From assembly GCF_029639405.1 (NCBI RefSeq), contig NZ_CP121274.1:62001-126000 (forward strand): a DNA stretch of 64,000 bases, read 5' to 3'. A model generated the notes under the pieces. It was given only the letters and a program-made list of their open reading frames with translations, made no database searches and was not told where the DNA came from. The translations under genes were made by a program, and so were the position numbers. Source of the stretch: Microbacterium proteolyticum (lineage in GTDB: Bacteria > Actinomycetota > Actinomycetes > Actinomycetales > Microbacteriaceae). Shown in pieces: positions 1 to 64,000 of this stretch (positions are counted from its first letter, which is position 1; the number at the start of each line of letters is the position of its first letter).

Positions 1-1182
1 GATGACCAGGCGGAACAGCAGGTAGTAGACCCCGAAGTAGACCACGCCCATGACGACCAGGAGCCAGACGTTGTTCGCCGCGGGCGCCGTGCCGTAGAGG
101 AGGAGGTCGAAGAGCCCCGCGGAGAACGAGAACCCGAGGTGGATGTCGAGCAGGTAGGCGACGGCGAGCGAGATGCCCGTGAGCACCGCGTGCACCACGT
201 ACAGGGGGAACGCGACGAACATGAAGGCGAACTCGAGCGGTTCGGTGATCCCGGTCAGGAAGGCGGTGAGACCGGCGGCGCCCAGGATGCCGATCGCGGC
301 CTTGCGCTGCGCGGGATTGGCCAGGTGGATCATGGCGAGCGCGGCGGCGGGCAGACCGAACATCAGGATGGGGTAGAAGCCGGACGTCAACGCACCCGCG
401 GTGGGGTCGCCCGCGGCGAACCGCGTGAGCTCGCCCGTGACGACGCTGCCGTCGCCCTTCGTGTACGACCCCTGCAGGAACCACACGTACGAGTTCAGGA
501 TGTGGTGCAGACCCACGGGGATGAGCATGCGGTTGGCGAACCCGTAGACGAAGGCGCCGATCGCGCCCGTGCCGCCGATGAAGGTGCCGAGACCCGTCAG
601 GCCGGTGTCGAAGATCGGATAGAAGTAGCTGAGCCCGAACCCGACGACGAGGCTCGCGAGCGAGACGACGATGGGAACGAACCGGCGTCCGCCGAAGAAG
701 CCCAGGTAGGAGGGCAGCTGGATGGTGTGGTACCGGTCGAACAGCCACGCCGTGAGCAGACCGATGACGATGCCGCCGAACACGCTGTAGTTGATCTGCA
801 CCTGATCGCCCGCCGCGGTGGTCTGGCCCGCCAGCACGACCGGCGACATGACCTTGAAGACGTTCGCGAGCACGAGGTAGCCGACGACGGCGGCCAGCGC
901 CGTCGAGCCGTCGGCCTTCTTGGCGAAGCCGATGGCGACACCGACCGCGAACAGCAGCGCGAGGTTGTCGAACAGCGCCCCGCCCGCGGCGCTCATCGCC
1001 TGGAAGAAGGGCCCGATGACGGGCAGGTCGATGCTTCCGAGCAGGTCGGGCTGACCGAGACGGAGCAGGATGCCGGCGGCGGGGAGCACCGCGATGGGGA
1101 GCATGAGGCTCTTGCCCAGGCGCTGCATCTGGGCGAAGCCCGGGATCGAACGCCGGCGCGGCGTGGGGGCGGTGACGGTCAT
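1..1182 (-). CDS. PTS EIIC component, GlcNAc/glucose family (partial, runs off left edge)
   Basis: Membrane channel of a glucose-family phosphotransferase system, importing and phosphorylating a sugar together with EIIA and EIIB. 394 codons are visible from the ATG at 1182; the 3' end lies outside the window. The N-terminus (QRLGKSLMLPIAVLPAAGIL, then LRLGQPDLLG) and the segment GGALFDNLALLFAVGVAIGF resemble NagE, the GlcNAc EIIC, more than PtsG. Many hydrophobic spans follow, with GLHHILNS and GITEPLEFAFMFVAFPLY, the conserved substrate-binding region. It lies 35 bp downstream of the EIIA gene on the same strand. GlcNAc specificity is inferred and fits the dre-like site upstream. An EIIB domain or gene would be outside the window. 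Confidence 0.9.
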   Translation of the reverse strand, partial: MTVTAPTPRRRSIPGFAQMQRLGKSLMLPIAVLPAAGILLRLGQPDLLGSIDLPVIGPFFQAMSAAGGALFDNLALLFAVGVAIGFAKKADGSTALAAVVGYLVLANVFKVMSPVVLAGQTTAAGDQVQINYSVFGGIVIGLLTAWLFDRYHTIQLPSYLGFFGGRRFVPIVVSLASLVVGFGLSYFYPIFDTGLTGLGTFIGGTGAIGAFVYGFANRMLIPVGLHHILNSYVWFLQGSYTKGDGSVVTGELTRFAAGDPTAGALTSGFYPILMFGLPAAALAMIHLANPAQRKAAIGILGAAGLTAFLTGITEPLEFAFMFVAFPLYVVHAVLTGISLAVAYLLDIHLGFSFSAGLFDLLLYGTAPAANNVWLLVVMGVVYFGVYYLLFRLVI

Positions 1183-1217
1183 GGGGTCTCTTTCGGGACG
1201 CGGGGAACGGGCGGCGG

Positions 1218-1667
1218 TCAGACGGAGAGGAACGGGGAGCCGGGGAGGACCGAGGCGCCCTCGGCGGCGGCGAGCGCGATGTCCTCGGGCGAACGCTCGA
1301 GGACGATGACGGGCACGATCGTGGACAGGCCGGCGGCGCGGACGGCGGGCACGTCGTAGGCGATGACGGGGGTGCCGGCGGTGACGCGGTCCCCCTTCGC
1401 CGCGAACGCCGTGAACCCCTCGCCGCCCAGCTGCACGGTGTCGATGCCGAGGTGGACGAGGACACCGAGACCGTCGTCGGTCACGACGACGAACGCGTGC
1501 GGGAAGACCTGCAGAAGGGTGCCGTCGACGGGGGCGACGGCGTCGACGACCTCGGCGGGCGGGTCGATGGCCGCACCCGGCCCCATGGTCCCGGCGGCGA
1601 AGAGCGCGTCGGGCACGGCCGACAGGGACTGAACGGTGCCCGCGAGCGGGGACAGGATGTGGGCCAC
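1218..1667 (-). CDS. PTS glucose-family EIIA component
   Basis: Soluble phosphocarrier that takes phosphate from HPr and passes it to EIIB. It is 149 aa, the usual size of a stand-alone EIIA-Glc (Crr-type) protein. The phospho-acceptor is His72 in VHLGIDTV; the supporting His57 lies in FPHAFVV. The N-terminal LSPLAGTV and the PVDGTLLQVFP stretch match the beta-sandwich of this family. First gene of a minus-strand unit with the EIIC gene 35 bp downstream. Two dyads lie in the region upstream of its start (1689-1708 and 1771-1786), so control by the adjacent GntR regulator is likely. Confidence 0.93.
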   Translation of the reverse strand: MAHILSPLAGTVQSLSAVPDALFAAGTMGPGAAIDPPAEVVDAVAPVDGTLLQVFPHAFVVVTDDGLGVLVHLGIDTVQLGGEGFTAFAAKGDRVTAGTPVIAYDVPAVRAAGLSTIVPVIVLERSPEDIALAAAEGASVLPGSPFLSV

Positions 1668-1688
1668 GAGGACTCCTCAGCGAATCGG

Positions 1689-1708
1689 TGGTTCGGCGGT
1701 ACGAACCA
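1689..1708. promoter_or_regulatory. Inverted repeat upstream of the PTS operon
   Basis: TGGTTCG and CGAACCA form a perfect 7-bp dyad separated by 6 bases, 22 bases upstream of the EIIA start codon. The TGGT/ACCA ends recall half-sites of dre operators, so it may be a second, weaker GntR site or a hairpin in the leader. Function is inferred from position and symmetry only. Confidence 0.4.
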
Positions 1709-1770
1709 GCGGGCGTGTCATAGATTGGGGAGGGAACAGCGCCCTCTGCACGATCAGACCACTGGCTCGG

Positions 1771-1786
1771 ACTGGTACGTACCAGT
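1771..1786. promoter_or_regulatory. dre-like operator palindrome
   Basis: ACTGGTACGTACCAGT is a perfect 16-bp palindrome between the divergent PTS operon and the GntR/UTRA gene. It keeps the ACTGGT/ACCAGT arms of the DasR/NagR-type operator known from actinobacterial GlcNAc regulons. It sits 24 bp upstream of the regulator start and about 100 bp upstream of EIIA, so it could serve both promoters. Assignment to this regulator is inference. Confidence 0.75.
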
Positions 1787-1809
1787 GAAAGTACGGGACC
1801 CGGTCGACC

Positions 1810-2586
1810 GTGTCAATACCGAAAGTCGACGCCGCCATGCCCCACTCCCGCGCAGCCGACGCTCCCCCGGCCGCCGTGACCTCCGGCCCGATCCCCAAGC
1901 ACGCCCAGCTGCGGGCGATCCTGCTCGCCGACATCGGCACCACGTGGCCCGCCCACGCGGCCATCCCGTCCGAACGCGAGCTCACCGCCCGTTACGGCGT
2001 GAGCCGCGCGACCGTGCGCGAGGCGCTGCGGCAGCTGATCGAGGAGCAGAAGCTCTACACCGTGCAGGGCAAAGGCACCTTCGTCGCGGGCGAGCGCGTG
2101 CAGTCGCAGCTGCACCTGGCATCCTTCACCGAGGACATGCGGCGACGCGGACTGGTCGCGACCTCCCTGGTCCAGCGGGCCGAGGTCGCCGTGCCGCCGC
2201 TGGAGGTGCGTGCGACCCTCGGGCTCGACGAGGGCGAGTCGGCCTGGTGGGTCGAACGACTGCGTCTGGCGGGCGGCATCCCGATGGCTCTCGAGCGAGG
2301 ATGGTACTCCCGTCGCGTCGCCCCCGACCTCGGCGAGCGCGACCTGTCGGGTTCGCTCTACGGGGTGCTGGCCGAGGACTACGGCGTCCGCATCGACACC
2401 GCGGAGCAGACCGTGTGGGCCGAAACGGTGGACGGCCCCATCGCCGCCGCGCTCGGCGTCGCCCCCGGCGCCGCGGTCATGGTGTTCCGCCGCAGTTCGC
2501 GCGCGGGCGCCACGCCGGTGGAGTACGTCACGTCGTGGTATCGCGGCGACCGCTACCAGGTGCACATGGGGCTCACTGGCAGCTGA
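1810..2586 (+). CDS. GntR-family regulator with UTRA domain (DasR/NagR-like)
   Basis: DNA-binding regulator of the HutC/DasR branch, which in relatives senses amino-sugar phosphates. 258 aa from the GTG at 1810; an ATG at 1837 would give 249 aa and is equally plausible because neither has a strong ribosome site. The winged helix covers roughly residues 25-95, with PSERELTARYGVSRATVREA as the recognition part and GKGTFVAG as the wing. The UTRA ligand domain follows (LHLASFTEDMRRRG, then EYVTSWYRGDRYQV near the end). It is divergent from the GlcNAc-type PTS genes with a dre-like palindrome between them, supporting a role as their repressor. It ends 12 bp from the convergent ackA. Confidence 0.88.
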   Translation: MSIPKVDAAMPHSRAADAPPAAVTSGPIPKHAQLRAILLADIGTTWPAHAAIPSERELTARYGVSRATVREALRQLIEEQKLYTVQGKGTFVAGERVQSQLHLASFTEDMRRRGLVATSLVQRAEVAVPPLEVRATLGLDEGESAWWVERLRLAGGIPMALERGWYSRRVAPDLGERDLSGSLYGVLAEDYGVRIDTAEQTVWAETVDGPIAAALGVAPGAAVMVFRRSSRAGATPVEYVTSWYRGDRYQVHMGLTGS

Positions 2587-2598
2587 GCACCGCGGCGG

Positions 2599-3831
2599 TC
2601 AGGACGCGACCGAGAGGGTCTGCCGGGCGATCTCGAGCTCTTCGTTGGTCGGCACCACCAGCACCTCGACCCGCGAGGAGTCGGTGGAGATCCGGCGGAT
2701 GCCGCGCCCCCGCGTCTCGTTGCGCCCAGGGTCGAGCTCGACACCGGCGAAGCCCAGGGTCGCCACCGCTTCCGCGCGCACGCGGGCGGCGTTCTCGCCC
2801 ACGCCGGCCGTGAAGGAGATGACGTCGACGCCGCCGAGCTGCGCGAGGTAGGCGCCCGCGTACGCGCGGAGCCGGTGGATGTACACGTCGAAGGCGAGCT
2901 GGGCGTCGGGGTCGCCCGCGTCGCACCGAGCCGTGAGGTCGCGCATGTCGGACACACCGGCGAGGCCGACGAGCCCCGACCGCTTGTTCAGCAGCGTGTC
3001 GAGGTCGGCGATCGAGAGGTCGGCGCGACGGGCGAGCTGCAGCAGGACCGCGGGGTCGAGGTCACCGGAACGCGTGCCCATGACCAGGCCCTCGAGCGGC
3101 GTGAGACCCATCGACGTCTCGACCGACCGGCCACCCTCGATCGCCGTCACGGATGCGCCGTTGCCGAGGTGGAACACGATCTGCCGGAGATCGGAGAGCG
3201 GGCGGCCGAGGAACGCGGCCGCGGACTCGCTGACGAACTTGTGGCTCGTGCCGTGGAACCCGTACCGACGGATGCGGTGCGCCTCGGCCAGCTCGCGGTC
3301 GATGGCGTACGTGTACGCCGCCGGGGCGAGCGACTGGTGGAACGCGGTGTCGAAGACGGCGACGTGCGGCACGCCCGGAAACGCCTTCTTCGCCGCGACG
3401 ATGCCGGCGAGGTTCGCCGGGTTGTGGAGGGGCGCCAGCACCGAGAGCTCGTCGATGTTGATCTCGACGAGCGGGGTCACCACCGTCGGCTCGAAGAAGC
3501 GCGCCCCGCCGTGGACCACGCGGTGCCCGACGGCGACCGGCGGCCGCTCCTCGAGCGACGGACCGTGAGCCTGGAAGGCTTCGAGCATCACGGCGAACCC
3601 AGCCGTGTGGTCGGGGATCTCGCGCTCGATGGTGGAGGTGGCATCCACCACCGTCGGCGCGGGACCGTCCGCCGGGGTCAGAGCCGCCGCGGTCACGGTG
3701 TGGGTGGCCACGCCCGTCTCCTCGCCGATGCGCTCGACCAGTCCCGAGGCGAGGACGCGCTCGTGCTCCATGTCGAGCAGCTGGTACTTGAAGGACGACG
3801 AACCGCTGTTGACGACCAGCACGACGCTCAC
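2599..3831 (-). CDS. ackA: Acetate kinase
   Basis: Cytosolic enzyme converting acetyl phosphate and ADP to acetate and ATP, and the reverse. 410 aa, normal for the family. Seen directly: the N-terminal VLVVNSGSSSFKYQLLD, the substrate region VFDTAFHQSL, the phosphate loop HLGNGASVTAI and the later GVGENAA, all ASKHA-fold acetate kinase signatures. The GTG start overlaps the pta stop by 4 bases (GTGA), so the two are translationally coupled. Together they form the Pta-AckA pathway, which could also consume acetate released from GlcNAc-6-phosphate deacetylation by the neighbouring PTS route (inference). Confidence 0.97.
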   Translation of the reverse strand: MSVVLVVNSGSSSFKYQLLDMEHERVLASGLVERIGEETGVATHTVTAAALTPADGPAPTVVDATSTIEREIPDHTAGFAVMLEAFQAHGPSLEERPPVAVGHRVVHGGARFFEPTVVTPLVEINIDELSVLAPLHNPANLAGIVAAKKAFPGVPHVAVFDTAFHQSLAPAAYTYAIDRELAEAHRIRRYGFHGTSHKFVSESAAAFLGRPLSDLRQIVFHLGNGASVTAIEGGRSVETSMGLTPLEGLVMGTRSGDLDPAVLLQLARRADLSIADLDTLLNKRSGLVGLAGVSDMRDLTARCDAGDPDAQLAFDVYIHRLRAYAGAYLAQLGGVDVISFTAGVGENAARVRAEAVATLGFAGVELDPGRNETRGRGIRRISTDSSRVEVLVVPTNEELEIARQTLSVAS

Positions 3832-5963
3832 GCGGGGCTCCCCTGGGCCTGGATCGCGGTGATCGCGATCGTGTTGACGATGTCGTCGACGAGCGCCCCG
3901 CGCGACAGGTCGTTGATGGGCTTGTTGAGGCCCTGCAGCACCGGGCCGATGGCGACGGCACCGGCCGAGCGCTGCACCGCCTTGTAGGTGTTGTTGCCGG
4001 TGTTCAGGTCGGGGAAGACGAACACCGTCGCGCGCCCCGCCACCTCGGACCCGGGCATCTTGGCCGCGGCGACCGCGGCGTCGGCCGCGGCGTCGTACTG
4101 GATCGGCCCCTCGACGAGCAGCTCGGGCGCCCGCTCGCGCACGAGGGCGGTCGCGGTGCGCACCTTCTCGACGTCGGCGCCGGTGCCCGACTCCCCCGTC
4201 GAGTACGACAGCATCGCGACGCGCGGCTCGATGCCGAACTGCTCGGCGGTCGCGGCGGACGAGACCGCGATGTCGGCGAGCTGTTCGCTCGTGGGGTCGG
4301 GGATCACCGCGCAGTCGCCGTAAACAAGCACGCGGTCGGCGAGGGCCATGAGGAACACGCTCGACACCACCGACACCCCGGGGGCGGTCTTGATGATCTC
4401 GAACGCCGGGCGGATGGTGTGCGCCGTGGTGTGGGCCGCACCCGAGACCATCCCGTCGGCCAGACCCAGGTGCACCATGAGCGTGCCGAAGTACGACACG
4501 TCGGTGACGGTGTCGGCGGCCTGCGCGTAGGTGACGCCCTTGTGGGCGCGGAGCCGCGCGTACTCGGTCGCGAACTTGTCGACGTGGACGGCGTCGAAGG
4601 GGCTGAGCACCTCGGCATCCCGGATGTCGATGCCCAGCTCGATCGCCCGACCCCGGACTTCCAGCGGCTCACCGAGGATCGTCAGGTCGGCGATACCGCG
4701 CGAGAGCACCGTCGCGGCGGCGCGCAGCACGCGGTCGTCGTTGCCCTCGGGCAGCACGATGCGGCGGCGGTCGCTGCGCGCGCGATCGACGAGGCCGTAC
4801 TCGAACATCAGCGGCGTCACGACGCTCGGCCGCGCGACGCCCAGTTCGCGCGTGAGGAGGTTCGTGTCGACGTGGCGCTCGAACATCGCCAGCGCGGTGT
4901 CGTACCGGCGCTGCGAATCGGCGGCCAGGCGACCGCGCGTGTTCATGATGCGCACGGCCGTGTCGTACGTGCCGAGATCGGTGGCGATGATCGGCAGCGA
5001 GGAACCGAGGCCGTCGATGAGCCGGACGATCGTGTCGGGCAGTTCGAATCCGCCGTTGAGCACGACGCCGGCCAGCGACGGGAACGTTCCGGAGGCGTTG
5101 GCCAGCAGCGTCGCCAGCAGCACCTCGGTGCGGTCGGCCGGGATGACGATGACCGCCGACTCCATGAGACGCGGCAGCACGTTCACCATCGACATGCCGG
5201 CGACGACCACGCCCAGCACCTCGCGCGTGAGCAGCTCGGGGTCGCCCTTGATCAGCTCGCCCTCGACCGAGCGCAGCACCCCGCGCATGGAGGGGGCGAT
5301 GAGGAAGCGGTCCTCCGGGAGCGCCCACACCGGCACGGTGCGGCCGCGCGCGGCGCCGGCGGCGTCGACGACCTGACGCACCGAGGCCACGACCGCGTCG
5401 AGCTCGTCGGGATCCGCGCGGTTGACGACGACGGCGAAGACCTCGGCGCGCTCGTGCAGCAGCTCGGGCATCGCGAGCGCCGCGATCTGCCCCACCTCCT
5501 GGGCGGTGCGGGCGACGGAGAGGCCCAGTGTTTCACCCTGCCCCTGCTGCGCACGACCGCCGAGGACGAGCAGCACGGGAGCGCCGAGGTTCGCGGCGAT
5601 CCGGGCGTTGTAGGCCAGCTCGGCGGGGCTGCCGACGTCGGTGTAGTCGCTGCCGATCACGACCACCGCGTCGCACTGCGCCTCGACGGCCTTGTACCGC
5701 TCGACGATGCGGCCGAGCGCGGCGTCGGCGTCGTCGCGGACGTCGTCGTAGGTCACGCCGACGCAGTCGTCGTACGCGAGGTCGACGCCGTCGTGGTCGA
5801 GCAGCATCTCCAGCACGTAGTCGCGCTCCGCGGTCGAGCGCGCGATCGGCCGGAAGACGCCGACGCGCGGCGAGACGCGGCTGAGGGCGTCGAGGACGCC
5901 CAGAGCCACCGTGGATTTGCCCGAGTGCCCCTCGGCCGACGTGATGTAGATGCTCTGCGTCAC
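3828..5963 (-). CDS. pta: Phosphate acetyltransferase (long, two-domain form)
   Basis: Interconverts acetyl-CoA plus phosphate with acetyl phosphate plus CoA. From the GTG at 5963 it is 711 aa, matching the long Pta form; a longer open frame to 6062 adds residues that do not look like the family. The N-terminal P-loop-like ITSAEGHSGKSTVALGVLDA belongs to the BioD/DRTGG portion, and the catalytic PTA/PTB domain fills the last ~330 residues (IVLPEGNDDRVLRAA, LGLADGMVSGA, FPDLNTGNNTYKAVQRSAGA). It is first in the pta-ackA unit and overlaps ackA by 4 bases. It is divergent from the NUDIX gene with about 86 bp between starts. Confidence 0.95.
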   Translation of the reverse strand: MTQSIYITSAEGHSGKSTVALGVLDALSRVSPRVGVFRPIARSTAERDYVLEMLLDHDGVDLAYDDCVGVTYDDVRDDADAALGRIVERYKAVEAQCDAVVVIGSDYTDVGSPAELAYNARIAANLGAPVLLVLGGRAQQGQGETLGLSVARTAQEVGQIAALAMPELLHERAEVFAVVVNRADPDELDAVVASVRQVVDAAGAARGRTVPVWALPEDRFLIAPSMRGVLRSVEGELIKGDPELLTREVLGVVVAGMSMVNVLPRLMESAVIVIPADRTEVLLATLLANASGTFPSLAGVVLNGGFELPDTIVRLIDGLGSSLPIIATDLGTYDTAVRIMNTRGRLAADSQRRYDTALAMFERHVDTNLLTRELGVARPSVVTPLMFEYGLVDRARSDRRRIVLPEGNDDRVLRAAATVLSRGIADLTILGEPLEVRGRAIELGIDIRDAEVLSPFDAVHVDKFATEYARLRAHKGVTYAQAADTVTDVSYFGTLMVHLGLADGMVSGAAHTTAHTIRPAFEIIKTAPGVSVVSSVFLMALADRVLVYGDCAVIPDPTSEQLADIAVSSAATAEQFGIEPRVAMLSYSTGESGTGADVEKVRTATALVRERAPELLVEGPIQYDAAADAAVAAAKMPGSEVAGRATVFVFPDLNTGNNTYKAVQRSAGAVAIGPVLQGLNKPINDLSRGALVDDIVNTIAITAIQAQGSPA

Positions 5964-6049
5964 GGCATCCAGCCTAGGCGGGCAGGGTGACATCCCGTTG
6001 GGGTTGCCTCGGCGTCGAGGGATCGGGATGCGCGTCCTAGGCTCGCCTC

Positions 6050-6725
6050 GTGAGCACGACACCCGACCTGCCCGGTACCACCGTCCCCGACCACCGCGGC
6101 CGCACCGGCCTGCACCTCACCGGCCGCGACCTGGACCGCAACCCCCGCGTCGAGGTCGCGGACGTGGAGCTCCTCGCGGCCGGCTGGCACGTCCTGGCGC
6201 GCGACGACGTTCCGCTACCGGGGCGACGACGGGGAATGGACCACCCAGACGCGCGAGACCTACGACCGCGGGAACGGCGCGACGATCCTGCTCTACGACC
6301 CCGACCGGCGCACCGTGCTGCTCACCCGCCAGTTCCGCTACCCCGTGTATGTGAACGACCACCCCGACGGGATGCTGATCGAGACCGCGGCGGGGCTGCT
6401 GGACGACGACGACCCCGTCACCGCGATCCGCCGCGAGGCCGAGGAGGAGACCGGCGTCCGCGTGACCGAGGTCGAGCCGGTGTTCGAGGTGTACATGAGC
6501 CCGGGGTCGGTCACCGAGCGGCTGCACTTCTTCGCCGCCGCGTACGACGGCGCGAGTCGCGAGGGCGACCGCGGCGGCCTCATCGACGAGGGCGAGGAGA
6601 TCGAGATCCTCGAGCACGACATCGACGTCGCCCTGCGGATGATCCGCGACGGCGAGATCCAGGATGCCAAGACCATCATGCTGCTGCAGTGGGCGGTGAT
6701 CGACGGGCCGTTCGCTCGGCGTTGA
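6050..6725 (+). pseudogene. NUDIX hydrolase (NudK/ADP-sugar type) split by a one-base frameshift
   Basis: The 5' part begins at GTG 6050 and reads well for 51 codons (ending GWHVLAR), then turns into arginine-rich nonsense. The homologous continuation TTFRYRGDDGEWTTQTRETY runs in the +1 frame from about 6204 and carries the full NUDIX box (GLLDDDDPVTAIRREAEEE.. with REAEEETG), ending at 6725. Removing one base in the GCGCGCGACGACG run at about 6199-6206 restores a protein of roughly 224 aa. Intact relatives hydrolyse nucleoside-diphosphate sugars. Either a true pseudogene, a very recent mutation or a sequencing error in a GC-rich run; the downstream box looks undegraded, so error or recent change is favoured. 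Confidence 0.85.
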
Positions 6726-6759
6726 GGCGTGGCATCCGGAGTCGCCCGGGCATGAAAGA

Positions 6760-6843
6760 CTCTCCGCGCACCCGGTAGAGCCTGGTTACCCTTGCTACGT
6801 TTCCGTCCTGGGGGAGTTGGCCTGGATGCCGCCGCGCGGAGAG
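6760..6843 (-). ncRNA. ffs: Signal recognition particle RNA, small bacterial (4.5S) type
   Basis: On the minus strand the ends CTCTCCGCGC and GCGCGGAGAG pair perfectly to close a long hairpin. The apical domain contains CCAGGACGGAAACGTAGCA: a GGAA tetraloop flanked by the CAGG and AGCA strands of the conserved symmetric loop that binds Ffh. A T-rich TCTTTC follows the 3' arm. Boundaries are drawn from the terminal helix and could extend a few bases each way. This RNA with Ffh targets membrane and secreted proteins to the Sec translocon. It lies between the NUDIX remnant and the IclR gene. Confidence 0.9.
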
Positions 6844-6874
6844 CCGACACGAGTCTACCCGACGCGCGCCGCCC

Positions 6875-7564
6875 TCACACCACGAGCGGGGTGAGGGCGC
6901 GTACCGCCGGCTCGAGGGAGCGGATGACCTCCGCCGGCTCGTCCACGCGGTGGCGCGCACCGGAGAACCCGACGGCGCCGACCACCGCTCCGGTGTCGTC
7001 GCGGATCGGGAGGGCCAGGCATCCGGTCGTGGCGGTCACCTCGCCGCTCTGCCGCACGGCGCCGAAGCGGACGAGATCGGTCTCGACGTCGGCATCGACA
7101 GCCCCGCCGAGCGCGACGAGCAGCAGTCGACCCAGCGCATAGCGCCCGGGTTCGCGCACCAGTCGCGCTTCGTCCGACAGCGGGAAGTCGGGGTCGGTGT
7201 CGACGACGACCAGTCGCCCGTCGACGAACAGCACGACGTGCACTCCGCCCCGGACGGTGCGCCGCGCCTCGGCGAGCACCGCACGCGCGGCGGTCGGAAG
7301 CCGAGGCGGCGCGGAGACGACTCCCGTCAAGTGCGCGACACGGGCGCCGAGCGCGAAGCCGGTGAGGTCGGGGGTGCGCACGAGGTACTCGTCCTCGACG
7401 AGGAGGTTGAGCAACCGGTAGGTCGTGGCCCGAGGCAGACCGAGCTCGGCCGAGATGCGCTGGGCGCTGACGCCCGCACCCAGGTGCGCCACGGCCTCGA
7501 GAACCGCGAGCGCGGAACGCACGGCACCGGGCTGGCGCGCCGCGAGCCCGGCCCGCTCGCTCAC
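6875..7564 (-). CDS. IclR-family transcriptional regulator
   Basis: 229 aa from the GTG at 7564, chosen because it overlaps the upstream permease stop (GTGA) and begins just before the helix-turn-helix. The winged helix spans about residues 10-75 (GVSAQRISAELGLPRATTYR). The C-terminal effector domain follows, with GCLALPIRDDTGAVVGAVGFSG as the typical closing motif. It is co-transcribed behind an APC permease and sits opposite a second permease and a copper amine oxidase, so it probably controls amine uptake and oxidation. Effector unknown. Confidence 0.88.
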   Translation of the reverse strand: MSERAGLAARQPGAVRSALAVLEAVAHLGAGVSAQRISAELGLPRATTYRLLNLLVEDEYLVRTPDLTGFALGARVAHLTGVVSAPPRLPTAARAVLAEARRTVRGGVHVVLFVDGRLVVVDTDPDFPLSDEARLVREPGRYALGRLLLVALGGAVDADVETDLVRFGAVRQSGEVTATTGCLALPIRDDTGAVVGAVGFSGARHRVDEPAEVIRSLEPAVRALTPLVV

Positions 7565-9045
7565 CGGGCGCCCCTCCCCGGCGGTGCGACGCCCCCGAGC
7601 ACCTGCGCCGCGACGGGCTCGTCGTACGCCCCGAGAGGCCGCGACCCGAGCCGCCGCCCCGCGACGACCACGAAGCCGACCGCCGCCACCGCGATGACGG
7701 CGACGCACACCGCGCCGATCCGATCGGATCCGACCACGAGGAACGCCACGAGGGCAGCCACCAGTGCGACGGCCGACACCCCCGCCGTGATCGCGGGCGC
7801 GATGGTGAACTCGCCGATGCGGCGGAGGAAGACCGGAGCCGCGACGCACACCAGGACGTACGCGCAGATGTATCCCGTGGCCCCTACCGCGAGTGTCACC
7901 TGCATCGCCTCACGCGGGTCGACCCCCGCCACCGACAGCAGCAGGGGCACACCCGCCACGACCGGCAGAGCCGTGAGAGTCGCCGCCACGGGCGTGCGCA
8001 GCCTCGGGTGGGTGCGACCGATCCGCGCGGGCAGAACGCCGTCGCGGCTCATGGCGAAGAGCACGCGAACGAGAGCGGTCATCGACCCGATCGCGCACGC
8101 GAGGAAGGATGCCGCGATCCCGACGTCGGCGACCACGCCCCACGGTCCCAGCCCGAAGGTGCCCGCGAGGTCGTTCACGGGCGAGGCGCTGGCGGCCAGG
8201 TCCCTCCCGAGCGCGTGGAACCCCGACACCTGGGTGACGGCGGCGAGGACGTAGACGCCGCCGGAGATGAGCACGGTGCCCGTGATCGCGCGCGGGACGT
8301 TGCGCAACGGCGCGACCGACTCCACCCCGAGGGTCGCGGCGGACTCGAACCCCACGAAGGCCGTCACCGCGACCACGGCGCCCGCGGCGAGCGCGACCGG
8401 GTCGAAGGGACCGGGCGCGAGCGAGGCGGCCACGTCGACCGGACCGATGAAGAACAGAAGCGTCCCGAGCAGCACGACGATGAGCACGACCGACGCCGCC
8501 TCCGCGACGAGCGCCACCCGCGCCGACAGACGGATGCCGGCGACCAGCACCGCGGCGACCGCGAACGCCTCGACCACGAGCGCGATCGTGACCGCCGCCC
8601 CGGACGGGACCGTCGGCCACAGGCCGCCCAGGAGGTACGCGAGGTAGTACGCGCAGCCGAGCAGCGAGAACATCGCAATGGCGGCGTAGCCCACCACGAT
8701 CGCGGCGCCGGCGCCGAGTCCCGCGCGGGTGCCGAGCCCCCGAGCGGTGTAGGTGTACAGCGCCCCGGCGGCGGCGAACCGGCGCGCGAACTGCGAGACC
8801 GTACGCGCGACGCCGAAGCTCAGCAGCGCCGCCACGACGATCGCCGCGACCGTGCTGCCGGGGGCCACGCCGGCGACCATCAGCACGACGGTCGTGGCCG
8901 CCGCGGCGGGGGCGACGGCGGCCACCGACTGCGCGGCCAGGTCGAGGATGCCGATCGATCGGCGTTCGAGCCCGTGCAGCGGCGAACGCGCGCCGAATCC
9001 GGCGACGGGCGTGGGCCGTGCGATGGCGCGGGCAAGTGCGGTCAT
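7561..9045 (-). CDS. APC-superfamily amino acid/amine permease
   Basis: 494-aa inner-membrane transporter with about 12 hydrophobic spans. The N-terminal RSIGILDLAAQSVAAVAPAA and the FVGFESAATLG stretch are typical of the APC superfamily. The substrate is inferred from context to be an amine or amino acid, since the gene is coupled by a 4-base overlap to an IclR regulator and divergent from a second APC permease and copper amine oxidase. Why the locus needs two permeases is not visible; they may differ in substrate or direction. Confidence 0.85.
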   Translation of the reverse strand: MTALARAIARPTPVAGFGARSPLHGLERRSIGILDLAAQSVAAVAPAAAATTVVLMVAGVAPGSTVAAIVVAALLSFGVARTVSQFARRFAAAGALYTYTARGLGTRAGLGAGAAIVVGYAAIAMFSLLGCAYYLAYLLGGLWPTVPSGAAVTIALVVEAFAVAAVLVAGIRLSARVALVAEAASVVLIVVLLGTLLFFIGPVDVAASLAPGPFDPVALAAGAVVAVTAFVGFESAATLGVESVAPLRNVPRAITGTVLISGGVYVLAAVTQVSGFHALGRDLAASASPVNDLAGTFGLGPWGVVADVGIAASFLACAIGSMTALVRVLFAMSRDGVLPARIGRTHPRLRTPVAATLTALPVVAGVPLLLSVAGVDPREAMQVTLAVGATGYICAYVLVCVAAPVFLRRIGEFTIAPAITAGVSAVALVAALVAFLVVGSDRIGAVCVAVIAVAAVGFVVVAGRRLGSRPLGAYDEPVAAQVLGGVAPPGRGAR

Positions 9046-9112
9046 GGTGCTCCCCGGGTGCTCGCAGTGACCGTACGCCCGGGCCGTTGCCCCTGCACGA
9101 CGCGCATGTTTC

Positions 9113-9135
9113 GTCCCGGTATCCCCGATTGGGAC
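9113..9135. promoter_or_regulatory. Short dyad in the divergent permease promoter region
   Basis: GTCCC and GGGAC flank 13 bases between the two divergent permease genes, with a further partial match at ACCGGAC just beyond. Position suits an IclR operator shared by both promoters, but the arms are short and chance occurrence in GC-rich DNA is possible. Confidence 0.25.
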
Positions 9136-9248
9136 ACCGGACCCGCGAGTGTCTCAGTCGCGGTGCGGGCACTTTCACCTCGGCCACATCGGGCCGCAAC
9201 GCCGCGGGAGGAACCTCGAGAACCACACCCGAACCGAAAGGCACAGAC

Positions 9249-10721
9249 ATGACCCAGCTCGAATCGAAGGGCACCGCCGACGCGCCGTCGCGGACCCTGC
9301 GCGGCTCCCTGGGCGTCACGGCGATCGTCTTCATGGTGGTCGCCGCCGCCTCACCGCTCACCGTCGTCGGCGGGGCCGCGCCTCTCGGCATCCTGATCGG
9401 AAACGGCGCGGGGTTCCCGAGCCTGTACGCGATCAGCGCCGTCATCCTGCTGTTCTTCTCGGTCGGGTTGGCCGCGATGACCCGCCACGTCCCGCGACCC
9501 GGCGCCTTCTTCACGTACATCGGCTACGGCCTGGGGCGTCCGTCCGGGCTGGCCGCGGCGTGGACGGCGATGCTCACCTACACGACCATCCAGGTCTCGG
9601 TGTACGGCTACATCGGCTACCTGCTGGAGATCACCGTCGTCTCCCTCGGCGGTCCCGACCTGGCCTGGTGGCTGTACGCGCTCGCGGTCGTCGGGCTCGT
9701 CGGCATCCTGGGCTACCGGCACATCGACCTCTCGAGCAAGGTGCTCGGCGTGCTCCTGGTGGCCGAGGTCGCGATCGTGCTCGCGTTGGTGGCGGCCGTC
9801 ATGATCGACGGCGGACCCGAGGGCCTGAGCGCGGCGCCGTTCGAGCCCGCCAACGTCCTCAGCGGCTCGCCCGGCGTCGGCTTGATGTTCGCGATCGCCG
9901 CGTTCATCGGGTTCGAGGCCACCGCGATCTTCCGCGACGAGGCGCGCGACCCCGACCGCACGATCCCTCGCGCCACCTACGTCGCGGTGATCGGCATCGG
10001 CGTCTTCTACACGCTGGCCTCGTGGGGTCTCGTGATGGCCTGGGGTCCCGGCGGGATCATGGAGGCCGCCGCCGATCCCGGCACCCTGATGCTCCGCACC
10101 GTCGCGATCTACCTCGGCAGCGTCGGCGAGATCATCGTCAACGTCCTGCTGCTGACCTCGATGTTCGCGTGCGTCCTGTCCTTCCACAACGTGCTCACCC
10201 GCTATCAGCACGCGATGTCGAGCGCGGGAGTCCTCCCCGACCGCCTCGCCGGTGTCCACGCGCGTCACCTGTCACCGCACGCCTCCTCCGTCGCCCAGAC
10301 GGTGACCGCCGCGGTTCTCACCGCCGTCTTCGCGGTGCTGAACCTCGACCCGCTGCTGCAGGTGTTCACGTGGTTCGCCGGCGTGGCGACCCTCGCGATC
10401 GCGCTGCTGATGGCCGTCACCTCGATCGCCGTGATCGTGTACTTCGCCCGCAACCGCGCCGACCGGCGCGTGTGGAACACCGTCGTCGCCCCCGCGTTGG
10501 GCTTCGTCGGTCTGCTGGCTTCGGCGGTGATCATCGTCGTCTACTTCCCGATCATGGTCGGCGACATGGATGCCACGGGCGCACCGACCTTCGGGGCGGT
10601 GACGTGGTCGCTCCTGGCACTGGTCGCTGCCTTCCCGGTCTTCGGGTACGTCCAGGCTGCGTGGATCCGTCGCCGTCGCCCCGCGGCCTACGCCAAGCTC
10701 ACCGACGCCATCGCCGGCTGA
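9249..10721 (+). CDS. APC-superfamily permease, probably for the amine oxidase substrate
   Basis: 490-aa membrane permease from ATG 9249, placed after the GAACCGAAAGGC ribosome-site region; longer upstream frames are not family-like. About 12 hydrophobic spans are visible; SLGVTAIVFMVVAAASPLTV is the first, and FIGFEATAIFRDEARDPDRT is the characteristic APC motif after helix 6. It ends 38 bp before the copper amine oxidase and is probably co-transcribed with it, so uptake of a primary amine such as phenylethylamine, tyramine or histamine is the best inference. It is distinct in sequence from the divergent permease at 7561-9045. Confidence 0.88.
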   Translation: MTQLESKGTADAPSRTLRGSLGVTAIVFMVVAAASPLTVVGGAAPLGILIGNGAGFPSLYAISAVILLFFSVGLAAMTRHVPRPGAFFTYIGYGLGRPSGLAAAWTAMLTYTTIQVSVYGYIGYLLEITVVSLGGPDLAWWLYALAVVGLVGILGYRHIDLSSKVLGVLLVAEVAIVLALVAAVMIDGGPEGLSAAPFEPANVLSGSPGVGLMFAIAAFIGFEATAIFRDEARDPDRTIPRATYVAVIGIGVFYTLASWGLVMAWGPGGIMEAAADPGTLMLRTVAIYLGSVGEIIVNVLLLTSMFACVLSFHNVLTRYQHAMSSAGVLPDRLAGVHARHLSPHASSVAQTVTAAVLTAVFAVLNLDPLLQVFTWFAGVATLAIALLMAVTSIAVIVYFARNRADRRVWNTVVAPALGFVGLLASAVIIVVYFPIMVGDMDATGAPTFGAVTWSLLALVAAFPVFGYVQAAWIRRRRPAAYAKLTDAIAG

Positions 10722-10759
10722 CCCTCCTCCGTTCCCGCCCGCTCCACCAGGAAGACACT

Positions 10760-12748
10760 ATGACCCTCACCGATCCCGCCGTCGCAGCCTTCACCGCCCC
10801 CGCGGCCCCCGCTCACCCGCTCGCGTCGCTCACGCCCGCCGAGATCACCGCCGTCCACACGATCGTCGCCGGCCTCGACGGGGTCGACGAGGCCACGCGC
10901 TTCGCCTACGTCGGTCTCGAAGAGGCCGCCAAGGGCGAGGTGCTGGCGTGGGAGCGCGGCGACGCCCCCGCCCCCGAGCGCCGCGCCCGCGTGCAGCTGC
11001 TGAACCTGCGCACCGCCCACTCGCTCGACCTCGTCGTCTCGCTCGCCACCGGCGCGGTGCTGCGGACGACCGAACTCGACGGTTCGGACGGGCAGCTCCC
11101 GATCCTGGATGCCGAGTTCGAGGAGGTCGGCGTCATCGCGAACGAGGACGCGGCCTGGGTCGCCGCCCTCGCCGCGCGCGGACTCACCACCGACGACGTC
11201 GTGCTGGTCCCGCTGTCTGCAGGGCACTACGGGTTCGAGAACGAGGTGGGCCGCCGCATCCTGCGCACCTTCGCCTTCCGTCAGGACCACCCCGCCGACC
11301 ACCCGTGGGCGCACCCGGTGGACGGGCTCACCGCCTACATCGACGTCGCCGCCCGATCGGTGATCGAGATCATCGACACCCCCGGGTTCACGGTGCCCGA
11401 GACCCACGGCAACTTCGACGACCCCGAACTGCAGGGCCCGCCGCTGGAGGGGCTGAAGCCCATCGTCATCACGCAGCCCGAGGGATCGAGCTTCACCGTC
11501 GACGACGAGCACGTCACGTGGGGCGAGTGGGATCTGCGCATCGGCTTCGACACCCGCGAGGGGCTCATCCTCCGCCAGCTGTCCTTCGCCGGTCGCCCGG
11601 TGATGTACCGAGGGTCGATCAGCGAGATGGTTGTGCCCTACGCCGACCCCGCGCCGAACCGCTTCTGGCAGAACTACTTCGACACAGGCGAATACCTCTT
11701 CGGCCGGTACACGAACGAGCTCGAGCTCGGCTGCGACTGCGTCGGCGACATCACCTACGTCGACGCGGTGCTGTCGGACGAGAACGGGATGCCGCGCACC
11801 ATCCGCAACGCCGTGTGCATGCACGAGGAGGACTTCGGCTCCCTGTGGAAGCACACCGACATCTTCACCGGGTCCAGCGAGGTCCGCCGTGCCCGCCGGC
11901 TCGTCATCTCGTTCTTCACCACTGTCGGCAACTACGACTACGGGTTCTACTGGTACCTCTACCTCGACGGCACGATCGAGTGCGAGGCCAAGCTCACCGG
12001 CATCCTGTTCACCTCCGCCTACCCGGGCGAGGGCTACCCCTTCGCGTCCGAGGTCGCCCCGGGTCTGGGTGCGCCGTACCACCAGCACCTCTTCTCCGCG
12101 CGGCTGGACATGACCGTCGACGGCGTCGCCAACGTCGTGAACGAGATCGACGCGGTGCGCCTGCCGATCTCGGCCGAGAACCCCGCCGGCAACGCCTTCA
12201 CCAAGAAGGTGACGCCGATCGCGTCGGAGAAGGTGTCGGGTCGCGTCGCCGACGGCGCGGTCAACCGCGTCTGGCAGATCGCCTCGACCGAGAAGACCAC
12301 CGAGCGCGGTCAGGCGACCTCCTACGTCCTCTTCCCCACCGAGACGCCCGTGCTGCTCGCCGACGAGACCTCGTCGATCGCGGCCCGCGCCGCGTTCGCG
12401 ACGAAGAACCTCTTCGTCACCAAGTACGACCCGGCAGAGCGCTACGCCGCGGGCGACTTCGTGAACCAGCACCCCGGGGGTGCCGGCATCCCGGACTTCA
12501 TCGCGGGGGACGAGCCTCTCGTCGGCGAGGACGTCGTGCTCTGGCACACGTTCGGGCTCACCCACTTCCCGCGCAACGAGGACTGGCCGGTCATGCCGAT
12601 GGACTACGCCAAGTTCACGCTCAAGCCGTACAACTTCTTCGAGCGAAACCCCGTGCTGAACGTGCCGGCGCCCGTGAACACGCACTGCGCGCCCGCGTCG
12701 CACCCCGACGCGCACGGCGAGGCGTCGGCATCCGGATGCCACTGCTGA
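10760..12748 (+). CDS. Copper-containing primary amine oxidase (TPQ enzyme)
   Basis: Oxidises primary amines to aldehydes with release of ammonia and hydrogen peroxide. 662 aa. All key residues are present: the topaquinone precursor Tyr392 in TVGNYD, the catalytic base Asp308 in WQNYFDTGEY, and copper ligands His441 and His443 (HQH) plus His602 (LTHFPRNEDWP). From remembered numbering each is offset by exactly +10 from the Arthrobacter globiformis phenylethylamine oxidase residues, implying near-gapless alignment over the catalytic part. The C-terminus is Cys/His-rich (HCAPASHPDAHG, GCHC), a longer version of the short His/Cys tail known in that enzyme. No signal peptide, so cytoplasmic. Its permease precedes it and a small membrane protein follows 4 bp later. 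Confidence 0.97.
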   Translation: MTLTDPAVAAFTAPAAPAHPLASLTPAEITAVHTIVAGLDGVDEATRFAYVGLEEAAKGEVLAWERGDAPAPERRARVQLLNLRTAHSLDLVVSLATGAVLRTTELDGSDGQLPILDAEFEEVGVIANEDAAWVAALAARGLTTDDVVLVPLSAGHYGFENEVGRRILRTFAFRQDHPADHPWAHPVDGLTAYIDVAARSVIEIIDTPGFTVPETHGNFDDPELQGPPLEGLKPIVITQPEGSSFTVDDEHVTWGEWDLRIGFDTREGLILRQLSFAGRPVMYRGSISEMVVPYADPAPNRFWQNYFDTGEYLFGRYTNELELGCDCVGDITYVDAVLSDENGMPRTIRNAVCMHEEDFGSLWKHTDIFTGSSEVRRARRLVISFFTTVGNYDYGFYWYLYLDGTIECEAKLTGILFTSAYPGEGYPFASEVAPGLGAPYHQHLFSARLDMTVDGVANVVNEIDAVRLPISAENPAGNAFTKKVTPIASEKVSGRVADGAVNRVWQIASTEKTTERGQATSYVLFPTETPVLLADETSSIAARAAFATKNLFVTKYDPAERYAAGDFVNQHPGGAGIPDFIAGDEPLVGEDVVLWHTFGLTHFPRNEDWPVMPMDYAKFTLKPYNFFERNPVLNVPAPVNTHCAPASHPDAHGEASASGCHC

Positions 12749-12752
12749 GGCG

Positions 12753-13247
12753 ATGAGCGAGACCCTCCACCTGTGGGCGGTCGCCCCCGCCGCGATCGGG
12801 ATGTGCTGTCTGGCCGCCGATCGCGCGCGGGTGCGACCGCCCGAGGTCGTGGCGGCGGCGGTCATGCTGCTGGCGATGCTGGATGCCGCCGTGTTCGGCG
12901 TGGTCGCGCCGGTGTACTGGACGGCGCTGCTGCTCGCGGCGGCCGTGGGCCTGGCGATCTGGCGCCGACCGCGCCAGCGGCGCGTCCCGCGGGTGCCCGC
13001 GCTGATGACGCTGCACACGACGCTCGGCATGGTCGTCATGGCCGGGCTGCAGATCGCGATGGGCGCACACGCGAGCGCCCCGGAGCACGCGCACGGACTC
13101 TCCCTCGCGCCCGTGCTCGCCGGGGCGGCGGTCGGCTACGGCGTGCTGTCGTTCACCGCGATCAGGCGGATGCCGGCGCGCCTCGACCGGGCGCAGATCG
13201 GCGCGATGGCGGCATCCGTCGCGCTCATGGCCGTGGCGATGGTGTGA
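12753..13247 (+). CDS. Small integral membrane protein in the amine oxidase operon
   Basis: 164 aa with about five predicted membrane segments (for example LHLWAVAPAAIGMCCLAA and VVAAAVMLLAMLDAAVFGVV). The ATG at 12753 lies four bases after the amine oxidase stop, so translation is probably coupled. A His-containing region (LMTLHTTLGMV, then GAHASAPEHAHGL) sits between helices 3 and 4. I do not recognise a named family. The polytopic, Met/His-rich layout resembles small membrane proteins found with copper enzymes; a role in copper supply to the oxidase is possible but speculative. It ends at a strong bidirectional terminator. Confidence 0.75.
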   Translation: MSETLHLWAVAPAAIGMCCLAADRARVRPPEVVAAAVMLLAMLDAAVFGVVAPVYWTALLLAAAVGLAIWRRPRQRRVPRVPALMTLHTTLGMVVMAGLQIAMGAHASAPEHAHGLSLAPVLAGAAVGYGVLSFTAIRRMPARLDRAQIGAMAASVALMAVAMV

Positions 13248-13291
13248 CCGCGGCTGGGAGCACCGCCCGGGGAGCGGAGGAGGAACCGTTG

Positions 13292-13324
13292 AGGGAGGAC
13301 GAATCCGCAGTATTCGTCCTCCCT
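13292..13324. terminator. Bidirectional rho-independent terminator
   Basis: A perfect 13-bp stem, AGGGAGGACGAAT (13292-13304) with ATTCGTCCTCCCT (13312-13324), closes a 7-base loop and is followed by TTCC. It lies between the convergent amine operon and GH38 gene and can serve both. Confidence 0.85.
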
Positions 13325-13395
13325 TTCCCGAACGTCCTCCCGGGTCGACGCGATCAGCCCGTCCCAGCCCACCCCGACCACCCGCGGGGAGGCGA

Positions 13396-16300
13396 TCAGC
13401 GCTTCAGACGCAGCGTCACCAGCTGGAACGGACGCAGGGTGAGCTCGACCGCCCCGCCCGACACGCTCGACACCGCGGCGGCATCGACCTCGCGCTCCAG
13501 CAGGTCGGTCTCGGCCACGGCCGTGACCTCGAAGCCCGCGTGGAGTGTCGTGGACTGCCGCTCCCCCAGCGCCTCATACAGGCGCACGATGACGTCTCCC
13601 GAACCGTCGTGGGCGAGCTTGACGGACTCCACGACGATGCCGTCGCGATCGAGCGCGACCAGCGGCGCGACGTCTCCGGCCCCCTCGATCACACGAAGGG
13701 GAAGGTTGGTCCGGTACCCCTCGGTCACCGCGTCGGCCACGTCGGCGCCCACGACGATGCCCACCTCGAGGCGGTGCGCGCCCTGATCCTGCTGAGGATC
13801 GGGGAACAGCGCCCCGCGGATGATCGACAGGCGCACCAGCGAGGACGTTCCGCCGCCCCGACGCGCGTGCCGGGTGATGTCGTGCCCGTAGGTCGAGTCG
13901 TTCGTCACAGCCACCCCGAATCCGGGTTCGGCGACGCGGACCCAGCGATGGGCCGCGGTCTCGAAGCGGGCGGCATCCCACGAGGTGTTCGTGTGCGTCG
14001 GACGTGTGATGTGCCCGAACTGGATCTCGGATGCCGCACGGTCTGTGTGCACGTCGACGGGGACGGCCAGCTTCAGCAGCTTCTGCTGCTCGTGCCAGTC
14101 GACGTCGATCGACAGCCGCAGGGTGCGCGCGCCCGCGGCGAGCGCGATGCGGGTGACCAGACGGGAGTCGCCGAAGGCGCGCTCGACCACGATCGCGTCG
14201 CCGTCGATGCGCACCGCATCAGCCGAGTCCAGCGGGGTGACGTGGCGGCGGTAGGTCTCGTCGATGTCCCACGCGTCCCACTGCGTGGGCGTGTCCCGGA
14301 AGAGTTGGAACAGTCCCGCCGCCTGCCCGTCGGGGACGACCTCGCGACCCGAGCCGACCTCGACGAGCGAGATGATGAGCCCCCGGGCGTCGATGACGGC
14401 GTGGATGACCCCGTTGTCCAGTACGTAACCGCCGCCCTCGGAGCGCGGAGCGACGTCGCGCGCGGCCGACGCCGCCGCGATCCCGAGGGCGGGGACGCCC
14501 GAGCGAAGGTGCGGCGCGGCGTTGACGGCGAGCACGCGGTCGCCCTCCCCCGCGAGCGTACGCAGGCTATCGGCGATGATCTGCTCGAGCTCGGCGGCGA
14601 TGGCTTCGTAGTTGCGCTCGGCATCCCGGTGCACCCACGCGATGGACGTGCCGGGCAGAATGTCGTGGAACTGCTGCAGCAGCACGAGCTGCCACAGGCG
14701 GCGGAGGGCCGCCGCGGGGTATTCCACGCCCGCGCGCACCGCGGCGGTCGCGGCCCACAGCTCCGCTTCACGCAGCAGGTGCTCGCTGCGGCGGTTGCCC
14801 TGCTTGGTGCGCAACTGGCTGGTGTAGGTGCCGCGGTGGAACTCCAGGTACAGCTCCCCCGCCCACACCGCCGGGTCGGCGTACTCGGCCTCGGCGGTTT
14901 CGAAGAACGCGCGGGGCGTGGAGTGCACGACTCTCGGCGCCCCCTCGAGCGAGTGCGCGCGCGCGATCGTCGCGGTCATCTCACGGGTGGGGCCGCCGCC
15001 GCCGTCGCCGAAGCCGTAGGGAAGCAGCGACGTGCGGGCGCGACCCTTGTCGGAGAAGTTGCGTTCGGCGTGCGAGAGATCGGCAGCGGTCACCTCGGAG
15101 TTGTACTTGTCGACCGGCGGGAAGTGCGTGAAGATGCGCGAGCCGTCGATGCCCTCCCACTGGAAGGTGTGGTGCGGGATGCGGTTGGTCTCGTTCCACG
15201 AGATCTTCTGCGTGAGGAACCAGCGGGCTCCCGCGGCCTTCATGATCTGCGGCAGGGCACCGCTGTATCCGAACGAGTCGGGCAGCCACACCTCTTCGGT
15301 GTCGATGCCGAACTCCTCCTGGAAGAAGGTCTTCCCCTCGAGGAACTGGCGGGCCATCGCCTCGCCGCCGACCATGTTCGTGTCGGATTCGACCCACATG
15401 CCGCCCACGGGCACGAACCGCCCCTCGGCGACGCGTTCCTTCAGCCGCTCCCAGAGCGCCGGGTAGTGCTCCTTCATCCACGCGAACTGCTGCGCCGACG
15501 AACTGGCGAAGACGAACTCGGGGTCCTCGTCCATGAGCGAGAGGACATTGCTGAACGTGCGCGAGACCTTCCGCGCCGTCTCGCGCACCGGCCACAGCCA
15601 CGCGGAGTCGATGTGGGCGTGCCCGACGGCGTGCAGGACGTGAGCACTGGATGCCGCCGGTGCGGCGAGCAGCGGAGCCAGCACGTCACGGCCGGCCTGG
15701 GCCGTGCCCGCGACGTCGTCGGGATCGACCGCGTCGATCGCGGCATCCATCGCCTCCACCAGCGTCGCGCGGCGCGCGGAGGTCGCGTCGAGTTCCGCGA
15801 TCAGGCCGTGGAGAAGACGGAAGTCCTGCAGCAGTTCCCACACGGCGACGTCGCGCAGACCGAGCGACATCTCGCGAAGCGTATAGAGAGGAGCGTCACC
15901 CGCCGTGGCGAGGTCGCCGAGATGCGTGGGCTCGAAGGTGAAGAGGCTCCCGACGTCGGGGTTCGACGCGGCCTCGACGAGCACGTCGACCCGGCCGTCG
16001 GCGTCGAGGACGGCGGGAGTGGCGTTGTTGAACGGCGAGATGCCCTTGATGGGCGCGCCCTGGCGGTTCCAGATCAACGCTTCGCACTGGAAGCCGCTCT
16101 GCCCGGCCGTGAAACCGAGGTCGACGACGAACTCCGCGACGGTCCCGTTGGGCAGGGCACCCGCCGCGTCGCGCCAGCCGGTGGGGATCTCCCCCGACAC
16201 GGCGAACCAGGTGGTCCCCCACGCGCGCCCCCACGGCGTCCCGATCGCGAAGGGGCGGTACTCGGCATCCCGGGCTGCGGCGAAGGTCACCGGCTCGCCC

Positions 16301-16416
16301 GGGGCCTCCCACGCCGCGATCGTGAGGGGGTGGCGGGCGCGGTAGACGGCGGGGACGAGACGCTCGCGGACGAAGCGGTCGATGCGCATCTCGATGAGCG
16401 CGGTGCGGTCGTGCAT
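13396..16416 (-). CDS. Alpha-mannosidase, glycoside hydrolase family 38
   Basis: 1006 aa, typical of bacterial GH38 enzymes, which retain configuration and hydrolyse alpha-mannosides using a bound zinc. The catalytic domain carries GHAHIDSAWLWP (265-276, zinc ligands His268 and Asp270) and the nucleophile Asp380 in LPDSFGYSG. The C-terminal two-thirds is beta-rich, ending in LRPFQLVTLRLK. No signal peptide, so it acts in the cytoplasm on imported oligosaccharides. It is last in a minus-strand operon, 27 bp after the second ABC permease gene, pointing to alpha-mannosidic oligosaccharides as the transported substrate. Confidence 0.95.
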   Translation of the reverse strand: MHDRTALIEMRIDRFVRERLVPAVYRARHPLTIAAWEAPGEPVTFAAARDAEYRPFAIGTPWGRAWGTTWFAVSGEIPTGWRDAAGALPNGTVAEFVVDLGFTAGQSGFQCEALIWNRQGAPIKGISPFNNATPAVLDADGRVDVLVEAASNPDVGSLFTFEPTHLGDLATAGDAPLYTLREMSLGLRDVAVWELLQDFRLLHGLIAELDATSARRATLVEAMDAAIDAVDPDDVAGTAQAGRDVLAPLLAAPAASSAHVLHAVGHAHIDSAWLWPVRETARKVSRTFSNVLSLMDEDPEFVFASSSAQQFAWMKEHYPALWERLKERVAEGRFVPVGGMWVESDTNMVGGEAMARQFLEGKTFFQEEFGIDTEEVWLPDSFGYSGALPQIMKAAGARWFLTQKISWNETNRIPHHTFQWEGIDGSRIFTHFPPVDKYNSEVTAADLSHAERNFSDKGRARTSLLPYGFGDGGGGPTREMTATIARAHSLEGAPRVVHSTPRAFFETAEAEYADPAVWAGELYLEFHRGTYTSQLRTKQGNRRSEHLLREAELWAATAAVRAGVEYPAAALRRLWQLVLLQQFHDILPGTSIAWVHRDAERNYEAIAAELEQIIADSLRTLAGEGDRVLAVNAAPHLRSGVPALGIAAASAARDVAPRSEGGGYVLDNGVIHAVIDARGLIISLVEVGSGREVVPDGQAAGLFQLFRDTPTQWDAWDIDETYRRHVTPLDSADAVRIDGDAIVVERAFGDSRLVTRIALAAGARTLRLSIDVDWHEQQKLLKLAVPVDVHTDRAASEIQFGHITRPTHTNTSWDAARFETAAHRWVRVAEPGFGVAVTNDSTYGHDITRHARRGGGTSSLVRLSIIRGALFPDPQQDQGAHRLEVGIVVGADVADAVTEGYRTNLPLRVIEGAGDVAPLVALDRDGIVVESVKLAHDGSGDVIVRLYEALGERQSTTLHAGFEVTAVAETDLLEREVDAAAVSSVSGGAVELTLRPFQLVTLRLKR

Positions 16417-16443
16417 GAATTGTTCCTTGTCTGGGGGGACGGG

Positions 16444-17355
16444 TCAGCCCTTGACGGCGCCGGCGAGGGCCGACGTGCCGCCGAGTCCGCGCTGCACGAG
16501 GACGTACAGGCCGAGGACGGGAAGGGAGTAGACGATCGAGTAGGCCGCGAGCTGGCCGTAGGCCACGGCCCCGAACGACCCGAAGAAGTTGAAAATGCTC
16601 ACGGCGGCCGGCTGGTAGTCGGGGCTGAGCAGCAGCACGAAGGGGACGAAGAAGTTCCCCCACGCCTGGATGAACGTGAAGATGAACACCACGGCGATCC
16701 CGGGACGCATGAGCGGGAGGACGATCTGCACCAGGGTGCGCATCGATCCCGCGCCGTCCATCCACGCCGCGTGCTCGAGCTCGACGGGCACGCCGTCCAT
16801 GAAGTTCTTCATCATCCAGATGGCGATCGGCAGAGCACTCGCGGTGAGGAAGAGGATCGTCCCGCCGATGGAGTCGATGAGGTTCAGCTGCACGAAGAGG
16901 CTGTAGACCGGCACCATGATCGCGGTGATCGGAAGGCACGTCCCGAACAGCACCGCGTAGAGGAAGGGCTTGCCCACGCGCATCTTGTACCGCGAGAGCG
17001 GGTAGGCCGCGAGCGAGGCGAGCACGACGGTGGCCACCGCGGTGCCGCCGGCCAGCAGCACGCTGTTCCACAGCGGCAGGAACAGCAGGTCGGGCTTCAT
17101 GACCGCGGCGAAGTTGTCGAGGGTGATCACCTCGGGCATCTTGATCGCGAGCGTCGGCTGCGCGTCGAGCGAGGCCGTGACGAGCCAGATGAGCGGGACG
17201 ATGAACAGGATGCCGACGACGATGAGCAGCGTGTTGCTCAGGACGCGCAGGGCGCGCGTGCGGGGCGACGACAGCGAGGCCTTCGGGCGCTTCGCGGCGC
17301 GCGCCGCCGACCGGGTGCGGCCGGTGACCTCGGGGAGGGTCGTGGTGGCGCTCAT
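16444..17355 (-). CDS. Carbohydrate ABC transporter permease (MalG type)
   Basis: 303 aa from ATG 17355, which overlaps the preceding permease stop by 4 bases; a longer frame exists but is not family-like. Six membrane segments. The EAA loop, contacting the ATPase, reads VELEHAAWMDGAGSMRTLVQ followed by LPLMRPGI. The N-terminus is longer than usual (~35 residues, basic). It forms the channel with the upstream MalF-type permease. No ATPase gene is in the operon, so a shared MsiK-like ATPase elsewhere in the genome is inferred, as is common in actinobacteria. Confidence 0.93.
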   Translation of the reverse strand: MSATTTLPEVTGRTRSAARAAKRPKASLSSPRTRALRVLSNTLLIVVGILFIVPLIWLVTASLDAQPTLAIKMPEVITLDNFAAVMKPDLLFLPLWNSVLLAGGTAVATVVLASLAAYPLSRYKMRVGKPFLYAVLFGTCLPITAIMVPVYSLFVQLNLIDSIGGTILFLTASALPIAIWMMKNFMDGVPVELEHAAWMDGAGSMRTLVQIVLPLMRPGIAVVFIFTFIQAWGNFFVPFVLLLSPDYQPAAVSIFNFFGSFGAVAYGQLAAYSIVYSLPVLGLYVLVQRGLGGTSALAGAVKG

Positions 17356-18284
17356 GACGAGACCTCCTCGCGCAGCGCGCGGACGTAGAAGAACGAGAAG
17401 ACGGCGCCGATGAGGAGCATGATCGTGGCGATGGCCGTGCCGTAGCCCAGCTCGCCGAACTTCAGACCCTGCTGGTAGGCGAGGATCGGCAGCGTCGTGC
17501 TCTTGTTGCCGGGGCCGCCGCCGGTCATGACGAAGATGAGCGTGAAGACCGACAGGGTCTGGAGCGTCACGATCATGGAGTTCGTGCCGATGGTCGAGCG
17601 GATCATCGGGATGGTGACGAGCCACAGTCGCTTGATGCCGCTGGCCCCGTCCATCTCGGCCGCCTCGGTGATCTCCGGCGGCACGTCGGACAGCGCGGCG
17701 GAGTACACCATCATCGAGAAGGCCGTCCCGCGCCAGATGTTGGCGAAGATGACCATGAGCACCGGCATCGTGAAGAGCCAGCTGACGGGCTCAAGCCCGA
17801 AGACCGCGAGGATCGCGTTAAGCGAGCCGTTGTCGCGGAAGAAGGCGTAGGCCGCGAACGCGGCGACGATCTCGGGGAGCACCCAGGCGGTCACCACGAT
17901 CGTGCCGACCACGGCGGTGACGATGCGGTTACCCGAGCGCATCATGAGCGCGAGGGCGAGACCGAGGATGTTCTGACCGATCACGGCCGAGAAGAACACG
18001 AACACAATCGTGTTGATCACCGCGACCGGGAAATCGGGCGCTTTGAAGAGCTGGATGTAGTTGGCGAAACCGATGAACTGCGAGTCGACGGCGGTCGAGC
18101 CCGAGAGCGTGGCGTTGGTGAGCGACCCCCACAGCGACACCAGGATCGGGCCGAGCAGGAAGATCGCCAGCAGCAGAGCTGCGGGAAGGAGCGGGAGCGC
18201 CCGGGCCGACGACCGGAGGCCGCGCGTCTTCACGCGCGACCCCCGGCCGGTTCCGGTCGCCCCGGTCTGAGCCAGGGCGGTCAC
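17352..18284 (-). CDS. Carbohydrate ABC transporter permease (MalF type)
   Basis: 310 aa from the GTG at 18284, two bases after the binding-protein stop. Six membrane spans follow a basic N-terminal tail (RVKTRGLRSSARAL). The EAA loop reads EITEAAEMDGASGIKRLWLV, then IPMIRSTIG. GGGPGNKSTTLPILAYQQG is the usual periplasm-facing conserved segment of sugar permeases. It partners the MalG-type gene overlapping its 3' end. Substrate is inferred as a mannosidic oligosaccharide from the downstream GH38 gene. Confidence 0.93.
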   Translation of the reverse strand: MTALAQTGATGTGRGSRVKTRGLRSSARALPLLPAALLLAIFLLGPILVSLWGSLTNATLSGSTAVDSQFIGFANYIQLFKAPDFPVAVINTIVFVFFSAVIGQNILGLALALMMRSGNRIVTAVVGTIVVTAWVLPEIVAAFAAYAFFRDNGSLNAILAVFGLEPVSWLFTMPVLMVIFANIWRGTAFSMMVYSAALSDVPPEITEAAEMDGASGIKRLWLVTIPMIRSTIGTNSMIVTLQTLSVFTLIFVMTGGGPGNKSTTLPILAYQQGLKFGELGYGTAIATIMLLIGAVFSFFYVRALREEVSS

Positions 18285-18286
18285 GG

Positions 18287-19645
18287 TCAGCCCTTCTGGG
18301 TGTTCTCTTCGCCCACGATGCCGATGACGGCCTGGTCGTAGGCGGCGGCCGCGTCGTCGACGCTGGACTGGCCGGTCATGACCGCTTCCATCGCGACCTG
18401 GATCTGGTTGGAGATCTTGTCGTAGTCCTCGGTCGCGGGACGGAAGTGGGTGGTGTCCACGAAGCTCGAGAACGTCTTGAAGCTCGGGTTGGCGTCGAGG
18501 TACTCGCTCGACTCGGCCACGTCGGCGCGGACGGCGATCTGGCTGTTGTCGATGTTGTACGCCGTGGCGTTGTCCTTGTTCACCGCGGTGGACAGGAAGT
18601 CCCACGCAGCATCCGCGTTCTTGGTGTTCTTGCCGATCGCGAGCGTCCATCCGCCCGACATGCTGGTCGTGCCGGGCGCCTGACCGTCCTGCGTCGGCAT
18701 CGCGGCGATGCCGAGGGTGTCGCTCCACGCGGGCCATGCCGCTGTGCCGCCGTCGACCCACGCCGCCGACTGCCACGAGCCGTCGAGGGCGATGGCCAGC
18801 TTGCTGGAGGGCAGCCAGTCGGCGGTCACGCTGGTGAAGATGTTGGGGTCGAGCGCCTGCTGCAGGGACGGGCCGAGGCCGCCCTGGTAGACGTCGCTGA
18901 CGAACTGCAGCGAGTCCTTGAAGCCCTGGCTGCCGACGACCCACTTCTTGCTCGAGGTGTCGTAGAGGGTGTCCTCGGTGCCGTACAGGAGCATCTCCAG
19001 ACCCTGCATGGATGCCGCCTCACCGGCGGTCTTGCCCGAGTAGACGTTGATCGGGATGACGTCCGGGTCGGCGGCCTTGACCTTCTCTGCGGCCGAGAGC
19101 ACGTCGGCCCAGGTCTTGGGCTGCCACGGCACCGAGATGCCCGCCTTGGCGAAGATCTCCTTGTTGTACCAGAGGCCGCGCGTGTCGGTGCCGAGCGAGA
19201 CGCCGTAGGTCTTGCCGTCGGGGCCGAGGCCGGCCTGCTTGGCGCCCTCGGCGAACTGCGACCAGTCGTCCCACTTCGCGAGGTAGTCGTCCAGCGGCAG
19301 CAGGTAACCCGCGGCGGCGTCGGACTGGATCTTGAACGTGTCTTCGTACTGCACGTCCGGGGCGGTGCTGGCCGACTTGTTCATCAGCGCGAGCTTCGTG
19401 TAGTAGTCGGCGCCCTCGGCCTGGATCGGGACGAGCTCGACGGTCACGCCCTTGTGCGCCGCCTCGTACTCCTTCTTGGCGTTCTCCATCAGCGTCTGCA
19501 TCTGGTTGAAGGTGGCCGTGGTCTGGTACGCGACACGGATGGTGTTCGCGTCGCCGGAATCACCGCTGCCGCCGGAGCAGCCGGCCAGCGCCACGGTCAG
19601 GGCGGTGGCGGTCAGAAGACCGGTCGCCATCGTCAGTTTCTTCAT
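18287..19645 (-). CDS. Extracellular sugar-binding lipoprotein of the ABC importer
   Basis: 452 aa. Signal peptide MKKLTMATGLLTATALTVALAGC ends in a lipobox (LAGC), so Cys is lipidated and the protein is tethered outside the membrane. The mature part begins with a Gly/Ser linker and has the family-1 solute-binding fold; NVYSGKTAGEAASMQGLEML and GSWQSAAWVDGG are ligand-cleft-type segments. It is first of the transport genes, read from a recognisable promoter, and is followed closely by the two permeases and GH38 mannosidase. Confidence 0.95.
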   Translation of the reverse strand: MKKLTMATGLLTATALTVALAGCSGGSGDSGDANTIRVAYQTTATFNQMQTLMENAKKEYEAAHKGVTVELVPIQAEGADYYTKLALMNKSASTAPDVQYEDTFKIQSDAAAGYLLPLDDYLAKWDDWSQFAEGAKQAGLGPDGKTYGVSLGTDTRGLWYNKEIFAKAGISVPWQPKTWADVLSAAEKVKAADPDVIPINVYSGKTAGEAASMQGLEMLLYGTEDTLYDTSSKKWVVGSQGFKDSLQFVSDVYQGGLGPSLQQALDPNIFTSVTADWLPSSKLAIALDGSWQSAAWVDGGTAAWPAWSDTLGIAAMPTQDGQAPGTTSMSGGWTLAIGKNTKNADAAWDFLSTAVNKDNATAYNIDNSQIAVRADVAESSEYLDANPSFKTFSSFVDTTHFRPATEDYDKISNQIQVAMEAVMTGQSSVDDAAAAYDQAVIGIVGEENTQKG

Positions 19646-19688
19646 GGAAGCTCCCTTGCTCGGGTGGAGACACGCGTCGCCAGAACCT

Positions 19689-19717
19689 TTTATAAATCAA
19701 ATGGACTAATTCGGCAA
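19689..19717 (-). promoter_or_regulatory. Promoter of the ABC importer/mannosidase operon
   Basis: On the minus strand TTGCCG (-35, 19712-19717) and TATAAA (-10, 19689-19694) are 17 bp apart in an unusually AT-rich patch, 44 bp upstream of the binding-protein start. The AT-rich spacer (AATTAGTCCATTTGAT) is a likely site for the ROK repressor encoded immediately upstream; this is inferred. Confidence 0.6.
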
Positions 19718-19752
19718 GTCTTTCCCCCTCGAACGCGATAACGAATCGGAAA

Positions 19753-19768
19753 CGGCCCTCGAGGGCCG
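19753..19768 (-). terminator. Probable terminator after the ROK repressor
   Basis: CGGCCCTCGAGGGCCG is a perfect 16-bp palindrome immediately after the ROK regulator stop and is followed by TTT on the minus strand. It probably reduces read-through into the importer genes, which have their own promoter. Confidence 0.5.
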
Positions 19769-19769
19769 G

Positions 19770-20972
19770 TCAGAGAGCGATCATCATGCGGGCCGGACGC
19801 GCGGCGAACGCCCCGTCGAGCATCAGACACGCGGCGCCCACGGCCGCGACGTCGGCACCCACGATCGAGCGGCGCACGGCGATCGCCCGGGTCGCCGTCG
19901 ACGCCGGGTCCCCCGCCACACGAGCGGCGACCGTGTCTGCCAGGACACCCGCGAGGCGCTCCCACACGGGTCCGCCCAGCACGACCTCATCGACGTCGAG
20001 AAGGTTGTTCGCCACCACCAGAGCCCGCGCGATGCGCTCCCCCGCCCGGCGCAGCACCGCGAGTGTCTCCGGTCGCCCGGCCGCGGCATCCCGGACCAAA
20101 CGATCGACCTCCGCGCGCGAATCCCCCGCCGGCTCGTTGTATCCCGCCTCGGCCGTCAGCGTGCGCGGCTCGATCGAGACACCGAGACAACCGCGCGACC
20201 CGCACCCGCACATCGGCCCCAGCGGGTCGACGACGATGTGGGCGATGCCGCCGGCGTTGCTCGTGCGCCCGCGCACCGGGGCGCCGGCCACGGCGATGCC
20301 GAGTCCGACGCCCGCCCCGTAGTACAGGAACATCGCATCGTTGAGCACCGAGGATCCGTCGAACCACATCTCGCCGACCATCGCGGCGGTGACGTCCTTC
20401 TCGACGATCACCGGCAGACCGGTGATCGCCCCCAGGTCGTCGCGCACATTGACGTTGTGCCACGCCGGCAACAGCGGAGGATCGAGCAACCGCCCCCCGC
20501 GCGGGTCGAAGGGGCCCGGCGCGGCGACGCCGACCCCCAGGACGAGATCGCGATCGATGCCGGCGTCACCGACGATGTCGTCGACGGCCCTCGCCACGGC
20601 CCGGATCAGCTCGGACGCCGGAGCGGAGCCGTACGGCGCGATCTCCTCGTGCGCCACGACCGACCCCGCCATGTCGACCACGACGACCGTGTCGACGACG
20701 GGGTCCAGGTGCACTCCGACGGCGAACCGGGAGCGTGGCTCGAGCTTCAGCAGAGTCCGGGGCTTGCCCGGGCCGGAGATCACCTTGCCGGCCTCGGCGA
20801 TCAGCCCCTCCTCCGCCAGACGCCGGGTGACGTTGCTGAGGGTCTGCGCGGAGAGACCCGTCCGCGCCGACAGCTCGACGCGACTCAGCCCCTCGGGCGA
20901 GCGGCGGATGAGATCGAGCACGAGCGTCTGGTTGTACTCCCCCACCGCGGGCAGATTGGAGCCCGTCCGCAT
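19770..20972 (-). CDS. ROK-family transcriptional repressor
   Basis: 400 aa. An N-terminal helix-turn-helix (residues ~15-65, with LSRVELSARTGLSAQTLSN) is fused to a sugar-kinase-like ROK domain, the XylR/NagC layout. The zinc motif CGCGSRGC is present, preceded by GGIAHIVVDPLGP. It lies between a ROK kinase gene and the ABC/GH38 genes on the same strand, so it is the probable sugar-responsive repressor of that system. The effector is unknown; a mannose or GlcNAc derivative is plausible. Confidence 0.9.
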   Translation of the reverse strand: MRTGSNLPAVGEYNQTLVLDLIRRSPEGLSRVELSARTGLSAQTLSNVTRRLAEEGLIAEAGKVISGPGKPRTLLKLEPRSRFAVGVHLDPVVDTVVVVDMAGSVVAHEEIAPYGSAPASELIRAVARAVDDIVGDAGIDRDLVLGVGVAAPGPFDPRGGRLLDPPLLPAWHNVNVRDDLGAITGLPVIVEKDVTAAMVGEMWFDGSSVLNDAMFLYYGAGVGLGIAVAGAPVRGRTSNAGGIAHIVVDPLGPMCGCGSRGCLGVSIEPRTLTAEAGYNEPAGDSRAEVDRLVRDAAAGRPETLAVLRRAGERIARALVVANNLLDVDEVVLGGPVWERLAGVLADTVAARVAGDPASTATRAIAVRRSIVGADVAAVGAACLMLDGAFAARPARMMIAL

Positions 20973-21050
20973 GACATCCCCGCTCTCGAATCCGTCGGCC
21001 GCGACGCGGTCCTGTGCTCAGGTTACGCCGACGGGGTCCGCCTCGCCGCG

Positions 21051-21959
21051 TCAGGTCCGCAGCGCGAGGGCGGCCGCCCCCAGCAGGGGCCCGTCCCCGT
21101 CGAGCCCCGACGGCACGACGCGGCAACGACGGGCGTACGCGTGGACGGATGCCGCGGCGGCGGCGGCGGCGACCCGGGCTACGTAATCCTCGGCGACGTG
21201 CGAGAAGCCGCCGGCGATCGCGACGGCCTCCAGGTCGCACAGCGTCGCGGCGGCGGCGATCGCCTGTCCCACCGCGGTCGCGGAGCGCCGGACGGCCGCG
21301 ACGGCGACCTCATCGCCGGCACGGTACGAGGCAGCCAGGTCGAGTCCCGTCTCGCCGACCCACCCCTGCGCCCGCGCCCACGCGACCGATCCGGGACCGG
21401 CGGCGACGGCCTCGAGCGTCGCGGCGGCGGGGTCACCGTCGATGGTCCGCACGAAAGTCTGACCCAGGTGTCCGGCGTTGCCCGAGGCTCCCGAGATGGC
21501 CCGGCCGCCGAGGATCAACCCTCCCCCGACGCCGGTGGACACCACGATCGCCATCGCGTTCTCGGTGCCCACCAGCGCACCGCGCCAGTGCTCGGCGAGG
21601 GCGATGCAGGTCCCGTCGAGCGCCAGGGTCAGCGGCCCGTCCACGAGCCCGCCGAGCACCTCGTCGATCGCGAGACCCGCGGCCTGCGGGAGGTTCAACG
21701 GCGACACCGACCCCGCCGGGAGATCGACGGGCCCGGCGCTTCCCACGCCGATGGCCGCGACGCGCACGTCCGGCACCGCGGCGAGGGCTTCGACGGCGGC
21801 GGCGCGGATGTTCGCCGCGATGCCCTCGCGGGGGGTGTCGCGACCGGTGGGGCGGCGCGCGACGCTCGCGCGCAGCACCTCCCCCTCGGCGGTGACGACG
21901 GCGGCATCCACCTTGGTCCCGCCGATGTCGACGGCGAGAACGGGGGCGGCAGGGGACAT
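21051..21959 (-). CDS. ROK-family sugar kinase
   Basis: 302 aa from ATG 21959. N-terminal ATP-binding signature LAVDIGGTKVDAAVV, a substrate-binding segment LDGTCIALAEHWRG, and STGVGGGLILGGRAI. Unlike most ROK kinases it has no CxCGxxGC zinc cluster: GNAGHLGQTFV runs straight into an acidic stretch. Glucose, mannose and GlcNAc are the usual substrates; with the mannosidase operon 78 bp downstream through the ROK repressor, mannose is a reasonable guess. Loss of the zinc site is known in some members, so activity cannot be ruled out. Confidence 0.85.
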   Translation of the reverse strand: MSPAAPVLAVDIGGTKVDAAVVTAEGEVLRASVARRPTGRDTPREGIAANIRAAAVEALAAVPDVRVAAIGVGSAGPVDLPAGSVSPLNLPQAAGLAIDEVLGGLVDGPLTLALDGTCIALAEHWRGALVGTENAMAIVVSTGVGGGLILGGRAISGASGNAGHLGQTFVRTIDGDPAAATLEAVAAGPGSVAWARAQGWVGETGLDLAASYRAGDEVAVAAVRRSATAVGQAIAAAATLCDLEAVAIAGGFSHVAEDYVARVAAAAAAASVHAYARRCRVVPSGLDGDGPLLGAAALALRT

Positions 21960-22171
21960 CGCGGGCTCCTCGGTTCGGGCGGCACCGCACGGGAGATACG
22001 GGCGCACGCGCCCGTGCGGTGCGGGCGACGAAGCCCGATCCTAGGGCCACGACGATCCGCATACGCACCTGAGCACCTGCCGTATTCCGGCCCGGGGCTC
22101 GTTCGCGCAGGTTACGATCAGGTCACGGCGGCCACGACGCTCCTCCGCCGCGATGCGACACGAGGGATGCC

Positions 22172-23218
22172 ATGGACGAGACGGTGACGCCCGAGGCGGC
22201 CCCGCGGCTGCGCCGCCCCGACCTCCAACCGCTGAGGCCGGAACCCGACGAGGCGTTGGACGCCACGTCGTTCGCCCGGCTCACCGAGCGCATCGTCGCG
22301 TCGATGTCACGGGTCATCGACGGCAAGCCCGACGCGGTCCGCGCCGCGCTTATCGCTCTCCTCGCCGAGGGGCACCTCCTCATCGAGGACGTCCCCGGTG
22401 TCGGCAAGACCATGCTCGCGCGGGCCCTGGCCGCCACGATCGACGCCGACGTGCGCCGCATCCAGTTCACGCCCGATCTGCTGCCCGGCGACATCACCGG
22501 CGTCTCGGTCTTCAACCCGGTCGAGCGGCGTTTCGACTTCACTCCGGGGGCGGTGTTCGCGCACATCGTGATCGCCGACGAGATCAACCGCTCGTCGCCC
22601 AAGACGCAGTCCTCGCTCCTGGAGGCGATGGAGGAACGGCAGGTCACGGTCGATGGGCGGACGCACGTTCTGCCGTCTCCCTTCCTCGTCGTGGCCACCC
22701 AGAACCCGCTCGAGATGGAGGGCACGTACGCCCTTCCCGAGGCGCAGCGCGACCGCTTCCTGCTGCGGATCTCGATGGGGTACCCGGATGCCGCGGCCGA
22801 GACGCTCATGCTGCGCCAGCGCGACACCGTGAACCCGCTCGACGCGCTAACCCCCGTCGTCTCCGCTCGGCAGGTCACCGCGATGATCGCCTGGGCGCGC
22901 GGCGTGCACGTGGCCCCCGCGCTCGAGGAGTACGCCGTGGCCCTGGCCCAGGCCACCCGCAGCCACCCCGACATCCGCCTCGGAGCGAGCCCGCGGGCCA
23001 CCCTGCAGCTGGTCCGCGCGGCGAAGGTGCGGGCCGCGCTCGACGGCCGCGCGTACGTCATCCCGGACGATCTCACCGCGCTCCTCGGCCCGGTCTTCGC
23101 GCACCGCGTGATCGCGAACCGCTCGGCCGCCGGCGGGCGTGCGGGGGCGGTGGTCGTGGCCGACGCGCTCGAGCGGATCGCCGCGAGCGTGCGCGTGCCG
23201 CTGGCTCAGCGGGCGTGA
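22172..23218 (+). CDS. MoxR-family AAA+ ATPase
   Basis: 348-aa ATPase thought to act as a chaperone maturing partner proteins. Walker A is DVPGVGKTML, Walker B is IVIADEINR, and the sensor region ATQNPLEMEGTYALPEAQ is diagnostic of MoxR. It heads a plus-strand unit with a DUF58 protein 7 bp downstream and a transglutaminase-like membrane protein after that, the widespread MoxR-DUF58-TgpA arrangement. It is divergent from the ROK kinase gene. Confidence 0.95.
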   Translation: MDETVTPEAAPRLRRPDLQPLRPEPDEALDATSFARLTERIVASMSRVIDGKPDAVRAALIALLAEGHLLIEDVPGVGKTMLARALAATIDADVRRIQFTPDLLPGDITGVSVFNPVERRFDFTPGAVFAHIVIADEINRSSPKTQSSLLEAMEERQVTVDGRTHVLPSPFLVVATQNPLEMEGTYALPEAQRDRFLLRISMGYPDAAAETLMLRQRDTVNPLDALTPVVSARQVTAMIAWARGVHVAPALEEYAVALAQATRSHPDIRLGASPRATLQLVRAAKVRAALDGRAYVIPDDLTALLGPVFAHRVIANRSAAGGRAGAVVVADALERIAASVRVPLAQRA

Positions 23219-23225
23219 GCACGTC

Positions 23226-24473
23226 GTGAGGGAACGCTGGCCGCTGACCCTGCGGGGAACCGGTGCCCTCGCCCTCGCCGTGATCGCGCTGTTCGTCGCG
23301 CAGCGCGCGGCGATCCCCGAACTGCTGTACTTCGGCGTGCTGATGCTCGTGCTCGTGCTGTGCGCGGCGGCCAGTGCTCTGGTGGTCCGCGCGACCGGCG
23401 AGGTCGTCCGGTCCGCCACGCCCGAGGTGGTCGAGGTGGGCGGGCTCGCCGAGGTGCAGCTGTCGGTACGGGTGAGCACCGCGCTTCCGACGCTCCCGGG
23501 GCGATGGTCGGACGCTCTGCCCGCGGGCTTGGATGGCCGAGCGGACGGCGCGTTCCCCGCCAGCGCGTCGACCCTGCGGCGCACGGGAGCTCCCGTACGG
23601 CTCCGCTACGAAGTGCGCGGTGCGGTGCGCGGCATCCATTCGGTCGGTCCGCTGCGGGTGTCGACGACGGATCCGTTCGGGCTGATCCGCCGGCGCTTCG
23701 CCGTCGGCGCGGCCAGCGCGGTGACCGTCGCCCCCACGATCGTCGAACTCACGCCGCTGCCCTCCTCGACCGGGGAGGCCGGCGGGACGCGGCAGAGTTC
23801 GGCCCTGCAGCTCGGTCAGGGGGCGGACAACCTCGTGGCGCGCCCCTACGCCCCCGGCGATTCGATGCGGCGCATCCATTGGCGGGCGACGGCCCACCGC
23901 GACACCCTCATGGTGCGCCAGGAGGAACAGGAATCCAGCCCCGCCGCGACGATTGTCCTCGATCGCGCGCTGTCGCGCTGGTCGCCCGCGGCCGCCGACG
24001 GGCCGGGCCGGGACCGCGCGTTCGAGACCGCGGTCTCGGTGTGCGTCTCGGCGGTGGCGCGCCTCGTGCACGAGGGCTACACGGTCGACGTGATCGACAG
24101 CGACGGCGAACTCCTGGCCGACCCCGTCGACGGCGGAGAGGATGCCGAGGCCCGCGGCCTCGCGGCCTCGTTCGCGACCCTGCGCGCCCGCCCGGACGGC
24201 CCGTCACGTCGCATCGTGCCCGCCTCGGCGTCCGCACTGGTCGGCCCGGTCGTCGTCGTCACCGGGCGGTTGGACCCGGACGATCTCCTGGCCCTGCGTG
24301 CCGCGGCCCCGCGCTCCCCGCTCGCGGTGCTGCTCACCGTGGCGGACGACGACGTCGCCCGCGACGTCCGCTCCGCGACCGGCTGGCACGCCACGGCGCT
24401 CGCGCCCGGCGGCGATGTCGCGCGGGCGTGGGACGATGCCACGCGACCCGAGGACGCCCGTGTCGGCGCCTGA
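23226..24473 (+). CDS. DUF58 membrane-anchored protein
   Basis: 415 aa from GTG 23226. Two hydrophobic helices at the N-terminus (ALALAVIALFVA and LYFGVLMLVLVLCAAASALV), then an outer beta-domain, then the DUF58 signature ARPYAPGDSMRRIHWRATA and a VWA-like C-terminal fold. DUF58 proteins travel with MoxR ATPases and transglutaminases; the biochemical role is unresolved. It ends 13 bases after the alternative ATG of the following gene, so translation may be coupled. Confidence 0.9.
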   Translation: MRERWPLTLRGTGALALAVIALFVAQRAAIPELLYFGVLMLVLVLCAAASALVVRATGEVVRSATPEVVEVGGLAEVQLSVRVSTALPTLPGRWSDALPAGLDGRADGAFPASASTLRRTGAPVRLRYEVRGAVRGIHSVGPLRVSTTDPFGLIRRRFAVGAASAVTVAPTIVELTPLPSSTGEAGGTRQSSALQLGQGADNLVARPYAPGDSMRRIHWRATAHRDTLMVRQEEQESSPAATIVLDRALSRWSPAAADGPGRDRAFETAVSVCVSAVARLVHEGYTVDVIDSDGELLADPVDGGEDAEARGLAASFATLRARPDGPSRRIVPASASALVGPVVVVTGRLDPDDLLALRAAAPRSPLAVLLTVADDDVARDVRSATGWHATALAPGGDVARAWDDATRPEDARVGA

Positions 24474-26766
24474 GGTCGGCGGCCGGACGGTGCGGCGGCG
24501 CCGCGACCTCGCCCTCCTGTCGCTCGGCGTGTTCGCCGGTATCGCCGCCGCCCTGCTGCCCGTCTTCTCCGTCATCGCGCCGGGCGCCTGGACGATCGGC
24601 GCCCTCGCCGGGGCCGCCGTGATGCTCTTGAGCGGACTGGCCGTGCGGTTCTCACGGGCGCCCGCGCTCGTGGCCACCGTCGTCGAACTCCTCGTCGGGG
24701 TCGTGTTCCTCACGGCGATCTTCGGCCGCTCCACGGCGCTGCTCGGGGCGATCCCGACGCCGGCGACCCTCGCCTCGGTCTCGACGCTGTTCGCCGGCGC
24801 CTCGGAGGAGATCCGCCTCGGCATTGCCCCGGTGGTGCCGGCCGCGGGCCTCGCGTTCGTCCTCGTGGCGGCGGTGACCGGTCTCGCCGTCGTCCTCGAT
24901 CACGTGGTCCTGACGGCGCGGATGCCGCTTCTGGCCGGGGTCGGACTCGTGGCGGTCTCTCTCATCCCGACGATCGCCATCCCCGCCGACGTCAACGTGC
25001 CCGCCGTGCTCGCCCTGGCCGCCACCGTCCTGTTCCTGCTGCGCATGGACGTGCGCTCGCGCACGCGCGCCGCGGCCCCCGCCCGCCGGACCGGTTCCCG
25101 CGTGTGGGGGGCGTCGGCGACCGCGATCGGCATCGCCGCGGTGTCGGTGCTCGTGACACTCGTGGCCGTGCCGTTCCTCCCCCAGCCCGCGCTGCGCTTC
25201 GCTTCGGGCACGGGCGCGGGTTTCGGCACCACGATCAATCCCAACCTCGAGCTCGGCAACGACCTGCGTCAACCGCGCGACATCGACGTGCTGACGCTCA
25301 CCACGACGGGAACCTCCGCGCCGTATCTCCGCGCGGTGACGCTGTCGCAGTTCGACGGGGCGGTGTGGCAGCCCGACTCGGGCGACACCGTCACCGTCCC
25401 CGGCGGAGACGCCCCGGTGTTCGATCCCGTGCAGGTCGACGGCGACATCGAGGTGGCCGATTGGACGACGACCGTCCAGGTCGGCGAGCTCGACAGCCCG
25501 TGGCTCCCGGTGCCCTACCCGGCATCCGCCGTGACCGGCCTCGAAGGCGAGTGGCTGGGGATGCCGGCCAACCGCACGATCGTGTCGCGTTCGGGTTCGT
25601 CGCGGAACCAGGACTACGAGGTTCAGGCGCTCGTTCCGCGGCCCACGCTCGAGCAGATCCGGTCGCGCGCGGTCGGCGGGGACGAGCTCGGCGACGCCGT
25701 GCGCGCCCTCCCCGCCGATGTCCCGGCGACCATCGGCGACACGGCGCGCTCGGTCACGGCCGGGGCGCAGTCGCCCTACGACGCGCTCATCGCCCTGCAG
25801 TCGTGGTTCCGCAGCAGCCAGTTCCGGTATTCGCTGGACGCCCCCGTCGAGGCCGGATTCGACGGAGCGGGCCTGGATGCCGTTGCACAGTTCCTGCAGG
25901 CGCGCACCGGTTATTGCGTGCACTTCGCCTCCGCGTTCGCCGTCATGGCGCGCACCCTCGGCATGCCCTCGCGCATCGTCGTCGGATACCTCCCCGGCAC
26001 CCGGTCGGGGTCGGTCGAGCAGACGGGCAGCGTCGAGTACACGGTCACCTCCAGCCAGCTGCACGCCTGGCCCGAGGTGTACTTCCGCGGTATCGGGTGG
26101 GTGCCGTTCGAACCCACCAACAGCCTCGGAGTCCCGACGAACTTCGCCTCCGGGAGCACCGGTGGCCAGTCCGGGTCGGCGACCACACCAGAGCAGCAGG
26201 ATGCCGCCACCCCGGGTGCGACCCGCTCCGACGCCCCGCAGCTCGGCGACCAGGACGGCACCGGATCGTCGGCTGCGGGTTCGAACACCTCGGCCGTCCA
26301 GAACCCGACGGGCCCGCTGCTCGCCGTGGGCGGAGTGGTGCTGCTCCTCCTGCTCGCGACCCCGGGGGCGATCCGGGCCTGGCGGCGACGCTCGCGTGCG
26401 ACGCTCATCCGCGAGGGTGACCCCGTGGCGGCCTGGGCCGAGATCCGCGCGGATGCGGTGGACCTCGGCATCCGTGCCCCCGATGCCGAGTCGCCGCGGG
26501 CGTTCGCCGCGCGGCTCGTCGAGGAGCACGGCGTGGATGCCGACGACATCGGGCTCGTGCGCGACGCGCTGGAGCGCGCGGTGTACGCCGAGGATGGCGT
26601 GGATCCCGCGCGGGGGCCGGCGCTGGCCGACACGGTGGAACGGATCCGCGAGCGGCTCCGTGCCGGTGCGAGCGCGACCGGCCGAGTGTGGGCGCTCGTG
26701 CTCCCCCGCTCGCTCCTGCTGCGCGGTGAGCCCGCACCGGTCGAGGCGCCCGACCCGGTCCGCTGA
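24460..26766 (+). CDS. Transglutaminase-like membrane protein (TgpA/DUF3488 type)
   Basis: 768 aa from GTG 24460, chosen for the GAGGA ribosome site just before it; ATG 24436 is possible. Six or so N-terminal membrane helices, an extracellular transglutaminase domain with Cys486 (TGYCVHFASAFAVMART), His535 (QLHAWPEVYF) and an acidic residue at Glu551 (WVPFEPT), a low-complexity linker, a further helix near 620 and a cytoplasmic C-terminal domain. The catalytic triad is intact, with Glu where many relatives have Asp. Third gene of the MoxR-DUF58-TgpA unit, likely acting on envelope proteins; substrate unknown. Confidence 0.92.
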   Translation: MSAPEVGGRTVRRRRDLALLSLGVFAGIAAALLPVFSVIAPGAWTIGALAGAAVMLLSGLAVRFSRAPALVATVVELLVGVVFLTAIFGRSTALLGAIPTPATLASVSTLFAGASEEIRLGIAPVVPAAGLAFVLVAAVTGLAVVLDHVVLTARMPLLAGVGLVAVSLIPTIAIPADVNVPAVLALAATVLFLLRMDVRSRTRAAAPARRTGSRVWGASATAIGIAAVSVLVTLVAVPFLPQPALRFASGTGAGFGTTINPNLELGNDLRQPRDIDVLTLTTTGTSAPYLRAVTLSQFDGAVWQPDSGDTVTVPGGDAPVFDPVQVDGDIEVADWTTTVQVGELDSPWLPVPYPASAVTGLEGEWLGMPANRTIVSRSGSSRNQDYEVQALVPRPTLEQIRSRAVGGDELGDAVRALPADVPATIGDTARSVTAGAQSPYDALIALQSWFRSSQFRYSLDAPVEAGFDGAGLDAVAQFLQARTGYCVHFASAFAVMARTLGMPSRIVVGYLPGTRSGSVEQTGSVEYTVTSSQLHAWPEVYFRGIGWVPFEPTNSLGVPTNFASGSTGGQSGSATTPEQQDAATPGATRSDAPQLGDQDGTGSSAAGSNTSAVQNPTGPLLAVGGVVLLLLLATPGAIRAWRRRSRATLIREGDPVAAWAEIRADAVDLGIRAPDAESPRAFAARLVEEHGVDADDIGLVRDALERAVYAEDGVDPARGPALADTVERIRERLRAGASATGRVWALVLPRSLLLRGEPAPVEAPDPVR

Positions 26767-26779
26767 CGCGGAGTCGCGC

Positions 26780-27139
26780 TCAGAGAACGCCGGCGCCCAC
26801 CCTGAGCGTCACATAGGCGGCGACGGTGAGGATCGCGGAAACAACGATTCCGACCCCGAGCACGGGCCATGGGCTGCGACCCCACGCGAGTGTCCGGACG
26901 AATGCCAGGGCGGTGGTGATGAGCCACGCCACGAGGAGCACGGGCTGCACCCCGTTGACGGCCACATCCGTGAGAACGAGATCGCAGGAACGCTGCGATC
27001 CGCATCCTGCGACCATCAGCCCGTTCAGCTGAATGAACGTCCACGCCGCGACGGACGCGAGGAGATGCAGAACAGTGCCCGGCAGCACCCCGACGGCTCG
27101 CCCGAGTCGTTGTCGTCGACCTGCGACAAGGACACTCAC
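26780..27139 (-). CDS. Small membrane protein, function unknown
   Basis: 119 aa from the GTG at 27139. Three hydrophobic segments (VLHLLASVAAWTFIQLNGL, VLLVAWLITTALAFVRTLAW, VLGVGIVVSAILTVAAYVTL). The first extracytoplasmic loop holds a Cys pair (AGCGSQRSCDLV) that could form a disulfide. It converges on the transglutaminase gene with 13 bp between stops and lies just beyond the toxin gene. I do not recognise the family. Confidence 0.65.
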   Translation of the reverse strand: MSVLVAGRRQRLGRAVGVLPGTVLHLLASVAAWTFIQLNGLMVAGCGSQRSCDLVLTDVAVNGVQPVLLVAWLITTALAFVRTLAWGRSPWPVLGVGIVVSAILTVAAYVTLRVGAGVL

Positions 27140-27162
27140 GTGAGGTCGACCCCCGTTCCTCT

Positions 27163-27435
27163 TCAGCGGTGGTAGGCGTCGCGGCGATGTACGACCGAGA
27201 CGACCTCGATGACCAGCCGTTCGTCGACGATCCGGTACAGCACGCGGTACTCCCCGCGGCGCGCCGAGTACAGCGGGGCGAGGGGCTCGCGCAGCGGCTT
27301 GCCCACTCGGCGAGGGTTCTCTCGGAGCGCGCCGAGGATGAACTCGAACGCGGCGGCCGCGATCTTCTCGGGAAGTTCCTGCGCGAGCGCGCGACGTGCC
27401 GTCCGAGTGAAGACGACCTCGTAGCCGTCGGTCAT
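27163..27435 (-). CDS. RelE/ParE-family toxin
   Basis: 90 aa, the usual size. The fold signature is clear: YEVVFTRTARRALAQEL at the N-terminus, GKPLREPLAPLYSARRGEYR in the middle, and RIVDERLVIEVVSVVHRRDAY at the C-terminus. RelE-type toxins cleave mRNA on the ribosome. The start overlaps the antitoxin stop by 4 bases (ATGA), the normal antitoxin-first arrangement. It sits beside tRNA-Ser, a common neighbourhood for acquired genes. Confidence 0.9.
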   Translation of the reverse strand: MTDGYEVVFTRTARRALAQELPEKIAAAAFEFILGALRENPRRVGKPLREPLAPLYSARRGEYRVLYRIVDERLVIEVVSVVHRRDAYHR

Positions 27436-27716
27436 GCCGTGGCGCGACCACGTGCGGCCATCGCCGCCCGCACCTCGGCGGCGGAGAACATCTCGCCCGC
27501 CTCGAGGTCGGCAAGCCCTCGCCGGATCGCATCGACCTCGTCCGGACGGCTCAAGACGTCGACCGTCTCGAGCAGCGAATCGTAGTCGTCTGCACTCAGC
27601 AGAACCGCCGCACGATCGCCGTTCCTCGTCACCTCGAAACGCTCGTGCGTCGATACCGCCGACTCGACGAGCTTCGAGAGATTGGCTCGTGCGTCGGCGA
27701 GCGAGAGGGTGGTCAT
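27432..27716 (-). CDS. Phd/YefM-family antitoxin
   Basis: 94 aa from ATG 27716. The N-terminal DNA-binding part matches the Phd/YefM fold: TLSLADARANLSKLVESAV, then RFEVTRNGDRAAVLLSADDY. The acidic C-terminal tail would wrap the toxin. A consensus TATAAT lies seven bases before the ATG, so the mRNA is probably leaderless. The product normally represses its own promoter together with the toxin. Confidence 0.9.
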   Translation of the reverse strand: MTTLSLADARANLSKLVESAVSTHERFEVTRNGDRAAVLLSADDYDSLLETVDVLSRPDEVDAIRRGLADLEAGEMFSAAEVRAAMAARGRATA

Positions 27717-27723
27717 GTACAGA

Positions 27724-27729
27724 ATTATA
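27724..27729 (-). promoter_or_regulatory. -10 box of the toxin-antitoxin operon
   Basis: A perfect TATAAT reads on the minus strand seven bases before the antitoxin ATG, predicting transcription starting at or next to the A of the start codon (leaderless). The -35 at 17-bp spacing (TTTCCT) is poor. Confidence 0.6.
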
Positions 27730-27760
27730 GCGCTCAGCAGTACACCAGGAAACAACGATG

Positions 27761-27786
27761 GGGCCTCACCCGTCGGGGTGAGGCCC
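27761..27786 (-). terminator. Terminator of tRNA-Ser
   Basis: An 11-bp perfect stem (27761-27771 with 27776-27786, arms GGGCCTCACCC and GGGTGAGGCCC) with a 4-base loop, followed on the minus strand by CATCGTTGTTTCC. It lies 5 bp past the 3' CCA of the tRNA gene. Confidence 0.85.
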
Positions 27787-27791
27787 ATCTG

Positions 27792-27883
27792 TGGCGGAAG
27801 TGACAGGATTTGAACCTGCGAGGCGAGTTACCCCGCCTACATGGATTCCAGCCATGCTCCTTAGGCCGCTCGGACACACTTCC
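27792..27883 (-). tRNA. tRNA-Ser (anticodon GGA)
   Basis: 92 bases including an encoded CCA. The acceptor stem is GGAAGTG with CACTTCC; the anticodon arm CATGG-CTGGAAT-CCATG presents GGA, reading UCC and UCU serine codons. The long variable arm (GGCGGGGTAACTCGCC) is the class II feature expected for serine, and the T loop reads TTCAAAT. A terminator follows. Confidence 0.95.
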
Positions 27884-27894
27884 AACAGACGATC

Positions 27895-28863
27895 TTACAC
27901 GGCGGCGGCACCCTCCCCCGCCGCGGGCGACGACCGCCCGTCGAGGAGCGAACGCGGGACCCGGTGCAGGGTGACCGCCCCGATCGCGTCGAACGGGTGC
28001 AGCGGGTCGGGGTCGACGGCGCCGGTGGGGCCGCCGAGCTCGGAGTCGGCGAGCGCGCTCATCACGGTGTAGGCATCCATGGCATCCCACCCCCGCTCGA
28101 CGAAGGCGTCGAACGCGTCCTCGTAGCCGCGGCGCACGCTCTCCTGCACGGTCGCGCCGAGGCCGACGAAGATCCACTCGTCGGCGGTCGCGATACGGGG
28201 TGCCCGCAACGACAGACCCGGAACGACGTCGATCGAGACGACCACCGTGCCCTCGGCCTCGATCGCGACGAACGAGGACTCCCCGCGCGCCATGATCGCG
28301 TGCACGTCGCCGATCGCGAGCAGCGCACCCTCGACCTCGACGGGGAGGTACACCGTGGCACCGGGGGCGATGTCGGTGACGTCCATGTTGCCGCCGATCG
28401 AATGCGCGGGCATGACGGTGCTGGCCACCCCCGACGCCGGCGCGGTGCCGATGCAGCCGACCATCGGCCGGGGCGCGACCGTCACGGCATCCGTGAGGTG
28501 TACGCCGTCGGCGTCGATCGGGATGCGACGGGTGACGACCCGATCGGGCATGCGGTCGCGCAGGGCCCCGACACCGGGCAGGCTCATCGCCCACCCGGTG
28601 TCGGTCAGCCGGATTTCGTGGATCGTCACCGCCAGGGCGTCGCCGGGCCGGGCTCCCTCGACGTACACGGGTCCGGTCACCGGGTTCAGCGGTGCCGACA
28701 AGAGCGCCAGATCGCCGTGCTCGTGGAGCTCGCGGTACACGGCGTCGTCGGTCTGGAACGCGATGCGCTCCCCCGTGCCGGGCGCGATCCGGAGGACCGG
28801 CGGCACGTCGGCGCGGTGTCCGGGGCGGCCGTGCTCCTTGCCGAGGCGGTGCTCGGTCGTCAT
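27895..28863 (-). CDS. Acetamidase/formamidase family protein
   Basis: 322 aa. Family features include TGPVYVEGARPGDALAVTIHEI, the AHSIGGNMDV stretch and LPVEVEGALLAIGDVHAIMARGE, all typical of the acetamidase/formamidase beta-sandwich enzymes that hydrolyse short amides to acid and ammonia. The ATG overlaps the stop of the APC permease by 4 bases. With an alpha/beta hydrolase further upstream it forms an amide uptake and hydrolysis operon. Confidence 0.92.
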   Translation of the reverse strand: MTTEHRLGKEHGRPGHRADVPPVLRIAPGTGERIAFQTDDAVYRELHEHGDLALLSAPLNPVTGPVYVEGARPGDALAVTIHEIRLTDTGWAMSLPGVGALRDRMPDRVVTRRIPIDADGVHLTDAVTVAPRPMVGCIGTAPASGVASTVMPAHSIGGNMDVTDIAPGATVYLPVEVEGALLAIGDVHAIMARGESSFVAIEAEGTVVVSIDVVPGLSLRAPRIATADEWIFVGLGATVQESVRRGYEDAFDAFVERGWDAMDAYTVMSALADSELGGPTGAVDPDPLHPFDAIGAVTLHRVPRSLLDGRSSPAAGEGAAAV

Positions 28864-30284
28864 CGCGAGGCCACCTCCGCGCCGCCCTCACCGGCGGTCG
28901 AAGCGGCGTGCTCGGGCGACGGAGCGGGCGTCACGCCGTACTTGCGGGCGAAGACGAGGTACACGACACCGCCGACGACGAGCCACAGTATGCCGCCGAC
29001 CTTCGCGGTGATGTCGGCGTTGAGCAGCACGTAGCCGATGATCAGGAACCCGATCAGCGGCACGGCGAGGTGAAGCACGTAGTTCTTCGACTTCTTCTTT
29101 CCGAGGTAGTACGCCGCGACCGAGACGTGCAGCAGCATGAAGCCGAGGAGCGCGCCGAAGTTCACCAGCGACGAGATCACGGCGATCTGGCCCACGAAGA
29201 ACAGCACGAGGACGAGCGAGATCGCGCTGACCGACAGGATCGCCGCCAGCGGCACCTGACGCGAGTTCACCTTCGAGAGGAACGCCGGCAGGCGCCGATC
29301 GCGGCTCATCGAGTAGAGCAGGCGCGAGGTCGCGGCCTGGGCGGCGACGGCATTCGCGATACCCACTGCGACGACGTTGACGGCCAGGAACGCGGTCGCC
29401 CACCCCGAACCCGCGGCCTGCGCGACGAGGAGGAAGAAGGCGTTGTTCACATCGTCGTCGGAGAACGCGATCGTGCCGGCGGCGAGCGCGCTGGCGAACC
29501 ACGTCTGCGCGATGAACAGCACCGCGACCACCAGCAGGGCGATGATCATCGCGCGACCGCCGGACTTGCGGTCGCCCGTGGACTCCTCGGCCATCGTCGA
29601 GATGCCGTCGAAGCCGAGGAAGCTCAGCACCGCGATCGAGAGCGCGGTGGCGATCAGCGCGGGGTTGACCTTCTCGGCATCCCACACCGGGGCGATCGTG
29701 AATTCGGCACCGGGGATCGTCCCGGACGACAGCGCGACCATCGCGATGACGACGAAGATGACGACGAAGGCGAGCTGGATGCCGAGCATCACACGGTTCG
29801 CGAGCTTGATCGAGCCGATGCCGAGCACGTTGACGACGGTGTTGATGATCACGAACGAGACCGCCCAGATCCACTGCGGGACATCGGGGAAGATCCCGGC
29901 CATCGACGACGCCGCGAACACGTACAGCAGGGTCGGCACGAGCAGGTAGTCCAGCAGGATCGCCCACCCGGCGAAGAAGCCCACCGTGGGGTGGAGGCCC
30001 CGGCCGACGTAGGAGAACACGGAGCCGGCGATCGGGAACGCCTTCGACATCTGCGCGTAGGCGAGGGCGGTGAATATCATCGCCACGACACCGGTGATGT
30101 ACACCAGCGGGACCATGCCGCTGGCGGCGTTGTAGACGACGCCGAAGATCGCCCACGGGGCGATCGGCACCATGAAGACCAGGCCGTAGACGACGAGGTC
30201 GAAGGTGGACATGGAGCGCTTGAGCTCCTGCTTGTAGCCGAAGGACTCCAGCTGCTGCTGGGCCTCGGGGGCGGTGTCGGACAT
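28860..30284 (-). CDS. APC-superfamily amino acid/amide permease
   Basis: 474 aa with 12 predicted membrane segments. Opens with MSTFDLVVYGLVFMVPIAPW and carries FLGFDGISTMAEESTGDRKSG, the APC consensus between helices 6 and 7. The C-terminal tail is short and acidic. It lies between an alpha/beta hydrolase (55 bp upstream) and the acetamidase (4-base overlap), so it probably imports an amino acid amide or similar compound. No specificity residue can be read off. Confidence 0.9.
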   Translation of the reverse strand: MSDTAPEAQQQLESFGYKQELKRSMSTFDLVVYGLVFMVPIAPWAIFGVVYNAASGMVPLVYITGVVAMIFTALAYAQMSKAFPIAGSVFSYVGRGLHPTVGFFAGWAILLDYLLVPTLLYVFAASSMAGIFPDVPQWIWAVSFVIINTVVNVLGIGSIKLANRVMLGIQLAFVVIFVVIAMVALSSGTIPGAEFTIAPVWDAEKVNPALIATALSIAVLSFLGFDGISTMAEESTGDRKSGGRAMIIALLVVAVLFIAQTWFASALAAGTIAFSDDDVNNAFFLLVAQAAGSGWATAFLAVNVVAVGIANAVAAQAATSRLLYSMSRDRRLPAFLSKVNSRQVPLAAILSVSAISLVLVLFFVGQIAVISSLVNFGALLGFMLLHVSVAAYYLGKKKSKNYVLHLAVPLIGFLIIGYVLLNADITAKVGGILWLVVGGVVYLVFARKYGVTPAPSPEHAASTAGEGGAEVASR

Positions 30285-30339
30285 GGGACTCCTGTTCGGG
30301 TGACGGTGGAGCGTATCGGGTGGGCGCGAAACGGGCGGG

Positions 30340-31230
30340 TCAGGGAAGCGGGGCGAGGAAGTCGGCGATGACGGCGCGGAACGCGTCGGGCATCTCGAGG
30401 TGGGTGCAGTGGCTGGCGCCGGCGAACACGTGCGAACGGGCGCCGGGGATGTGCTCCACGAACGGCGCCCAGGTCTCGGGGGTGGCCTCGTCGAACTCCC
30501 CCGCGACGACGAGGGTGGGGACGGCGACCCGCGGCAGGCGGTCGATGATCGTCCAGTCGCGGCCGGTGCCGACGACGTGGAACTCGTTCGGTCCGTTCAT
30601 GGTGAAGTACACCGTCGGGTCGGCGAGCATCTGCTGCTCGCTGTCGACGAAGTCCTGCGGCATGGGCGTGACGCGGCACACGTGCCGCTCGTAGAAGACG
30701 CGGGTGGCATCCACGTAGTCGGGGTGGTCCAGGGTGCCGTCGGCTTCGTGGCGGTCGAGGGCCGCGCGGGCGTCCTCCGGCAGCTCGGAGCGCAGCCGCG
30801 CCGCGCCGGCGAGCCACAGTTCCATGGATGCCGGGGAGTTGCAGATCTCCAGGCTCCGCAGCCCCTCCGGCTGACGCACGGCGATCTCGGCACCGAGCAT
30901 GCCGCCCCACGACTGCCCGAGCACGTGGTACTCGTCGAAGCCGAGCGCCTCGCGCAGATTGTGGAACTCGTCGACGAAGAACTGCGGCACCCACTGCTCG
31001 ACGGGAGCGTCGGGGTGGTGCGAGCTCTTCCCGCACCCGATCTGGTCGTAGTGCACGACCGTGCGTCCGGTGAGGTCGGCGAGGGCGTCGAGGTTCTTGA
31101 CGTAGTCGTGGGCCATGCCGGGTCCTCCGTGGAGGACGAACAGCGGCGCGGCGCCGGTGGGCCTCGCGGGCTCGGTCAGGCGGGCCCAGGTGAATCCGTC
31201 GTGGAACGGAACGGTGATCTCGCGGTGCAT
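30340..31230 (-). CDS. Proline-iminopeptidase-family alpha/beta hydrolase (amino acid amidase-like)
   Basis: 296 aa from ATG 31230; an in-frame TTG at 31266 would add 12 residues. The oxyanion loop LFVLHGGPGMAHDY, the nucleophile elbow LGQSWGGMLG (Ser), the Asp in VAGEFDEAT and the His in GASHCTHLE make an intact triad. LHGGPG marks the proline iminopeptidase branch, which includes L-amino acid amidases. Being grouped with an APC permease and acetamidase, an amide-hydrolysing role is favoured over peptide trimming. Confidence 0.88.
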   Translation of the reverse strand: MHREITVPFHDGFTWARLTEPARPTGAAPLFVLHGGPGMAHDYVKNLDALADLTGRTVVHYDQIGCGKSSHHPDAPVEQWVPQFFVDEFHNLREALGFDEYHVLGQSWGGMLGAEIAVRQPEGLRSLEICNSPASMELWLAGAARLRSELPEDARAALDRHEADGTLDHPDYVDATRVFYERHVCRVTPMPQDFVDSEQQMLADPTVYFTMNGPNEFHVVGTGRDWTIIDRLPRVAVPTLVVAGEFDEATPETWAPFVEHIPGARSHVFAGASHCTHLEMPDAFRAVIADFLAPLP

Positions 31231-31250
31231 GGAGTCATCGTGGACCCGGT

Positions 31251-31272
31251 AAAGGTTCGTTGGCAAACCTTT
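31251..31272. promoter_or_regulatory. Operator-like inverted repeat in the amide locus
   Basis: AAAGGTT (31251-31257) and AACCTTT (31266-31272) flank 8 bases in the gap between the hydrolase and the divergent GntR gene. The right arm overlaps the -35 (TTGGCA, 31260-31265) of the GntR promoter. It is the best candidate operator for the regulator at 31312. Confidence 0.6.
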
Positions 31273-31288
31273 TCTCGGGATTTAACAT
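31260..31288 (+). promoter_or_regulatory. Promoter of the FadR-type GntR gene
   Basis: TTGGCA (31260-31265) and TAACAT (31283-31288) are 17 bp apart, followed 23 bp later by ATG 31312 with a GGGGAG ribosome site. The -35 lies inside the inverted repeat, suggesting autoregulation. Confidence 0.5.
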
Positions 31289-31311
31289 GAAAGAAATCGA
31301 CCGGGGAGCTG

Positions 31312-32052
31312 ATGGCCGAGACCGACGACGCATCACTCGTGGAGCGCGTGACCGAGCGGCTGATCACCGCGGTCGCCGTCGGCGAGTTCCTGCCCGGAAC
31401 CCGCTTGCCCCCCGAGCGCGACCTCTCCCCCCTCCTCGGAGTCGGGCGCACCACCGTCCGCGCCGCCCTCGACGACCTGTCCGCGCGCGGCCTGATCGAG
31501 AAGCGCCGCGGCCGCGCCGGGGGCACCTTCGTGGCCGAGGACTGGCCCGCGTCGGTGGTCGTGGGCGTGGACCGCTGGTTCGCCGAGCGCTGGGACGACC
31601 TCGTCGACGCGTGCACGGCCAGTTCGCTCCTGCATTCCTCGCTCGCCCGCCTAGCCGCCGAACGGCGGACGGATGCCGACATCACCTCGATGCACGAACG
31701 CCTGGCCGCCTTCCACGCGGCGGAGTCCGGCGACGCCAAGCAGCGCGCCGACAGCCTGCTGCACCTGTCGATCATCGACGCGGCCCACAACACGGCGCTG
31801 CGCGAGATCCTCCTCGACCACGAGCGCCACCTCTCCCTCTCCGCCCCCGCGCACCCGTGGGGCGACCGCGAGAGCCACCGACGCATGGAGTCGCGCGCCG
31901 GGCGCGAGCACGACGCGATCGTCGCGGCGATCGTGCGCTCCACCCCGGACGCCGCCGCCGAGCTCGCCCGCCGTCACGTGCAGATCGACCTCGAGCTGTT
32001 CGCGGAGGCGCGGGAGTTCGCCCGCCGCCGCGCCGCCGCCGCGGCATCCTGA
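31312..32052 (+). CDS. GntR-family regulator, FadR/FCD type
   Basis: 246 aa. The N-terminal winged helix (residues ~8-75) includes GTRLPPERDLSPLLGVGRTT and the wing GRAGGTFV. The C-terminal all-helical FCD domain keeps metal-binding-type residues (HLSIIDAAHNTAL and SRAGREHDAIVAAI). It is divergent from the hydrolase-permease-acetamidase genes and shares with them a short region holding a dyad, so it is their likely repressor. Confidence 0.9.
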   Translation: MAETDDASLVERVTERLITAVAVGEFLPGTRLPPERDLSPLLGVGRTTVRAALDDLSARGLIEKRRGRAGGTFVAEDWPASVVVGVDRWFAERWDDLVDACTASSLLHSSLARLAAERRTDADITSMHERLAAFHAAESGDAKQRADSLLHLSIIDAAHNTALREILLDHERHLSLSAPAHPWGDRESHRRMESRAGREHDAIVAAIVRSTPDAAAELARRHVQIDLELFAEAREFARRRAAAAAS

Positions 32053-32054
32053 CC

Positions 32055-32630
32055 TCAGCCGGCCAGCCGCGCCTCCAGGCCCGCGCGGACCCTGGGCCAC
32101 TCCTCGCGGAGGATCGAGAAGTACAGCGTGTCGCCGACCGTGCCGTCCGCGGCGATCCGATGCCGACGCAGACGCCCCTCGGGCACACCGCCCAGACGCT
32201 GGATGGCGCGGGCGCTGCGATCGTTACGGGCATCGCAGCGGAGCGCCACGCGGTTGACGCCCCACGTCTCGAACGCCTGGGTCAACAGGAGCATCTTGGC
32301 CGCCGGGTTGGTGCGACCACCCTGGAACGGCCGCCCGTACCAGGTCGTGCCGATCTCGACCCGCCCCTGCGCGGGCACGTGGTCGTAGAACGTGGTGGAT
32401 CCGCGCACCTCGCCGGTCTCGGCATCCCGGACCGTGAAGGCGAACATGCCGGGCGTCGCCCGCTGCTGATCGACCCGTTCGGCGTACTCGTCGACGGTCG
32501 TGGGCCACGGCGTCGTCATCCCGCGCCACAGGTCGGCGTCGGTGAGGGGCCACGCCTCGATCGCGTCATCGGGGTGCGCGGGGGCCAGACGCACGCCGAA
32601 GCCGACCAGGTCGAGAGAGTGATCGGTCAC
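32055..32630 (-). CDS. GNAT N-acetyltransferase (RimJ/RimL-like)
   Basis: 191 aa. The acetyl-CoA-binding part is seen in GTTWYGRPFQGGRTNPAAKMLLL and the later NDRSARAIQRLGGVPEGRLRRH, typical of the RimJ/RimL branch that acetylates protein N-termini or small amines. The GTG start overlaps the MerR stop by 4 bases, so the MerR product probably controls it. The acceptor substrate is unknown; drug or metabolite acetylation is equally possible. Confidence 0.87.
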   Translation of the reverse strand: MTDHSLDLVGFGVRLAPAHPDDAIEAWPLTDADLWRGMTTPWPTTVDEYAERVDQQRATPGMFAFTVRDAETGEVRGSTTFYDHVPAQGRVEIGTTWYGRPFQGGRTNPAAKMLLLTQAFETWGVNRVALRCDARNDRSARAIQRLGGVPEGRLRRHRIAADGTVGDTLYFSILREEWPRVRAGLEARLAG

Positions 32631-32998
32631 CGCGCGGCCAACTGGGTGAGGAACTCGTCGGCGGCGGCGAGCTGTCGACGCAAGCCGTCGCGCCGCGTGA
32701 TCGCCTCCTCGCGGATGCCGTCGAGCCGGGCGCGCAGGACCGCGTCACCGGGATCGGCATCCAGTCCGTCGACGACGGCGAGCAGCTCCCCCATCTGCTC
32801 GAGCGAGTACCCGAGCGGTTTCATCCGGCGGATCAGCAGAAGGCGGGATTCGTCTTGCGCGGTGTAGAGCCGGAAGCCGCCCTCGGACCGGGCCGACGGG
32901 CGCAGGAGGCCGATCTCGTCGTAGTGCCGGAGCGTGCGGATCGACAGTCCCGTCCGCTCCGCGAGCTCGCCGATCTGCATCGGTCGGGCGTGATCCAT
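32627..32998 (-). CDS. MerR-family transcriptional regulator
   Basis: 123 aa. The N-terminal winged helix is clear: IGELAERTGLSIRTLRHYDE, followed by GLLRPSARSEGGFRLY. A coiled-coil dimer helix and a short C-terminus without a metal-binding Cys set follow, so it is not a heavy-metal sensor. It is first of a two-gene unit with a GNAT enzyme and divergent from the SulP transporter, with a MerR-type dyad between. Confidence 0.9.
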   Translation of the reverse strand: MDHARPMQIGELAERTGLSIRTLRHYDEIGLLRPSARSEGGFRLYTAQDESRLLLIRRMKPLGYSLEQMGELLAVVDGLDADPGDAVLRARLDGIREEAITRRDGLRRQLAAADEFLTQLAAR

Positions 32999-33017
32999 GA
33001 CATCCCCGATCCCGCAA

Positions 33018-33036
33018 CCCTCACGTTACGGTAGAG
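33018..33036. promoter_or_regulatory. Candidate MerR operator
   Basis: CCCTCACGTTACGGTAGAG contains a CTC-ACGTTACGGTA-GAG dyad similar to operators of MerR regulators (CCTCACGTTACGTGAGG type). It lies 20 bp upstream of the MerR start, between it and sulP-type gene. Assignment is by resemblance and position. Confidence 0.5.
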
Positions 33037-33091
33037 TTCGACGGTCGCACTCGCGACCGCCTCCATTCTCCCCCGCCCCTCCGGAGCCCCC

Positions 33092-34582
33092 GTGACCGAC
33101 GTCCTCGCGCGCCCGCGCCCCGAGCCCACCGTGCGTCAGGCGCTGCGCTCCCCCCGTCTGCTCACCCGGGAGGTGCTTGCCGGTCTCGTCGTGGCGATCG
33201 CCCTGATCCCGGAGGCGATCGCCTTCTCGATCATCGCGGGGGTCGACCCGAGGCTCGGCCTGTTCTCGTCGTTCGTCATGGCCGTCGCGATCGCCTTCCT
33301 CGGCGGTCGCCCCGCGATGATCAGCGCCGCCACGGGAGCGATCGCGCTCGTCATCGCCCCCGTCGCGCGCGAGCACGGCGTCGATTACCTGCTGGCCACC
33401 GTGATCCTCGGCGGCATCGTGCAGGTGGCGCTGGGCGTCCTCGGCGTGGCGAAGCTCATGCGCTACATCCCCCGCAGCGTCATGGTCGGGTTCGTCAACG
33501 CTCTCGCCATCCTGATCTTCGTCGCGCAGGTCCCGCAGCTGATCGGCGTGCCGTGGATGGTGTACCCGCTGACCGCGGCGGGTCTGGCGATCATGTATCT
33601 GCTGCCCCGCGTGACGCGCGCGATCCCGGCGCCGCTGGTGGCCATCGTGCTCCTGACCGGCGCGGCGGTCGTGTTCGGCATCTCCGTGCCCACCGTGGGA
33701 GATCAGGGCGCGCTCCCCGAGAGCCTGCCCGTGCTTCTGCTCCCGAACGTGCCTTTCACGTTCGAGACGCTCGGGATCATCTTCCCGTTCGCCCTCGCGA
33801 TGGCCGTGGTGGGTCTCCTCGAGTCGCTCATGACCGCCGCGCTGGTCGACGAGATCACCGACACCCCGTCCTCGAAGACGCGCGAGTCCCTCGGCCAGGG
33901 CGCGGCGAACGTCCTGTCCGGCTTCTTCGGCGGGATGGGCGGGTGCGCGATGATCGGCCAGACGATGATCAACGTCAAGGCATCCGGCGCGCGCACCCGC
34001 ATCTCCACGTTCCTCGCCGGGGTCTTCCTCCTCGTCCTGGTGCTGGTCTTCGGCGACGTGGTCGCGATCATCCCCATGGCCGTCCTGGTGGCCGTCATGA
34101 TCGTGGTCTCGATCGCCACGTTCGACTGGCACAGCATCCGCCCGTCCTCCCTCCGGCGGATGCCGCTGAGCGAGACGACCGTGATGGTGGCGACGGTGGC
34201 GGTGACGGTGTGGACCCACAACCTCGCGATCGGCGTCGGCGTCGGCGTGATCGTGGCCGCCGTGCTGTTCGCCCGACGGGTCGCCGGCGTCACCCGGGTG
34301 CACCGGGAGGTCGACGCCGACATCGCCCGCTACCGGGTGGAGGGCGAGCTCTTCTTCGCCTCGAGCAACGACCTCACCACGAAGTTCGCCTACTCGCGCG
34401 ACCCTGCCCGGGTGGTGATCGACCTCTCCGGTTCGCACATCTGGGATGCCTCGACCGTGGCCGCACTCGATGCGGTCGAGACCCGGTACGCCCGGCTCGG
34501 CACGACCGTCGAGATCATCGGGATGAACGCGCAGACCGCGCGTCTCCACGGCCGGCTGAGCGGGAGGCTCGGCGGGCACTGA
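33092..34582 (+). CDS. SulP-family anion transporter with STAS domain
   Basis: 496 aa with 10-12 membrane segments, then a cytoplasmic STAS domain over the last ~90 residues ([22 protein letters not shown]). The SulP signature appears near the N-terminus ([20 protein letters not shown]). Family members move sulfate, bicarbonate or dicarboxylates; the sequence resembles the bicarbonate/sulfate type but specificity cannot be read. GTG start. It is divergent from the MerR-GNAT pair and convergent with an AraC regulator. Confidence 0.92.
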
Positions 34583-34597
34583 TCCGCCGAGCGAGCC

Positions 34598-35539
34598 TCA
34601 CGACCGGAGAGTGGTGGAGGGAGTCTCGCCGAACTCCGCCCGGTACATCGCGGCGAAGCGCCCGAGGTTCGAGAACCCCCAGCGCGCCGCGATGGCCGCC
34701 ACCGTCTCCGCCGAGGGGTCGGCGGCGCGCAGTTCGGCCCGAGCAGCGTCGAGACGCACGCGTCGGACGTACTGCATCGGCGTCCGGCCCGTAGCGGTGC
34801 GGAACGCGTACTGCAATCCGCGCGGGGAGAGCCGCGCCGCCTCCGCGATGTCGGAGAGGGCGATCGGCCCGGTGGCGTGGGCGTCGATATACGCCTTCGC
34901 CCGACGCACCGGCGCGGGCAGCGCACGCGCCGGTCGACCCGCGGCGAGCGCCTCGGTGAAGGTCGAGGGGAACGTCATCAGCGAGGCCTCGAGCAGCAGC
35001 GAGCGCACCTGCTGCGCGATCACCGGGGCACGTTCCGGCGAGCGCAGCAGCACGTCGCGGCCGTACTCCCACGTGCGGGTCCAGTACCTCAGGCGCTGCT
35101 CGGACATCGGCGCGTGCCCGATGGGGCGGACCCGTAATGTGTCGTCTCCCGAGAGCCGACGGGCGGCCTCGTCCACGTCGCCGCGCGCGAAGGACACCGC
35201 GGTTCCGGCGATCCTGCCCGAGAACGCGATCTCGATCGGACGGTCCATCACCACGAACGGCACCGTCGTGTCGATGCGGTCGCGTCGGTAGGTCGCGCGG
35301 ATGCGCGGGCCCGCGATCCGTCCCACGATCATCTGGTCGCCCGGGTCCGATTCGGTCACCATCGTCGATCCCACGGTGTAGTCGCAGAACCCGAAGCCGG
35401 GCTCAGCGGCACCGTGGAAGACGAACGCGGGCTGGATGCCGTCGGCACGGGAGATGCGGGCTCCGGGTATCACCGTCTGCCACATCTCCTGGACCGTCGT
35501 GGCATCCCTGGTTTCGACATGCGTATGCTCCACGGGCAT
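34598..35539 (-). CDS. AraC-family regulator (first of three similar copies)
   Basis: 313 aa. The first ~190 residues form a cupin-like ligand domain (DYTVGSTMVTESDPGDQMIVGRI). The C-terminal ~100 residues carry two helix-turn-helices, with GPIALSDIAEAARLSPRGLQ and AAIAARWGFSNLGRFAAMY. The layout and spacing match the regulators at 47949-48878 and 58987-59961, suggesting paralogy. The neighbours do not reveal a target: a SulP gene converges on it and a short hypothetical gene diverges. Confidence 0.9.
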   Translation of the reverse strand: MPVEHTHVETRDATTVQEMWQTVIPGARISRADGIQPAFVFHGAAEPGFGFCDYTVGSTMVTESDPGDQMIVGRIAGPRIRATYRRDRIDTTVPFVVMDRPIEIAFSGRIAGTAVSFARGDVDEAARRLSGDDTLRVRPIGHAPMSEQRLRYWTRTWEYGRDVLLRSPERAPVIAQQVRSLLLEASLMTFPSTFTEALAAGRPARALPAPVRRAKAYIDAHATGPIALSDIAEAARLSPRGLQYAFRTATGRTPMQYVRRVRLDAARAELRAADPSAETVAAIAARWGFSNLGRFAAMYRAEFGETPSTTLRS

Positions 35540-35699
35540 TTCCTAAGTTCTCGCTGCCGAAAACGGATAGACCGTTGCGTATGCGCTCGAATTGTGCGAT
35601 GGAACCGGTCCCACGATGGGCCGGGATGCGCAACCGCACGTCGACCCTGATAATCGGAGGGGTGTCGCCCCCGCGACGCACTGACCGACGGGATGAGTC

Positions 35700-36044
35700 A
35701 TGCCCTTCCGCACCATGACCACGCTGCAGGCGTGGATCGACGACTTCCGCGCGCTCGGCTACGACGACGCCGGCATCCTCAAGGTGATTCCGCAGGACGG
35801 TGAGGGAGGTTCCGACACCGGCCTGATCGCCGCGGGGCTCCGCAGCGTCTCGACGACGTTCTACGTCTCCCCCGAGACCGAGCCGGGATCGACTGGATGG
35901 GCCGTCACGTTCGAACCGCGCGAGAACGCCGCTCCTCTCGGCTCGGCGCGGGTCCTCGCCCTCTCCGGAGAGCTGGCGATGCTGTCGGCGTTGTGCACCT
36001 TCCTGCAGGCACGAGCCGAGGCTTTCGTCGAAGCCCGATCCTGA
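35700..36044 (+). CDS. Hypothetical protein, 114 aa
   Basis: Soluble, slightly acidic protein with no signal peptide or membrane segment. It starts MPFRTMTTLQAWIDDFRALGYDDAGI and contains a predicted beta-rich middle (VSTTFYVSPETEPGSTGWAVTFE) and a C-terminal helix (GELAMLSALCTFLQARAEAF). ATG 35700 or the ATG at 35715 could start it. I do not recognise a family. It lies between divergent AraC and convergent MarR genes. Confidence 0.6.
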   Translation: MPFRTMTTLQAWIDDFRALGYDDAGILKVIPQDGEGGSDTGLIAAGLRSVSTTFYVSPETEPGSTGWAVTFEPRENAAPLGSARVLALSGELAMLSALCTFLQARAEAFVEARS

Positions 36045-36083
36045 GGCTCCCGGCCGGGCGCGCGCCGTCGGGGCGGGAACGCC

Positions 36084-36530
36084 TCAGCCGGCGGCTGTAC
36101 CCGCGGCGGTGAGACGGCGGAGGACGGCCGCGACCCGGTCGGCATCCGCGGGGTCGATCTCGGCGATCGCCGCCTCCACCGCGTTGTCGAATCCGCGGAG
36201 GGAACACCACGGCGCAGAATCCAGGTCGACCGTCGCGGTGATGTGGTTCACGCGACGGTCCTCGTCGTCGAGGTCGCGGCGCACGGCACCGCGCTGCACG
36301 AGTCGGTCGATGAGGGTCGTCACGCCGGCCGAGGTGATGCCGAGGTGGTCGCGCACGTGCGAGGGGCGCGCCCCGGGATTCTCGGCGACGAAGATGAGGG
36401 CCTTCGCGTCGAGCTCGTTGAGGGACAGCGTCCGGCGCGCCTCGGCGGTCGCGGCGCGACGCGCCTCGTCGTAGGCCAGGAGCGCACGTCCGAGGTCCGA
36501 GATCGACGAGGCGTCCGAGGAGTTCTGCAC
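36084..36530 (-). CDS. MarR-family transcriptional regulator
   Basis: 148 aa from the GTG at 36530; the frame stays open further upstream but the extension is arginine-rich and not family-like. The winged helix spans about residues 35-105, with HVRDHLGITSAGVTTLIDRL as the recognition region and RRDLDDEDRRVNHITAT as the wing. The N-terminal helix SDLGRALLAYDEARR serves dimerisation. No clear target is adjacent; the hypothetical gene ends 39 bp away in convergent orientation. Confidence 0.85.
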   Translation of the reverse strand: MQNSSDASSISDLGRALLAYDEARRAATAEARRTLSLNELDAKALIFVAENPGARPSHVRDHLGITSAGVTTLIDRLVQRGAVRRDLDDEDRRVNHITATVDLDSAPWCSLRGFDNAVEAAIAEIDPADADRVAAVLRRLTAAGTAAG

Positions 36531-36859
36531 GACCCCTGATCGTACCGGTGCGAGGCCGGGGGCGCGGGTGCGGGCCTCGCGGCCGTTTCGCCGTGTCACG
36601 CGACGAGGGTCGACGCCCGCTGCGCCGCGGGCGCGGCAGCGGGGTCGTCTCGGCCCGCGGTTGCCCCGTTTCCGGCGCGCCGTGTCCGGCGTGCACCGGG
36701 GGGCGGGTTCAGCGGTCGATCGCCGTCGCACGCGTTCACGAGATGGTCTCCGCGGCGTAACCCGCCACCCGCGGTCCACCCTTCAGCATGGGTCAAACCG
36801 CATCCGCGGTCACCGATTCGGCTCCGCTCGTCGGCGCCCCTCCCCGGAAAGCGATCGCG
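36531..36859. other. Intergenic region without a recognised gene
   Basis: About 330 bp of very GC-rich sequence between the MarR start and the assumed glycosyltransferase start. Reading frames here are arginine-rich on both strands and look like composition artefacts. It must hold the divergent promoters, but I see no convincing -35/-10 pair or dyad. An ATG at 36788 would extend the glycosyltransferase by 24 residues into it. Confidence 0.5.
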
Positions 36860-38056
36860 ATGAACCGACCCCTGCGCGTGCTGTCCCTGTACGAGGGATT
36901 CTTCGCCGGAGGAGCCCGTATCCTTCACTCCGACGTCGTCGCAGGGCTGCATGCCGACGGCGGCCAGGAGCACCGGGTCCTCTCGCTGACGTCCGCCGCT
37001 CGTCGCGACGCATCGCTGCAGCACGCCCACGACGACACCCGGTTCCGGACGCTCCGCGCCGCGGGTGTGCGCATCGACACGTTCGACCGCGTCGCCGGCG
37101 ACCAGCCGATGACCCCGGACTCCTTCAGCCCCGCCGAGCTCGCGCACGCGGCGTCCCTCATCGCGGATGCCGACATGGTGCTGTCCCTCAAGGAGCAGCC
37201 GTTGAGCCTGATCGTCGCGCTCGAACGGGCGGGCATGCTGCCCGATCGCCCCCTCGCGGCGTGCCTGCACCGCTCGGATCCCGCGCACTCCGGCCCGGCC
37301 CTGGGCTGGCTCGTCGACGCCGGCGCGACCGGCGCCGTGTCCGCGACCATCTCGTGCGCGGAATCGACCTCGGTCGCCTACACGCGCTCCGGCGTCGCGA
37401 CGACGCACGCGTGGGTGATCGACAACGGCATCGACACGCGCCGGTTCCGGCCGGGTACGCGCGCCGAGCGCCGAAGCATCCGCGAATCCCTCGGCATCCC
37501 GGAGACGGCCGCGGTGGTGATGCTGGCTGCGCGATTCGACGCGATGAAGGATCCCGGGCTGTTCCTCGACGCCGTGGCCCGGCACGCGCGCCGTCGGCCG
37601 CGCACCCACTACGTGCTGTGCGGGTCGGGGATGACGCACCGCAACCCGGCGTTCTCCGAGCTCGTCGCCGAAGCGGGGCTGGGCGCGGACGTCGCGCTGC
37701 ACGCGCTCGGCCTGCGCGAGGACATGCCCGCGTTGTACCGGATCGCCGACGTCGTGGCGCTGACCAGCGCTTTCGGCGAGGCGTCGCCGTTGTGCCTCGC
37801 CGAGGGCGCGGCATCCGGAGCCATCCCCGTCACGACCGACGTCGGCGACGCCGCCCGCGTCGTCGCGGGATTCGGACTCGTGACCCCGCGCGACGCCGAG
37901 GCCATTGCGGCGACCTGGCAGGAGGCCCTGACCCGCCGGATCGAGCTGCGGTCGGCGGCGATCTCGGCCCGCCCGCGCCTGGACCGTCGACGCATGGTCG
38001 CGGATTACCGCGGCGCGATCGAGGAGCTCGTGCTGCCCGAGGTGCTCGCGGCCTGA
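36860..38056 (+). CDS. Glycosyltransferase, GT4-like (GT-B fold)
   Basis: 398 aa from ATG 36860, preceded by GGAAAG and beginning at the Rossmann strand RPLRVLSLYEGFFAGGARIL; ATG 36788 gives 422 aa. The donor-binding half has IDNGIDTRRFRPGTRAERR, VVMLAARFDAMKDPGLFLDA and the nucleotide-sugar motif EASPLCLAEGAASGAIPVTT, close to the GT4 E-x7-E. Probably cytosolic or membrane-associated, transferring a sugar from a nucleotide donor to a lipid or glycan. It lies 141 bp upstream of a type III PKS on the same strand, so it may decorate that product, though it could be independent. Confidence 0.85.
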   Translation: MNRPLRVLSLYEGFFAGGARILHSDVVAGLHADGGQEHRVLSLTSAARRDASLQHAHDDTRFRTLRAAGVRIDTFDRVAGDQPMTPDSFSPAELAHAASLIADADMVLSLKEQPLSLIVALERAGMLPDRPLAACLHRSDPAHSGPALGWLVDAGATGAVSATISCAESTSVAYTRSGVATTHAWVIDNGIDTRRFRPGTRAERRSIRESLGIPETAAVVMLAARFDAMKDPGLFLDAVARHARRRPRTHYVLCGSGMTHRNPAFSELVAEAGLGADVALHALGLREDMPALYRIADVVALTSAFGEASPLCLAEGAASGAIPVTTDVGDAARVVAGFGLVTPRDAEAIAATWQEALTRRIELRSAAISARPRLDRRRMVADYRGAIEELVLPEVLAA

Positions 38057-38141
38057 GCCGCGGGCGCCCCGGCGGCGACCACGACGGCGACCGCGACGGA
38101 GCCGAGGAGCGTCAGCGCGGGGCCCGGCACCCTAGATGGAC

Positions 38142-38174
38142 CACCGTGGCGGCACCATCCCCGACACCACGGTG
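38142..38174. promoter_or_regulatory. Inverted repeat upstream of the type III PKS
   Basis: CACCGTGG (38142-38149) and CCACGGTG (38167-38174) form a perfect 8-bp dyad separated by 17 bases, 24 bp upstream of the PKS start. TACAGT (38187-38192), five bases before the ATG, could be a -10 giving a leaderless transcript. The dyad would overlap the -35 region, a repressor-like position. Confidence 0.45.
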
Positions 38175-38197
38175 CGAAACCGTGCCTACAGTGAGTC

Positions 38198-39292
38198 ATG
38201 ACCGCCAGCATCCTCTCGATCGGCACGGCTCTGCCCCGCACCCGTGTCGCCCAGTCGGCGCTGCGCGACCTGTTCGCCGCACAGCCCGGATTCGATCGGC
38301 GCAGCCAGCGCCTCGTGGGCGCCGCGTTCGACGCCGCGGCCATCGACACGCGCCACACGGTGCTCCCGCAGCTGGCCGGAGGTTCGGCCGACGGACTCGC
38401 GGCGCTGTCGGACGGTGAGCTGACGATGCCGCCCACGGGTGCCCGCAACGACGAGTACCGCCGCACCGCGCCCGCGCTGTTCGCCGAGGCGGCCGGGGCG
38501 GCTCTGGCCGGTTCCGGGCTCGGGCGTGACGCGGTGACGCACGTCGTGACGGTCTCGTGCACGGGCATGTTCGCGCCCGGACCCGACTACCTGCTGGTGC
38601 GCGATCTCGACCTGTCGCCCTCGGTCGAGCGGTATCACCTGGGGTTCATCGGGTGCGCGGCGGCGATCCCGGCGCTCCGGCTCGCCGCGCGCATCGTCGC
38701 CGCCGATCCCGCAGCCGTCGTCCTCGTCGCCGCGGCCGAGCTGTGCTCCCTGCACTGGCAGACCTCGTCGCATCCCGATCAGATCGTCGCGGCGTCGGTG
38801 TTCGCCGACGGAGCCGCGGCCGCGATCGTGACGGCCGCGGATGCCGCCCGGCCCGGCCTCGACCTCGAGGGATTCGCGACGTACGTCACCGACGAGGGGG
38901 AGAAGGACATGGCGTGGACCGTCGGCGACTCGGGGTTCCAGATGACCCTCACTCCGGAGGTGCCACGCATCATCGGTCGCGAGATCGCCGCGATCGCCGC
39001 GGACGTGCTCGGCGACCTGAGCGAGGTCGACGCGTGGGCCGTGCACCCTGGCGGTCGGAGCATCCTCGACCGGGTCGAGTCGGCTCTGTCCCTGGATGCC
39101 GAGGCGCTCGCGTCCTCGCGCGAGGTGCTGCGGGCGCACGGCAACATGTCGAGCGCGACGCTGCTGTTCATCCTGCGGGATCTTCTCGCGGACACGGCCC
39201 GCGCGGACGGCGACAGGGTGGCCGCGCTGGCGTTCGGTCCGGGACTCACGGTGGAGGCGGCGCGCCTGGTGCTGCGCCGCCCTGCGGCGTGA
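38198..39292 (+). CDS. Type III polyketide synthase (chalcone/alkylresorcinol synthase-like)
   Basis: 364 aa. Iteratively condenses an acyl-CoA starter with malonyl-type extenders to an alkylresorcinol or pyrone. The triad is intact: Cys153 in GFIGCAAAIPAL, His283 in WAVHPGGRSILD and Asn316 in RAHGNMSSATLL. VTVSCTGMFAPGPDYLLV is also characteristic. The starter is unknown, but proteins of this type in srs-like operons take long fatty acyl chains. Followed by a methyltransferase, an FAD monooxygenase and a convergent UbiA gene, it heads a small biosynthetic cluster. Confidence 0.95.
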   Translation: MTASILSIGTALPRTRVAQSALRDLFAAQPGFDRRSQRLVGAAFDAAAIDTRHTVLPQLAGGSADGLAALSDGELTMPPTGARNDEYRRTAPALFAEAAGAALAGSGLGRDAVTHVVTVSCTGMFAPGPDYLLVRDLDLSPSVERYHLGFIGCAAAIPALRLAARIVAADPAAVVLVAAAELCSLHWQTSSHPDQIVAASVFADGAAAAIVTAADAARPGLDLEGFATYVTDEGEKDMAWTVGDSGFQMTLTPEVPRIIGREIAAIAADVLGDLSEVDAWAVHPGGRSILDRVESALSLDAEALASSREVLRAHGNMSSATLLFILRDLLADTARADGDRVAALAFGPGLTVEAARLVLRRPAA

Positions 39293-39341
39293 GGCGGGAG
39301 CCCCGCGGATGCACCAGACACGCCGTGGGAGAGGGACGCCG

Positions 39342-40064
39342 GTGAGCGCCGGAGGCTGGGCACGACTCGACGCACGAGACACCGCCCTCCTCGAGCTCAT
39401 GGACGACCCCGACTGCGATCCGCGCCGTCTCGCCGCGACGTATCGTCGGTTCGATCTGGTCAACCGTGCCGTGTCCGGCTGGGGCGGGGTGTACCGCGCG
39501 CACGTGCGCCCCCGGCTTCGCGCCCTCGGCCGGCGGGGTCGCGTCCTCGACCTCGGGTGCGGCGGCGGTGACGTCGTGGTGCGTCTCGCCGGGCTCGCCG
39601 CGCGCGACGGACTCGAGGTCGAGTGGGTCGGCGCGGATCCCGATCCGCGTGCACTCCGATCCGCTCGGGAGCGCGAACGCCCGGGTGTCCGGTTCGTCTC
39701 GCGCGGTTCGTCGGAACTGCTCGCCGACGGGGAGAGGTTCGACATCGTGCTGTCCAATCACGTGCTCCATCATCTCGACGCCGCGCAGCTGCGCGGGTTC
39801 GTGGACGACTCGCGGGCGCTCGCCCGGTCCGCCGTGCTGCACGCCGACATCGCTCGAGGACGACTGGCGTACGCGCTCTACGCGATCGGGGTGACGCCGC
39901 TCGCACCCGGAACGTTCCTCCGCACCGACGGACTGCGCTCCATCCGCCGCAGCTACCGGGCCGAGGAACTCGCCCGCACGCTCGGAGAACCCTGGCGTGT
40001 CCAGACTCCGGCACCGTTCCGCGTGCTCGCCGTCGCCGACGGGATGGCGGGGGCTCATGGCTGA
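39342..40064 (+). CDS. Class I SAM-dependent methyltransferase
   Basis: 240 aa from GTG 39342, which has a GAGGGA ribosome site; an ATG at 39309 adds 11 residues. Motif I is VLDLGCGGGDVVVR (residues 68-81), motif II WVGADPDPRAL, and post-II FDIVLSNHVLHHLD. The N-terminal LAATYRRFDLVNRAVSGWGG helix region matches polyketide/quinone methyltransferases. It overlaps the start of the FAD monooxygenase by 8 bases and follows the PKS by 49 bp. Likely methylates a phenolic oxygen or ring carbon of the PKS product, as SrsB does in Streptomyces griseus (inference). Confidence 0.9.
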   Translation: MSAGGWARLDARDTALLELMDDPDCDPRRLAATYRRFDLVNRAVSGWGGVYRAHVRPRLRALGRRGRVLDLGCGGGDVVVRLAGLAARDGLEVEWVGADPDPRALRSARERERPGVRFVSRGSSELLADGERFDIVLSNHVLHHLDAAQLRGFVDDSRALARSAVLHADIARGRLAYALYAIGVTPLAPGTFLRTDGLRSIRRSYRAEELARTLGEPWRVQTPAPFRVLAVADGMAGAHG

Positions 40065-41178
40065 CGTCCTCGTGGTGGGGGCGGGTCCGGTCGGGCTGGC
40101 GCTCGCCGCCGACCTCCGCGTGCGCGGCGTCGACGTCGCCATCGTGGAGCGACGAACGGGGTTGGATGCCGGGACGCGGGCGATCGGCATCCACTCCCCC
40201 TCCCTCGCGCACCTCGAGGCCTCCGGCGCGACCGACGCGCTTCTGGCCCGGGCCGTGCGCATCGGCCGCGGCGAGGCCCGCGCGGACGGCCGCACGCTCG
40301 CGACGATCCGATTCGATCGGCTGCGGGCGCGGCATCCGTTCGTCGCCGCGCTTCCCCAGTCGGACACCGTCGACGTGCTCACGGAGCTTGCGCCGGCGGT
40401 CTCGCGGGGCGTGCGCGTGACCGCGGTCCGCGAGGACGGCGCGGGAGTACGCGTGCAGGCGGTCGGTCCGACGGGCGAGGTGGATCTTCGCGCCGGGATC
40501 GTGGTGGTCGCATCGGGGTGGGCCGGGCGCGAGCTCGTGTATCGCCCGGGCGCCGTGCACACGCACCACTACTCCGACCGGTACGCGATGGTCGATGTCG
40601 CCGCCCCGGGCGATGCGACCGCGCTCGTGCACCTCGAGCGCGGCGGCGTGGTCGAGTCGTTCCCGTTGCCCGGAGGCAGACGGCGTCTCGTGGCGTGGGC
40701 GGGGAAGGCGGATGTCCCGGATGCCGCGGAGTTCCTCCGTGCGGCGCTGGCCGATCGTGTGGGGCTCGATGTGGACACGTCGACGGCGTCGACGTTCCGC
40801 GTGCGGCGCGCCGTGGCTCCCGCGCTGCGGAGGGGGCGGGTGATCGTCGTCGGCGACGCGGCGCACGAGGTCAGCCCGATCGGCGGTCAGGGCATGAACC
40901 TCGGCCTGCTGGATGCCCTCACCCTTTCTCCCCTGCTGGCGGAGTGGGTGCGCGGGACCGAACCACGACGGCTGGCCGCGTGGGAACAGGGACGTCTGGC
41001 GTCTGTCCGGCACGCCGCCCGTCTGGCGTTCCTGAACACGATGCTGGGGCGAGGCGCCTCGGCGCCCGGGCACGCGACCCGATCGGTGGCGCTGCGCACC
41101 GTGCTCCGCGGCCCGGGGGCGGCGGCGTTCACGCGCGCCTATGCGATGGACTTCGACGCCGCCGCGCGAGGCGGCTGA
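40057..41178 (+). CDS. FAD-dependent aromatic monooxygenase
   Basis: 373 aa. N-terminal FAD Rossmann motif ADVLVVGAGPVGLALAADL, and the second FAD motif VIVVGDAAHEVSPIGGQGMN with GLLDA. This is the aromatic-hydroxylase (PHBH/UbiH) pattern. The protein is shorter than typical PHBH enzymes and ends in a basic helix. The ATG overlaps the methyltransferase by 8 bases, so the pair is translationally coupled. It is likely to hydroxylate the resorcinol ring to a hydroquinone or quinone, the role of SrsC in srsABC (inference). Confidence 0.9.
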   Translation: MADVLVVGAGPVGLALAADLRVRGVDVAIVERRTGLDAGTRAIGIHSPSLAHLEASGATDALLARAVRIGRGEARADGRTLATIRFDRLRARHPFVAALPQSDTVDVLTELAPAVSRGVRVTAVREDGAGVRVQAVGPTGEVDLRAGIVVVASGWAGRELVYRPGAVHTHHYSDRYAMVDVAAPGDATALVHLERGGVVESFPLPGGRRRLVAWAGKADVPDAAEFLRAALADRVGLDVDTSTASTFRVRRAVAPALRRGRVIVVGDAAHEVSPIGGQGMNLGLLDALTLSPLLAEWVRGTEPRRLAAWEQGRLASVRHAARLAFLNTMLGRGASAPGHATRSVALRTVLRGPGAAAFTRAYAMDFDAAARGG

Positions 41179-41254
41179 GCGCAGGGGCCTAGGGGCGTCC
41201 CGGGTCTCGGCGGGCCGAGCCGAGGCGGAGGGTCACGATCGGCAGGCCGTGCAC

Positions 41255-42082
41255 TCACGTGATGACGAGCTGTGCCGCCAGCAGCAGCGCCGCGAGCATG
41301 GTCAGTCGGAACACCGCGCGCCCGGGCGGCCGTGCCACGGCGAGGGCGATCGTCGCGACCGCGACGAGCACGACCGCGCCGAAGAACACACCTCCGACGA
41401 CACCTCCGCCCGACCCTGCGAAGACGGCGACGGCGCCCAGCACGATCCCCGCCGCAGCGGCGACGACGCTGACGCGGGCGCCGAGCCGGTGCGGCAATCC
41501 GCGCACCCCGGTCGCACGGTCGTCGTCGAGATCGCGGACGACGTTCGTCAGGTGCACTGCGGCGCCCAGTGCCGCCCCCGCGAGCGAGGCCCACGGCGCG
41601 GCGAGCGCGGGAGCCGGCAGCGCGAGGGTCGGGAACGAGGGGAACAGACCGAAGCTGACCAGGAACGGCACGATCGACAGCGGCGTGGACTTCAGCCCCG
41701 CGTTGTAGGCCCAGGCCGAGGCGAGCGCGAGCGCGTGGGCGGCGACGAGTCCCGGTCCGAGCGGCGCCGAAAGCGCGAGAGCCAGGGCGAGGGATGCCAC
41801 CGCCACCCCGAGCGCCCGTTCCGGGGTGAGCGCTCCGCTGGCGACCGGCTTGTCGGTGCGTCCAACGGCGACGTCGCGGCCGGCGTCGATCGCGTCGTTC
41901 GACAGCCCGACGGAGACCTGACCTGCGAACACGGCGACGACGAGCAGCAGCAGACGCCACGGCTCGAGACCGGCGGCGACGCCGAGCGCCAGCGACAGGG
42001 TCGTGACGACGAGCGTCGGTCCGGGATGCGTCGCACCCCAGAGCGCCCGCACGAGCGGTGTCTTCGCGGGGGCATCGGGCAC
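41255..42082 (-). CDS. UbiA-family prenyltransferase
   Basis: 275 aa from GTG 42082; about eight membrane segments. First Asp-rich motif NDAIDAGRDVAVGRTDKP (Asn62, Asp63, Asp66, Asp70) and second motif NVVRDLDDDRATGVRGLP bind Mg-prenyl diphosphate. UbiA enzymes attach isoprenoid chains to aromatic acceptors. It converges on the monooxygenase with 76 bp between stops, so it is separately transcribed but adjacent to the PKS-methyltransferase-monooxygenase set. An acceptor made by that set is the favoured inference; a menaquinone- or haem-O-type role is less likely given the context. Confidence 0.9.
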   Translation of the reverse strand: MPDAPAKTPLVRALWGATHPGPTLVVTTLSLALGVAAGLEPWRLLLLVVAVFAGQVSVGLSNDAIDAGRDVAVGRTDKPVASGALTPERALGVAVASLALALALSAPLGPGLVAAHALALASAWAYNAGLKSTPLSIVPFLVSFGLFPSFPTLALPAPALAAPWASLAGAALGAAVHLTNVVRDLDDDRATGVRGLPHRLGARVSVVAAAAGIVLGAVAVFAGSGGGVVGGVFFGAVVLVAVATIALAVARPPGRAVFRLTMLAALLLAAQLVIT

Positions 42083-42237
42083 GTGACGACGGTACCGCCT
42101 CCCGCGCGCCCGGGGCGGGCGGCCCGTCACGGCCCCAGGGAACTATCGCCTCCAGGAATAGCGGCGCTCGGAAGCAGCAGCGCTCGGAAACAGCAGCGCG
42201 CTCGAGGTCAGCGGCAGGCCCGAAGTCTGTTCCGTGC

Positions 42238-43752
42238 TCACGGACCCGCCGTCTCGTCATCATCGACCCGCTTCTCCCAGGGGAGTGGGTTGGGTGCGAA
42301 TCGAACACTGGCGGGTGGGACGGCGGAGGGATACGGATCGGGGTGGTCGGTGTAGACGCGGCCGGTGGGTGAGGTCCATTCGAGGAGTCCGTCGGGGAGC
42401 TGCGTCACGCTCCAGCGCGTGAACTGCTTCTGCGTGTGGTGCCGTTGGCACAGGCAGGCGAGATTGCGGACGTCGGTGGTCCCGCCGTGCGCCCAGTCGG
42501 TGGTGTGGTCGATCTCGCAACGGATCGCGGGAGCAGTGCACCCGGGCCATCGGCAGCGGCGGTCACGGGCACGCAGGTGCCGGTCGATCGCGGTGGTGCG
42601 GTGGTAGGTGTCGGTGTGCAGGACGGCGCCGGTGACGGGGTGGGTGATCACCCGATCCCAGGGGACGCGGGTGGCCTCGGCGAGGCGCCGTGCGGTTTCC
42701 GCATCGATGGGACCGCGGCCGACGAGCTCGGCCGGAGCCGCGTTCTCCCCTCCCGGCGCGAGCATGGTCATGGCCGGCACGACGACCTGGACCCTCGCGC
42801 GGATCTTGCCGAGGGTGCCGGGTCCGTCGTCGGGTCGGGTGGGGTCGAGAGTCGGGTCGCCGGTGAGGAGCATGTCGGCGAACACGTCCGCCCGCACCTG
42901 GTCCATCGTGCGCGTATCCGGCTTCGGGAGGACGGGACCGGCGACCGGGTCGCCGTCGACGGCACCGTCACCGCTCGCCCGGCCCGTCGGCGACGGAGTC
43001 CCCCCTCGGGTGACCCCGCCCGTCGAGGCCATGTCGCCGGAGGCGGCATCGCCGAGTGCGTCGCCCGCCTTCGCGTCCCGCGCCGCGTCCACGATGACCC
43101 GGGCCTGCTGCGTCACCCGGTCGTGGATCGCTTCGGCGAGCACGGTCGGGAGGGTCGCGATCAGATCCGACATGCCCTCCGCCGCCGGGACCACGCGCAC
43201 GCACCGCAACTCGCGCGCGGCCCGGTGGCGCTCGGTGACCGTCCGCGGATGCAACCTCTGCGCGGCCACGGCGAGCCGGCTCTTCAACCGGCCCGGACTG
43301 GACGCCTCCCCCGCGAGGGACACGGCCTCGGCATCGAAGACCGCCCTCCGTTCCACCGGCAGCCCCGCCCCGGCGTCCGCGATCACCCGCACATACCGCC
43401 GCGATATCGCCCCGCTCTCCCACGCCGCGACGGTTCGCGGGAACGACTCCACCAGCGTCATCGCGTCGTCGATGTCGCGCTGCACCGTCCGATCCGACCC
43501 CCGGCACGCGGCCGCCACCTCGGACGCCACCTCCCGCAACGCCATCTCCGCGGCTCGCACCGACGCCCGTGTCGTCGCCGCGGCATCCAGCGCGAGTCGT
43601 CCGACCGCGGCCAACGCCCGTACGCGCGCGACCTCCGCCGACGCGACCGCAGCCTCGGCGACGACGACATCCGCGACCAGACCCGCCAACACCCCCACGT
43701 CGATCGCCACGACCCTCGACCCGGACGGCTCGGGCGAAACATTCGAAGACAT
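42238..43752 (-). CDS. DUF222 protein with C-terminal HNH nuclease domain (13E12 type)
   Basis: 504 aa from ATG 43752. The N-terminal ~300 residues are the helical DUF222 domain (RAAEMALREVASEVAAACRG, ISRRYVRVIADAGAG), interrupted by a Gly/Pro/Asp-rich linker. The HNH motif lies near the C-terminus: CRWPGCTAPAIRCEIDHTTD followed by LACLCQRHHTQK, with the zinc Cys pairs and HH intact. These proteins occur in many copies in actinobacterial genomes and their role is unresolved; nicking or mobile-element activity is supposed. Start is uncertain because the frame stays open upstream. Confidence 0.9.
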   Translation of the reverse strand: MSSNVSPEPSGSRVVAIDVGVLAGLVADVVVAEAAVASAEVARVRALAAVGRLALDAAATTRASVRAAEMALREVASEVAAACRGSDRTVQRDIDDAMTLVESFPRTVAAWESGAISRRYVRVIADAGAGLPVERRAVFDAEAVSLAGEASSPGRLKSRLAVAAQRLHPRTVTERHRAARELRCVRVVPAAEGMSDLIATLPTVLAEAIHDRVTQQARVIVDAARDAKAGDALGDAASGDMASTGGVTRGGTPSPTGRASGDGAVDGDPVAGPVLPKPDTRTMDQVRADVFADMLLTGDPTLDPTRPDDGPGTLGKIRARVQVVVPAMTMLAPGGENAAPAELVGRGPIDAETARRLAEATRVPWDRVITHPVTGAVLHTDTYHRTTAIDRHLRARDRRCRWPGCTAPAIRCEIDHTTDWAHGGTTDVRNLACLCQRHHTQKQFTRWSVTQLPDGLLEWTSPTGRVYTDHPDPYPSAVPPASVRFAPNPLPWEKRVDDDETAGP

Positions 43753-43932
43753 ATCCGAACGCTGAACGAAACCCACGACGTTTCCCAGATCAGGTGGCAA
43801 ATCTGTGAACAACTTCCGACCTGCGAGACCTGTGCAGAAGGGGCGCACGGCCCGCGACATCGCAGCGACGACGCGGCGCCCACCGCGCGCCCCGACGACG
43901 CGACGACCGCCACGCAACACGCACCTGAACTC

Positions 43933-43959
43933 TTGGCACTCTCCCTACGAGAGTGCTAA
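43933..43959. promoter_or_regulatory. CIRCE element overlying the hsp20 promoter
   Basis: TTGGCACTC (43933-43941), nine bases, GAGTGCTAA (43951-43959): one mismatch from the HrcA consensus TTAGCACTC-N9-GAGTGCTAA. It also forms the promoter: TTGGCA as -35 (43933-43938) and TAATCT as -10 (43957-43962), 18 bp apart. HrcA binding would block polymerase directly. Confidence 0.92.
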
Positions 43960-43968
43960 TCTGACACC

Positions 43969-43993
43969 AAGTTGAGCGACAGAGGCTCAACTT
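43969..43993. promoter_or_regulatory. HAIR-like element (HspR operator)
   Basis: AAGTTGAGC and GCTCAACTT flank GACAGAG: a perfect 9-bp dyad with the 7-base spacer of HAIR (CTTGAGT-N7-ACTCAAG). It starts 6 bp after the -10 and so covers the predicted transcription start of hsp20. HspR control is inferred from the match. Confidence 0.75.
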
Positions 43994-44044
43994 CAATGAA
44001 CCTTCCGGATGCCGCATCCGGACCGATCGAAAAGGAGAACGACC

Positions 44045-44497
44045 ATGGCCACCTACGACCCCTTCCGCGACCTCGACCGCCTCGCGTCGACGCTCCTCGA
44101 CGCCCGCCGCGGCGGACCGCGACGCATGCCGATGGACCTGTACCGCGACGGCGACCACTACGTCCTGTCCGCCGACCTTCCGGGCGTCGACCCGGGCTCG
44201 GTCGACATCGACGTCGACGGTCAGCTGCTCACGATCCGCGCCGAGCGCACCCTCGCCGCGGGTGACGACGTCAAGTGGATCACGCGCGAGCGAGAGACCG
44301 CGTCGTTCGTCCGACAGCTGAACCTCGGCCAGGGCATCGACACCGAGCGCATCAGCGCCGCCTACCGCAATGGAGTGCTCTCCGTCACGATCCCCGTGAG
44401 CGAGAAGGCGAAGCCGCGTCGGATCGCGGTGTCCACCGACGACGCCGGCGACGTGATCGAGGCTCACGAGAGCACCCCGCAGCCGATCGAGCAGTGA
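44045..44497 (+). CDS. Hsp20/alpha-crystallin small heat shock protein
   Basis: 150 aa from ATG 44045, with a strong AAAGGAGAA ribosome site. ATP-independent holdase that keeps unfolding proteins soluble. The alpha-crystallin domain covers residues ~38-130 (DLYRDGDHYVLSADLPGVDP, RERETASFVRQLNLGQGID, and AYRNGVLSVTIPVSEKAK, which includes the A-x-x-x-G-V-L motif). The C-terminal tail is short and polar; the usual I-x-I motif is represented by RRIAVS. The promoter carries both a CIRCE and a HAIR-like dyad, so heat induction through HrcA and HspR is expected. Confidence 0.95.
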   Translation: MATYDPFRDLDRLASTLLDARRGGPRRMPMDLYRDGDHYVLSADLPGVDPGSVDIDVDGQLLTIRAERTLAAGDDVKWITRERETASFVRQLNLGQGIDTERISAAYRNGVLSVTIPVSEKAKPRRIAVSTDDAGDVIEAHESTPQPIEQ

Positions 44498-44503
44498 GCA
44501 CCC

Positions 44504-44535
44504 CGGAGGGGGCGGCCGACGGGTCGCCCCCTCCG
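44504..44535 (+). terminator. Hairpin terminator after hsp20
   Basis: CGGAGGGGGCG (44504-44514) and CGCCCCCTCCG (44525-44535) form an 11-bp stem with a 10-base loop just after the hsp20 stop. No T-run follows, so it may be partial and allow some read-through into the next gene. Confidence 0.6.
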
Positions 44536-44585
44536 CCCGTGTCAAGGCCCTCGGCGATCCGGAGCGCTGCCCGCAGAGTGCTCCG

Positions 44586-45656
44586 GTGTCCGCGACCCTC
44601 TCCCCCCACGATCCGCCGGCCGCCATCGACGCCGATGACGTGCCCGCCCTTCCCTTCACTCCGCGCGGCCCGGTGAGCGCCGCCGTCCTGCACCACCTCG
44701 GCGTGGGCGCGGCGACGAACCACACGGTCCTCGCCGACGCGGCCGCCGCCGCGTCGCCCGACGTCGAGACCGACGACGACCTTCAGCTCGCCCTCTTCGC
44801 GCTGTACGCCTCGGCCTACGGGTCGGTCTCGGCGTTCGACCCCGAGCTCGAGTGGGAGCCGTCGCTCATCGCCACCCGCGGCGTCATCGAGCGGGCGTTC
44901 GAGGCCGCGCTGCGAGCGCGTATCCTCCCGCCCGAACTCCCGGCGGCGACCGCGGATGCCGTGGCCCGCGCGCTCTTCACCCTGACCGCCGCCGACGGCG
45001 GTCCGAGCCTCTCGCGCCACCTCGCGAAGAAGGCGACCCTCGACCAGGCGCACGAGTTCCTCGTGCACCGCTCGGTCTATACGCTGCGGGAGGCCGATCC
45101 GCACTCCTGGGCGATCCCGCGCCTGGCCGGACGCCCGAAAGCCGCGCTCGTGGAGATCCAGTCCGACGAGTACGGCGGCGGCAACCCCGAGCGCGTCCAC
45201 GCCGAGCTCTTCGCCCGTGCCGTGCGCGCGGCCGGGCTCTCCGACGCCTATGGCGCCTACGTCGACGACGTGCCCGCCGTGACCCTGGCATCTCACAATG
45301 CGATGTCGATGTTCGGCCTCAACCGGCGCCTCCTCGGCGCGATCGTCGGACACCTCGCGGCGTTCGAGATGACGTCCTCGATCCCGAACCGCCTGTACGC
45401 CGAGGGATTGCGTCGACTGGGCTTCGATGACGACGTGTGCGGCTACTTCGACGAGCACGTCGAAGCCGACGCGGTGCACGAGCAGATCGCGGCCCGCGAC
45501 CTCGCCGGCACCCTCGCCGAGGACCGCCCCGATCTGCTCCCCGACATCCTGTTCGGCGCCGCCGTCTGCCTGAGCGTCGATGGTCGCGTGGGCGAGCACC
45601 TGCTCGATGCCTGGGGGCGTGGCGCGTCCTCACTGCGCCCCGAGGACGCCCGGTGA
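44586..45656 (+). CDS. Haem-oxygenase-fold iron-containing redox enzyme
   Basis: 356 aa, all-helical. Candidate metal ligands stand in conserved-looking clusters: Glu190 (ALVEIQSDEYGGG), His205 (PERVHAELF) and the C-terminal YFDEHVEADAVHEQ (His291, Asp295, His298). This matches the haem-oxygenase-like di-iron family, whose characterised members do oxygen-dependent oxidations; the substrate here is unknown. The GTG start lies within the 3' arm of a small dyad (CCGGAGC at 44559-44565, GCTCCGG at 44580-44586). Its stop overlaps the start of a CDGSH gene (GTGA), implying joint synthesis. It lies 88 bp after hsp20. Confidence 0.85.
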   Translation: MSATLSPHDPPAAIDADDVPALPFTPRGPVSAAVLHHLGVGAATNHTVLADAAAAASPDVETDDDLQLALFALYASAYGSVSAFDPELEWEPSLIATRGVIERAFEAALRARILPPELPAATADAVARALFTLTAADGGPSLSRHLAKKATLDQAHEFLVHRSVYTLREADPHSWAIPRLAGRPKAALVEIQSDEYGGGNPERVHAELFARAVRAAGLSDAYGAYVDDVPAVTLASHNAMSMFGLNRRLLGAIVGHLAAFEMTSSIPNRLYAEGLRRLGFDDDVCGYFDEHVEADAVHEQIAARDLAGTLAEDRPDLLPDILFGAAVCLSVDGRVGEHLLDAWGRGASSLRPEDAR

Positions 45657-45853
45657 CCGCCGAGCGTCCGCGCATCACGGCCTATCCCGACGGTCCTCTG
45701 CTCGTGCGCGGAGACGTGGACCTGCGCGACGCCGACGGCGCCCCGATCGATAAGCGCCGGCGCACGGTGGCGCTGTGCCGGTGCGGCCTGTCCACGATCA
45801 AGCCGTTCTGCGACGGGACGCACAAGCCCGCCGGGTTCCGCACCGACGACTGA
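45653..45853 (+). CDS. CDGSH-type iron-sulfur protein
   Basis: 66 aa from GTG 45653. The single CDGSH motif CRCGLSTIKPFCDGTH carries three Cys and one His to bind a 2Fe-2S cluster; Thr replaces Ser before the His, as in many bacterial versions. No membrane anchor. The start overlaps the stop of the di-iron-type enzyme by 4 bases, so the Fe-S protein is the likely electron donor or cluster-transfer partner of that enzyme (inference). Confidence 0.9.
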   Translation: MTAERPRITAYPDGPLLVRGDVDLRDADGAPIDKRRRTVALCRCGLSTIKPFCDGTHKPAGFRTDD

Positions 45854-45938
45854 CCCATCCGTCGCGGACGGTCCGCGCGACCCGGCATCCTGAGCCCGAT
45901 CGCCCACGCCGGAGTCGTTCCCGCCGACGGGGATGCCG

Positions 45939-46514
45939 TCACTTCGCCGCGCGCTCGCCGTCCACGGGCCGGGAGAGTTCGGCATCCAGCGCGTCGACGA
46001 GGCGCGCGAAGGTCTCGTCCACCGACTCGGGCTGACGGAAACCGCCGACCCTCTCCAGATCGGTGAACCCGTGCAGAGCCGAACGGACGTACCGGATGCG
46101 GTGGACGTCGGCCGCCCCCGCGCCGTACCCGGCGAGCGCCCGGGTGATCTCGTCTACGACCTCGGCCGCCGCCTGCTCCCACTCGGGACCGGTCCCCCCG
46201 CGCTGGGCGAGTTCGTACATGCCGGGACGCTCGCGTGCGAAACCCCGGTAGGCCGCGGCCAGCGCCGCGAGGGCGTCGCGGGACGACACCCCGCGCGACG
46301 ATCGCGCGAGGGCGTCGCCGAAGGCGCGGGTGGCGGCGAGCGCGAGGCGATCCGTCAGATCGCCGAGACCGCCGACGTGCTTGTACAGGCTAGGAGCGGC
46401 GACGCCGAGGGCGGCGGCGACGCGGGAGAGCGTCAGGGATGCCACTCCTTCGGCGTCGACGAGCTCGGCGGCGCGGCGGACGACGACGTCGGCGTCAAGA
46501 CCGGCCCGCGGCAC
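45939..46514 (-). CDS. TetR-family regulator with WHG-type C-terminal domain
   Basis: 191 aa. N-terminal helix-turn-helix: VASLTLSRVAAALGVAAPSL followed by YKHVGGLGDL. The C-terminal part (FARERPGMYELAQR, SALHGFTDLERVGGF) is the WHG domain. The start overlaps the end of an alpha/beta hydrolase gene by about 20 bases, so the two form a unit. A dyad over the hydrolase promoter is the probable operator, which would make the system autoregulated. Confidence 0.9.
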   Translation of the reverse strand: MPRAGLDADVVVRRAAELVDAEGVASLTLSRVAAALGVAAPSLYKHVGGLGDLTDRLALAATRAFGDALARSSRGVSSRDALAALAAAYRGFARERPGMYELAQRGGTGPEWEQAAAEVVDEITRALAGYGAGAADVHRIRYVRSALHGFTDLERVGGFRQPESVDETFARLVDALDAELSRPVDGERAAK

Positions 46515-47304
46515 CGGTCACCTCCGCGAGGAGCATGAGCACCCGGTCGGCGACGACGTCGGGAGCCTCGAGCATCGGCGCGTGGCCCACGCCGGGGACG
46601 AGCTGGACGTCGGCGGAGAGCTCGCCGGCGAGCCAGGCGGCCTCGGCGGCGGGGTCCTTCCAGTCGGGGTCCGCCTCTCCCATCAGGACGAGCGCGGGAG
46701 CGGTGACGCGCGGCAGGAACGGCGCGACGACGGAGTGATCGACGCGCGTGGTGCGGGAGAACGCCCGCCACCGTCCGGGCCGCGCGAGTCGGCGCGACAG
46801 GTGTGCGGCCCGTTCGCGCGCACCGACGCCGAGTCCCGGCCACAGCGACGCGGAGTAGCCGCGCCAGACGGCCGGCCCCCAGGGACGGGCGAGCAGCACG
46901 CGCAGGAGCATCCCGAGCGCGGCGTTGCCGTTGCGGGCGAAGGGCCCGAGCAGCACGAGGGCGCTCACAAGATCGGGGCGCTCGCCGGCCGCGATGATCG
47001 CGGCACCGGCGCTCATCGAGGCCCCCGCGATCACCGCCGGTCCCTCGCCGAGACGCTCGATCACGGCCACGAGGTCGTTCGCGGTCGCACGGTCGCCGTA
47101 CTCGGCGAAGCTCGTATCGCTGTCGCCGTGCCCGCGCAGATCGACGAGCGCCACCCGGTACCCGGCCGATACGAGCCGGTCGGCGAGGGGCCCGAACGCG
47201 TCGCGCTCGTCGCCCATCGCGGGCGAGCACGCCACGAGGGGGCCCTGTCCGCGAACCTCGACGGCCAGTCGCCCGCCGCCCACCTGCACTTGGCTAATGT
47301 CCAT
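46495..47304 (-). CDS. Alpha/beta hydrolase
   Basis: 269 aa from ATG 47304, favoured over ATG 47310 because a TTGCCG/TAGCTT promoter places transcription start at about 47304 (leaderless). The nucleophile elbow is GASMSAGAA (Ser), the Asp is in LMGEADPDWKD and the His in VPGVGHAPMLEAPD, so the triad is complete. VDLRGHGDSD is the usual cap-proximal motif. Substrate unknown. It is co-transcribed with a TetR gene that probably represses it. Confidence 0.87.
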   Translation of the reverse strand: MDISQVQVGGGRLAVEVRGQGPLVACSPAMGDERDAFGPLADRLVSAGYRVALVDLRGHGDSDTSFAEYGDRATANDLVAVIERLGEGPAVIAGASMSAGAAIIAAGERPDLVSALVLLGPFARNGNAALGMLLRVLLARPWGPAVWRGYSASLWPGLGVGARERAAHLSRRLARPGRWRAFSRTTRVDHSVVAPFLPRVTAPALVLMGEADPDWKDPAAEAAWLAGELSADVQLVPGVGHAPMLEAPDVVADRVLMLLAEVTGAAGRS

Positions 47305-47339
47305 AGCCATAAGCTACGCCTATTAGCCAGTAACGGCAA
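47291..47339 (-). promoter_or_regulatory. Promoter and TetR operator of the hydrolase unit
   Basis: On the minus strand TTGCCG (47334-47339) and TAGCTT (47311-47316) are 17 bp apart. TGGCTAAT (47291-47298) and ATTAGCCA (47322-47329) form a perfect 8-bp dyad enclosing the -10 and the start codon, and a third partial copy, TAGCCA, lies at 47304-47309. A TetR repressor bound here would block initiation. Confidence 0.55.
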
Positions 47340-47357
47340 GCGCCGATCGCGGCAGCC

Positions 47358-47705
47358 TCAGAGGTCCTCCGGCGCGAGGTCTCCCTGGCCCTCCTCGCCG
47401 AGCTCGACCACACCCGGATCCTGGCCCTGCGAGTCAGTGCCGGTGGACTCCGGGTGCACGTCCTCCAGCGGGATGTCGGCGTCGTCGGCCGGGATCTCGG
47501 CCGGATCGGCACCCGTCGCCGTGGCGGGGTCGAGGTCTGCGGGATCGACGCCCTCGTCGAGTGCGGTCGTGGCATCCCACTCCGCCTGTGCAGGATCCAG
47601 CGTCGGGTCGGGCTCGATCGAGGTGTCGCCGTCGCGCAGAGGCTGAACGCCGGCCACGCCGTCGGAGGCGGCCGGGATGGTCTGGTCGGAAGAAGTGTCG
47701 CTCAT
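47358..47705 (-). CDS. Small acidic low-complexity protein
   Basis: 115 aa, about a quarter Asp and Glu, with almost no aromatic or hydrophobic core and no Cys; rich in Ala, Pro, Thr and Gly. Likely intrinsically disordered, like hydrophilin-type stress proteins. It begins MSDTSSDQTIPAASDGVAGV and ends GDLAPEDL. I recognise no domain. It is divergent from an AraC regulator with 243 bp between. The codon bias matches its neighbours, supporting a real gene. Confidence 0.7.
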   Translation of the reverse strand: MSDTSSDQTIPAASDGVAGVQPLRDGDTSIEPDPTLDPAQAEWDATTALDEGVDPADLDPATATGADPAEIPADDADIPLEDVHPESTGTDSQGQDPGVVELGEEGQGDLAPEDL

Positions 47706-47948
47706 GGGTGTCCCTTCGATCGTGCGTGCGTCGGGCGCACGCGCCGCCACGACGGGCGACTCCCCCATCCCAGCCTCCGGCCACACCGACCCACGCCCCC
47801 CTTGACAGCGCGCCCGCCCCCCGCGCGCTCCCCCGGTTTCGCTCCGAGGCCGAATCCTCGCGCGGCCCGTCCCGCGGCACGTCCGACCTCGACGGCGGGG
47901 GCAAGATAACCGGGATGCCGCGGACCGCACACCGCGGAGGAGGGTCGC

Positions 47949-48878
47949 ATGGGGGAAGTCCTCACCGTCAACGCCACCGGCGCTCGCGACGTCGAGACGG
48001 TGTGGCAGCAGTTCATCCCCAGCGCCCGACTCGAGCACGTCGATCCGCTGCGCGTGCGGTTCCGCTGGACGTCGATCGACACGGGGGCGTTCTCGCTCGT
48101 GCAGTACTCGCTGCGCGCCGACGTGCGGTCCTCCATCCACCTCGACGACCAGATCATGGCCTGCCAGCTCGCCGCCCTCGACGCCCGCATGACGACGGAG
48201 GGTCATTCGCTCGACGCCCGGCAGCCGTGGATCACGGGCGACAGGGCGATGCAGGCGCGCTGGAGCGGCACCGGGAAGGTGCGGGCCTTCCTCTTCGACC
48301 GGACATCGGCCGAGCGGATCGCCCGTGCGGTCTCGGGCGAAGACCGCCTCGTGCTGCGCTCGATCGATCCGGTCGCGCGCGACCGCACCCTCGCCGCACA
48401 GTGGGAGCGCAGCTTCGGGTACGTGGCATCCGCCCTCGCCGTCGGGCACGAGCAGCCACTGATCGCCGCCGAGCTGGAACGGCACGCCCTGATCTCCACG
48501 CTCACGACCTTCTCCACCACCTACCTCGAGGCCCTGGACCGCACCGCCCAGCGCGCGGCCGCACCGCGGACCGTCCGACGGGCGCTCGCGTTCATCGACG
48601 CACACGCGCACGAGCCGATCACCGTCGACGACATCGCCGCGGCGGCGGGCATCTCGACGCGGGGGCTCCAGCACACGTTCCGCCGCGCCCTGGGCGTCAC
48701 ACCCTCCGAGCAGCTGCGCACGGTCCGCCTCGCCGCCGCGCACCGCGACCTGCAGAACGCCGGCGCGACGGTGGGCGAGGTGTCCCGCCGGTGGGGGTTC
48801 TCCAGCCCGTCGCGGTTCGCGCGGTTCTACCGCGACATGTACGGGCTCAACCCCGCCCAGACCGCCCGCATGTTCTGA
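47949..48878 (+). CDS. AraC-family regulator (second of three similar copies)
   Basis: 309 aa. A ~190-residue N-terminal ligand domain (LVQYSLRADVRSSIHLDDQI) is followed by the double helix-turn-helix: EPITVDDIAAAAGISTRGLQ and RWGFSSPSRFARFYRDMYG. Same architecture as 34598-35539 and 58987-59961. Start ATG 47949 follows GGAGGAGGGTCGC, a good ribosome site. The adjacent divergent acidic protein is a possible target. Confidence 0.9.
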   Translation: MGEVLTVNATGARDVETVWQQFIPSARLEHVDPLRVRFRWTSIDTGAFSLVQYSLRADVRSSIHLDDQIMACQLAALDARMTTEGHSLDARQPWITGDRAMQARWSGTGKVRAFLFDRTSAERIARAVSGEDRLVLRSIDPVARDRTLAAQWERSFGYVASALAVGHEQPLIAAELERHALISTLTTFSTTYLEALDRTAQRAAAPRTVRRALAFIDAHAHEPITVDDIAAAAGISTRGLQHTFRRALGVTPSEQLRTVRLAAAHRDLQNAGATVGEVSRRWGFSSPSRFARFYRDMYGLNPAQTARMF

Positions 48879-48983
48879 CGCCCGTCGCATTCCGTGTCGT
48901 GATGGCGCGAAAGGTCTGCGGCGGCGGCCGGAGAGGGGGGAACGGGGCACAGTGACGAGGTTGGGCGACGAAAGGGATCGATC

Positions 48984-49310
48984 GTGGGGAAGTTCATGTA
49001 CGAGGGAGCGGTCCGCGCCGATTTCGAGGACCGCGTGCTCGCCCACCTCCAGATCGTGATCGGGAACAAGCTGCGTCGTGGCGAGCCGTTCTACTTCCAG
49101 TGGAAGGACGACGTCAGCACGGGCGGGGGCCGCACATCGGTATGGCTGCACCCGCGCGCGAGCATCGTGTTCAAGTTCCACGGCGGCCGCCCGCCGGCAC
49201 TGAACCGCAGTTGGCTCGAGGCGCTCATGACGATGGCGAACTCCCCCACCGGGTTGTACGTCGTCCCCGAGCCGGCCGAGGATGCCCTGACGGCAGACCC
49301 CTTCGGCTGA
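48984..49310 (+). CDS. Small conserved-type protein, about 108 aa, function unknown
   Basis: GTG start at 48984. Soluble and compact: MYEGAVRADFEDRVLAHLQ, a basic patch IVIGNKLRRGEPFYFQWKDD, a beta-rich middle (TSVWLHPRASIVFKFHGGRP) and NRSWLEALMTMANSPTGLYV. Proteins of this kind in Microbacteriaceae are, as I recall, often labelled ATP-dependent DNA ligase, but no nucleotidyltransferase motif (KxDG) is present, so that label would be wrong here. The role is unknown. Confidence 0.7.
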   Translation: MGKFMYEGAVRADFEDRVLAHLQIVIGNKLRRGEPFYFQWKDDVSTGGGRTSVWLHPRASIVFKFHGGRPPALNRSWLEALMTMANSPTGLYVVPEPAEDALTADPFG

Positions 49311-49378
49311 CCCCGCTGTCAACCCGCTCGCCTCCCGGGCCGCCCCGGGGTTCCCTGACGGGAACGGAAGGATGCCGC

Positions 49379-50584
49379 ATGCCGCACACACCCTCACCCG
49401 AGACGCGGATCGTGGTGATCGGGGGCGGGAACGCCGGGCTCTCGATCGCCGGACGCCTGCACAACGCGCGCCTCGGGAACGTCACGGTGGTCGAGCCCCG
49501 GGAGCAGCACGTCTACGCACCGCTGCAGTCCCACATCGCCGGGGGCACCGCCCGGGCCTCGCGGGCCGTGCGCCGGCAGGCCGACGTGATCCCGCCCGGG
49601 GTGCGGTGGCTGCGGGACGAGGCCTTCACCGTCGATCCCGCCGCCCGCCGCGTGCACCTCGTGTCGGGCGGGCGCCTCGACTACGACCAGCTCGTCGTGG
49701 CGGCGGGTCTCCGGCTGGCGTGGGAGGCGATTCCGGGCCTCCCCGAGGCCATGACCCAGCCCGAGGGCGTGTCGAACTACGACCTCGACCTGGCTGTGAA
49801 GGCGTCCACGGTGCTGCGCGATCTTCGTCGCGGCACCGTCGTATTCACGCAGCCGCCGGAGCCGGCCTCGTGCGGCGCGGCCGCGCAGAAGCCGTTGTAC
49901 CTCGCGTGCGACTGGTGGCGCGCGCTCGGGGTCCTCGACGACATCCGCGTCGTCCTCGTGCTCCCCGACCCCGTGCCCTTCGGCATCCCCGACATCGATC
50001 GCGAGCTCCACCGGGTACTCGACGGGTACGGCGTCGAGGTGCGGTACTCCCGCGAGGTGAGAAGCGTGGATGCCACCTCCCGCACGCTCACGATCGGTCA
50101 CGGCGACGACGAGGAGACGCTCTCCTACGACGTGCTGCACGCCGTCCCGCCGCAGCGCGCGCCCGAGTGGATCGCCGGGAGCGGGCTCGCCGACCCGGAC
50201 GACCCGCACGGCTTCGTGGACGTCGACCCCGAAACGCTCCAGCATCGCCGCTTCCCCGACGTCTGGTCGCTCGGCGACTCCGCCCGCGTCGCGACCCGTC
50301 CCTCGGGCGGGGCGATCCGGCCGCAGGCGAAGGTGCTCGCGAAGAACCTGCGGGCGGTCCTGCGCGGAGCCGCCCCGCGTGCGCGGTACGACGGCTACAG
50401 CGTCGTCCCGTTCACCGTCTCGCGCGGAACCGTCGTCTTCGCGGAGTTCGACCGCCGGGGAAAGCCGCAGCCGACGGTTCCGTTCTGGCGCTCGCTGTCG
50501 CGCGAGCGGCGTTCGACCTGGATCGCGGATCGGCGGATCCTGCCCTGGGTGTACTGGCACCTGATCCTGCGCGGTCGAGCCTGA
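49379..50584 (+). CDS. SQR-like FAD/NAD(P)-binding oxidoreductase
   Basis: 401 aa from ATG 49379, preceded by GGAAGG. N-terminal Rossmann motif IVVIGGGNAGLSIAGRL and the later VWSLGDSARVATRPSGGAI assign it to the sulfide:quinone reductase/type II NADH dehydrogenase group. Cys165 (EPASCGAAAQKPLYL) is in the place of the first catalytic Cys of SQR, with Cys177 nearby, but the C-terminal Cys position reads YSVVPFTVSRG with no Cys. A classical SQR mechanism is therefore doubtful. The final ~40 residues include DRRILPWVYWHLI, an amphipathic membrane-binding helix as in SQRs. Confidence 0.85.
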   Translation: MPHTPSPETRIVVIGGGNAGLSIAGRLHNARLGNVTVVEPREQHVYAPLQSHIAGGTARASRAVRRQADVIPPGVRWLRDEAFTVDPAARRVHLVSGGRLDYDQLVVAAGLRLAWEAIPGLPEAMTQPEGVSNYDLDLAVKASTVLRDLRRGTVVFTQPPEPASCGAAAQKPLYLACDWWRALGVLDDIRVVLVLPDPVPFGIPDIDRELHRVLDGYGVEVRYSREVRSVDATSRTLTIGHGDDEETLSYDVLHAVPPQRAPEWIAGSGLADPDDPHGFVDVDPETLQHRRFPDVWSLGDSARVATRPSGGAIRPQAKVLAKNLRAVLRGAAPRARYDGYSVVPFTVSRGTVVFAEFDRRGKPQPTVPFWRSLSRERRSTWIADRRILPWVYWHLILRGRA

Positions 50585-50684
50585 GGCGCCCATAGGCCAC
50601 ATCCGCCGATCCCTCAACCCCGGGGTCGGCGGGAGGTTTCCCGCGAAGACTGGCCCCAGCCCCGGATCACCGAGAGAGGACATC

Positions 50685-51137
50685 ATGGCCCAGGTCATCG
50701 AAACCATCGACGTCGACGTTCCCGTCCGCGTCGCCTACAACCAGTGGACGCAGTTCGAGGAGTTCCCCCACTTCATGGGCTTCGTCGAGTCCATCACGCA
50801 GAAGACCGACACGCTCACGCACTGGAAGGTCAAGATCGCCGGCGCGGAGCGCGAGTTCGACGCCGAGATCACCGAGCAGCACCCCGACGAGCGCGTCGCG
50901 TGGAACAGCGTCGGCGGGGACGAGAACCACGCCGGCGTCGTCACGTTCCACCGTCTCTCGGACGACGAGACCCGGGTGACCGTGCAGATCGACTGGGAGC
51001 CGACCGGGCTCCTCGAGAAGGCCGGCGCCGTGCTCGGCGCCGACGACCGTTCGGTGAAGAAGGACCTCGAGCACTTCAAGGAGTACATCGAGTCGCGCGG
51101 CGCCGAGTCCGGAGCGTGGCGCGGCGACGTCAGCTGA
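50685..51137 (+). CDS. SRPBCC-fold protein (polyketide cyclase/coat type)
   Basis: 150 aa. The helix-grip START-like fold is seen in VPVRVAYNQWTQFEEFPHFM, then WKVKIAGAEREFDAEI and the long C-terminal helix KDLEHFKEYIESRG. This subgroup of SRPBCC proteins is common in actinobacteria, often beside stress genes; no activity is established. A GAGAGAGGAC ribosome site precedes ATG 50685, and a strong terminator follows the stop. Confidence 0.9.
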   Translation: MAQVIETIDVDVPVRVAYNQWTQFEEFPHFMGFVESITQKTDTLTHWKVKIAGAEREFDAEITEQHPDERVAWNSVGGDENHAGVVTFHRLSDDETRVTVQIDWEPTGLLEKAGAVLGADDRSVKKDLEHFKEYIESRGAESGAWRGDVS

Positions 51138-51155
51138 CGTCCCTCCCCTGCAACA

Positions 51156-51188
51156 CGGATGCCGGACCCCCTCGGGGTCCGGCATCCG
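51156..51188. terminator. Strong bidirectional terminator
   Basis: CGGATGCCGGACCCC (51156-51170) and GGGGTCCGGCATCCG (51174-51188) form a perfect 15-bp stem with a 3-base loop, and the ACAC/GTGT flanks extend it. It lies between the convergent SRPBCC and aldo/keto reductase genes. Confidence 0.85.
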
Positions 51189-51204
51189 TCGTGTCAGGGG
51201 CGGC

Positions 51205-52197
51205 TCACCACTGGGGGTGGATCTCGGCGCGCAGGCGGCGGTCGTAGACATCCCGCACGAGCGTGTCGAAGGCCGCGACGTCGAAGCCCCCGTCGAGCAG
51301 GTCGGCGGCCGCGGCGTTGGCGGTGGCCTGCTCAGCCGATCGGGCACCCGGGATGACCGATGTCACGCCCTCGCGCGACGCGATCCACGCGAGCGTCGCG
51401 GCGGGCAGCGTCACGCCCTCGGGGAGTGCGGCCTTCAGCTCGTCGGCCGCGGCGACGCCCTCGGCGAAGGGCACGCCCGAGAACGTCTCGCCCTTGTCGA
51501 ACGCCTCGCCGTTGCGGTTGTAGGTGCGGTGATCGTCCTTGTCGAACGTCGTGTCGACGGAGTACTTCCCCGACAGCAGCCCGCTGGCGAGGGGGACCCG
51601 CGCGAACACCGCGACGCCCTTCTCCGCGGCGAGCGGGAGCACCTCGTCGAGCGGCTTCAGGCGGAACGGGTTGAAGATGATCTGCAGGTTGGTCAGGTTC
51701 GGGCGCCGCAGCGCCGAGAGCGCCTGATCCATCGTCTCGACCGAGACGCCGTAGGCGGCGATGACGCCCTCGGACACGAGCTGGTCGAGCGCGTCGTACG
51801 TCGCATCGTCGTCGATCACGGCCGACGGCGGGCAGTGCAGCTGCACGAGGTCGAGCGTGTCCTGGGCGAGCAGGCGGCGCGACCGCTCGGTCCACGCGCG
51901 GAAGTTCTCCATCGTGTAGTTCTCGGGCACCTGGTCTTCGCGACGCCCCATCTTGGTCGCCACGGTGATGCCCGCGGCATCCGAGGTCTGCAGGAACGCG
52001 CCGATGAGCTCTTCCGACCGCCCGTCGCCGTACACGTCGGCCGTGTCGAAGAGGGTCACGCCGGCGTCGACCGACGCGCCCAGCACCTGCATCGCCGCGT
52101 CTTCGCTCACCCCACCCCAGTCGGGCCCGAGCTGCCAGGTGCCGAGGCCGATGGCGGAGACCTCGCGGCCGGTGCGGGAGAGGGGACGCTGCTGCAT
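51205..52197 (-). CDS. Aldo/keto reductase
   Basis: 330 aa NADPH-dependent reductase of the TIM-barrel family. Catalytic Asp-Tyr in LFDTADVYGDGRSEELIG, Lys in VATKMGRREDQV and the His of LVQLHCPP make a complete tetrad; VIPGARSAEQATAN near the C-terminus binds the cofactor phosphate. Start ATG 52197 follows GAAAGGAACCGC. Resembles the general stress/YhdN-like group. Substrate cannot be told. Confidence 0.93.
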   Translation of the reverse strand: MQQRPLSRTGREVSAIGLGTWQLGPDWGGVSEDAAMQVLGASVDAGVTLFDTADVYGDGRSEELIGAFLQTSDAAGITVATKMGRREDQVPENYTMENFRAWTERSRRLLAQDTLDLVQLHCPPSAVIDDDATYDALDQLVSEGVIAAYGVSVETMDQALSALRRPNLTNLQIIFNPFRLKPLDEVLPLAAEKGVAVFARVPLASGLLSGKYSVDTTFDKDDHRTYNRNGEAFDKGETFSGVPFAEGVAAADELKAALPEGVTLPAATLAWIASREGVTSVIPGARSAEQATANAAAADLLDGGFDVAAFDTLVRDVYDRRLRAEIHPQW

Positions 52198-52331
52198 TGC
52201 GGTTCCTTTCGGGGGTCTCCCCGAGCCTATCCAGCCCCTCCGACACCCGGGCCACCGCGCCCCGTCAACCCCGTCATCGCCCGGCGCACGTCCGCCTAGC
52301 GTGAGGCCACACCCCCACCGGAAGGACCACC

Positions 52332-52712
52332 GTGACCACTCCCCCCGAGAACCTCCCCGGCGCCGACCACGAGCAGACCGTCTCGGACGCCGAGGGCCTG
52401 ACCGCCGACGTCCCCGCGGGCGGGGCGGGCGCCGACACCGGCGCCGTCTCCGCCACCGAGATCGACGACGCCGACGACGCGCGCGTGCCGAACGTCTCGA
52501 GCCAGAACGACATCCCGGGCGTGGGCACCCGCGGCGGCGGCTCGACCGCGCACCACGAACCCGACGAGTCCTCCGAGGCATCCGCACCGGCGACGGGCGA
52601 GGATCACGTGGATGCCGACTCCCCCATCGGCAGGTACCAGCCCGGCGTCGGTCGGTCCTCGGCGGAATCGAGCAGGGTCGCGCAGAACCTGCCCGATCCC
52701 GACGAGCACTGA
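52332..52712 (+). CDS. Acidic, disordered hypothetical protein
   Basis: 126 aa from GTG 52332 after a GGAAGGACCACC ribosome site. Very rich in Asp, Glu, Ala, Gly, Ser and Pro with only one aromatic residue, no Cys and no hydrophobic core. Recognisable pieces include SQNDIPGVGTRGGG and SPIGRYQPGVGRSSAESSR. Comparable in composition to the acidic genes at 47358-47705 and 58725-58985 but not obviously homologous. Probably a stress or desiccation-type hydrophilic protein; function unknown. Confidence 0.65.
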   Translation: MTTPPENLPGADHEQTVSDAEGLTADVPAGGAGADTGAVSATEIDDADDARVPNVSSQNDIPGVGTRGGGSTAHHEPDESSEASAPATGEDHVDADSPIGRYQPGVGRSSAESSRVAQNLPDPDEH

Positions 52713-52721
52713 CCCCGGCGG

Positions 52722-54149
52722 CTACCCGGCCGTCGCGCGCCGTCGCTGCACGAACCCGAGGACCACGTCGAGCACGACGAACGCGGCGAGCGTGTAGCCG
52801 ACGAACGGGAGGAGGAGCCCCAGCCCGATCGCTCCGGCGAGCACGAGGGCGATCCCCCACCACGGCGCGTCGCGGAGCGCCCCGCGCGCGGGGGCGGCCG
52901 CGACGCCCCGGGTCGGGCGGCGCTTCCACCACATCGCGTAGCCGAGAGCGACGAGCGTCGCGATCCCGAGAGCCAGCGCCAGCAGCACCAGCTGATTGAC
53001 GAGTCCGAACATCGAGCCCATGTGCGTGTCGATGCCCCAGCGCGACAGCTTCGCCAGCAGCGGGTACTCGGCGAAGTCGACCCGGTCCGTCACCTGCATC
53101 GTGGAACCGTCGATGGCGACGGCATCCACCTCGGTCGGGAAGCTGCGCTGGATCTCCTGCACGACCCAGGCCTTGCCGGGGGCGGTGGGGGGCTTGATCT
53201 CGACCTGCCCCGTGTTGACGTTGATGCGCTGCGCAATGGCGAGCACGGCGTCGAAGGTCGCGGGGTTCGCAGCCCCCGTCGGTGCGGTCGCGGCACCGCC
53301 GTGGTGCGCGTGGTCACCGCCCGTCGCCGTCTCCCCCTCGAGCGAGGTCGACAGCGCCGGAGTGCCCCCGCCGACGGCGGCGCGCAGGTCGGCGACGTTG
53401 GCGCCCGCGAACGTCGACCAGGTGATCCCGGTGGCCGAGAGGAACACGGCCCCGAGCACCACCCACACGCCGATCGAGGCGTGCCACCCGAACAGTCCGC
53501 GATAGCCCGTGTGGGAACGGTTCGGACGCACGAGGTCGGCGCGCCCCCGACGGCTGCGCCGCATCCGTCCGATCCAGAGCCCCAGGCCGGCGAGCGCGAC
53601 GATCCCGAGCCAGGATGCCGCGAGCTCGCTGTACCACCGTCCGGGCTCGCCGAGGTGCAGGTTCCGGTGCAGATCGCTGACCCAGGTGCGAACGGGCAGG
53701 GCGCCACTGGTGCCGTACGCCGTGAGGTCGCCGCGGATCTCGGCCGATCCCGGGTCGACGAAGATCGCGCGGGTCTCGCTGGCGCCGAGGGAGGGGTCGG
53801 CGAACATGACGCGCGTCGTCGCCCCCGGTTCGGGTGCGGGCCGCACGGCGACGGGGGTCGCGTCGCCGCCGACGTACCCCTCGGCGGCGACGATCTGATC
53901 GGCCAGCGGCAGGGGCGCGGCGGTCGAGGGCGCCGTCAGCTCGTGCGCGTACACGATGCGATCGAGCGTCGGCGTGATCGCGTAGAGCGCCCCGCTCAGT
54001 GCGGCGACGAGGATGAACGGCCCCACGAGCACCCCGGCGAAGAAGTGCAGCCGGCGCAGGAGCGCCGTGAACCAGCCCTTCCGGACGCGCGGAGGCGAGG
54101 AGTCGGATGCCGCGGAGGCGGGCACCTGCTCGGTGTCGGTGGTGGTCAT
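52722..54149 (-). CDS. PepSY-associated TM (PiuB-like) membrane protein
   Basis: 475 aa with four or five membrane spans: RLHFFAGVLVGPFILVAALSGALY at the N-terminus, LAASWLGIVALAGLGLWIG, FGWHASIGVWVVLGAVFLSATG and two or three C-terminal helices. Large outside loops hold PepSY modules and a His cluster (GGDHAHHGG). His residues at helix ends (RLHFFAG, DLHRNLHLG, FGWHAS) could bind haem, as in the PiuB/FoxB ferric reductase group. The ATG overlaps the DyP stop by 4 bases. It closes the copper/peroxidase operon, probably as a membrane reductase. Confidence 0.88.
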   Translation of the reverse strand: MTTTDTEQVPASAASDSSPPRVRKGWFTALLRRLHFFAGVLVGPFILVAALSGALYAITPTLDRIVYAHELTAPSTAAPLPLADQIVAAEGYVGGDATPVAVRPAPEPGATTRVMFADPSLGASETRAIFVDPGSAEIRGDLTAYGTSGALPVRTWVSDLHRNLHLGEPGRWYSELAASWLGIVALAGLGLWIGRMRRSRRGRADLVRPNRSHTGYRGLFGWHASIGVWVVLGAVFLSATGITWSTFAGANVADLRAAVGGGTPALSTSLEGETATGGDHAHHGGAATAPTGAANPATFDAVLAIAQRINVNTGQVEIKPPTAPGKAWVVQEIQRSFPTEVDAVAIDGSTMQVTDRVDFAEYPLLAKLSRWGIDTHMGSMFGLVNQLVLLALALGIATLVALGYAMWWKRRPTRGVAAAPARGALRDAPWWGIALVLAGAIGLGLLLPFVGYTLAAFVVLDVVLGFVQRRRATAG

Positions 54150-55369
54150 GACAGGATTCCTTCTCCGATGAAACCGCCCTCGGCGCAGCCGGGCGGAAGG
54201 GCGAACACGGCCGACCCGATGGGGGTCGTCCATTCGTTGAGCAGGTCGAGCTCGTCGAGTCGACGCTGCAGGGGGACGAACTGCCGATCGATGTCGGCCT
54301 GGAACGAGACGAACAGCAGTCCCGCGTCCGAGACCGCGTCCGTCGGCAGCGCGTCGTCGTAGTTGTAGCCGCGGCGGAAGATGCGCTCCGCGGGGTCGTC
54401 GGACCGGGACCGCCGCACGTGCGAGAACTCCGGGATGACGGGGAAGCCGATGGCATCCTTGGCGGCGAAGTCGGGCTCGTCGAACTCGTCCGTCCCGGTG
54501 AGCGGGGCGCCCGTGGACTGGAAGCGCCCCACCGCCTGGTCGCGCCCGGGGCGATCCAGCCGGTCCCACTTGTCCAGGTCCATCGCGATGCGCCGCACCA
54601 CCATCCCCGTCCCGCCGGTCAGCCAGCCCTCGCGCGACCAGACGACCTCGTCGAACCCGGTGGTCCCGGGCAGCGGGTTGGCGGTGCCGTCGACCTGGCC
54701 GAAGAGGTTGCGCATCGTGGTCCCCGGGCGCGTCGTCCCGTGCGCGCGGCGGAAGCCCTGCTGCACCCATCGGGGTGTGGCGAACGCCCGCGCGTCCTTG
54801 AGCAGCATGCGCGTGGCGTGGGCGACGGTGACCGGATCGTCCGCGGCGATCTGCAGGAGCAGGTCGCCGTCGCCGTACTCGGGCCGGAGCCGGTCGATCG
54901 TGAACGCGGGAAGCGGGCGCAGCCAGGCGGGGGCCGCGGCGCCCGAGCGCGCGACGAACCCCGGGCCGAACCCGAAGGTCACCGTCAAGCGCGCCGGCGA
55001 GACCGCCAGCTCCGGTTCGGTGTCGGCGAGGGCGCCCTTCCCCCGCGTCAGGCGCACGGCGTCGTCGGTGAGCAGGCGCATGAGACGGCGCAGGGCGTCG
55101 CGGTCGGTGTCGGCGCGCAGGTCCAGCGCGACGAGCGACACATGCGCCTGCGCGTCCGTGTCGATGCCGGCCTGGTGGGCGCCGTGGAAGGGCACGACGA
55201 CATCGCCGTTCAACGGCGCCGCGGACACGGCATCCGTCGCTCCGGCCGAGACGGCCGCGTCGATCCCGACCGCGGCGAGCGCCCCCGCGCCGGCGACGGC
55301 TCCCCCGAGGAGGAACCCCCGCCGGCCGAGACCGCCATCGCCCGGAGCGGATCGATCGCGGGACGCCAT
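54146..55369 (-). CDS. Tat-exported DyP-type haem peroxidase (EfeB/DtpA-like)
   Basis: 407 aa. Twin-arginine signal GLGRRGFLLGGAVAGAGALA predicts export of the folded haem protein. GQVDG (224-228) is the family GxxDG motif with Asp227; His317 (EFSHVRRS) is the proximal ligand and Arg332/Arg333 (IFRRGYNYDD) lie on the distal side. It shares one base with the PCu(A)C gene stop. Such peroxidases sit with copper chaperones in Streptomyces (DtpA with ECuC/Sco) or with iron-uptake genes (EfeB); the neighbours here are of the copper kind. Confidence 0.95.
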   Translation of the reverse strand: MASRDRSAPGDGGLGRRGFLLGGAVAGAGALAAVGIDAAVSAGATDAVSAAPLNGDVVVPFHGAHQAGIDTDAQAHVSLVALDLRADTDRDALRRLMRLLTDDAVRLTRGKGALADTEPELAVSPARLTVTFGFGPGFVARSGAAAPAWLRPLPAFTIDRLRPEYGDGDLLLQIAADDPVTVAHATRMLLKDARAFATPRWVQQGFRRAHGTTRPGTTMRNLFGQVDGTANPLPGTTGFDEVVWSREGWLTGGTGMVVRRIAMDLDKWDRLDRPGRDQAVGRFQSTGAPLTGTDEFDEPDFAAKDAIGFPVIPEFSHVRRSRSDDPAERIFRRGYNYDDALPTDAVSDAGLLFVSFQADIDRQFVPLQRRLDELDLLNEWTTPIGSAVFALPPGCAEGGFIGEGILS

Positions 55370-55917
55370 CAGTGGCCCGACTCCGAGGAGCCCATGTCCA
55401 TCTCGCCCATGTCGCCCTCGTAGGTCTCGTTCGCGCCGGCGAACTCCTTCACGGGCGCGGTGATCTCCGCCGTGGACTCGTCCGAGAAGGTCAGGGTGAT
55501 CGTGGTCTCGTCGCCGACGAGCAAGGGCGACGTGACGTCCATGAACATGAGGTGGTTGCCACCCGGCTCGAGGGTGATCGCCCCGTGGGCGGGGATGACG
55601 AATCCGCCCTCGACCGGGCGCATGACCATCTGGCCGGACTCGTTCTGCACGGTCTCGTGCAGCTCCATTGCGGAGGTCGCGGGGCTGGTGGCCGACACGA
55701 CCGTGAGGTCGGTGTCGCCGTCGTTGCGGAGCTCGCCGAAGCCGGCGCTCATCCCCGCATCGGCAGCCTTGACCCAGACGTCGCTGGTCGAGAACGCGTC
55801 GGCCTCCGGCGTGACGGACGTGGTGGGCGCAGCGGCGCCGGCGCACCCCGAGAGCGCGAGAGTTGCGGCCAGGGCGAGGGCGCCGAAGCGCAGGAGGGAG
55901 GTGGTGCGGACGGACAT
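55369..55917 (-). CDS. Periplasmic-type copper chaperone PCu(A)C, lipoprotein
   Basis: 182 aa. Signal peptide with lipobox (LALSGC). The copper site follows the H-M-x10-M-x21-H-x-M pattern: MELHETV, MVMRPVEGG and PGGNHLMFMD. The C-terminus has a second Met/His-rich tail (MGEMDMGSSESGH), which may act as an extra copper or silver collector. Known relatives deliver Cu(I) to cytochrome oxidase CuA. It lies between CopC (10 bp upstream) and the DyP peroxidase. Confidence 0.93.
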   Translation of the reverse strand: MSVRTTSLLRFGALALAATLALSGCAGAAAPTTSVTPEADAFSTSDVWVKAADAGMSAGFGELRNDGDTDLTVVSATSPATSAMELHETVQNESGQMVMRPVEGGFVIPAHGAITLEPGGNHLMFMDVTSPLLVGDETTITLTFSDESTAEITAPVKEFAGANETYEGDMGEMDMGSSESGH

Positions 55918-55927
55918 GGAGAACCTT

Positions 55928-56485
55928 TCAGGACTGATCGCCGCGGGCACCGCGACGACGGAGGAGGAACGAGACCGCGACGAAGACGGCGAGCGCCAGG
56001 CCCGCCCCGATCGCGGCGATGACGACGACACGGGGGATCCCCGCGCCGTCGGTGGAGGCGGGGACCGCCTGCGGGGAGGGCGCCGCCGAGACGGCGGCCC
56101 GTTCGAGGGGCGCGGCGTCTCCGACGGTGAACGGGATGACCCCCGAGATGGGGTGGCCGTCGACCGAGACGACGCGCCACCGGATCTCGTACCCGGCGAC
56201 CGGCATGCCGTCCGCCAGGTAGACCGAGACGGTCCCGGATGCCACCACGGGGTCGGCCGCCACCCAGTCGGTGCCGTCGCCGTCGGCGACGATCACCTCT
56301 GCCCCGACGTCCATGACGTCGGCGGAGAATCTCAGGGAGATCTCCTGGGGTGCGGAGGGCAGACGCTCACCCGCGGAGGGTGAGCTGGAGAGCAGTTCGT
56401 CGTGGGCGGAGGCCGGGACCGACGACGCCAGGACGGCGACGGCAGCCACGACGATCCCCGCCGCGACGACGCGGAGGCGATGCAT
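55928..56485 (-). CDS. CopC/YcnJ-type copper resistance protein with C-terminal membrane anchor
   Basis: 185 aa. Sec signal peptide ends at ASAHDELL, putting His at the mature N-terminus, the usual Cu(II) ligand; another His lies in VSVDGHPISGVIPFTV. The CopC beta-barrel fills residues ~28-120, then a Pro/Ala linker and a single membrane helix (VVVIAAIGAGLALAVFVAVS) followed by RRRG. It heads the CopC-PCu(A)C-DyP-PepSY run and is probably anchored outside the cell to pass on copper. Confidence 0.92.
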   Translation of the reverse strand: MHRLRVVAAGIVVAAVAVLASSVPASAHDELLSSSPSAGERLPSAPQEISLRFSADVMDVGAEVIVADGDGTDWVAADPVVASGTVSVYLADGMPVAGYEIRWRVVSVDGHPISGVIPFTVGDAAPLERAAVSAAPSPQAVPASTDGAGIPRVVVIAAIGAGLALAVFVAVSFLLRRRGARGDQS

Positions 56486-56712
56486 GGGAACCTCTTCCCG
56501 GATGCCGGAGCACCCGTCGGACAGCGGCCGCGCACGGGCGCACGGGGGCGCGCGGGACGCGGACGCCGAGGGCCGTCGGAGTCCGTGCTCGCTCAATGGC
56601 GAACGTCGGACCGCGCGCGCGGCGCGCGACGACCTTGGTGGATGTCGGGGATGCGAGGCTCTGCCACCCGACGTGAACCGTCCGCGCCGCGGGGCGCGGA
56701 GGCCATCGGCAT

Positions 56713-56730
56713 CCCTCCACCGACGGAGGG
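56713..56730 (-). terminator. Short hairpin between the membrane protein gene and copC
   Basis: CCCTCC (56713-56718) and GGAGGG (56725-56730) form a 6-bp stem with a 6-base loop 10 bp after the stop of the upstream membrane protein gene. It may attenuate transcription into the copC part; the rest of 56486-56740 shows no gene. Confidence 0.35.
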
Positions 56731-56740
56731 ACGCGGGGCG

Positions 56741-57337
56741 TCAGAGCGCGAAGAGGGGCGGTCCGCGCCTCCGCGCGGAGGCGGTGAGCAGCAGCGAGGC
56801 CGGGCGCACGGCGGCGATGACGACGACGGGGACGCGGCGCAGCGGAACGGGGAGGGGGCCTAGGGCGATGATCGCCGCTCGGGCACGCAGCCAGACCAGG
56901 AGTCGGTCGGCCAGCACCCGGAGGAGCGCGACGGTGCTCTCACCGCGGTGCAGCGCCAACGTGGTGACGACGGCGGCGACGAGGTGCCACCCGCCCATCG
57001 TGGCGTCCGCGGTCACCAGGGGGCCGGCGGGACCGTCGAGCACGGTGGCGACGCCGTGGACGTGCGTGGCGCGTCCGGTGTCGTACGTGCCGAGGACGAA
57101 GAGGGCGTGGAAGACGATCTGGCTCAGCGTCACGGCCGCGCCCAGGCGCCAGACCGAGAGGCGGCGGCCGGCCAGAGCGACGCAGACGACGAAGGACAGC
57201 GCGAGCGGGACGACGATCCCGAACGCCCCCGGCACGGCGCCGCCGGCCGTGACGTGGGACAGGAGGGCCACGAAGGTGGCCACGCTCGCAGCGACCGTCC
57301 CGCGCACGACGCGCGTGCCCCGGTCCTGTCGTCGCAT
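56741..57337 (-). CDS. Polytopic membrane protein upstream of copC
   Basis: 198 aa with about five membrane segments (GTVAASVATFVALLSHV, FGIVVPLALSFVVCVAL, VTLSQIVFHALFVLGTY, GGWHLVAAVVTTLAL and a C-terminal hydrophobic stretch). His residues are placed in or near helices (SHVT, FHALF, THVHGVA, GWHLV, ALHRG), suggesting metal or haem contact. No named family recognised. Position directly upstream of copC on the same strand, with a 255-bp gap, suggests a copper-related role but does not prove it. Confidence 0.7.
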   Translation of the reverse strand: MRRQDRGTRVVRGTVAASVATFVALLSHVTAGGAVPGAFGIVVPLALSFVVCVALAGRRLSVWRLGAAVTLSQIVFHALFVLGTYDTGRATHVHGVATVLDGPAGPLVTADATMGGWHLVAAVVTTLALHRGESTVALLRVLADRLLVWLRARAAIIALGPLPVPLRRVPVVVIAAVRPASLLLTASARRRGPPLFAL

Positions 57338-57391
57338 GTTCTCATTCTGTCAGCCGAGCGCCGACTCTCCCGCCACCCCTAGGCTGGCCGG

Positions 57392-58411
57392 ATGACGAGC
57401 TCCCCGGCCGCCCCTCGCCGCGTCGTGATCGCCGGCGCGAGCGGATTCGTCGGTCAGGCGCTCGTCGCGGCGTTCCGCGAGGACGGCGACGAGGTCGCCA
57501 CGGTGGGGCGCACCGGCACGGCGACCTGGACCGACCCGGCGGGGATCGCGCGGCTCGTGGACGGCGCCGACGTGCTCGTGAACCTCGCCGGCCGCATCGT
57601 GTCGTGCCGGTACACCGACGCGAATCGCGACGAGATCCTGAACTCCCGGTTCGATACGACCCGCGCTCTGCATCGGGCGGTCCGGGATGCCGTCCACCCC
57701 CCGCGCGTCTGGATGAACGCCTCGACCGCCACCATCTACCGGCACGAGACGGAGAGCGGCAACGACGAGGTCGACGGCGTGATCGGCGAGGGCTTCTCGG
57801 TCGACGTCGCCACGAGCTGGGAGCGGGCGTTCTTCGACGGCGAGCTGCCCACGACGCGGCGGGTCGCCCTCCGCATGGCGATCGTGCTGGGCGACGGCCC
57901 GGCCACGCGCATGCTCCTCGCCCTGGGAAGGCTCGGCCTCGGTGGTCCGCAGATCGACAGCTGGTGGTTCCCGCACCGCCGCTATCGCGGGATCGGAGCA
58001 CGCCCGAGCGGACCCGCGTGGTCGTCGTGGCACCGCACGCGGGGACGCCAGCGCTTCAGCTGGATCCACATCGACGACGTGGTGGCATCCGTCCGTTTCC
58101 TGCGCGATCGCGACGACATCGCGGGACCGGTGAACCTGTCCGCCCCCGGCGTCAGCGACAACCGCACCCTCATGCACGAGGTACGTCGGGTCGCGGGGAT
58201 GCCGGTGGGTCTCCCGGCGTTCCGGTGGATGCTCGACCCCGCCATGGCGGTCCTGCGCAACGAACCCGAGCTGGTGCTCAAGAGTCGATGGGCGGTGCCC
58301 GGGGTCCTGACCCGCGCGGGGTTCGCCTTCGCGTACGACGAACTGGGGCCGGCGCTGGACGCCGTGGCATCCCAGCGCCGGCCCCGGGCCCGCGATCTCT
58401 TCTCGAGCTGA
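57392..58411 (+). CDS. TIGR01777-type NAD(P)-dependent epimerase
   Basis: 339 aa with an N-terminal Rossmann motif VVIAGASGFVGQALVAAF. Family features include VLVNLAGRIVSCRYTDANRD, MNASTATIYRH and FSWIHIDDVVASVRF, plus a C-terminal DUF1731-like part (LPAFRWMLDPAMAVLRNEP). An extra insert around RRYRGIGARPSGPAWSSWHR breaks the usual GGxxGxGxQ region. Relatives (YfcH, SulA-type) have no settled substrate. It is divergent from the membrane protein gene with a 54-bp gap. Confidence 0.9.
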   Translation: MTSSPAAPRRVVIAGASGFVGQALVAAFREDGDEVATVGRTGTATWTDPAGIARLVDGADVLVNLAGRIVSCRYTDANRDEILNSRFDTTRALHRAVRDAVHPPRVWMNASTATIYRHETESGNDEVDGVIGEGFSVDVATSWERAFFDGELPTTRRVALRMAIVLGDGPATRMLLALGRLGLGGPQIDSWWFPHRRYRGIGARPSGPAWSSWHRTRGRQRFSWIHIDDVVASVRFLRDRDDIAGPVNLSAPGVSDNRTLMHEVRRVAGMPVGLPAFRWMLDPAMAVLRNEPELVLKSRWAVPGVLTRAGFAFAYDELGPALDAVASQRRPRARDLFSS

Positions 58412-58424
58412 GAAGAGGGGTGGA

Positions 58425-58583
58425 TCAGGTGTTGCGGCGCACGAAGCGCAGCAGTGCCGCGATCACACCGACGATCAGGATGATGATTCCGATCCACAGG
58501 AGGAACTTCACGGCCTCGACGAAGATGCCGAGGAACAGGAAGACGAGACCGACGACGATGAGGAGGATGGCGAGAGCTGGCAT
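58425..58583 (-). CDS. Very small membrane protein, 52 aa
   Basis: From ATG 58583. Two hydrophobic helices (ALAILLIVVGLVFLFLGIFV and FLLWIGIIILIVGVIAALL) joined by a short EAVK turn, ending in FVRRNT on the positive side. The composition and placing are typical of small actinobacterial membrane proteins of unknown function. The frame is open upstream, but the added part is Arg-rich and not membrane-like, so this start is chosen. It converges on the epimerase gene 13 bp away. Confidence 0.7.
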   Translation of the reverse strand: MPALAILLIVVGLVFLFLGIFVEAVKFLLWIGIIILIVGVIAALLRFVRRNT

Positions 58584-58724
58584 GTCATCCACCCTGCTCC
58601 GTCTACGGGAATCGGCCCGCGCCCTTGACAGACGGCACACGCCGGTGCACGCGCGTGTCAAGGTCCCGGCGCGCGGAAGGCTCGCGGTCTAGCCTCGGAT
58701 CCGTCACCACGAGAGAGGCGCATC

Positions 58725-58985
58725 ATGGGCGATCGCGACACCACCGGCCACGGCACCGGACCCGAAGAGGGCGAGTACACCGAGGTTCAGCTGCCCGACG
58801 GCGAGGAGGCGGGACGCAACCTCGACGCTCCGGGCGAATACGTCGACAACGAGCGGGCCGACGGCACCGAGGCGCGGCCACGCGCCGACGAGGCCGGTTC
58901 CTACACCGACGTGCAGCTCCCCTCCGGCGACGAGTCGCGCGAGGACACCGAGCGTCCGGGCGAGTACACCGACCGCGATCGCTGA
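58725..58985 (+). CDS. Acidic protein made of two ~30-residue repeats
   Basis: 86 aa, ATG 58725 with a GAGAGAGG ribosome site. After a short leader, two units align: GEYTEVQLPDGEEAGRNLDA plus PGEYVDNER, and GSYTDVQLPSGDESREDTER plus PGEYTDRDR. Each has a Y-T-x-V-Q-L-P core and a P-G-E-Y closing piece, so it arose by internal duplication. Highly charged, no hydrophobic core, no Cys. Function unknown. It ends one base before the stop of a convergent AraC gene. Confidence 0.75.
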   Translation: MGDRDTTGHGTGPEEGEYTEVQLPDGEEAGRNLDAPGEYVDNERADGTEARPRADEAGSYTDVQLPSGDESREDTERPGEYTDRDR

Positions 58986-58986
58986 G

Positions 58987-59961
58987 TCAGCGATCGAGCG
59001 TCGTCTTCGGGTCGGCCCGGTAGGCCGCGTGGTACGCCGCGGCGAATCCGGGGAGGTCGACGAAACCCCAGCGGAGCGCGATCTCCCCAACCGTCGTCCG
59101 GGTCGGATCGGATGCCACCAGGTCGGCGTGCGCGGCGCTCACGCGTGCGTGCTCCAGGTAACCCTCGGGAGTCGACGAGAGCTGCCCGTTCGCGGCGAAG
59201 GCGCGACGCAACCCTGCAACCGAGGTCCCGGTCGCGCGCGCGGCGTCGTCGGCCGTGATGGGCAACGACGCGTGATCATCCATCCATCGCATGGCGGCGG
59301 AGTAGGTGGCTGCTTGAGCCATCGCCGAGGCGCGCCGCTCACGCGGGTCGCCCGCCAGGGGGAAGGCTTCCAGGGTGGACGACACGAGTGCGCGGTGCAC
59401 GTGCGCGCGCACCAGGGGTTCGGCGAGAAGAGGGAGCTGGGTGAACGCCCAGCGCAGGGTGGCGACCCAGTAGTCGCGCATCCGCCGGGATACCGGGCCC
59501 GTTCCGTCGAAACGCACCTCGAGAGAGTCGTCTCCATAGATGGTGCGGGCGGCGTCCTCGAGTCGCGCGGCGTCGAACGCGACGATGTCGATCTCCGCAC
59601 CATCGGCGATACCGGAATACTCCTGGCCCGGCTGGGCGACGGCCGGCTCCACGCTGTACTCGCCGCTTGCCGACCCGATACGCCACGAGAAACCGGGGGT
59701 TCCGGTGGCGAAGAAGAACCGATCGACCCCGTACTCGACCTCGGCCCGGCATCGCCACGACAGGTGACGCAACGAGAAGGCGTCGTCACCGACGGCGCGC
59801 TCGGCGAACGAGCCCACCTCCACCTGCATGTCGACACGGCCGTACTGTGCGCGCAGCCACTCCAGGGTTTCAGCCGCCTCCGCCGTGCGCACGCGGGTGT
59901 CGTAATAGTCGCTGCTCACGGCCGGGGGCACCTCGTTCCCGCTGGACTGCACCACCGCCAT
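58987..59961 (-). CDS. AraC-family regulator (third of three similar copies)
   Basis: 324 aa from ATG 59961. N-terminal ligand domain (RVRTAEAAETLEWLRAQYGR, LRHLSWRCRAEVEYGVDRFF), then a helix-turn-helix pair including LPITADDAARATGTSVAGLR and TVGEIALRWGFVDLPGFAAA. Shares its plan with the regulators at 34598 and 47949 but is more diverged. It is divergent from a GNAT gene and converges on the repeat protein; neither is a proven target. Confidence 0.88.
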   Translation of the reverse strand: MAVVQSSGNEVPPAVSSDYYDTRVRTAEAAETLEWLRAQYGRVDMQVEVGSFAERAVGDDAFSLRHLSWRCRAEVEYGVDRFFFATGTPGFSWRIGSASGEYSVEPAVAQPGQEYSGIADGAEIDIVAFDAARLEDAARTIYGDDSLEVRFDGTGPVSRRMRDYWVATLRWAFTQLPLLAEPLVRAHVHRALVSSTLEAFPLAGDPRERRASAMAQAATYSAAMRWMDDHASLPITADDAARATGTSVAGLRRAFAANGQLSSTPEGYLEHARVSAAHADLVASDPTRTTVGEIALRWGFVDLPGFAAAYHAAYRADPKTTLDR

Positions 59962-60036
59962 AGTAGTTAACCCGGCGATCCCGCCGGCAGTTCCCCCTCT
60001 CCGCCGATAGTTCACCCACCCCCAGGAAGAGCCCCC

Positions 60037-60498
60037 GTGACCGACTCGCCCGTCATCCGCGACATCCACCCCGACGACGCCGGAGAGGTCCTGACGATCC
60101 AGCGCGCCGCCTTCGCCAGCGAAGCGCTGATCTACGGCGACCCCGACATGCCGCCCCTGACCCAGACCCTCGAGGAGCTCGAGGCCGAACTCGTCGAGAA
60201 CCTCGGCTGCGTCGCCATCGTCGGCCACCGTCTCGTCGGGGCCGTTCGCGCGCGCCGCGACGACGAGCTCCTGCTGATCGGTCGCCTCGCCATCGCACCC
60301 GATCAGCAGGGCGGGGGCCTCGGGTCGAAGCTCCTCGCCGCCGTCGAGGAACGTGGGCGCCAGGCCGGCGCGACCGAGGCCGAACTGTTCACCGGCGGTC
60401 TCAGCGAGGCGAACCAGCGCCTTTATGAGCGCGAGGGGTATCACCGTTCCGAGACCACCCCCGACGGCGAGATCTTCTACCGCAAGCCGCTGACCTGA
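60037..60498 (+). CDS. GNAT-family N-acetyltransferase
   Basis: 153 aa from GTG 60037. The acetyl-CoA motif A is LIGRLAIAPDQQGGGLGSKL (the R/Q-x-x-G-x-G/A loop reads QQGGGLG), followed by a helix and the motif B part ANQRLYEREGYHRSE. Compact single-domain enzyme; acceptor unknown. The gene ends just before a complex double hairpin shared with the convergent SDR gene. Confidence 0.88.
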   Translation: MTDSPVIRDIHPDDAGEVLTIQRAAFASEALIYGDPDMPPLTQTLEELEAELVENLGCVAIVGHRLVGAVRARRDDELLLIGRLAIAPDQQGGGLGSKLLAAVEERGRQAGATEAELFTGGLSEANQRLYEREGYHRSETTPDGEIFYRKPLT

Positions 60499-60503
60499 CA
60501 CCG

Positions 60504-60578
60504 CGAGAACAGGCGATGCACCGAGAACAGGCCGATTCATACAGAATCGGCCTGTTCCGGTCGCGTCGCCTGTTCTCG
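60504..60578. repeat. Nested double inverted repeat, probable bidirectional terminator
   Basis: Outer arms CGAGAACAGGCGA (60504-60516) and TCGCCTGTTCTCG (60566-60578), and inner arms GAACAGGCCGATTC (60525-60538) and GAATCGGCCTGTTC (60544-60557) around ATACA, are all perfect. The word GAGAACAGGC occurs twice directly and its complement GCCTGTTC twice, so alternative pairings and a cruciform are possible. It occupies the gap between the convergent GNAT and SDR genes. Confidence 0.85.
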
Positions 60579-60595
60579 TCGCGACGGTGCGGTGC

Positions 60596-61489
60596 TTACG
60601 GGGTCGGCATCCCGCCGTTGACGTTGAGCGTCTCGCCGATCACGTAGCTCGATTCCGCGGATGCCAGGTACACGTACGCCGGGGCGAGCTCGGCGGGCTG
60701 CCCCATGCGTCCGAGGGGCGTCTCCTCGCCGAACTCCGCGACCTTCTCCTGGGGCTGACCGTCCGAGACCTGCAGCGGCGTCCAGATGGGGCCGGGAGCC
60801 ACGGCGTTGACGCGGATGCCCTTCGGCGCCAGCTGCTGACCGAGCGCCTTGGTGAAGGCGTTGATGGTCGCCTTCGTCGAGGCGTAGTCGACGAGGATCG
60901 CCGACGGCGAGTACGCCTGGATCGAGGTCGTGTTGATGATCGCGGACCCGGCCGGCAGGTGCGGGAGCGCCGCCTTGGTCACCCAGAACATCGCGTACAC
61001 GTTCGTCTTGAAGGTGGCGTCGAACTGCTCGTCGGTGAGGGTCGTGAGGTCTTCGTTGAACAGCTGCTTGCCGCCGTTGTTGACGAGGATGTCGAGTCCG
61101 CCGAGTTCCTCGACCGCCTGCGCGACGAGCGCACGGCAGTACTCGGGGTCGCGGAGGTCGCCCGGGATCTGCGCGACGGTCGCGCCGGCCTCGCGGAGGA
61201 TCCCGGCGATGCGATCGGCATCCTCCTTCTCCTCCGGCAGGTACGACATCGCGACCGAGGCGCCCTCGCGGGCGAAGGCGATCGCGGTGGCCGCGCCGAT
61301 GCCGGAGTCGGCGCCGGTGATGAGGGCCTTGCGCCCCTCCAGCCGGCCGCTGCCGACGTAGGTGTCCTCGCCGAGGGCGGCCTTCGGGCTCAGCTCGGCA
61401 TCCAGACCGGGCTCGGGCTGGTGCTGCTTCGACGGCTCGATGTCGGCGTAGAGCTTCGCGGGATCGGTGAAGGTGTATTGCGTGGTCAT
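60596..61489 (-). CDS. Short-chain dehydrogenase/reductase (YghA/YhdG-like)
   Basis: 297 aa. The cofactor motif is ALITGADSGIGAATAIAFAR; the catalytic Ser (NTTSIQAYSPS), Tyr and Lys (VDYASTKATIN) are all present, and GGLDILVNNGGKQ precedes. The ~45-residue N-terminal extension (YTFTDPAKLYADIEPSKQHQ) marks the YghA/general-stress branch of SDRs. It lies 53 bp downstream of the GH15 gene on the same strand. Substrate unknown. Confidence 0.93.
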   Translation of the reverse strand: MTTQYTFTDPAKLYADIEPSKQHQPEPGLDAELSPKAALGEDTYVGSGRLEGRKALITGADSGIGAATAIAFAREGASVAMSYLPEEKEDADRIAGILREAGATVAQIPGDLRDPEYCRALVAQAVEELGGLDILVNNGGKQLFNEDLTTLTDEQFDATFKTNVYAMFWVTKAALPHLPAGSAIINTTSIQAYSPSAILVDYASTKATINAFTKALGQQLAPKGIRVNAVAPGPIWTPLQVSDGQPQEKVAEFGEETPLGRMGQPAELAPAYVYLASAESSYVIGETLNVNGGMPTP

Positions 61490-61542
61490 GGCGAGTCCTT
61501 TCGGGGGGATGCCGCGGCGCGAGTCGCCGCAGCGGGGAAGGG

Positions 61543-63351
61543 TCAGCGGTCGCCGAGGTCGGCCTCGTCGACCACCTCACGGATGACGAGCGCCGCGTTG
61601 ATGAGCGCGAGGTGGCTGAGCGCCTGCGGGAGGTTGCCCCAGAAGGCCCCGTCGTCCTCGGCGATCATCTCGGAGTACATGCCGACGTCGTTCGCCTGCG
61701 CGACGAGAACGTCCATGGCCTCGATGGCCTCGGCGTGGCGGCCGACGCACGCCAGGGCCGTCGCCCGCCAGAAGGCGCACGCGACGAAGGTGTGCTCCTC
61801 CTGGTCCATGCCGGTGTACCGGTAGACGAGGTGGTTCGAGGTTCCGAGGCGTTCGGTGATGGCATCCACGGTCCTCGACATGCGCTCGCCCCGGTCGAAA
61901 CCCGTCGGCGCATGCAGCAGCACCGACGCATCGAGGTCGTCGGAGCCGGGGCGCAGGGTGTAGGCCTGCACCGACTCCGACCAGCAGTTCTCCTCGACCC
62001 ACGCGTGGATGCGGTCGCGCTCGGCGCGCCAGCGGTCGCCGTTGTCGGGGATGTGGCCGCCGTCCGCGAGCCACTGCGCGTCGTCGAGGGCCTTCCAGCA
62101 GCCCATCTTCGACGAGGTGTAGTGCTCGAGCTCGGGCAGCTCCCACATGCCGGAGTCCGCGCGCCGCCAGAGATCGCACGTGCGGTCGGCGACGTCGGCG
62201 AGCAGCCGCCCCGTCTGGATGTCGAGGCGGTTTCCGGCCTCGACGTACGTGCGGCACAGGGCGATGAGGTCGCCGTAGACGCCGAGCTGCAGCTGGCCCT
62301 GCGCGGGGTTGCCGGTGACCACGGGCTGGTTCCCGTTCCACCCCGGAACCTGGTGCTTCTCCAGGCCGATCTCGGCATCGCCGTCGAGGGTGTACATCAC
62401 CTGCACCTCGGGACCGTTCTTTCGGATCGTGCGCAGGAGCCACGAGATCGCGGCGTGCGTCTCCTCGCGGAGGCCGAAGCCCACCCACGCGTGCGCCGTA
62501 TAGGCGAGGTCGCGCACCCACGCGAAGCGGTAGTCCCAGTTCTTCCCGCCGCGGGGGTTCTCGGGGAGCGAGGTGGTGGCCGCCGCCGCGATGGCGCCGG
62601 TGGGGCTGAAAAGCAGGAGCTTGAGGGCGAGCGCGCTGCGCTGCACGTCGTCTGCCCACGGGCCCCGGTACGAGAACTCGTCGGACCACATCTCCCAACC
62701 GCCGATCGTGCGGTCGACCCCGCGGTCGACGTTCTGCGCGTCGGGGATGCGGAGCGGTTCGCCCTCCGTCGCGGCGATCACGAGCAGGTGGCGCGAGCCC
62801 TCCGCGGTCGTGAAGCCGCCGTCGATGCTCTCGTCGCCGGCATCCGGTTCGCCGCGGAGCCCGTACTCGTGCCCGGTCACCGCGAGCGAGACGTGCCCGA
62901 TGCGCATGATCGAGAAGCCGTCGATGCGCTCGGTCCAGGGCGCGGCCGAACGCAGCATCGTCCCCGGCTGCACGCACCAGGCGAACTCGACCTCGCCCGC
63001 CACTCCGTCGACGCGGCGGGCGAGCTCGGCCCAGGGCAGACGCCCGGCGATCCCCGTCACCATCGCGTCGGTGACGGTGGCGACACCGGAGGCGGTGGTG
63101 AAGGTCGTCTCGAGGACGTTGGTGCGCGGGATGTACCGTCGCGTGATCTCGTACTCCTCCACGGGCGCGAGCTGGATGCACCCCCCTGCCGACTCGTCGA
63201 CGAGCCGGGCGAAGACCGGTCGCGAGTGGATGTTGGGCAGCGGAAGCCAGTCGACGCCGCCGTCCAGCCCGATCAGCGCGACCGTCCGCCCGTCGCCGAT
63301 CGCGGCGTAGTCGCGCAGCGGGCGGGACGGCGGAGGCGGGGTCGTGAGCAC
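61543..63351 (-). CDS. Glycoside hydrolase family 15 protein (glucoamylase/trehalase-like)
   Basis: 602 aa from GTG 63351. N-terminal beta-sandwich (IGDGRTVALIGLDGGVDWLP), then an (alpha/alpha)6 barrel: NWDYRFAWVRDLAYTAHAWV is the first conserved catalytic-domain motif, WELPELEHYTSSKMGCWKAL the next, and CWSESVQAYTLRPG a later one. HTFVACAFWRATAL and GNLPQALSHLALINAAL finish it. No signal peptide, so cytosolic. Actinobacterial members of this group include trehalases and alpha-glucosidases; which applies here cannot be decided. Divergent from dps. Confidence 0.93.
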   Translation of the reverse strand: MLTTPPPPSRPLRDYAAIGDGRTVALIGLDGGVDWLPLPNIHSRPVFARLVDESAGGCIQLAPVEEYEITRRYIPRTNVLETTFTTASGVATVTDAMVTGIAGRLPWAELARRVDGVAGEVEFAWCVQPGTMLRSAAPWTERIDGFSIMRIGHVSLAVTGHEYGLRGEPDAGDESIDGGFTTAEGSRHLLVIAATEGEPLRIPDAQNVDRGVDRTIGGWEMWSDEFSYRGPWADDVQRSALALKLLLFSPTGAIAAAATTSLPENPRGGKNWDYRFAWVRDLAYTAHAWVGFGLREETHAAISWLLRTIRKNGPEVQVMYTLDGDAEIGLEKHQVPGWNGNQPVVTGNPAQGQLQLGVYGDLIALCRTYVEAGNRLDIQTGRLLADVADRTCDLWRRADSGMWELPELEHYTSSKMGCWKALDDAQWLADGGHIPDNGDRWRAERDRIHAWVEENCWSESVQAYTLRPGSDDLDASVLLHAPTGFDRGERMSRTVDAITERLGTSNHLVYRYTGMDQEEHTFVACAFWRATALACVGRHAEAIEAMDVLVAQANDVGMYSEMIAEDDGAFWGNLPQALSHLALINAALVIREVVDEADLGDR

Positions 63352-63514
63352 GATCCCACGCTAGGAACCGTCTCGCGCCGCGCTTCGGGGGTTGTCGATC
63401 GCGGGCCGAGCGGGTACGGGGCCGGTACCGCGGCACCGTCGCCCTCGCAACCCCCGACCGTCGCCGCGACGCACGACCTAACGTCGAGGGCGACAGCGAG
63501 TGAAAGGAACACGC

Positions 63515-64000
63515 ATGTCCCCCACCACGAAGGACACCCCGACCAAGAACCGCCGTCGCCCGGCCCGCGGCGGCAGCGGCCCCGAGACCACCGACGAGCA
63601 GAACGCCGAGAAGGGCTTCCAGGCTTCGGAGAAGCTCACCGACAGCCTGCAGGCCGTCCTCATCGACCTCATCGAGCTGTCGATCCAGGGCAAGCAGGCG
63701 CACTGGAACGTCGTCGGGAAGAACTTCCGCGACACCCACCTGCAGCTCGACGAGATCATCGACGCCGCACGCGAGTTCAGCGACACGGTCGCGGAGCGCA
63801 TGCGCTCGCTCCACGCCCTGCCCGACGGCCGCAGCGACACGATCGCCGAGACGACGACCCTCCCGGAGTTCCCGCAGGGCGAGGTCGACACGGCCGAGGT
63901 CGTCGACCTCATCACCGAGCGCCTCGACGCGACCGTCGGCACCGTGCGCGCCGTGCACGACGACGTCGACGAGGAAGACCCGACCAGCGCCGACATCCTG
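63515..64000 (+). CDS. dps: Dps-family DNA-binding ferritin-like protein (partial, runs off right edge)
   Basis: The first 162 residues are visible. A ~35-residue basic, disordered leader (TKNRRRPARGG) precedes the ferritin helix bundle and may bind DNA. The ferroxidase site at the dimer interface is intact: GKQAHWNVVGKNFRDTHLQL with His, Asp and then Glu (DEIIDAAREF). Dps dodecamers store iron using peroxide and protect DNA. Start ATG 63515 has a GAAAGGAAC ribosome site. A 9-bp dyad (63386-63394 and 63448-63456) lies in the promoter region. Confidence 0.94.
   Translation, partial: MSPTTKDTPTKNRRRPARGGSGPETTDEQNAEKGFQASEKLTDSLQAVLIDLIELSIQGKQAHWNVVGKNFRDTHLQLDEIIDAAREFSDTVAERMRSLHALPDGRSDTIAETTTLPEFPQGEVDTAEVVDLITERLDATVGTVRAVHDDVDEEDPTSADIL

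Follow-up and report, generated by a model that had tools for sequence, protein, structure and literature searches.

Described actinobacterial clusters comparable to the locus considered here include srsABC of Streptomyces griseus, reportedly the subject of a 2008 study by Funabashi, and agqABCD of Actinoplanes missouriensis, said to have been characterised by Awakawa in 2011 as a cluster that combines a UbiA-family prenyltransferase with a type III polyketide synthase (PKS). In the agq system alkylresorcinols are described as being prenylated and hydroxylated (PMC10896814, PMC3227686), with AgqD O-prenylating an alkyl-methoxyhydroquinone (PMC3227686), and SrsB is given as a methyltransferase of the isoprenylcysteine-carboxyl type (ICMT; PMC6669644). 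Phytohabitans strains with orthologues of agqA to agqD are reported to have yielded none of the agq masses in culture (PMC7692728). For the los system, the relevant passages of PMC7587189 describe a BAC on which a UbiA gene lies three genes away from losA; activation of losA alone gave alkylresorcinols that are not described there as prenylated. Within Microbacterium itself, a survey reports type III PKS genes in 79% of the genomes analysed (70 according to its abstract) and four cluster types, in whose main-text account UbiA is not named (PMC7438953); our literature search found no paper joining a type III PKS and UbiA in this genus.

The window, namely the whole 64-kb stretch of DNA that was analysed, belongs to a Microbacterium genome of 3.97 Mb. 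The first-pass annotation had proposed that it contains an srsABC-like cluster extended by a UbiA prenyltransferase and possibly by a glycosyltransferase. The features bearing on this proposal are the following:

36788..38056, forward strand: GT4-family glycosyltransferase (Glycos_transf_1), judged to lie outside the cluster
38198..39292, forward strand: type III PKS of 364 aa, the reference for "type A" below (ORF with Pfam domains Chal_sti_synt_N and Chal_sti_synt_C)
39309..40064, forward strand: class-I SAM methyltransferase, start at 39309 or 39342 (Pfam domain; NF004851/PRK06202 family above cut-off)
40057..41178, forward strand: flavoprotein of the p-hydroxybenzoate hydroxylase (PHBH) fold (FAD_binding_3 at 1.7e-37), overlapping the methyltransferase gene by 8 nt
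40501..40536, forward strand: site of the DG fingerprint, residues 149-160 of the flavoprotein, with the Asp replaced
41255..42082, reverse strand: UbiA-family prenyltransferase of 275 aa with a GTG start (PF01040 at 6e-25), convergent with the operon
41873..41899, reverse strand: first Asp-rich motif of UbiA, residues 62-70, with N62, D63, D66, R69 and D70 invariant in 19 aligned members
41519..41545, reverse strand: second Asp-rich motif of UbiA, residues 180-188, with N180, D184 and D188 invariant in the same 19 members

The ORF translation places the Cys-His-Asn triad of type III enzymes at exactly the residues initially claimed, namely Cys153 (38654-38656), His283 (39044-39046) and Asn316 (39143-39145), indicating a PKS of this type. 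Across an alignment of 123 PKS sequences, which includes that of the window and holds some loci twice, the Cys and His are present in 123/123 and the Asn in 121/123, the other two having a gap at this position. For the comparisons below, type A denotes a match to the window PKS above 200 bits, and type B a weaker match only, with about 33% identity, which was recognised as srs-type only in the inspected loci. By this definition 117 of 299 genomes of the family carry a type-A PKS, 102 more have a type-B match only, and 80 have none. In a midpoint-rooted PKS tree the type-A sequences, including that of the window, form one clade of 23 rows (SH-aLRT 99), with los-like PKSs placed between type A and type B.

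The PKS and the methyltransferase form one unit. The 39309 start of the latter lies 16 nt past the PKS stop codon, and a methyltransferase of this family occurs in 118/299 genomes. These are all 117 type-A genomes, where the gene is never more than 585 nt from the PKS match, and G099, where the match is weak. When the methyltransferase family was searched for across the class, 24/345 genomes matched, and 15/15 of the loci returned adjoin a type-A PKS, with six of those genomes lying outside the family; UbiA is absent from the six wider loci extracted in that search (L300-L305). The third position is variable: 59/117 type-A genomes have a PHBH-type flavoprotein (E 1e-45) no more than 3 kb from the PKS, and a nitroreductase-family protein takes its place in one locus (L261). 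The order claimed for the window, a PKS followed by a coupled methyltransferase and an FAD protein, agrees with both the gene positions and the Pfam domains. Moreover, the complete four-gene block recurs with identical strands in other genomes, and the arrangement is thus not a matter of chance. A scan of the locus for promoters and terminators found none, although such a scan carries little information at this G+C content. The upstream GT4 gene, which had been taken as a possible source of glycosylation, has no match (E 1e-10) in the type-A PKS loci of 20 relatives other than the nearest strains (L055-L074, of which L073 extends only 3.7 kb upstream of its PKS); as it is not conserved beside the PKS, we rejected it as a step of the pathway.

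The srsABC-like label holds with respect to the order PKS-methyltransferase-flavoprotein and the kinds of enzyme involved, and is not supported with respect to homology. The window methyltransferase is a class-I SAM enzyme of the NF004851 family, whereas the srs-type operon L053 carries an ICMT (PF04140), and the window PKS falls in a separate clade, being at most 31% identical to srs-type enzymes in an alignment whose set excludes SrsA itself (31-36% in local matches). Furthermore, the flavoprotein of L053, the one tested from such operons, has its best match in the geranylgeranyl-reductase family, with a score below the cut-off of that family. The arrangement PKS-ICMT-flavoprotein is instead found in 18 of 19 fetched type-B loci of the family (L265-L284 minus L281, which is type A), the other (L274) having PKS and ICMT only; no UbiA occurs in these 19 loci. 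On sequence grounds, the srsABC-like label appears to fit type B of other family members, not the window's own cluster. UbiA is nevertheless often a neighbour of srs-type operons: L053 and L054 show PKS, ICMT, flavoprotein and UbiA in one direction, and in L183, a record titled Streptomyces griseus subsp. griseus whose PKS we do not equate with SrsA, UbiA adjoins an srs-type operon.

The predicted structure of the flavoprotein (pLDDT 94.7) has p-nitrophenol 4-monooxygenase PnpA and PHBH as its nearest folds, and together with the alignment it points to a group A flavoprotein with the GxGxxG and GD fingerprints. The description of this protein as an aromatic FAD monooxygenase is supported by the FAD_binding_3 domain and the PHBH-like predicted fold, but the DG fingerprint of aromatic hydroxylases is missing, with the Asp lost in the window and in 14/14 rows of its clade. 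Of 84 loci put in, five had no flavoprotein match; among the 79 relatives scored, the Asp is missing in 19/42 flavoproteins with a linked UbiA, in 1/12 with UbiA elsewhere (G194) and in 1/25 without UbiA (G253). In G194 the flavoprotein and UbiA lie at contig ends, and it is counted as "elsewhere" here and as linked in the tree. The midpoint-rooted flavoprotein tree of 78 rows contains a set of 54 (SH-aLRT 97) that gathers 53 of the 54 UbiA-bearing rows; G253 is its sole member without UbiA, and the UbiA-bearing G071 falls outside. The DG loss maps to three changes on this tree, all within the UbiA-bearing set, and with only three changes its relation to UbiA linkage is beyond statistical test. 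In group A enzymes the fingerprint reportedly helps to bind FAD and NADPH, and TvMNX4, which lacks it, is reported to hydroxylate ten phenolic compounds with either NADPH or NADH (PMC12915361), so that loss of the fingerprint need not abolish hydroxylation. It can, however, loosen coupling, given that MICAL-1, with Ala at the Asp position, is described as consuming NADPH without its substrate, a consumption that fell 12-fold when the Asp was restored (PMC5772675). The loss would therefore seem to weaken the hydroxylase label without refuting it.

The fourth gene runs opposite to the operon as had been claimed, with 76 nt separating the ends of the UbiA and flavoprotein genes. Its two Asp-rich motifs, together with an all-helical predicted structure (pLDDT 94.4) whose nearest folds are 7bpu and 6m31 (archaeal lipid synthase) and the UbiA homologues 4od5 and 4tq3, place it in the UbiA superfamily. 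Three further genes of this superfamily lie elsewhere in the genome, namely CtaB, MenA and a PRK13105-family prenyltransferase, which we take to be lycopene-elongase-like. These were considered as identities for the cluster gene and rejected; with the other members so assigned, it is not the quinone or haem enzyme. In a UbiA tree that samples every second named PKS-linked locus, the proteins of the family fall into a single clade of 35 rows (SH-aLRT 99), which contains the linked group of the window; the very distant outgroups leave the root of this tree unsure. All organism-named entries among the 120 UbiA relatives listed are from Microbacterium. No prenyl-synthase gene occurs within the window; the genome holds three polyprenyl-synthase genes, of which one is close to MenA and another close to the PRK13105-type gene, and the prenyltransferase probably draws its isoprenoid from the common pool. 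No protein of the genome scored above the cut-off for geranylgeranyl reductase.

The first-pass annotation had called for a survey of the neighbourhoods of UbiA and this PKS type, and the survey bears out a non-random linkage. UbiA lies within 20 kb of the PKS in 38/117 type-A genomes, 33 of these being convergent and 1.9 to 3.9 kb downstream of the PKS and five divergent and just upstream; it is elsewhere in 13 and absent in 66. Adjacency was computed among the matches listed (117 type-A and 32 type-B PKS rows, and 150 UbiA rows that include all 51 UbiA-bearing type-A genomes). The possibility that the three-gene operon alone makes a methylated phenolic lipid or quinone, with UbiA a separate neighbour acting on another substrate, draws on the 66 absences, on 13 fetched Microbacteriaceae loci in which an unlinked relative occupies a partly conserved site next to an MFS pump, a DUF3516 helicase and other genes, and on the presence of UbiA in 15 of the 80 genomes without a PKS match. 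This reading is set against the fixed convergent position in 33 genomes and, above all, the behaviour of the flavoprotein: of the 68 genomes that have it at E 1e-45, nine (G116, G257, G031, G263, G214, G221, G045, G105 and G171) do not have it close to the PKS, and in every one of these it is no more than 500 nt from UbiA; a tenth genome (G295) has the two together at a second locus. The 13 genomes with UbiA elsewhere also include G071, with its flavoprotein beside the PKS, and the above-mentioned G194; G163 was left out of the second-locus pairing. That the flavoprotein keeps to UbiA even away from the PKS is stronger evidence than mere adjacency that UbiA belongs to the pathway. Genera with UbiA also have a PKS match far more often (52/57, against 14/28 of the others; Fisher p 4e-5, uncorrected for kinship), and we regard a separate UbiA as very unlikely. 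The observation named beforehand as contrary to the proposal, a wide conservation of UbiA without the PKS, is half borne out: UbiA is missing from the 66 type-A genomes mentioned, occurs in 97/102 type-B genomes, though adjoining the PKS in only two of the 32 type-B rows listed, and occurs in the 15 genomes without a PKS match. The absences from type-A genomes, together with the 3/6 Microbacterium genomes that lack it in one draw, imply that the core does not need UbiA. A second draw with different queries found UbiA in 7/10 Microbacterium genomes; among the best 30 loci of that search, with 1.5-kb flanks, 15 contain a type-B PKS, four window-type genes and 11 neither.

We consider it reasonably probable that the four genes constitute a pathway for a methylated, oxidised and prenylated phenolic lipid, comparable to agq. 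The PKS would extend a long acyl-CoA with malonyl-CoA to an alkylresorcinol; the methyltransferase would methylate the phenol, at either O or C; and the flavoprotein would oxidise the ring, giving a (methoxy)hydroquinone or quinone, a step less sure with its DG fingerprint gone. UbiA, a membrane enzyme that has the two Asp motifs for diphosphate binding, would then transfer a general-pool isoprenoid onto the oxidised phenol, as judged from AgqD, so that prenylation is a plausible outcome. What the sequences and models themselves establish is the gene order, the conserved catalytic residues, the predicted folds, the strict PKS-methyltransferase pairing and the cohesion of flavoprotein and UbiA away from the PKS. 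As the Phytohabitans agq and losA BAC examples illustrate, the presence of cluster genes need not mean a product.

Two other products have to be weighed against such a lipid. The PKS might form an alkylpyrone rather than a resorcinol, with the downstream enzymes acting on the pyrone, as the distance of type A from the srs type and the annotation of Microbacterium PKS genes as alpha-pyrone synthase-like in one survey (PMC7438953) would allow; but the enzymes nearby are of aromatic-ring kinds, both the PHBH-type flavoprotein and UbiA being recurrent neighbours of type-A PKSs in the proportions given above, and we hold the pyrone to be rather unlikely. It is somewhat harder to credit that the product is a lipid-soluble redox quinone, in which the core made by the PKS would take the place of the aromatic head, a long polyprenyl tail would come from UbiA and the whole would shuttle electrons. 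Methyltransferase, flavoprotein and UbiA are all enzyme kinds of quinone pathways, and a role in electron transfer has been ascribed to alkylquinones of Mycobacterium tuberculosis (PMC10896814), but MenA is present elsewhere in the genome, and the absence of the type-A PKS from 182/299 family genomes means that the cluster is not essential. One might further suppose that the flavoprotein of this clade has ceased to work as a tightly coupled NADPH hydroxylase and instead performs a changed redox step on the phenol awaiting prenylation, as an oxidase, as a quinone-forming enzyme or by MICAL-1-like uncoupled turnover; the threefold loss of the DG fingerprint, on each occasion among UbiA-bearing members, would be compatible with such a change. 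We rate this supposition as improbable; were it true, one would expect a prenylated alkylquinone as product, or else a meroterpenoid with a ring pattern not known from agq or srs.

Contrary to the initial view that such a hybrid was not to be expected from srsABC alone, the agq cluster already joins UbiA to a type III PKS (PMC10896814, PMC3227686, PMC7692728), and a cluster of this kind was thus already known, with prenylation the expected reading rather than a surprise. Agq, which we know by description only, shares with the window a type III PKS, tailoring enzymes and a UbiA-like prenyltransferase, and by sequence the window has the agq-type linkage of a PKS to UbiA, to a methyltransferase and to a flavoprotein of a kind that oxidises aromatics, the oxidising activity being predicted. 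The two differ in layout, with agqB to agqD reported next to agqA in Phytohabitans (PMC7692728) and UbiA on the opposite strand in the window. The los-like loci, namely L185 of Parafrankia soli, L124 of genome G336 and L122 of genome G392, together with los of Micromonospora endolithica through its published gene list (PMC7587189), offer a second comparison. The genes of L185 run UbiA, methyltransferase, acyl-CoA-dehydrogenase type, PKS, as do genes 16 to 19 of that list. Los-like PKSs are 37-39% identical to that of the window, UbiA is common to both, and L124 and L185 have a class-I methyltransferase. In PKS and methyltransferase class the window is nearer to los-type than to srs-type clusters; however, the methyltransferases are alike over the SAM region only (30% over 81 aa), and oxidation is assigned to an acyl-CoA-dehydrogenase-type protein (L122, L185), not one of the PHBH type. 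A UbiA gene is also named at a type III PKS locus of NJES-13, with ICMT and FAD-oxygenase genes, though the methyltransferase is thus of another type and the locus is there assigned to angucycline biosynthesis (PMC8779670).

Among the best 80 of 587 named actinobacterial UbiA loci, 69 include a type III PKS, in 67 cases together with an ICMT, and 11 have no PKS; this is no general rate, as the query alignment was led by a PKS-linked UbiA and 18 of the loci span less than 14 kb. Most are operons of the srs type with a UbiA alongside, from Jiangella, Nocardioides, Streptomyces, Georgenia, Terrabacter, Cellulomonas and others. The same UbiA subfamily is thus found with at least three actinobacterial type III PKS sets: the srs set with its ICMT, the los set with its acyl-CoA-dehydrogenase-like protein, and the window type, which has another class-I methyltransferase and a PHBH-type flavoprotein. 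Given this, and that 148/299 family genomes hold both a type III PKS match and UbiA, phenolic lipids may be prenylated more often than one would gather from the few products characterised so far. What is new here, relative to the known clusters, lies in how the enzyme kinds are combined and in the altered flavoprotein, through which Microbacterium gains a defined four-gene set and a flavoenzyme without the DG motif.

In the flavoprotein tree, the fingerprint known as DG, a motif of group A flavoprotein aromatic hydroxylases, has been lost three times, each time within the set bearing UbiA. The flavoproteins of the window's clade lack this motif, the corresponding place in the window being 40501-40536 (residues 149-160). 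At two loci from other genomes, L261 and L303, the position after the PKS and methyltransferase genes is occupied by a nitroreductase-family protein instead of the flavoprotein; the family is a Pfam match in L261, and its likely extension to L303 is based on sequence likeness to the L261 protein.

The window also holds the following genes:

42238-43920, DUF222-HNH endonuclease, directly upstream of UbiA
44586-45853, iron-containing redox enzyme (Haem_oxygenas_2, PF14518) and, directly after it on the same strand, CDGSH iron-sulfur protein (PF09360), the two perhaps overlapping

The endonuclease, which we take to be 13E12-like, also has matches in L132, L154 and L264.

Unlinked UbiA relatives lie at a partly conserved site in Microbacteriaceae loci L035-L045, L048 and L052, neighbored by genes for an MFS pump, a DUF3516 helicase, FUSC, GH15 and quinone-oxidoreductase-like proteins.

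In the srs-type clusters L117, L136, L179, L202 and L203, a second flavoprotein sits between UbiA and the PKS. Its match to the srs-type flavoprotein is no better than 27-30%, and it might function in prenyl-chain saturation.
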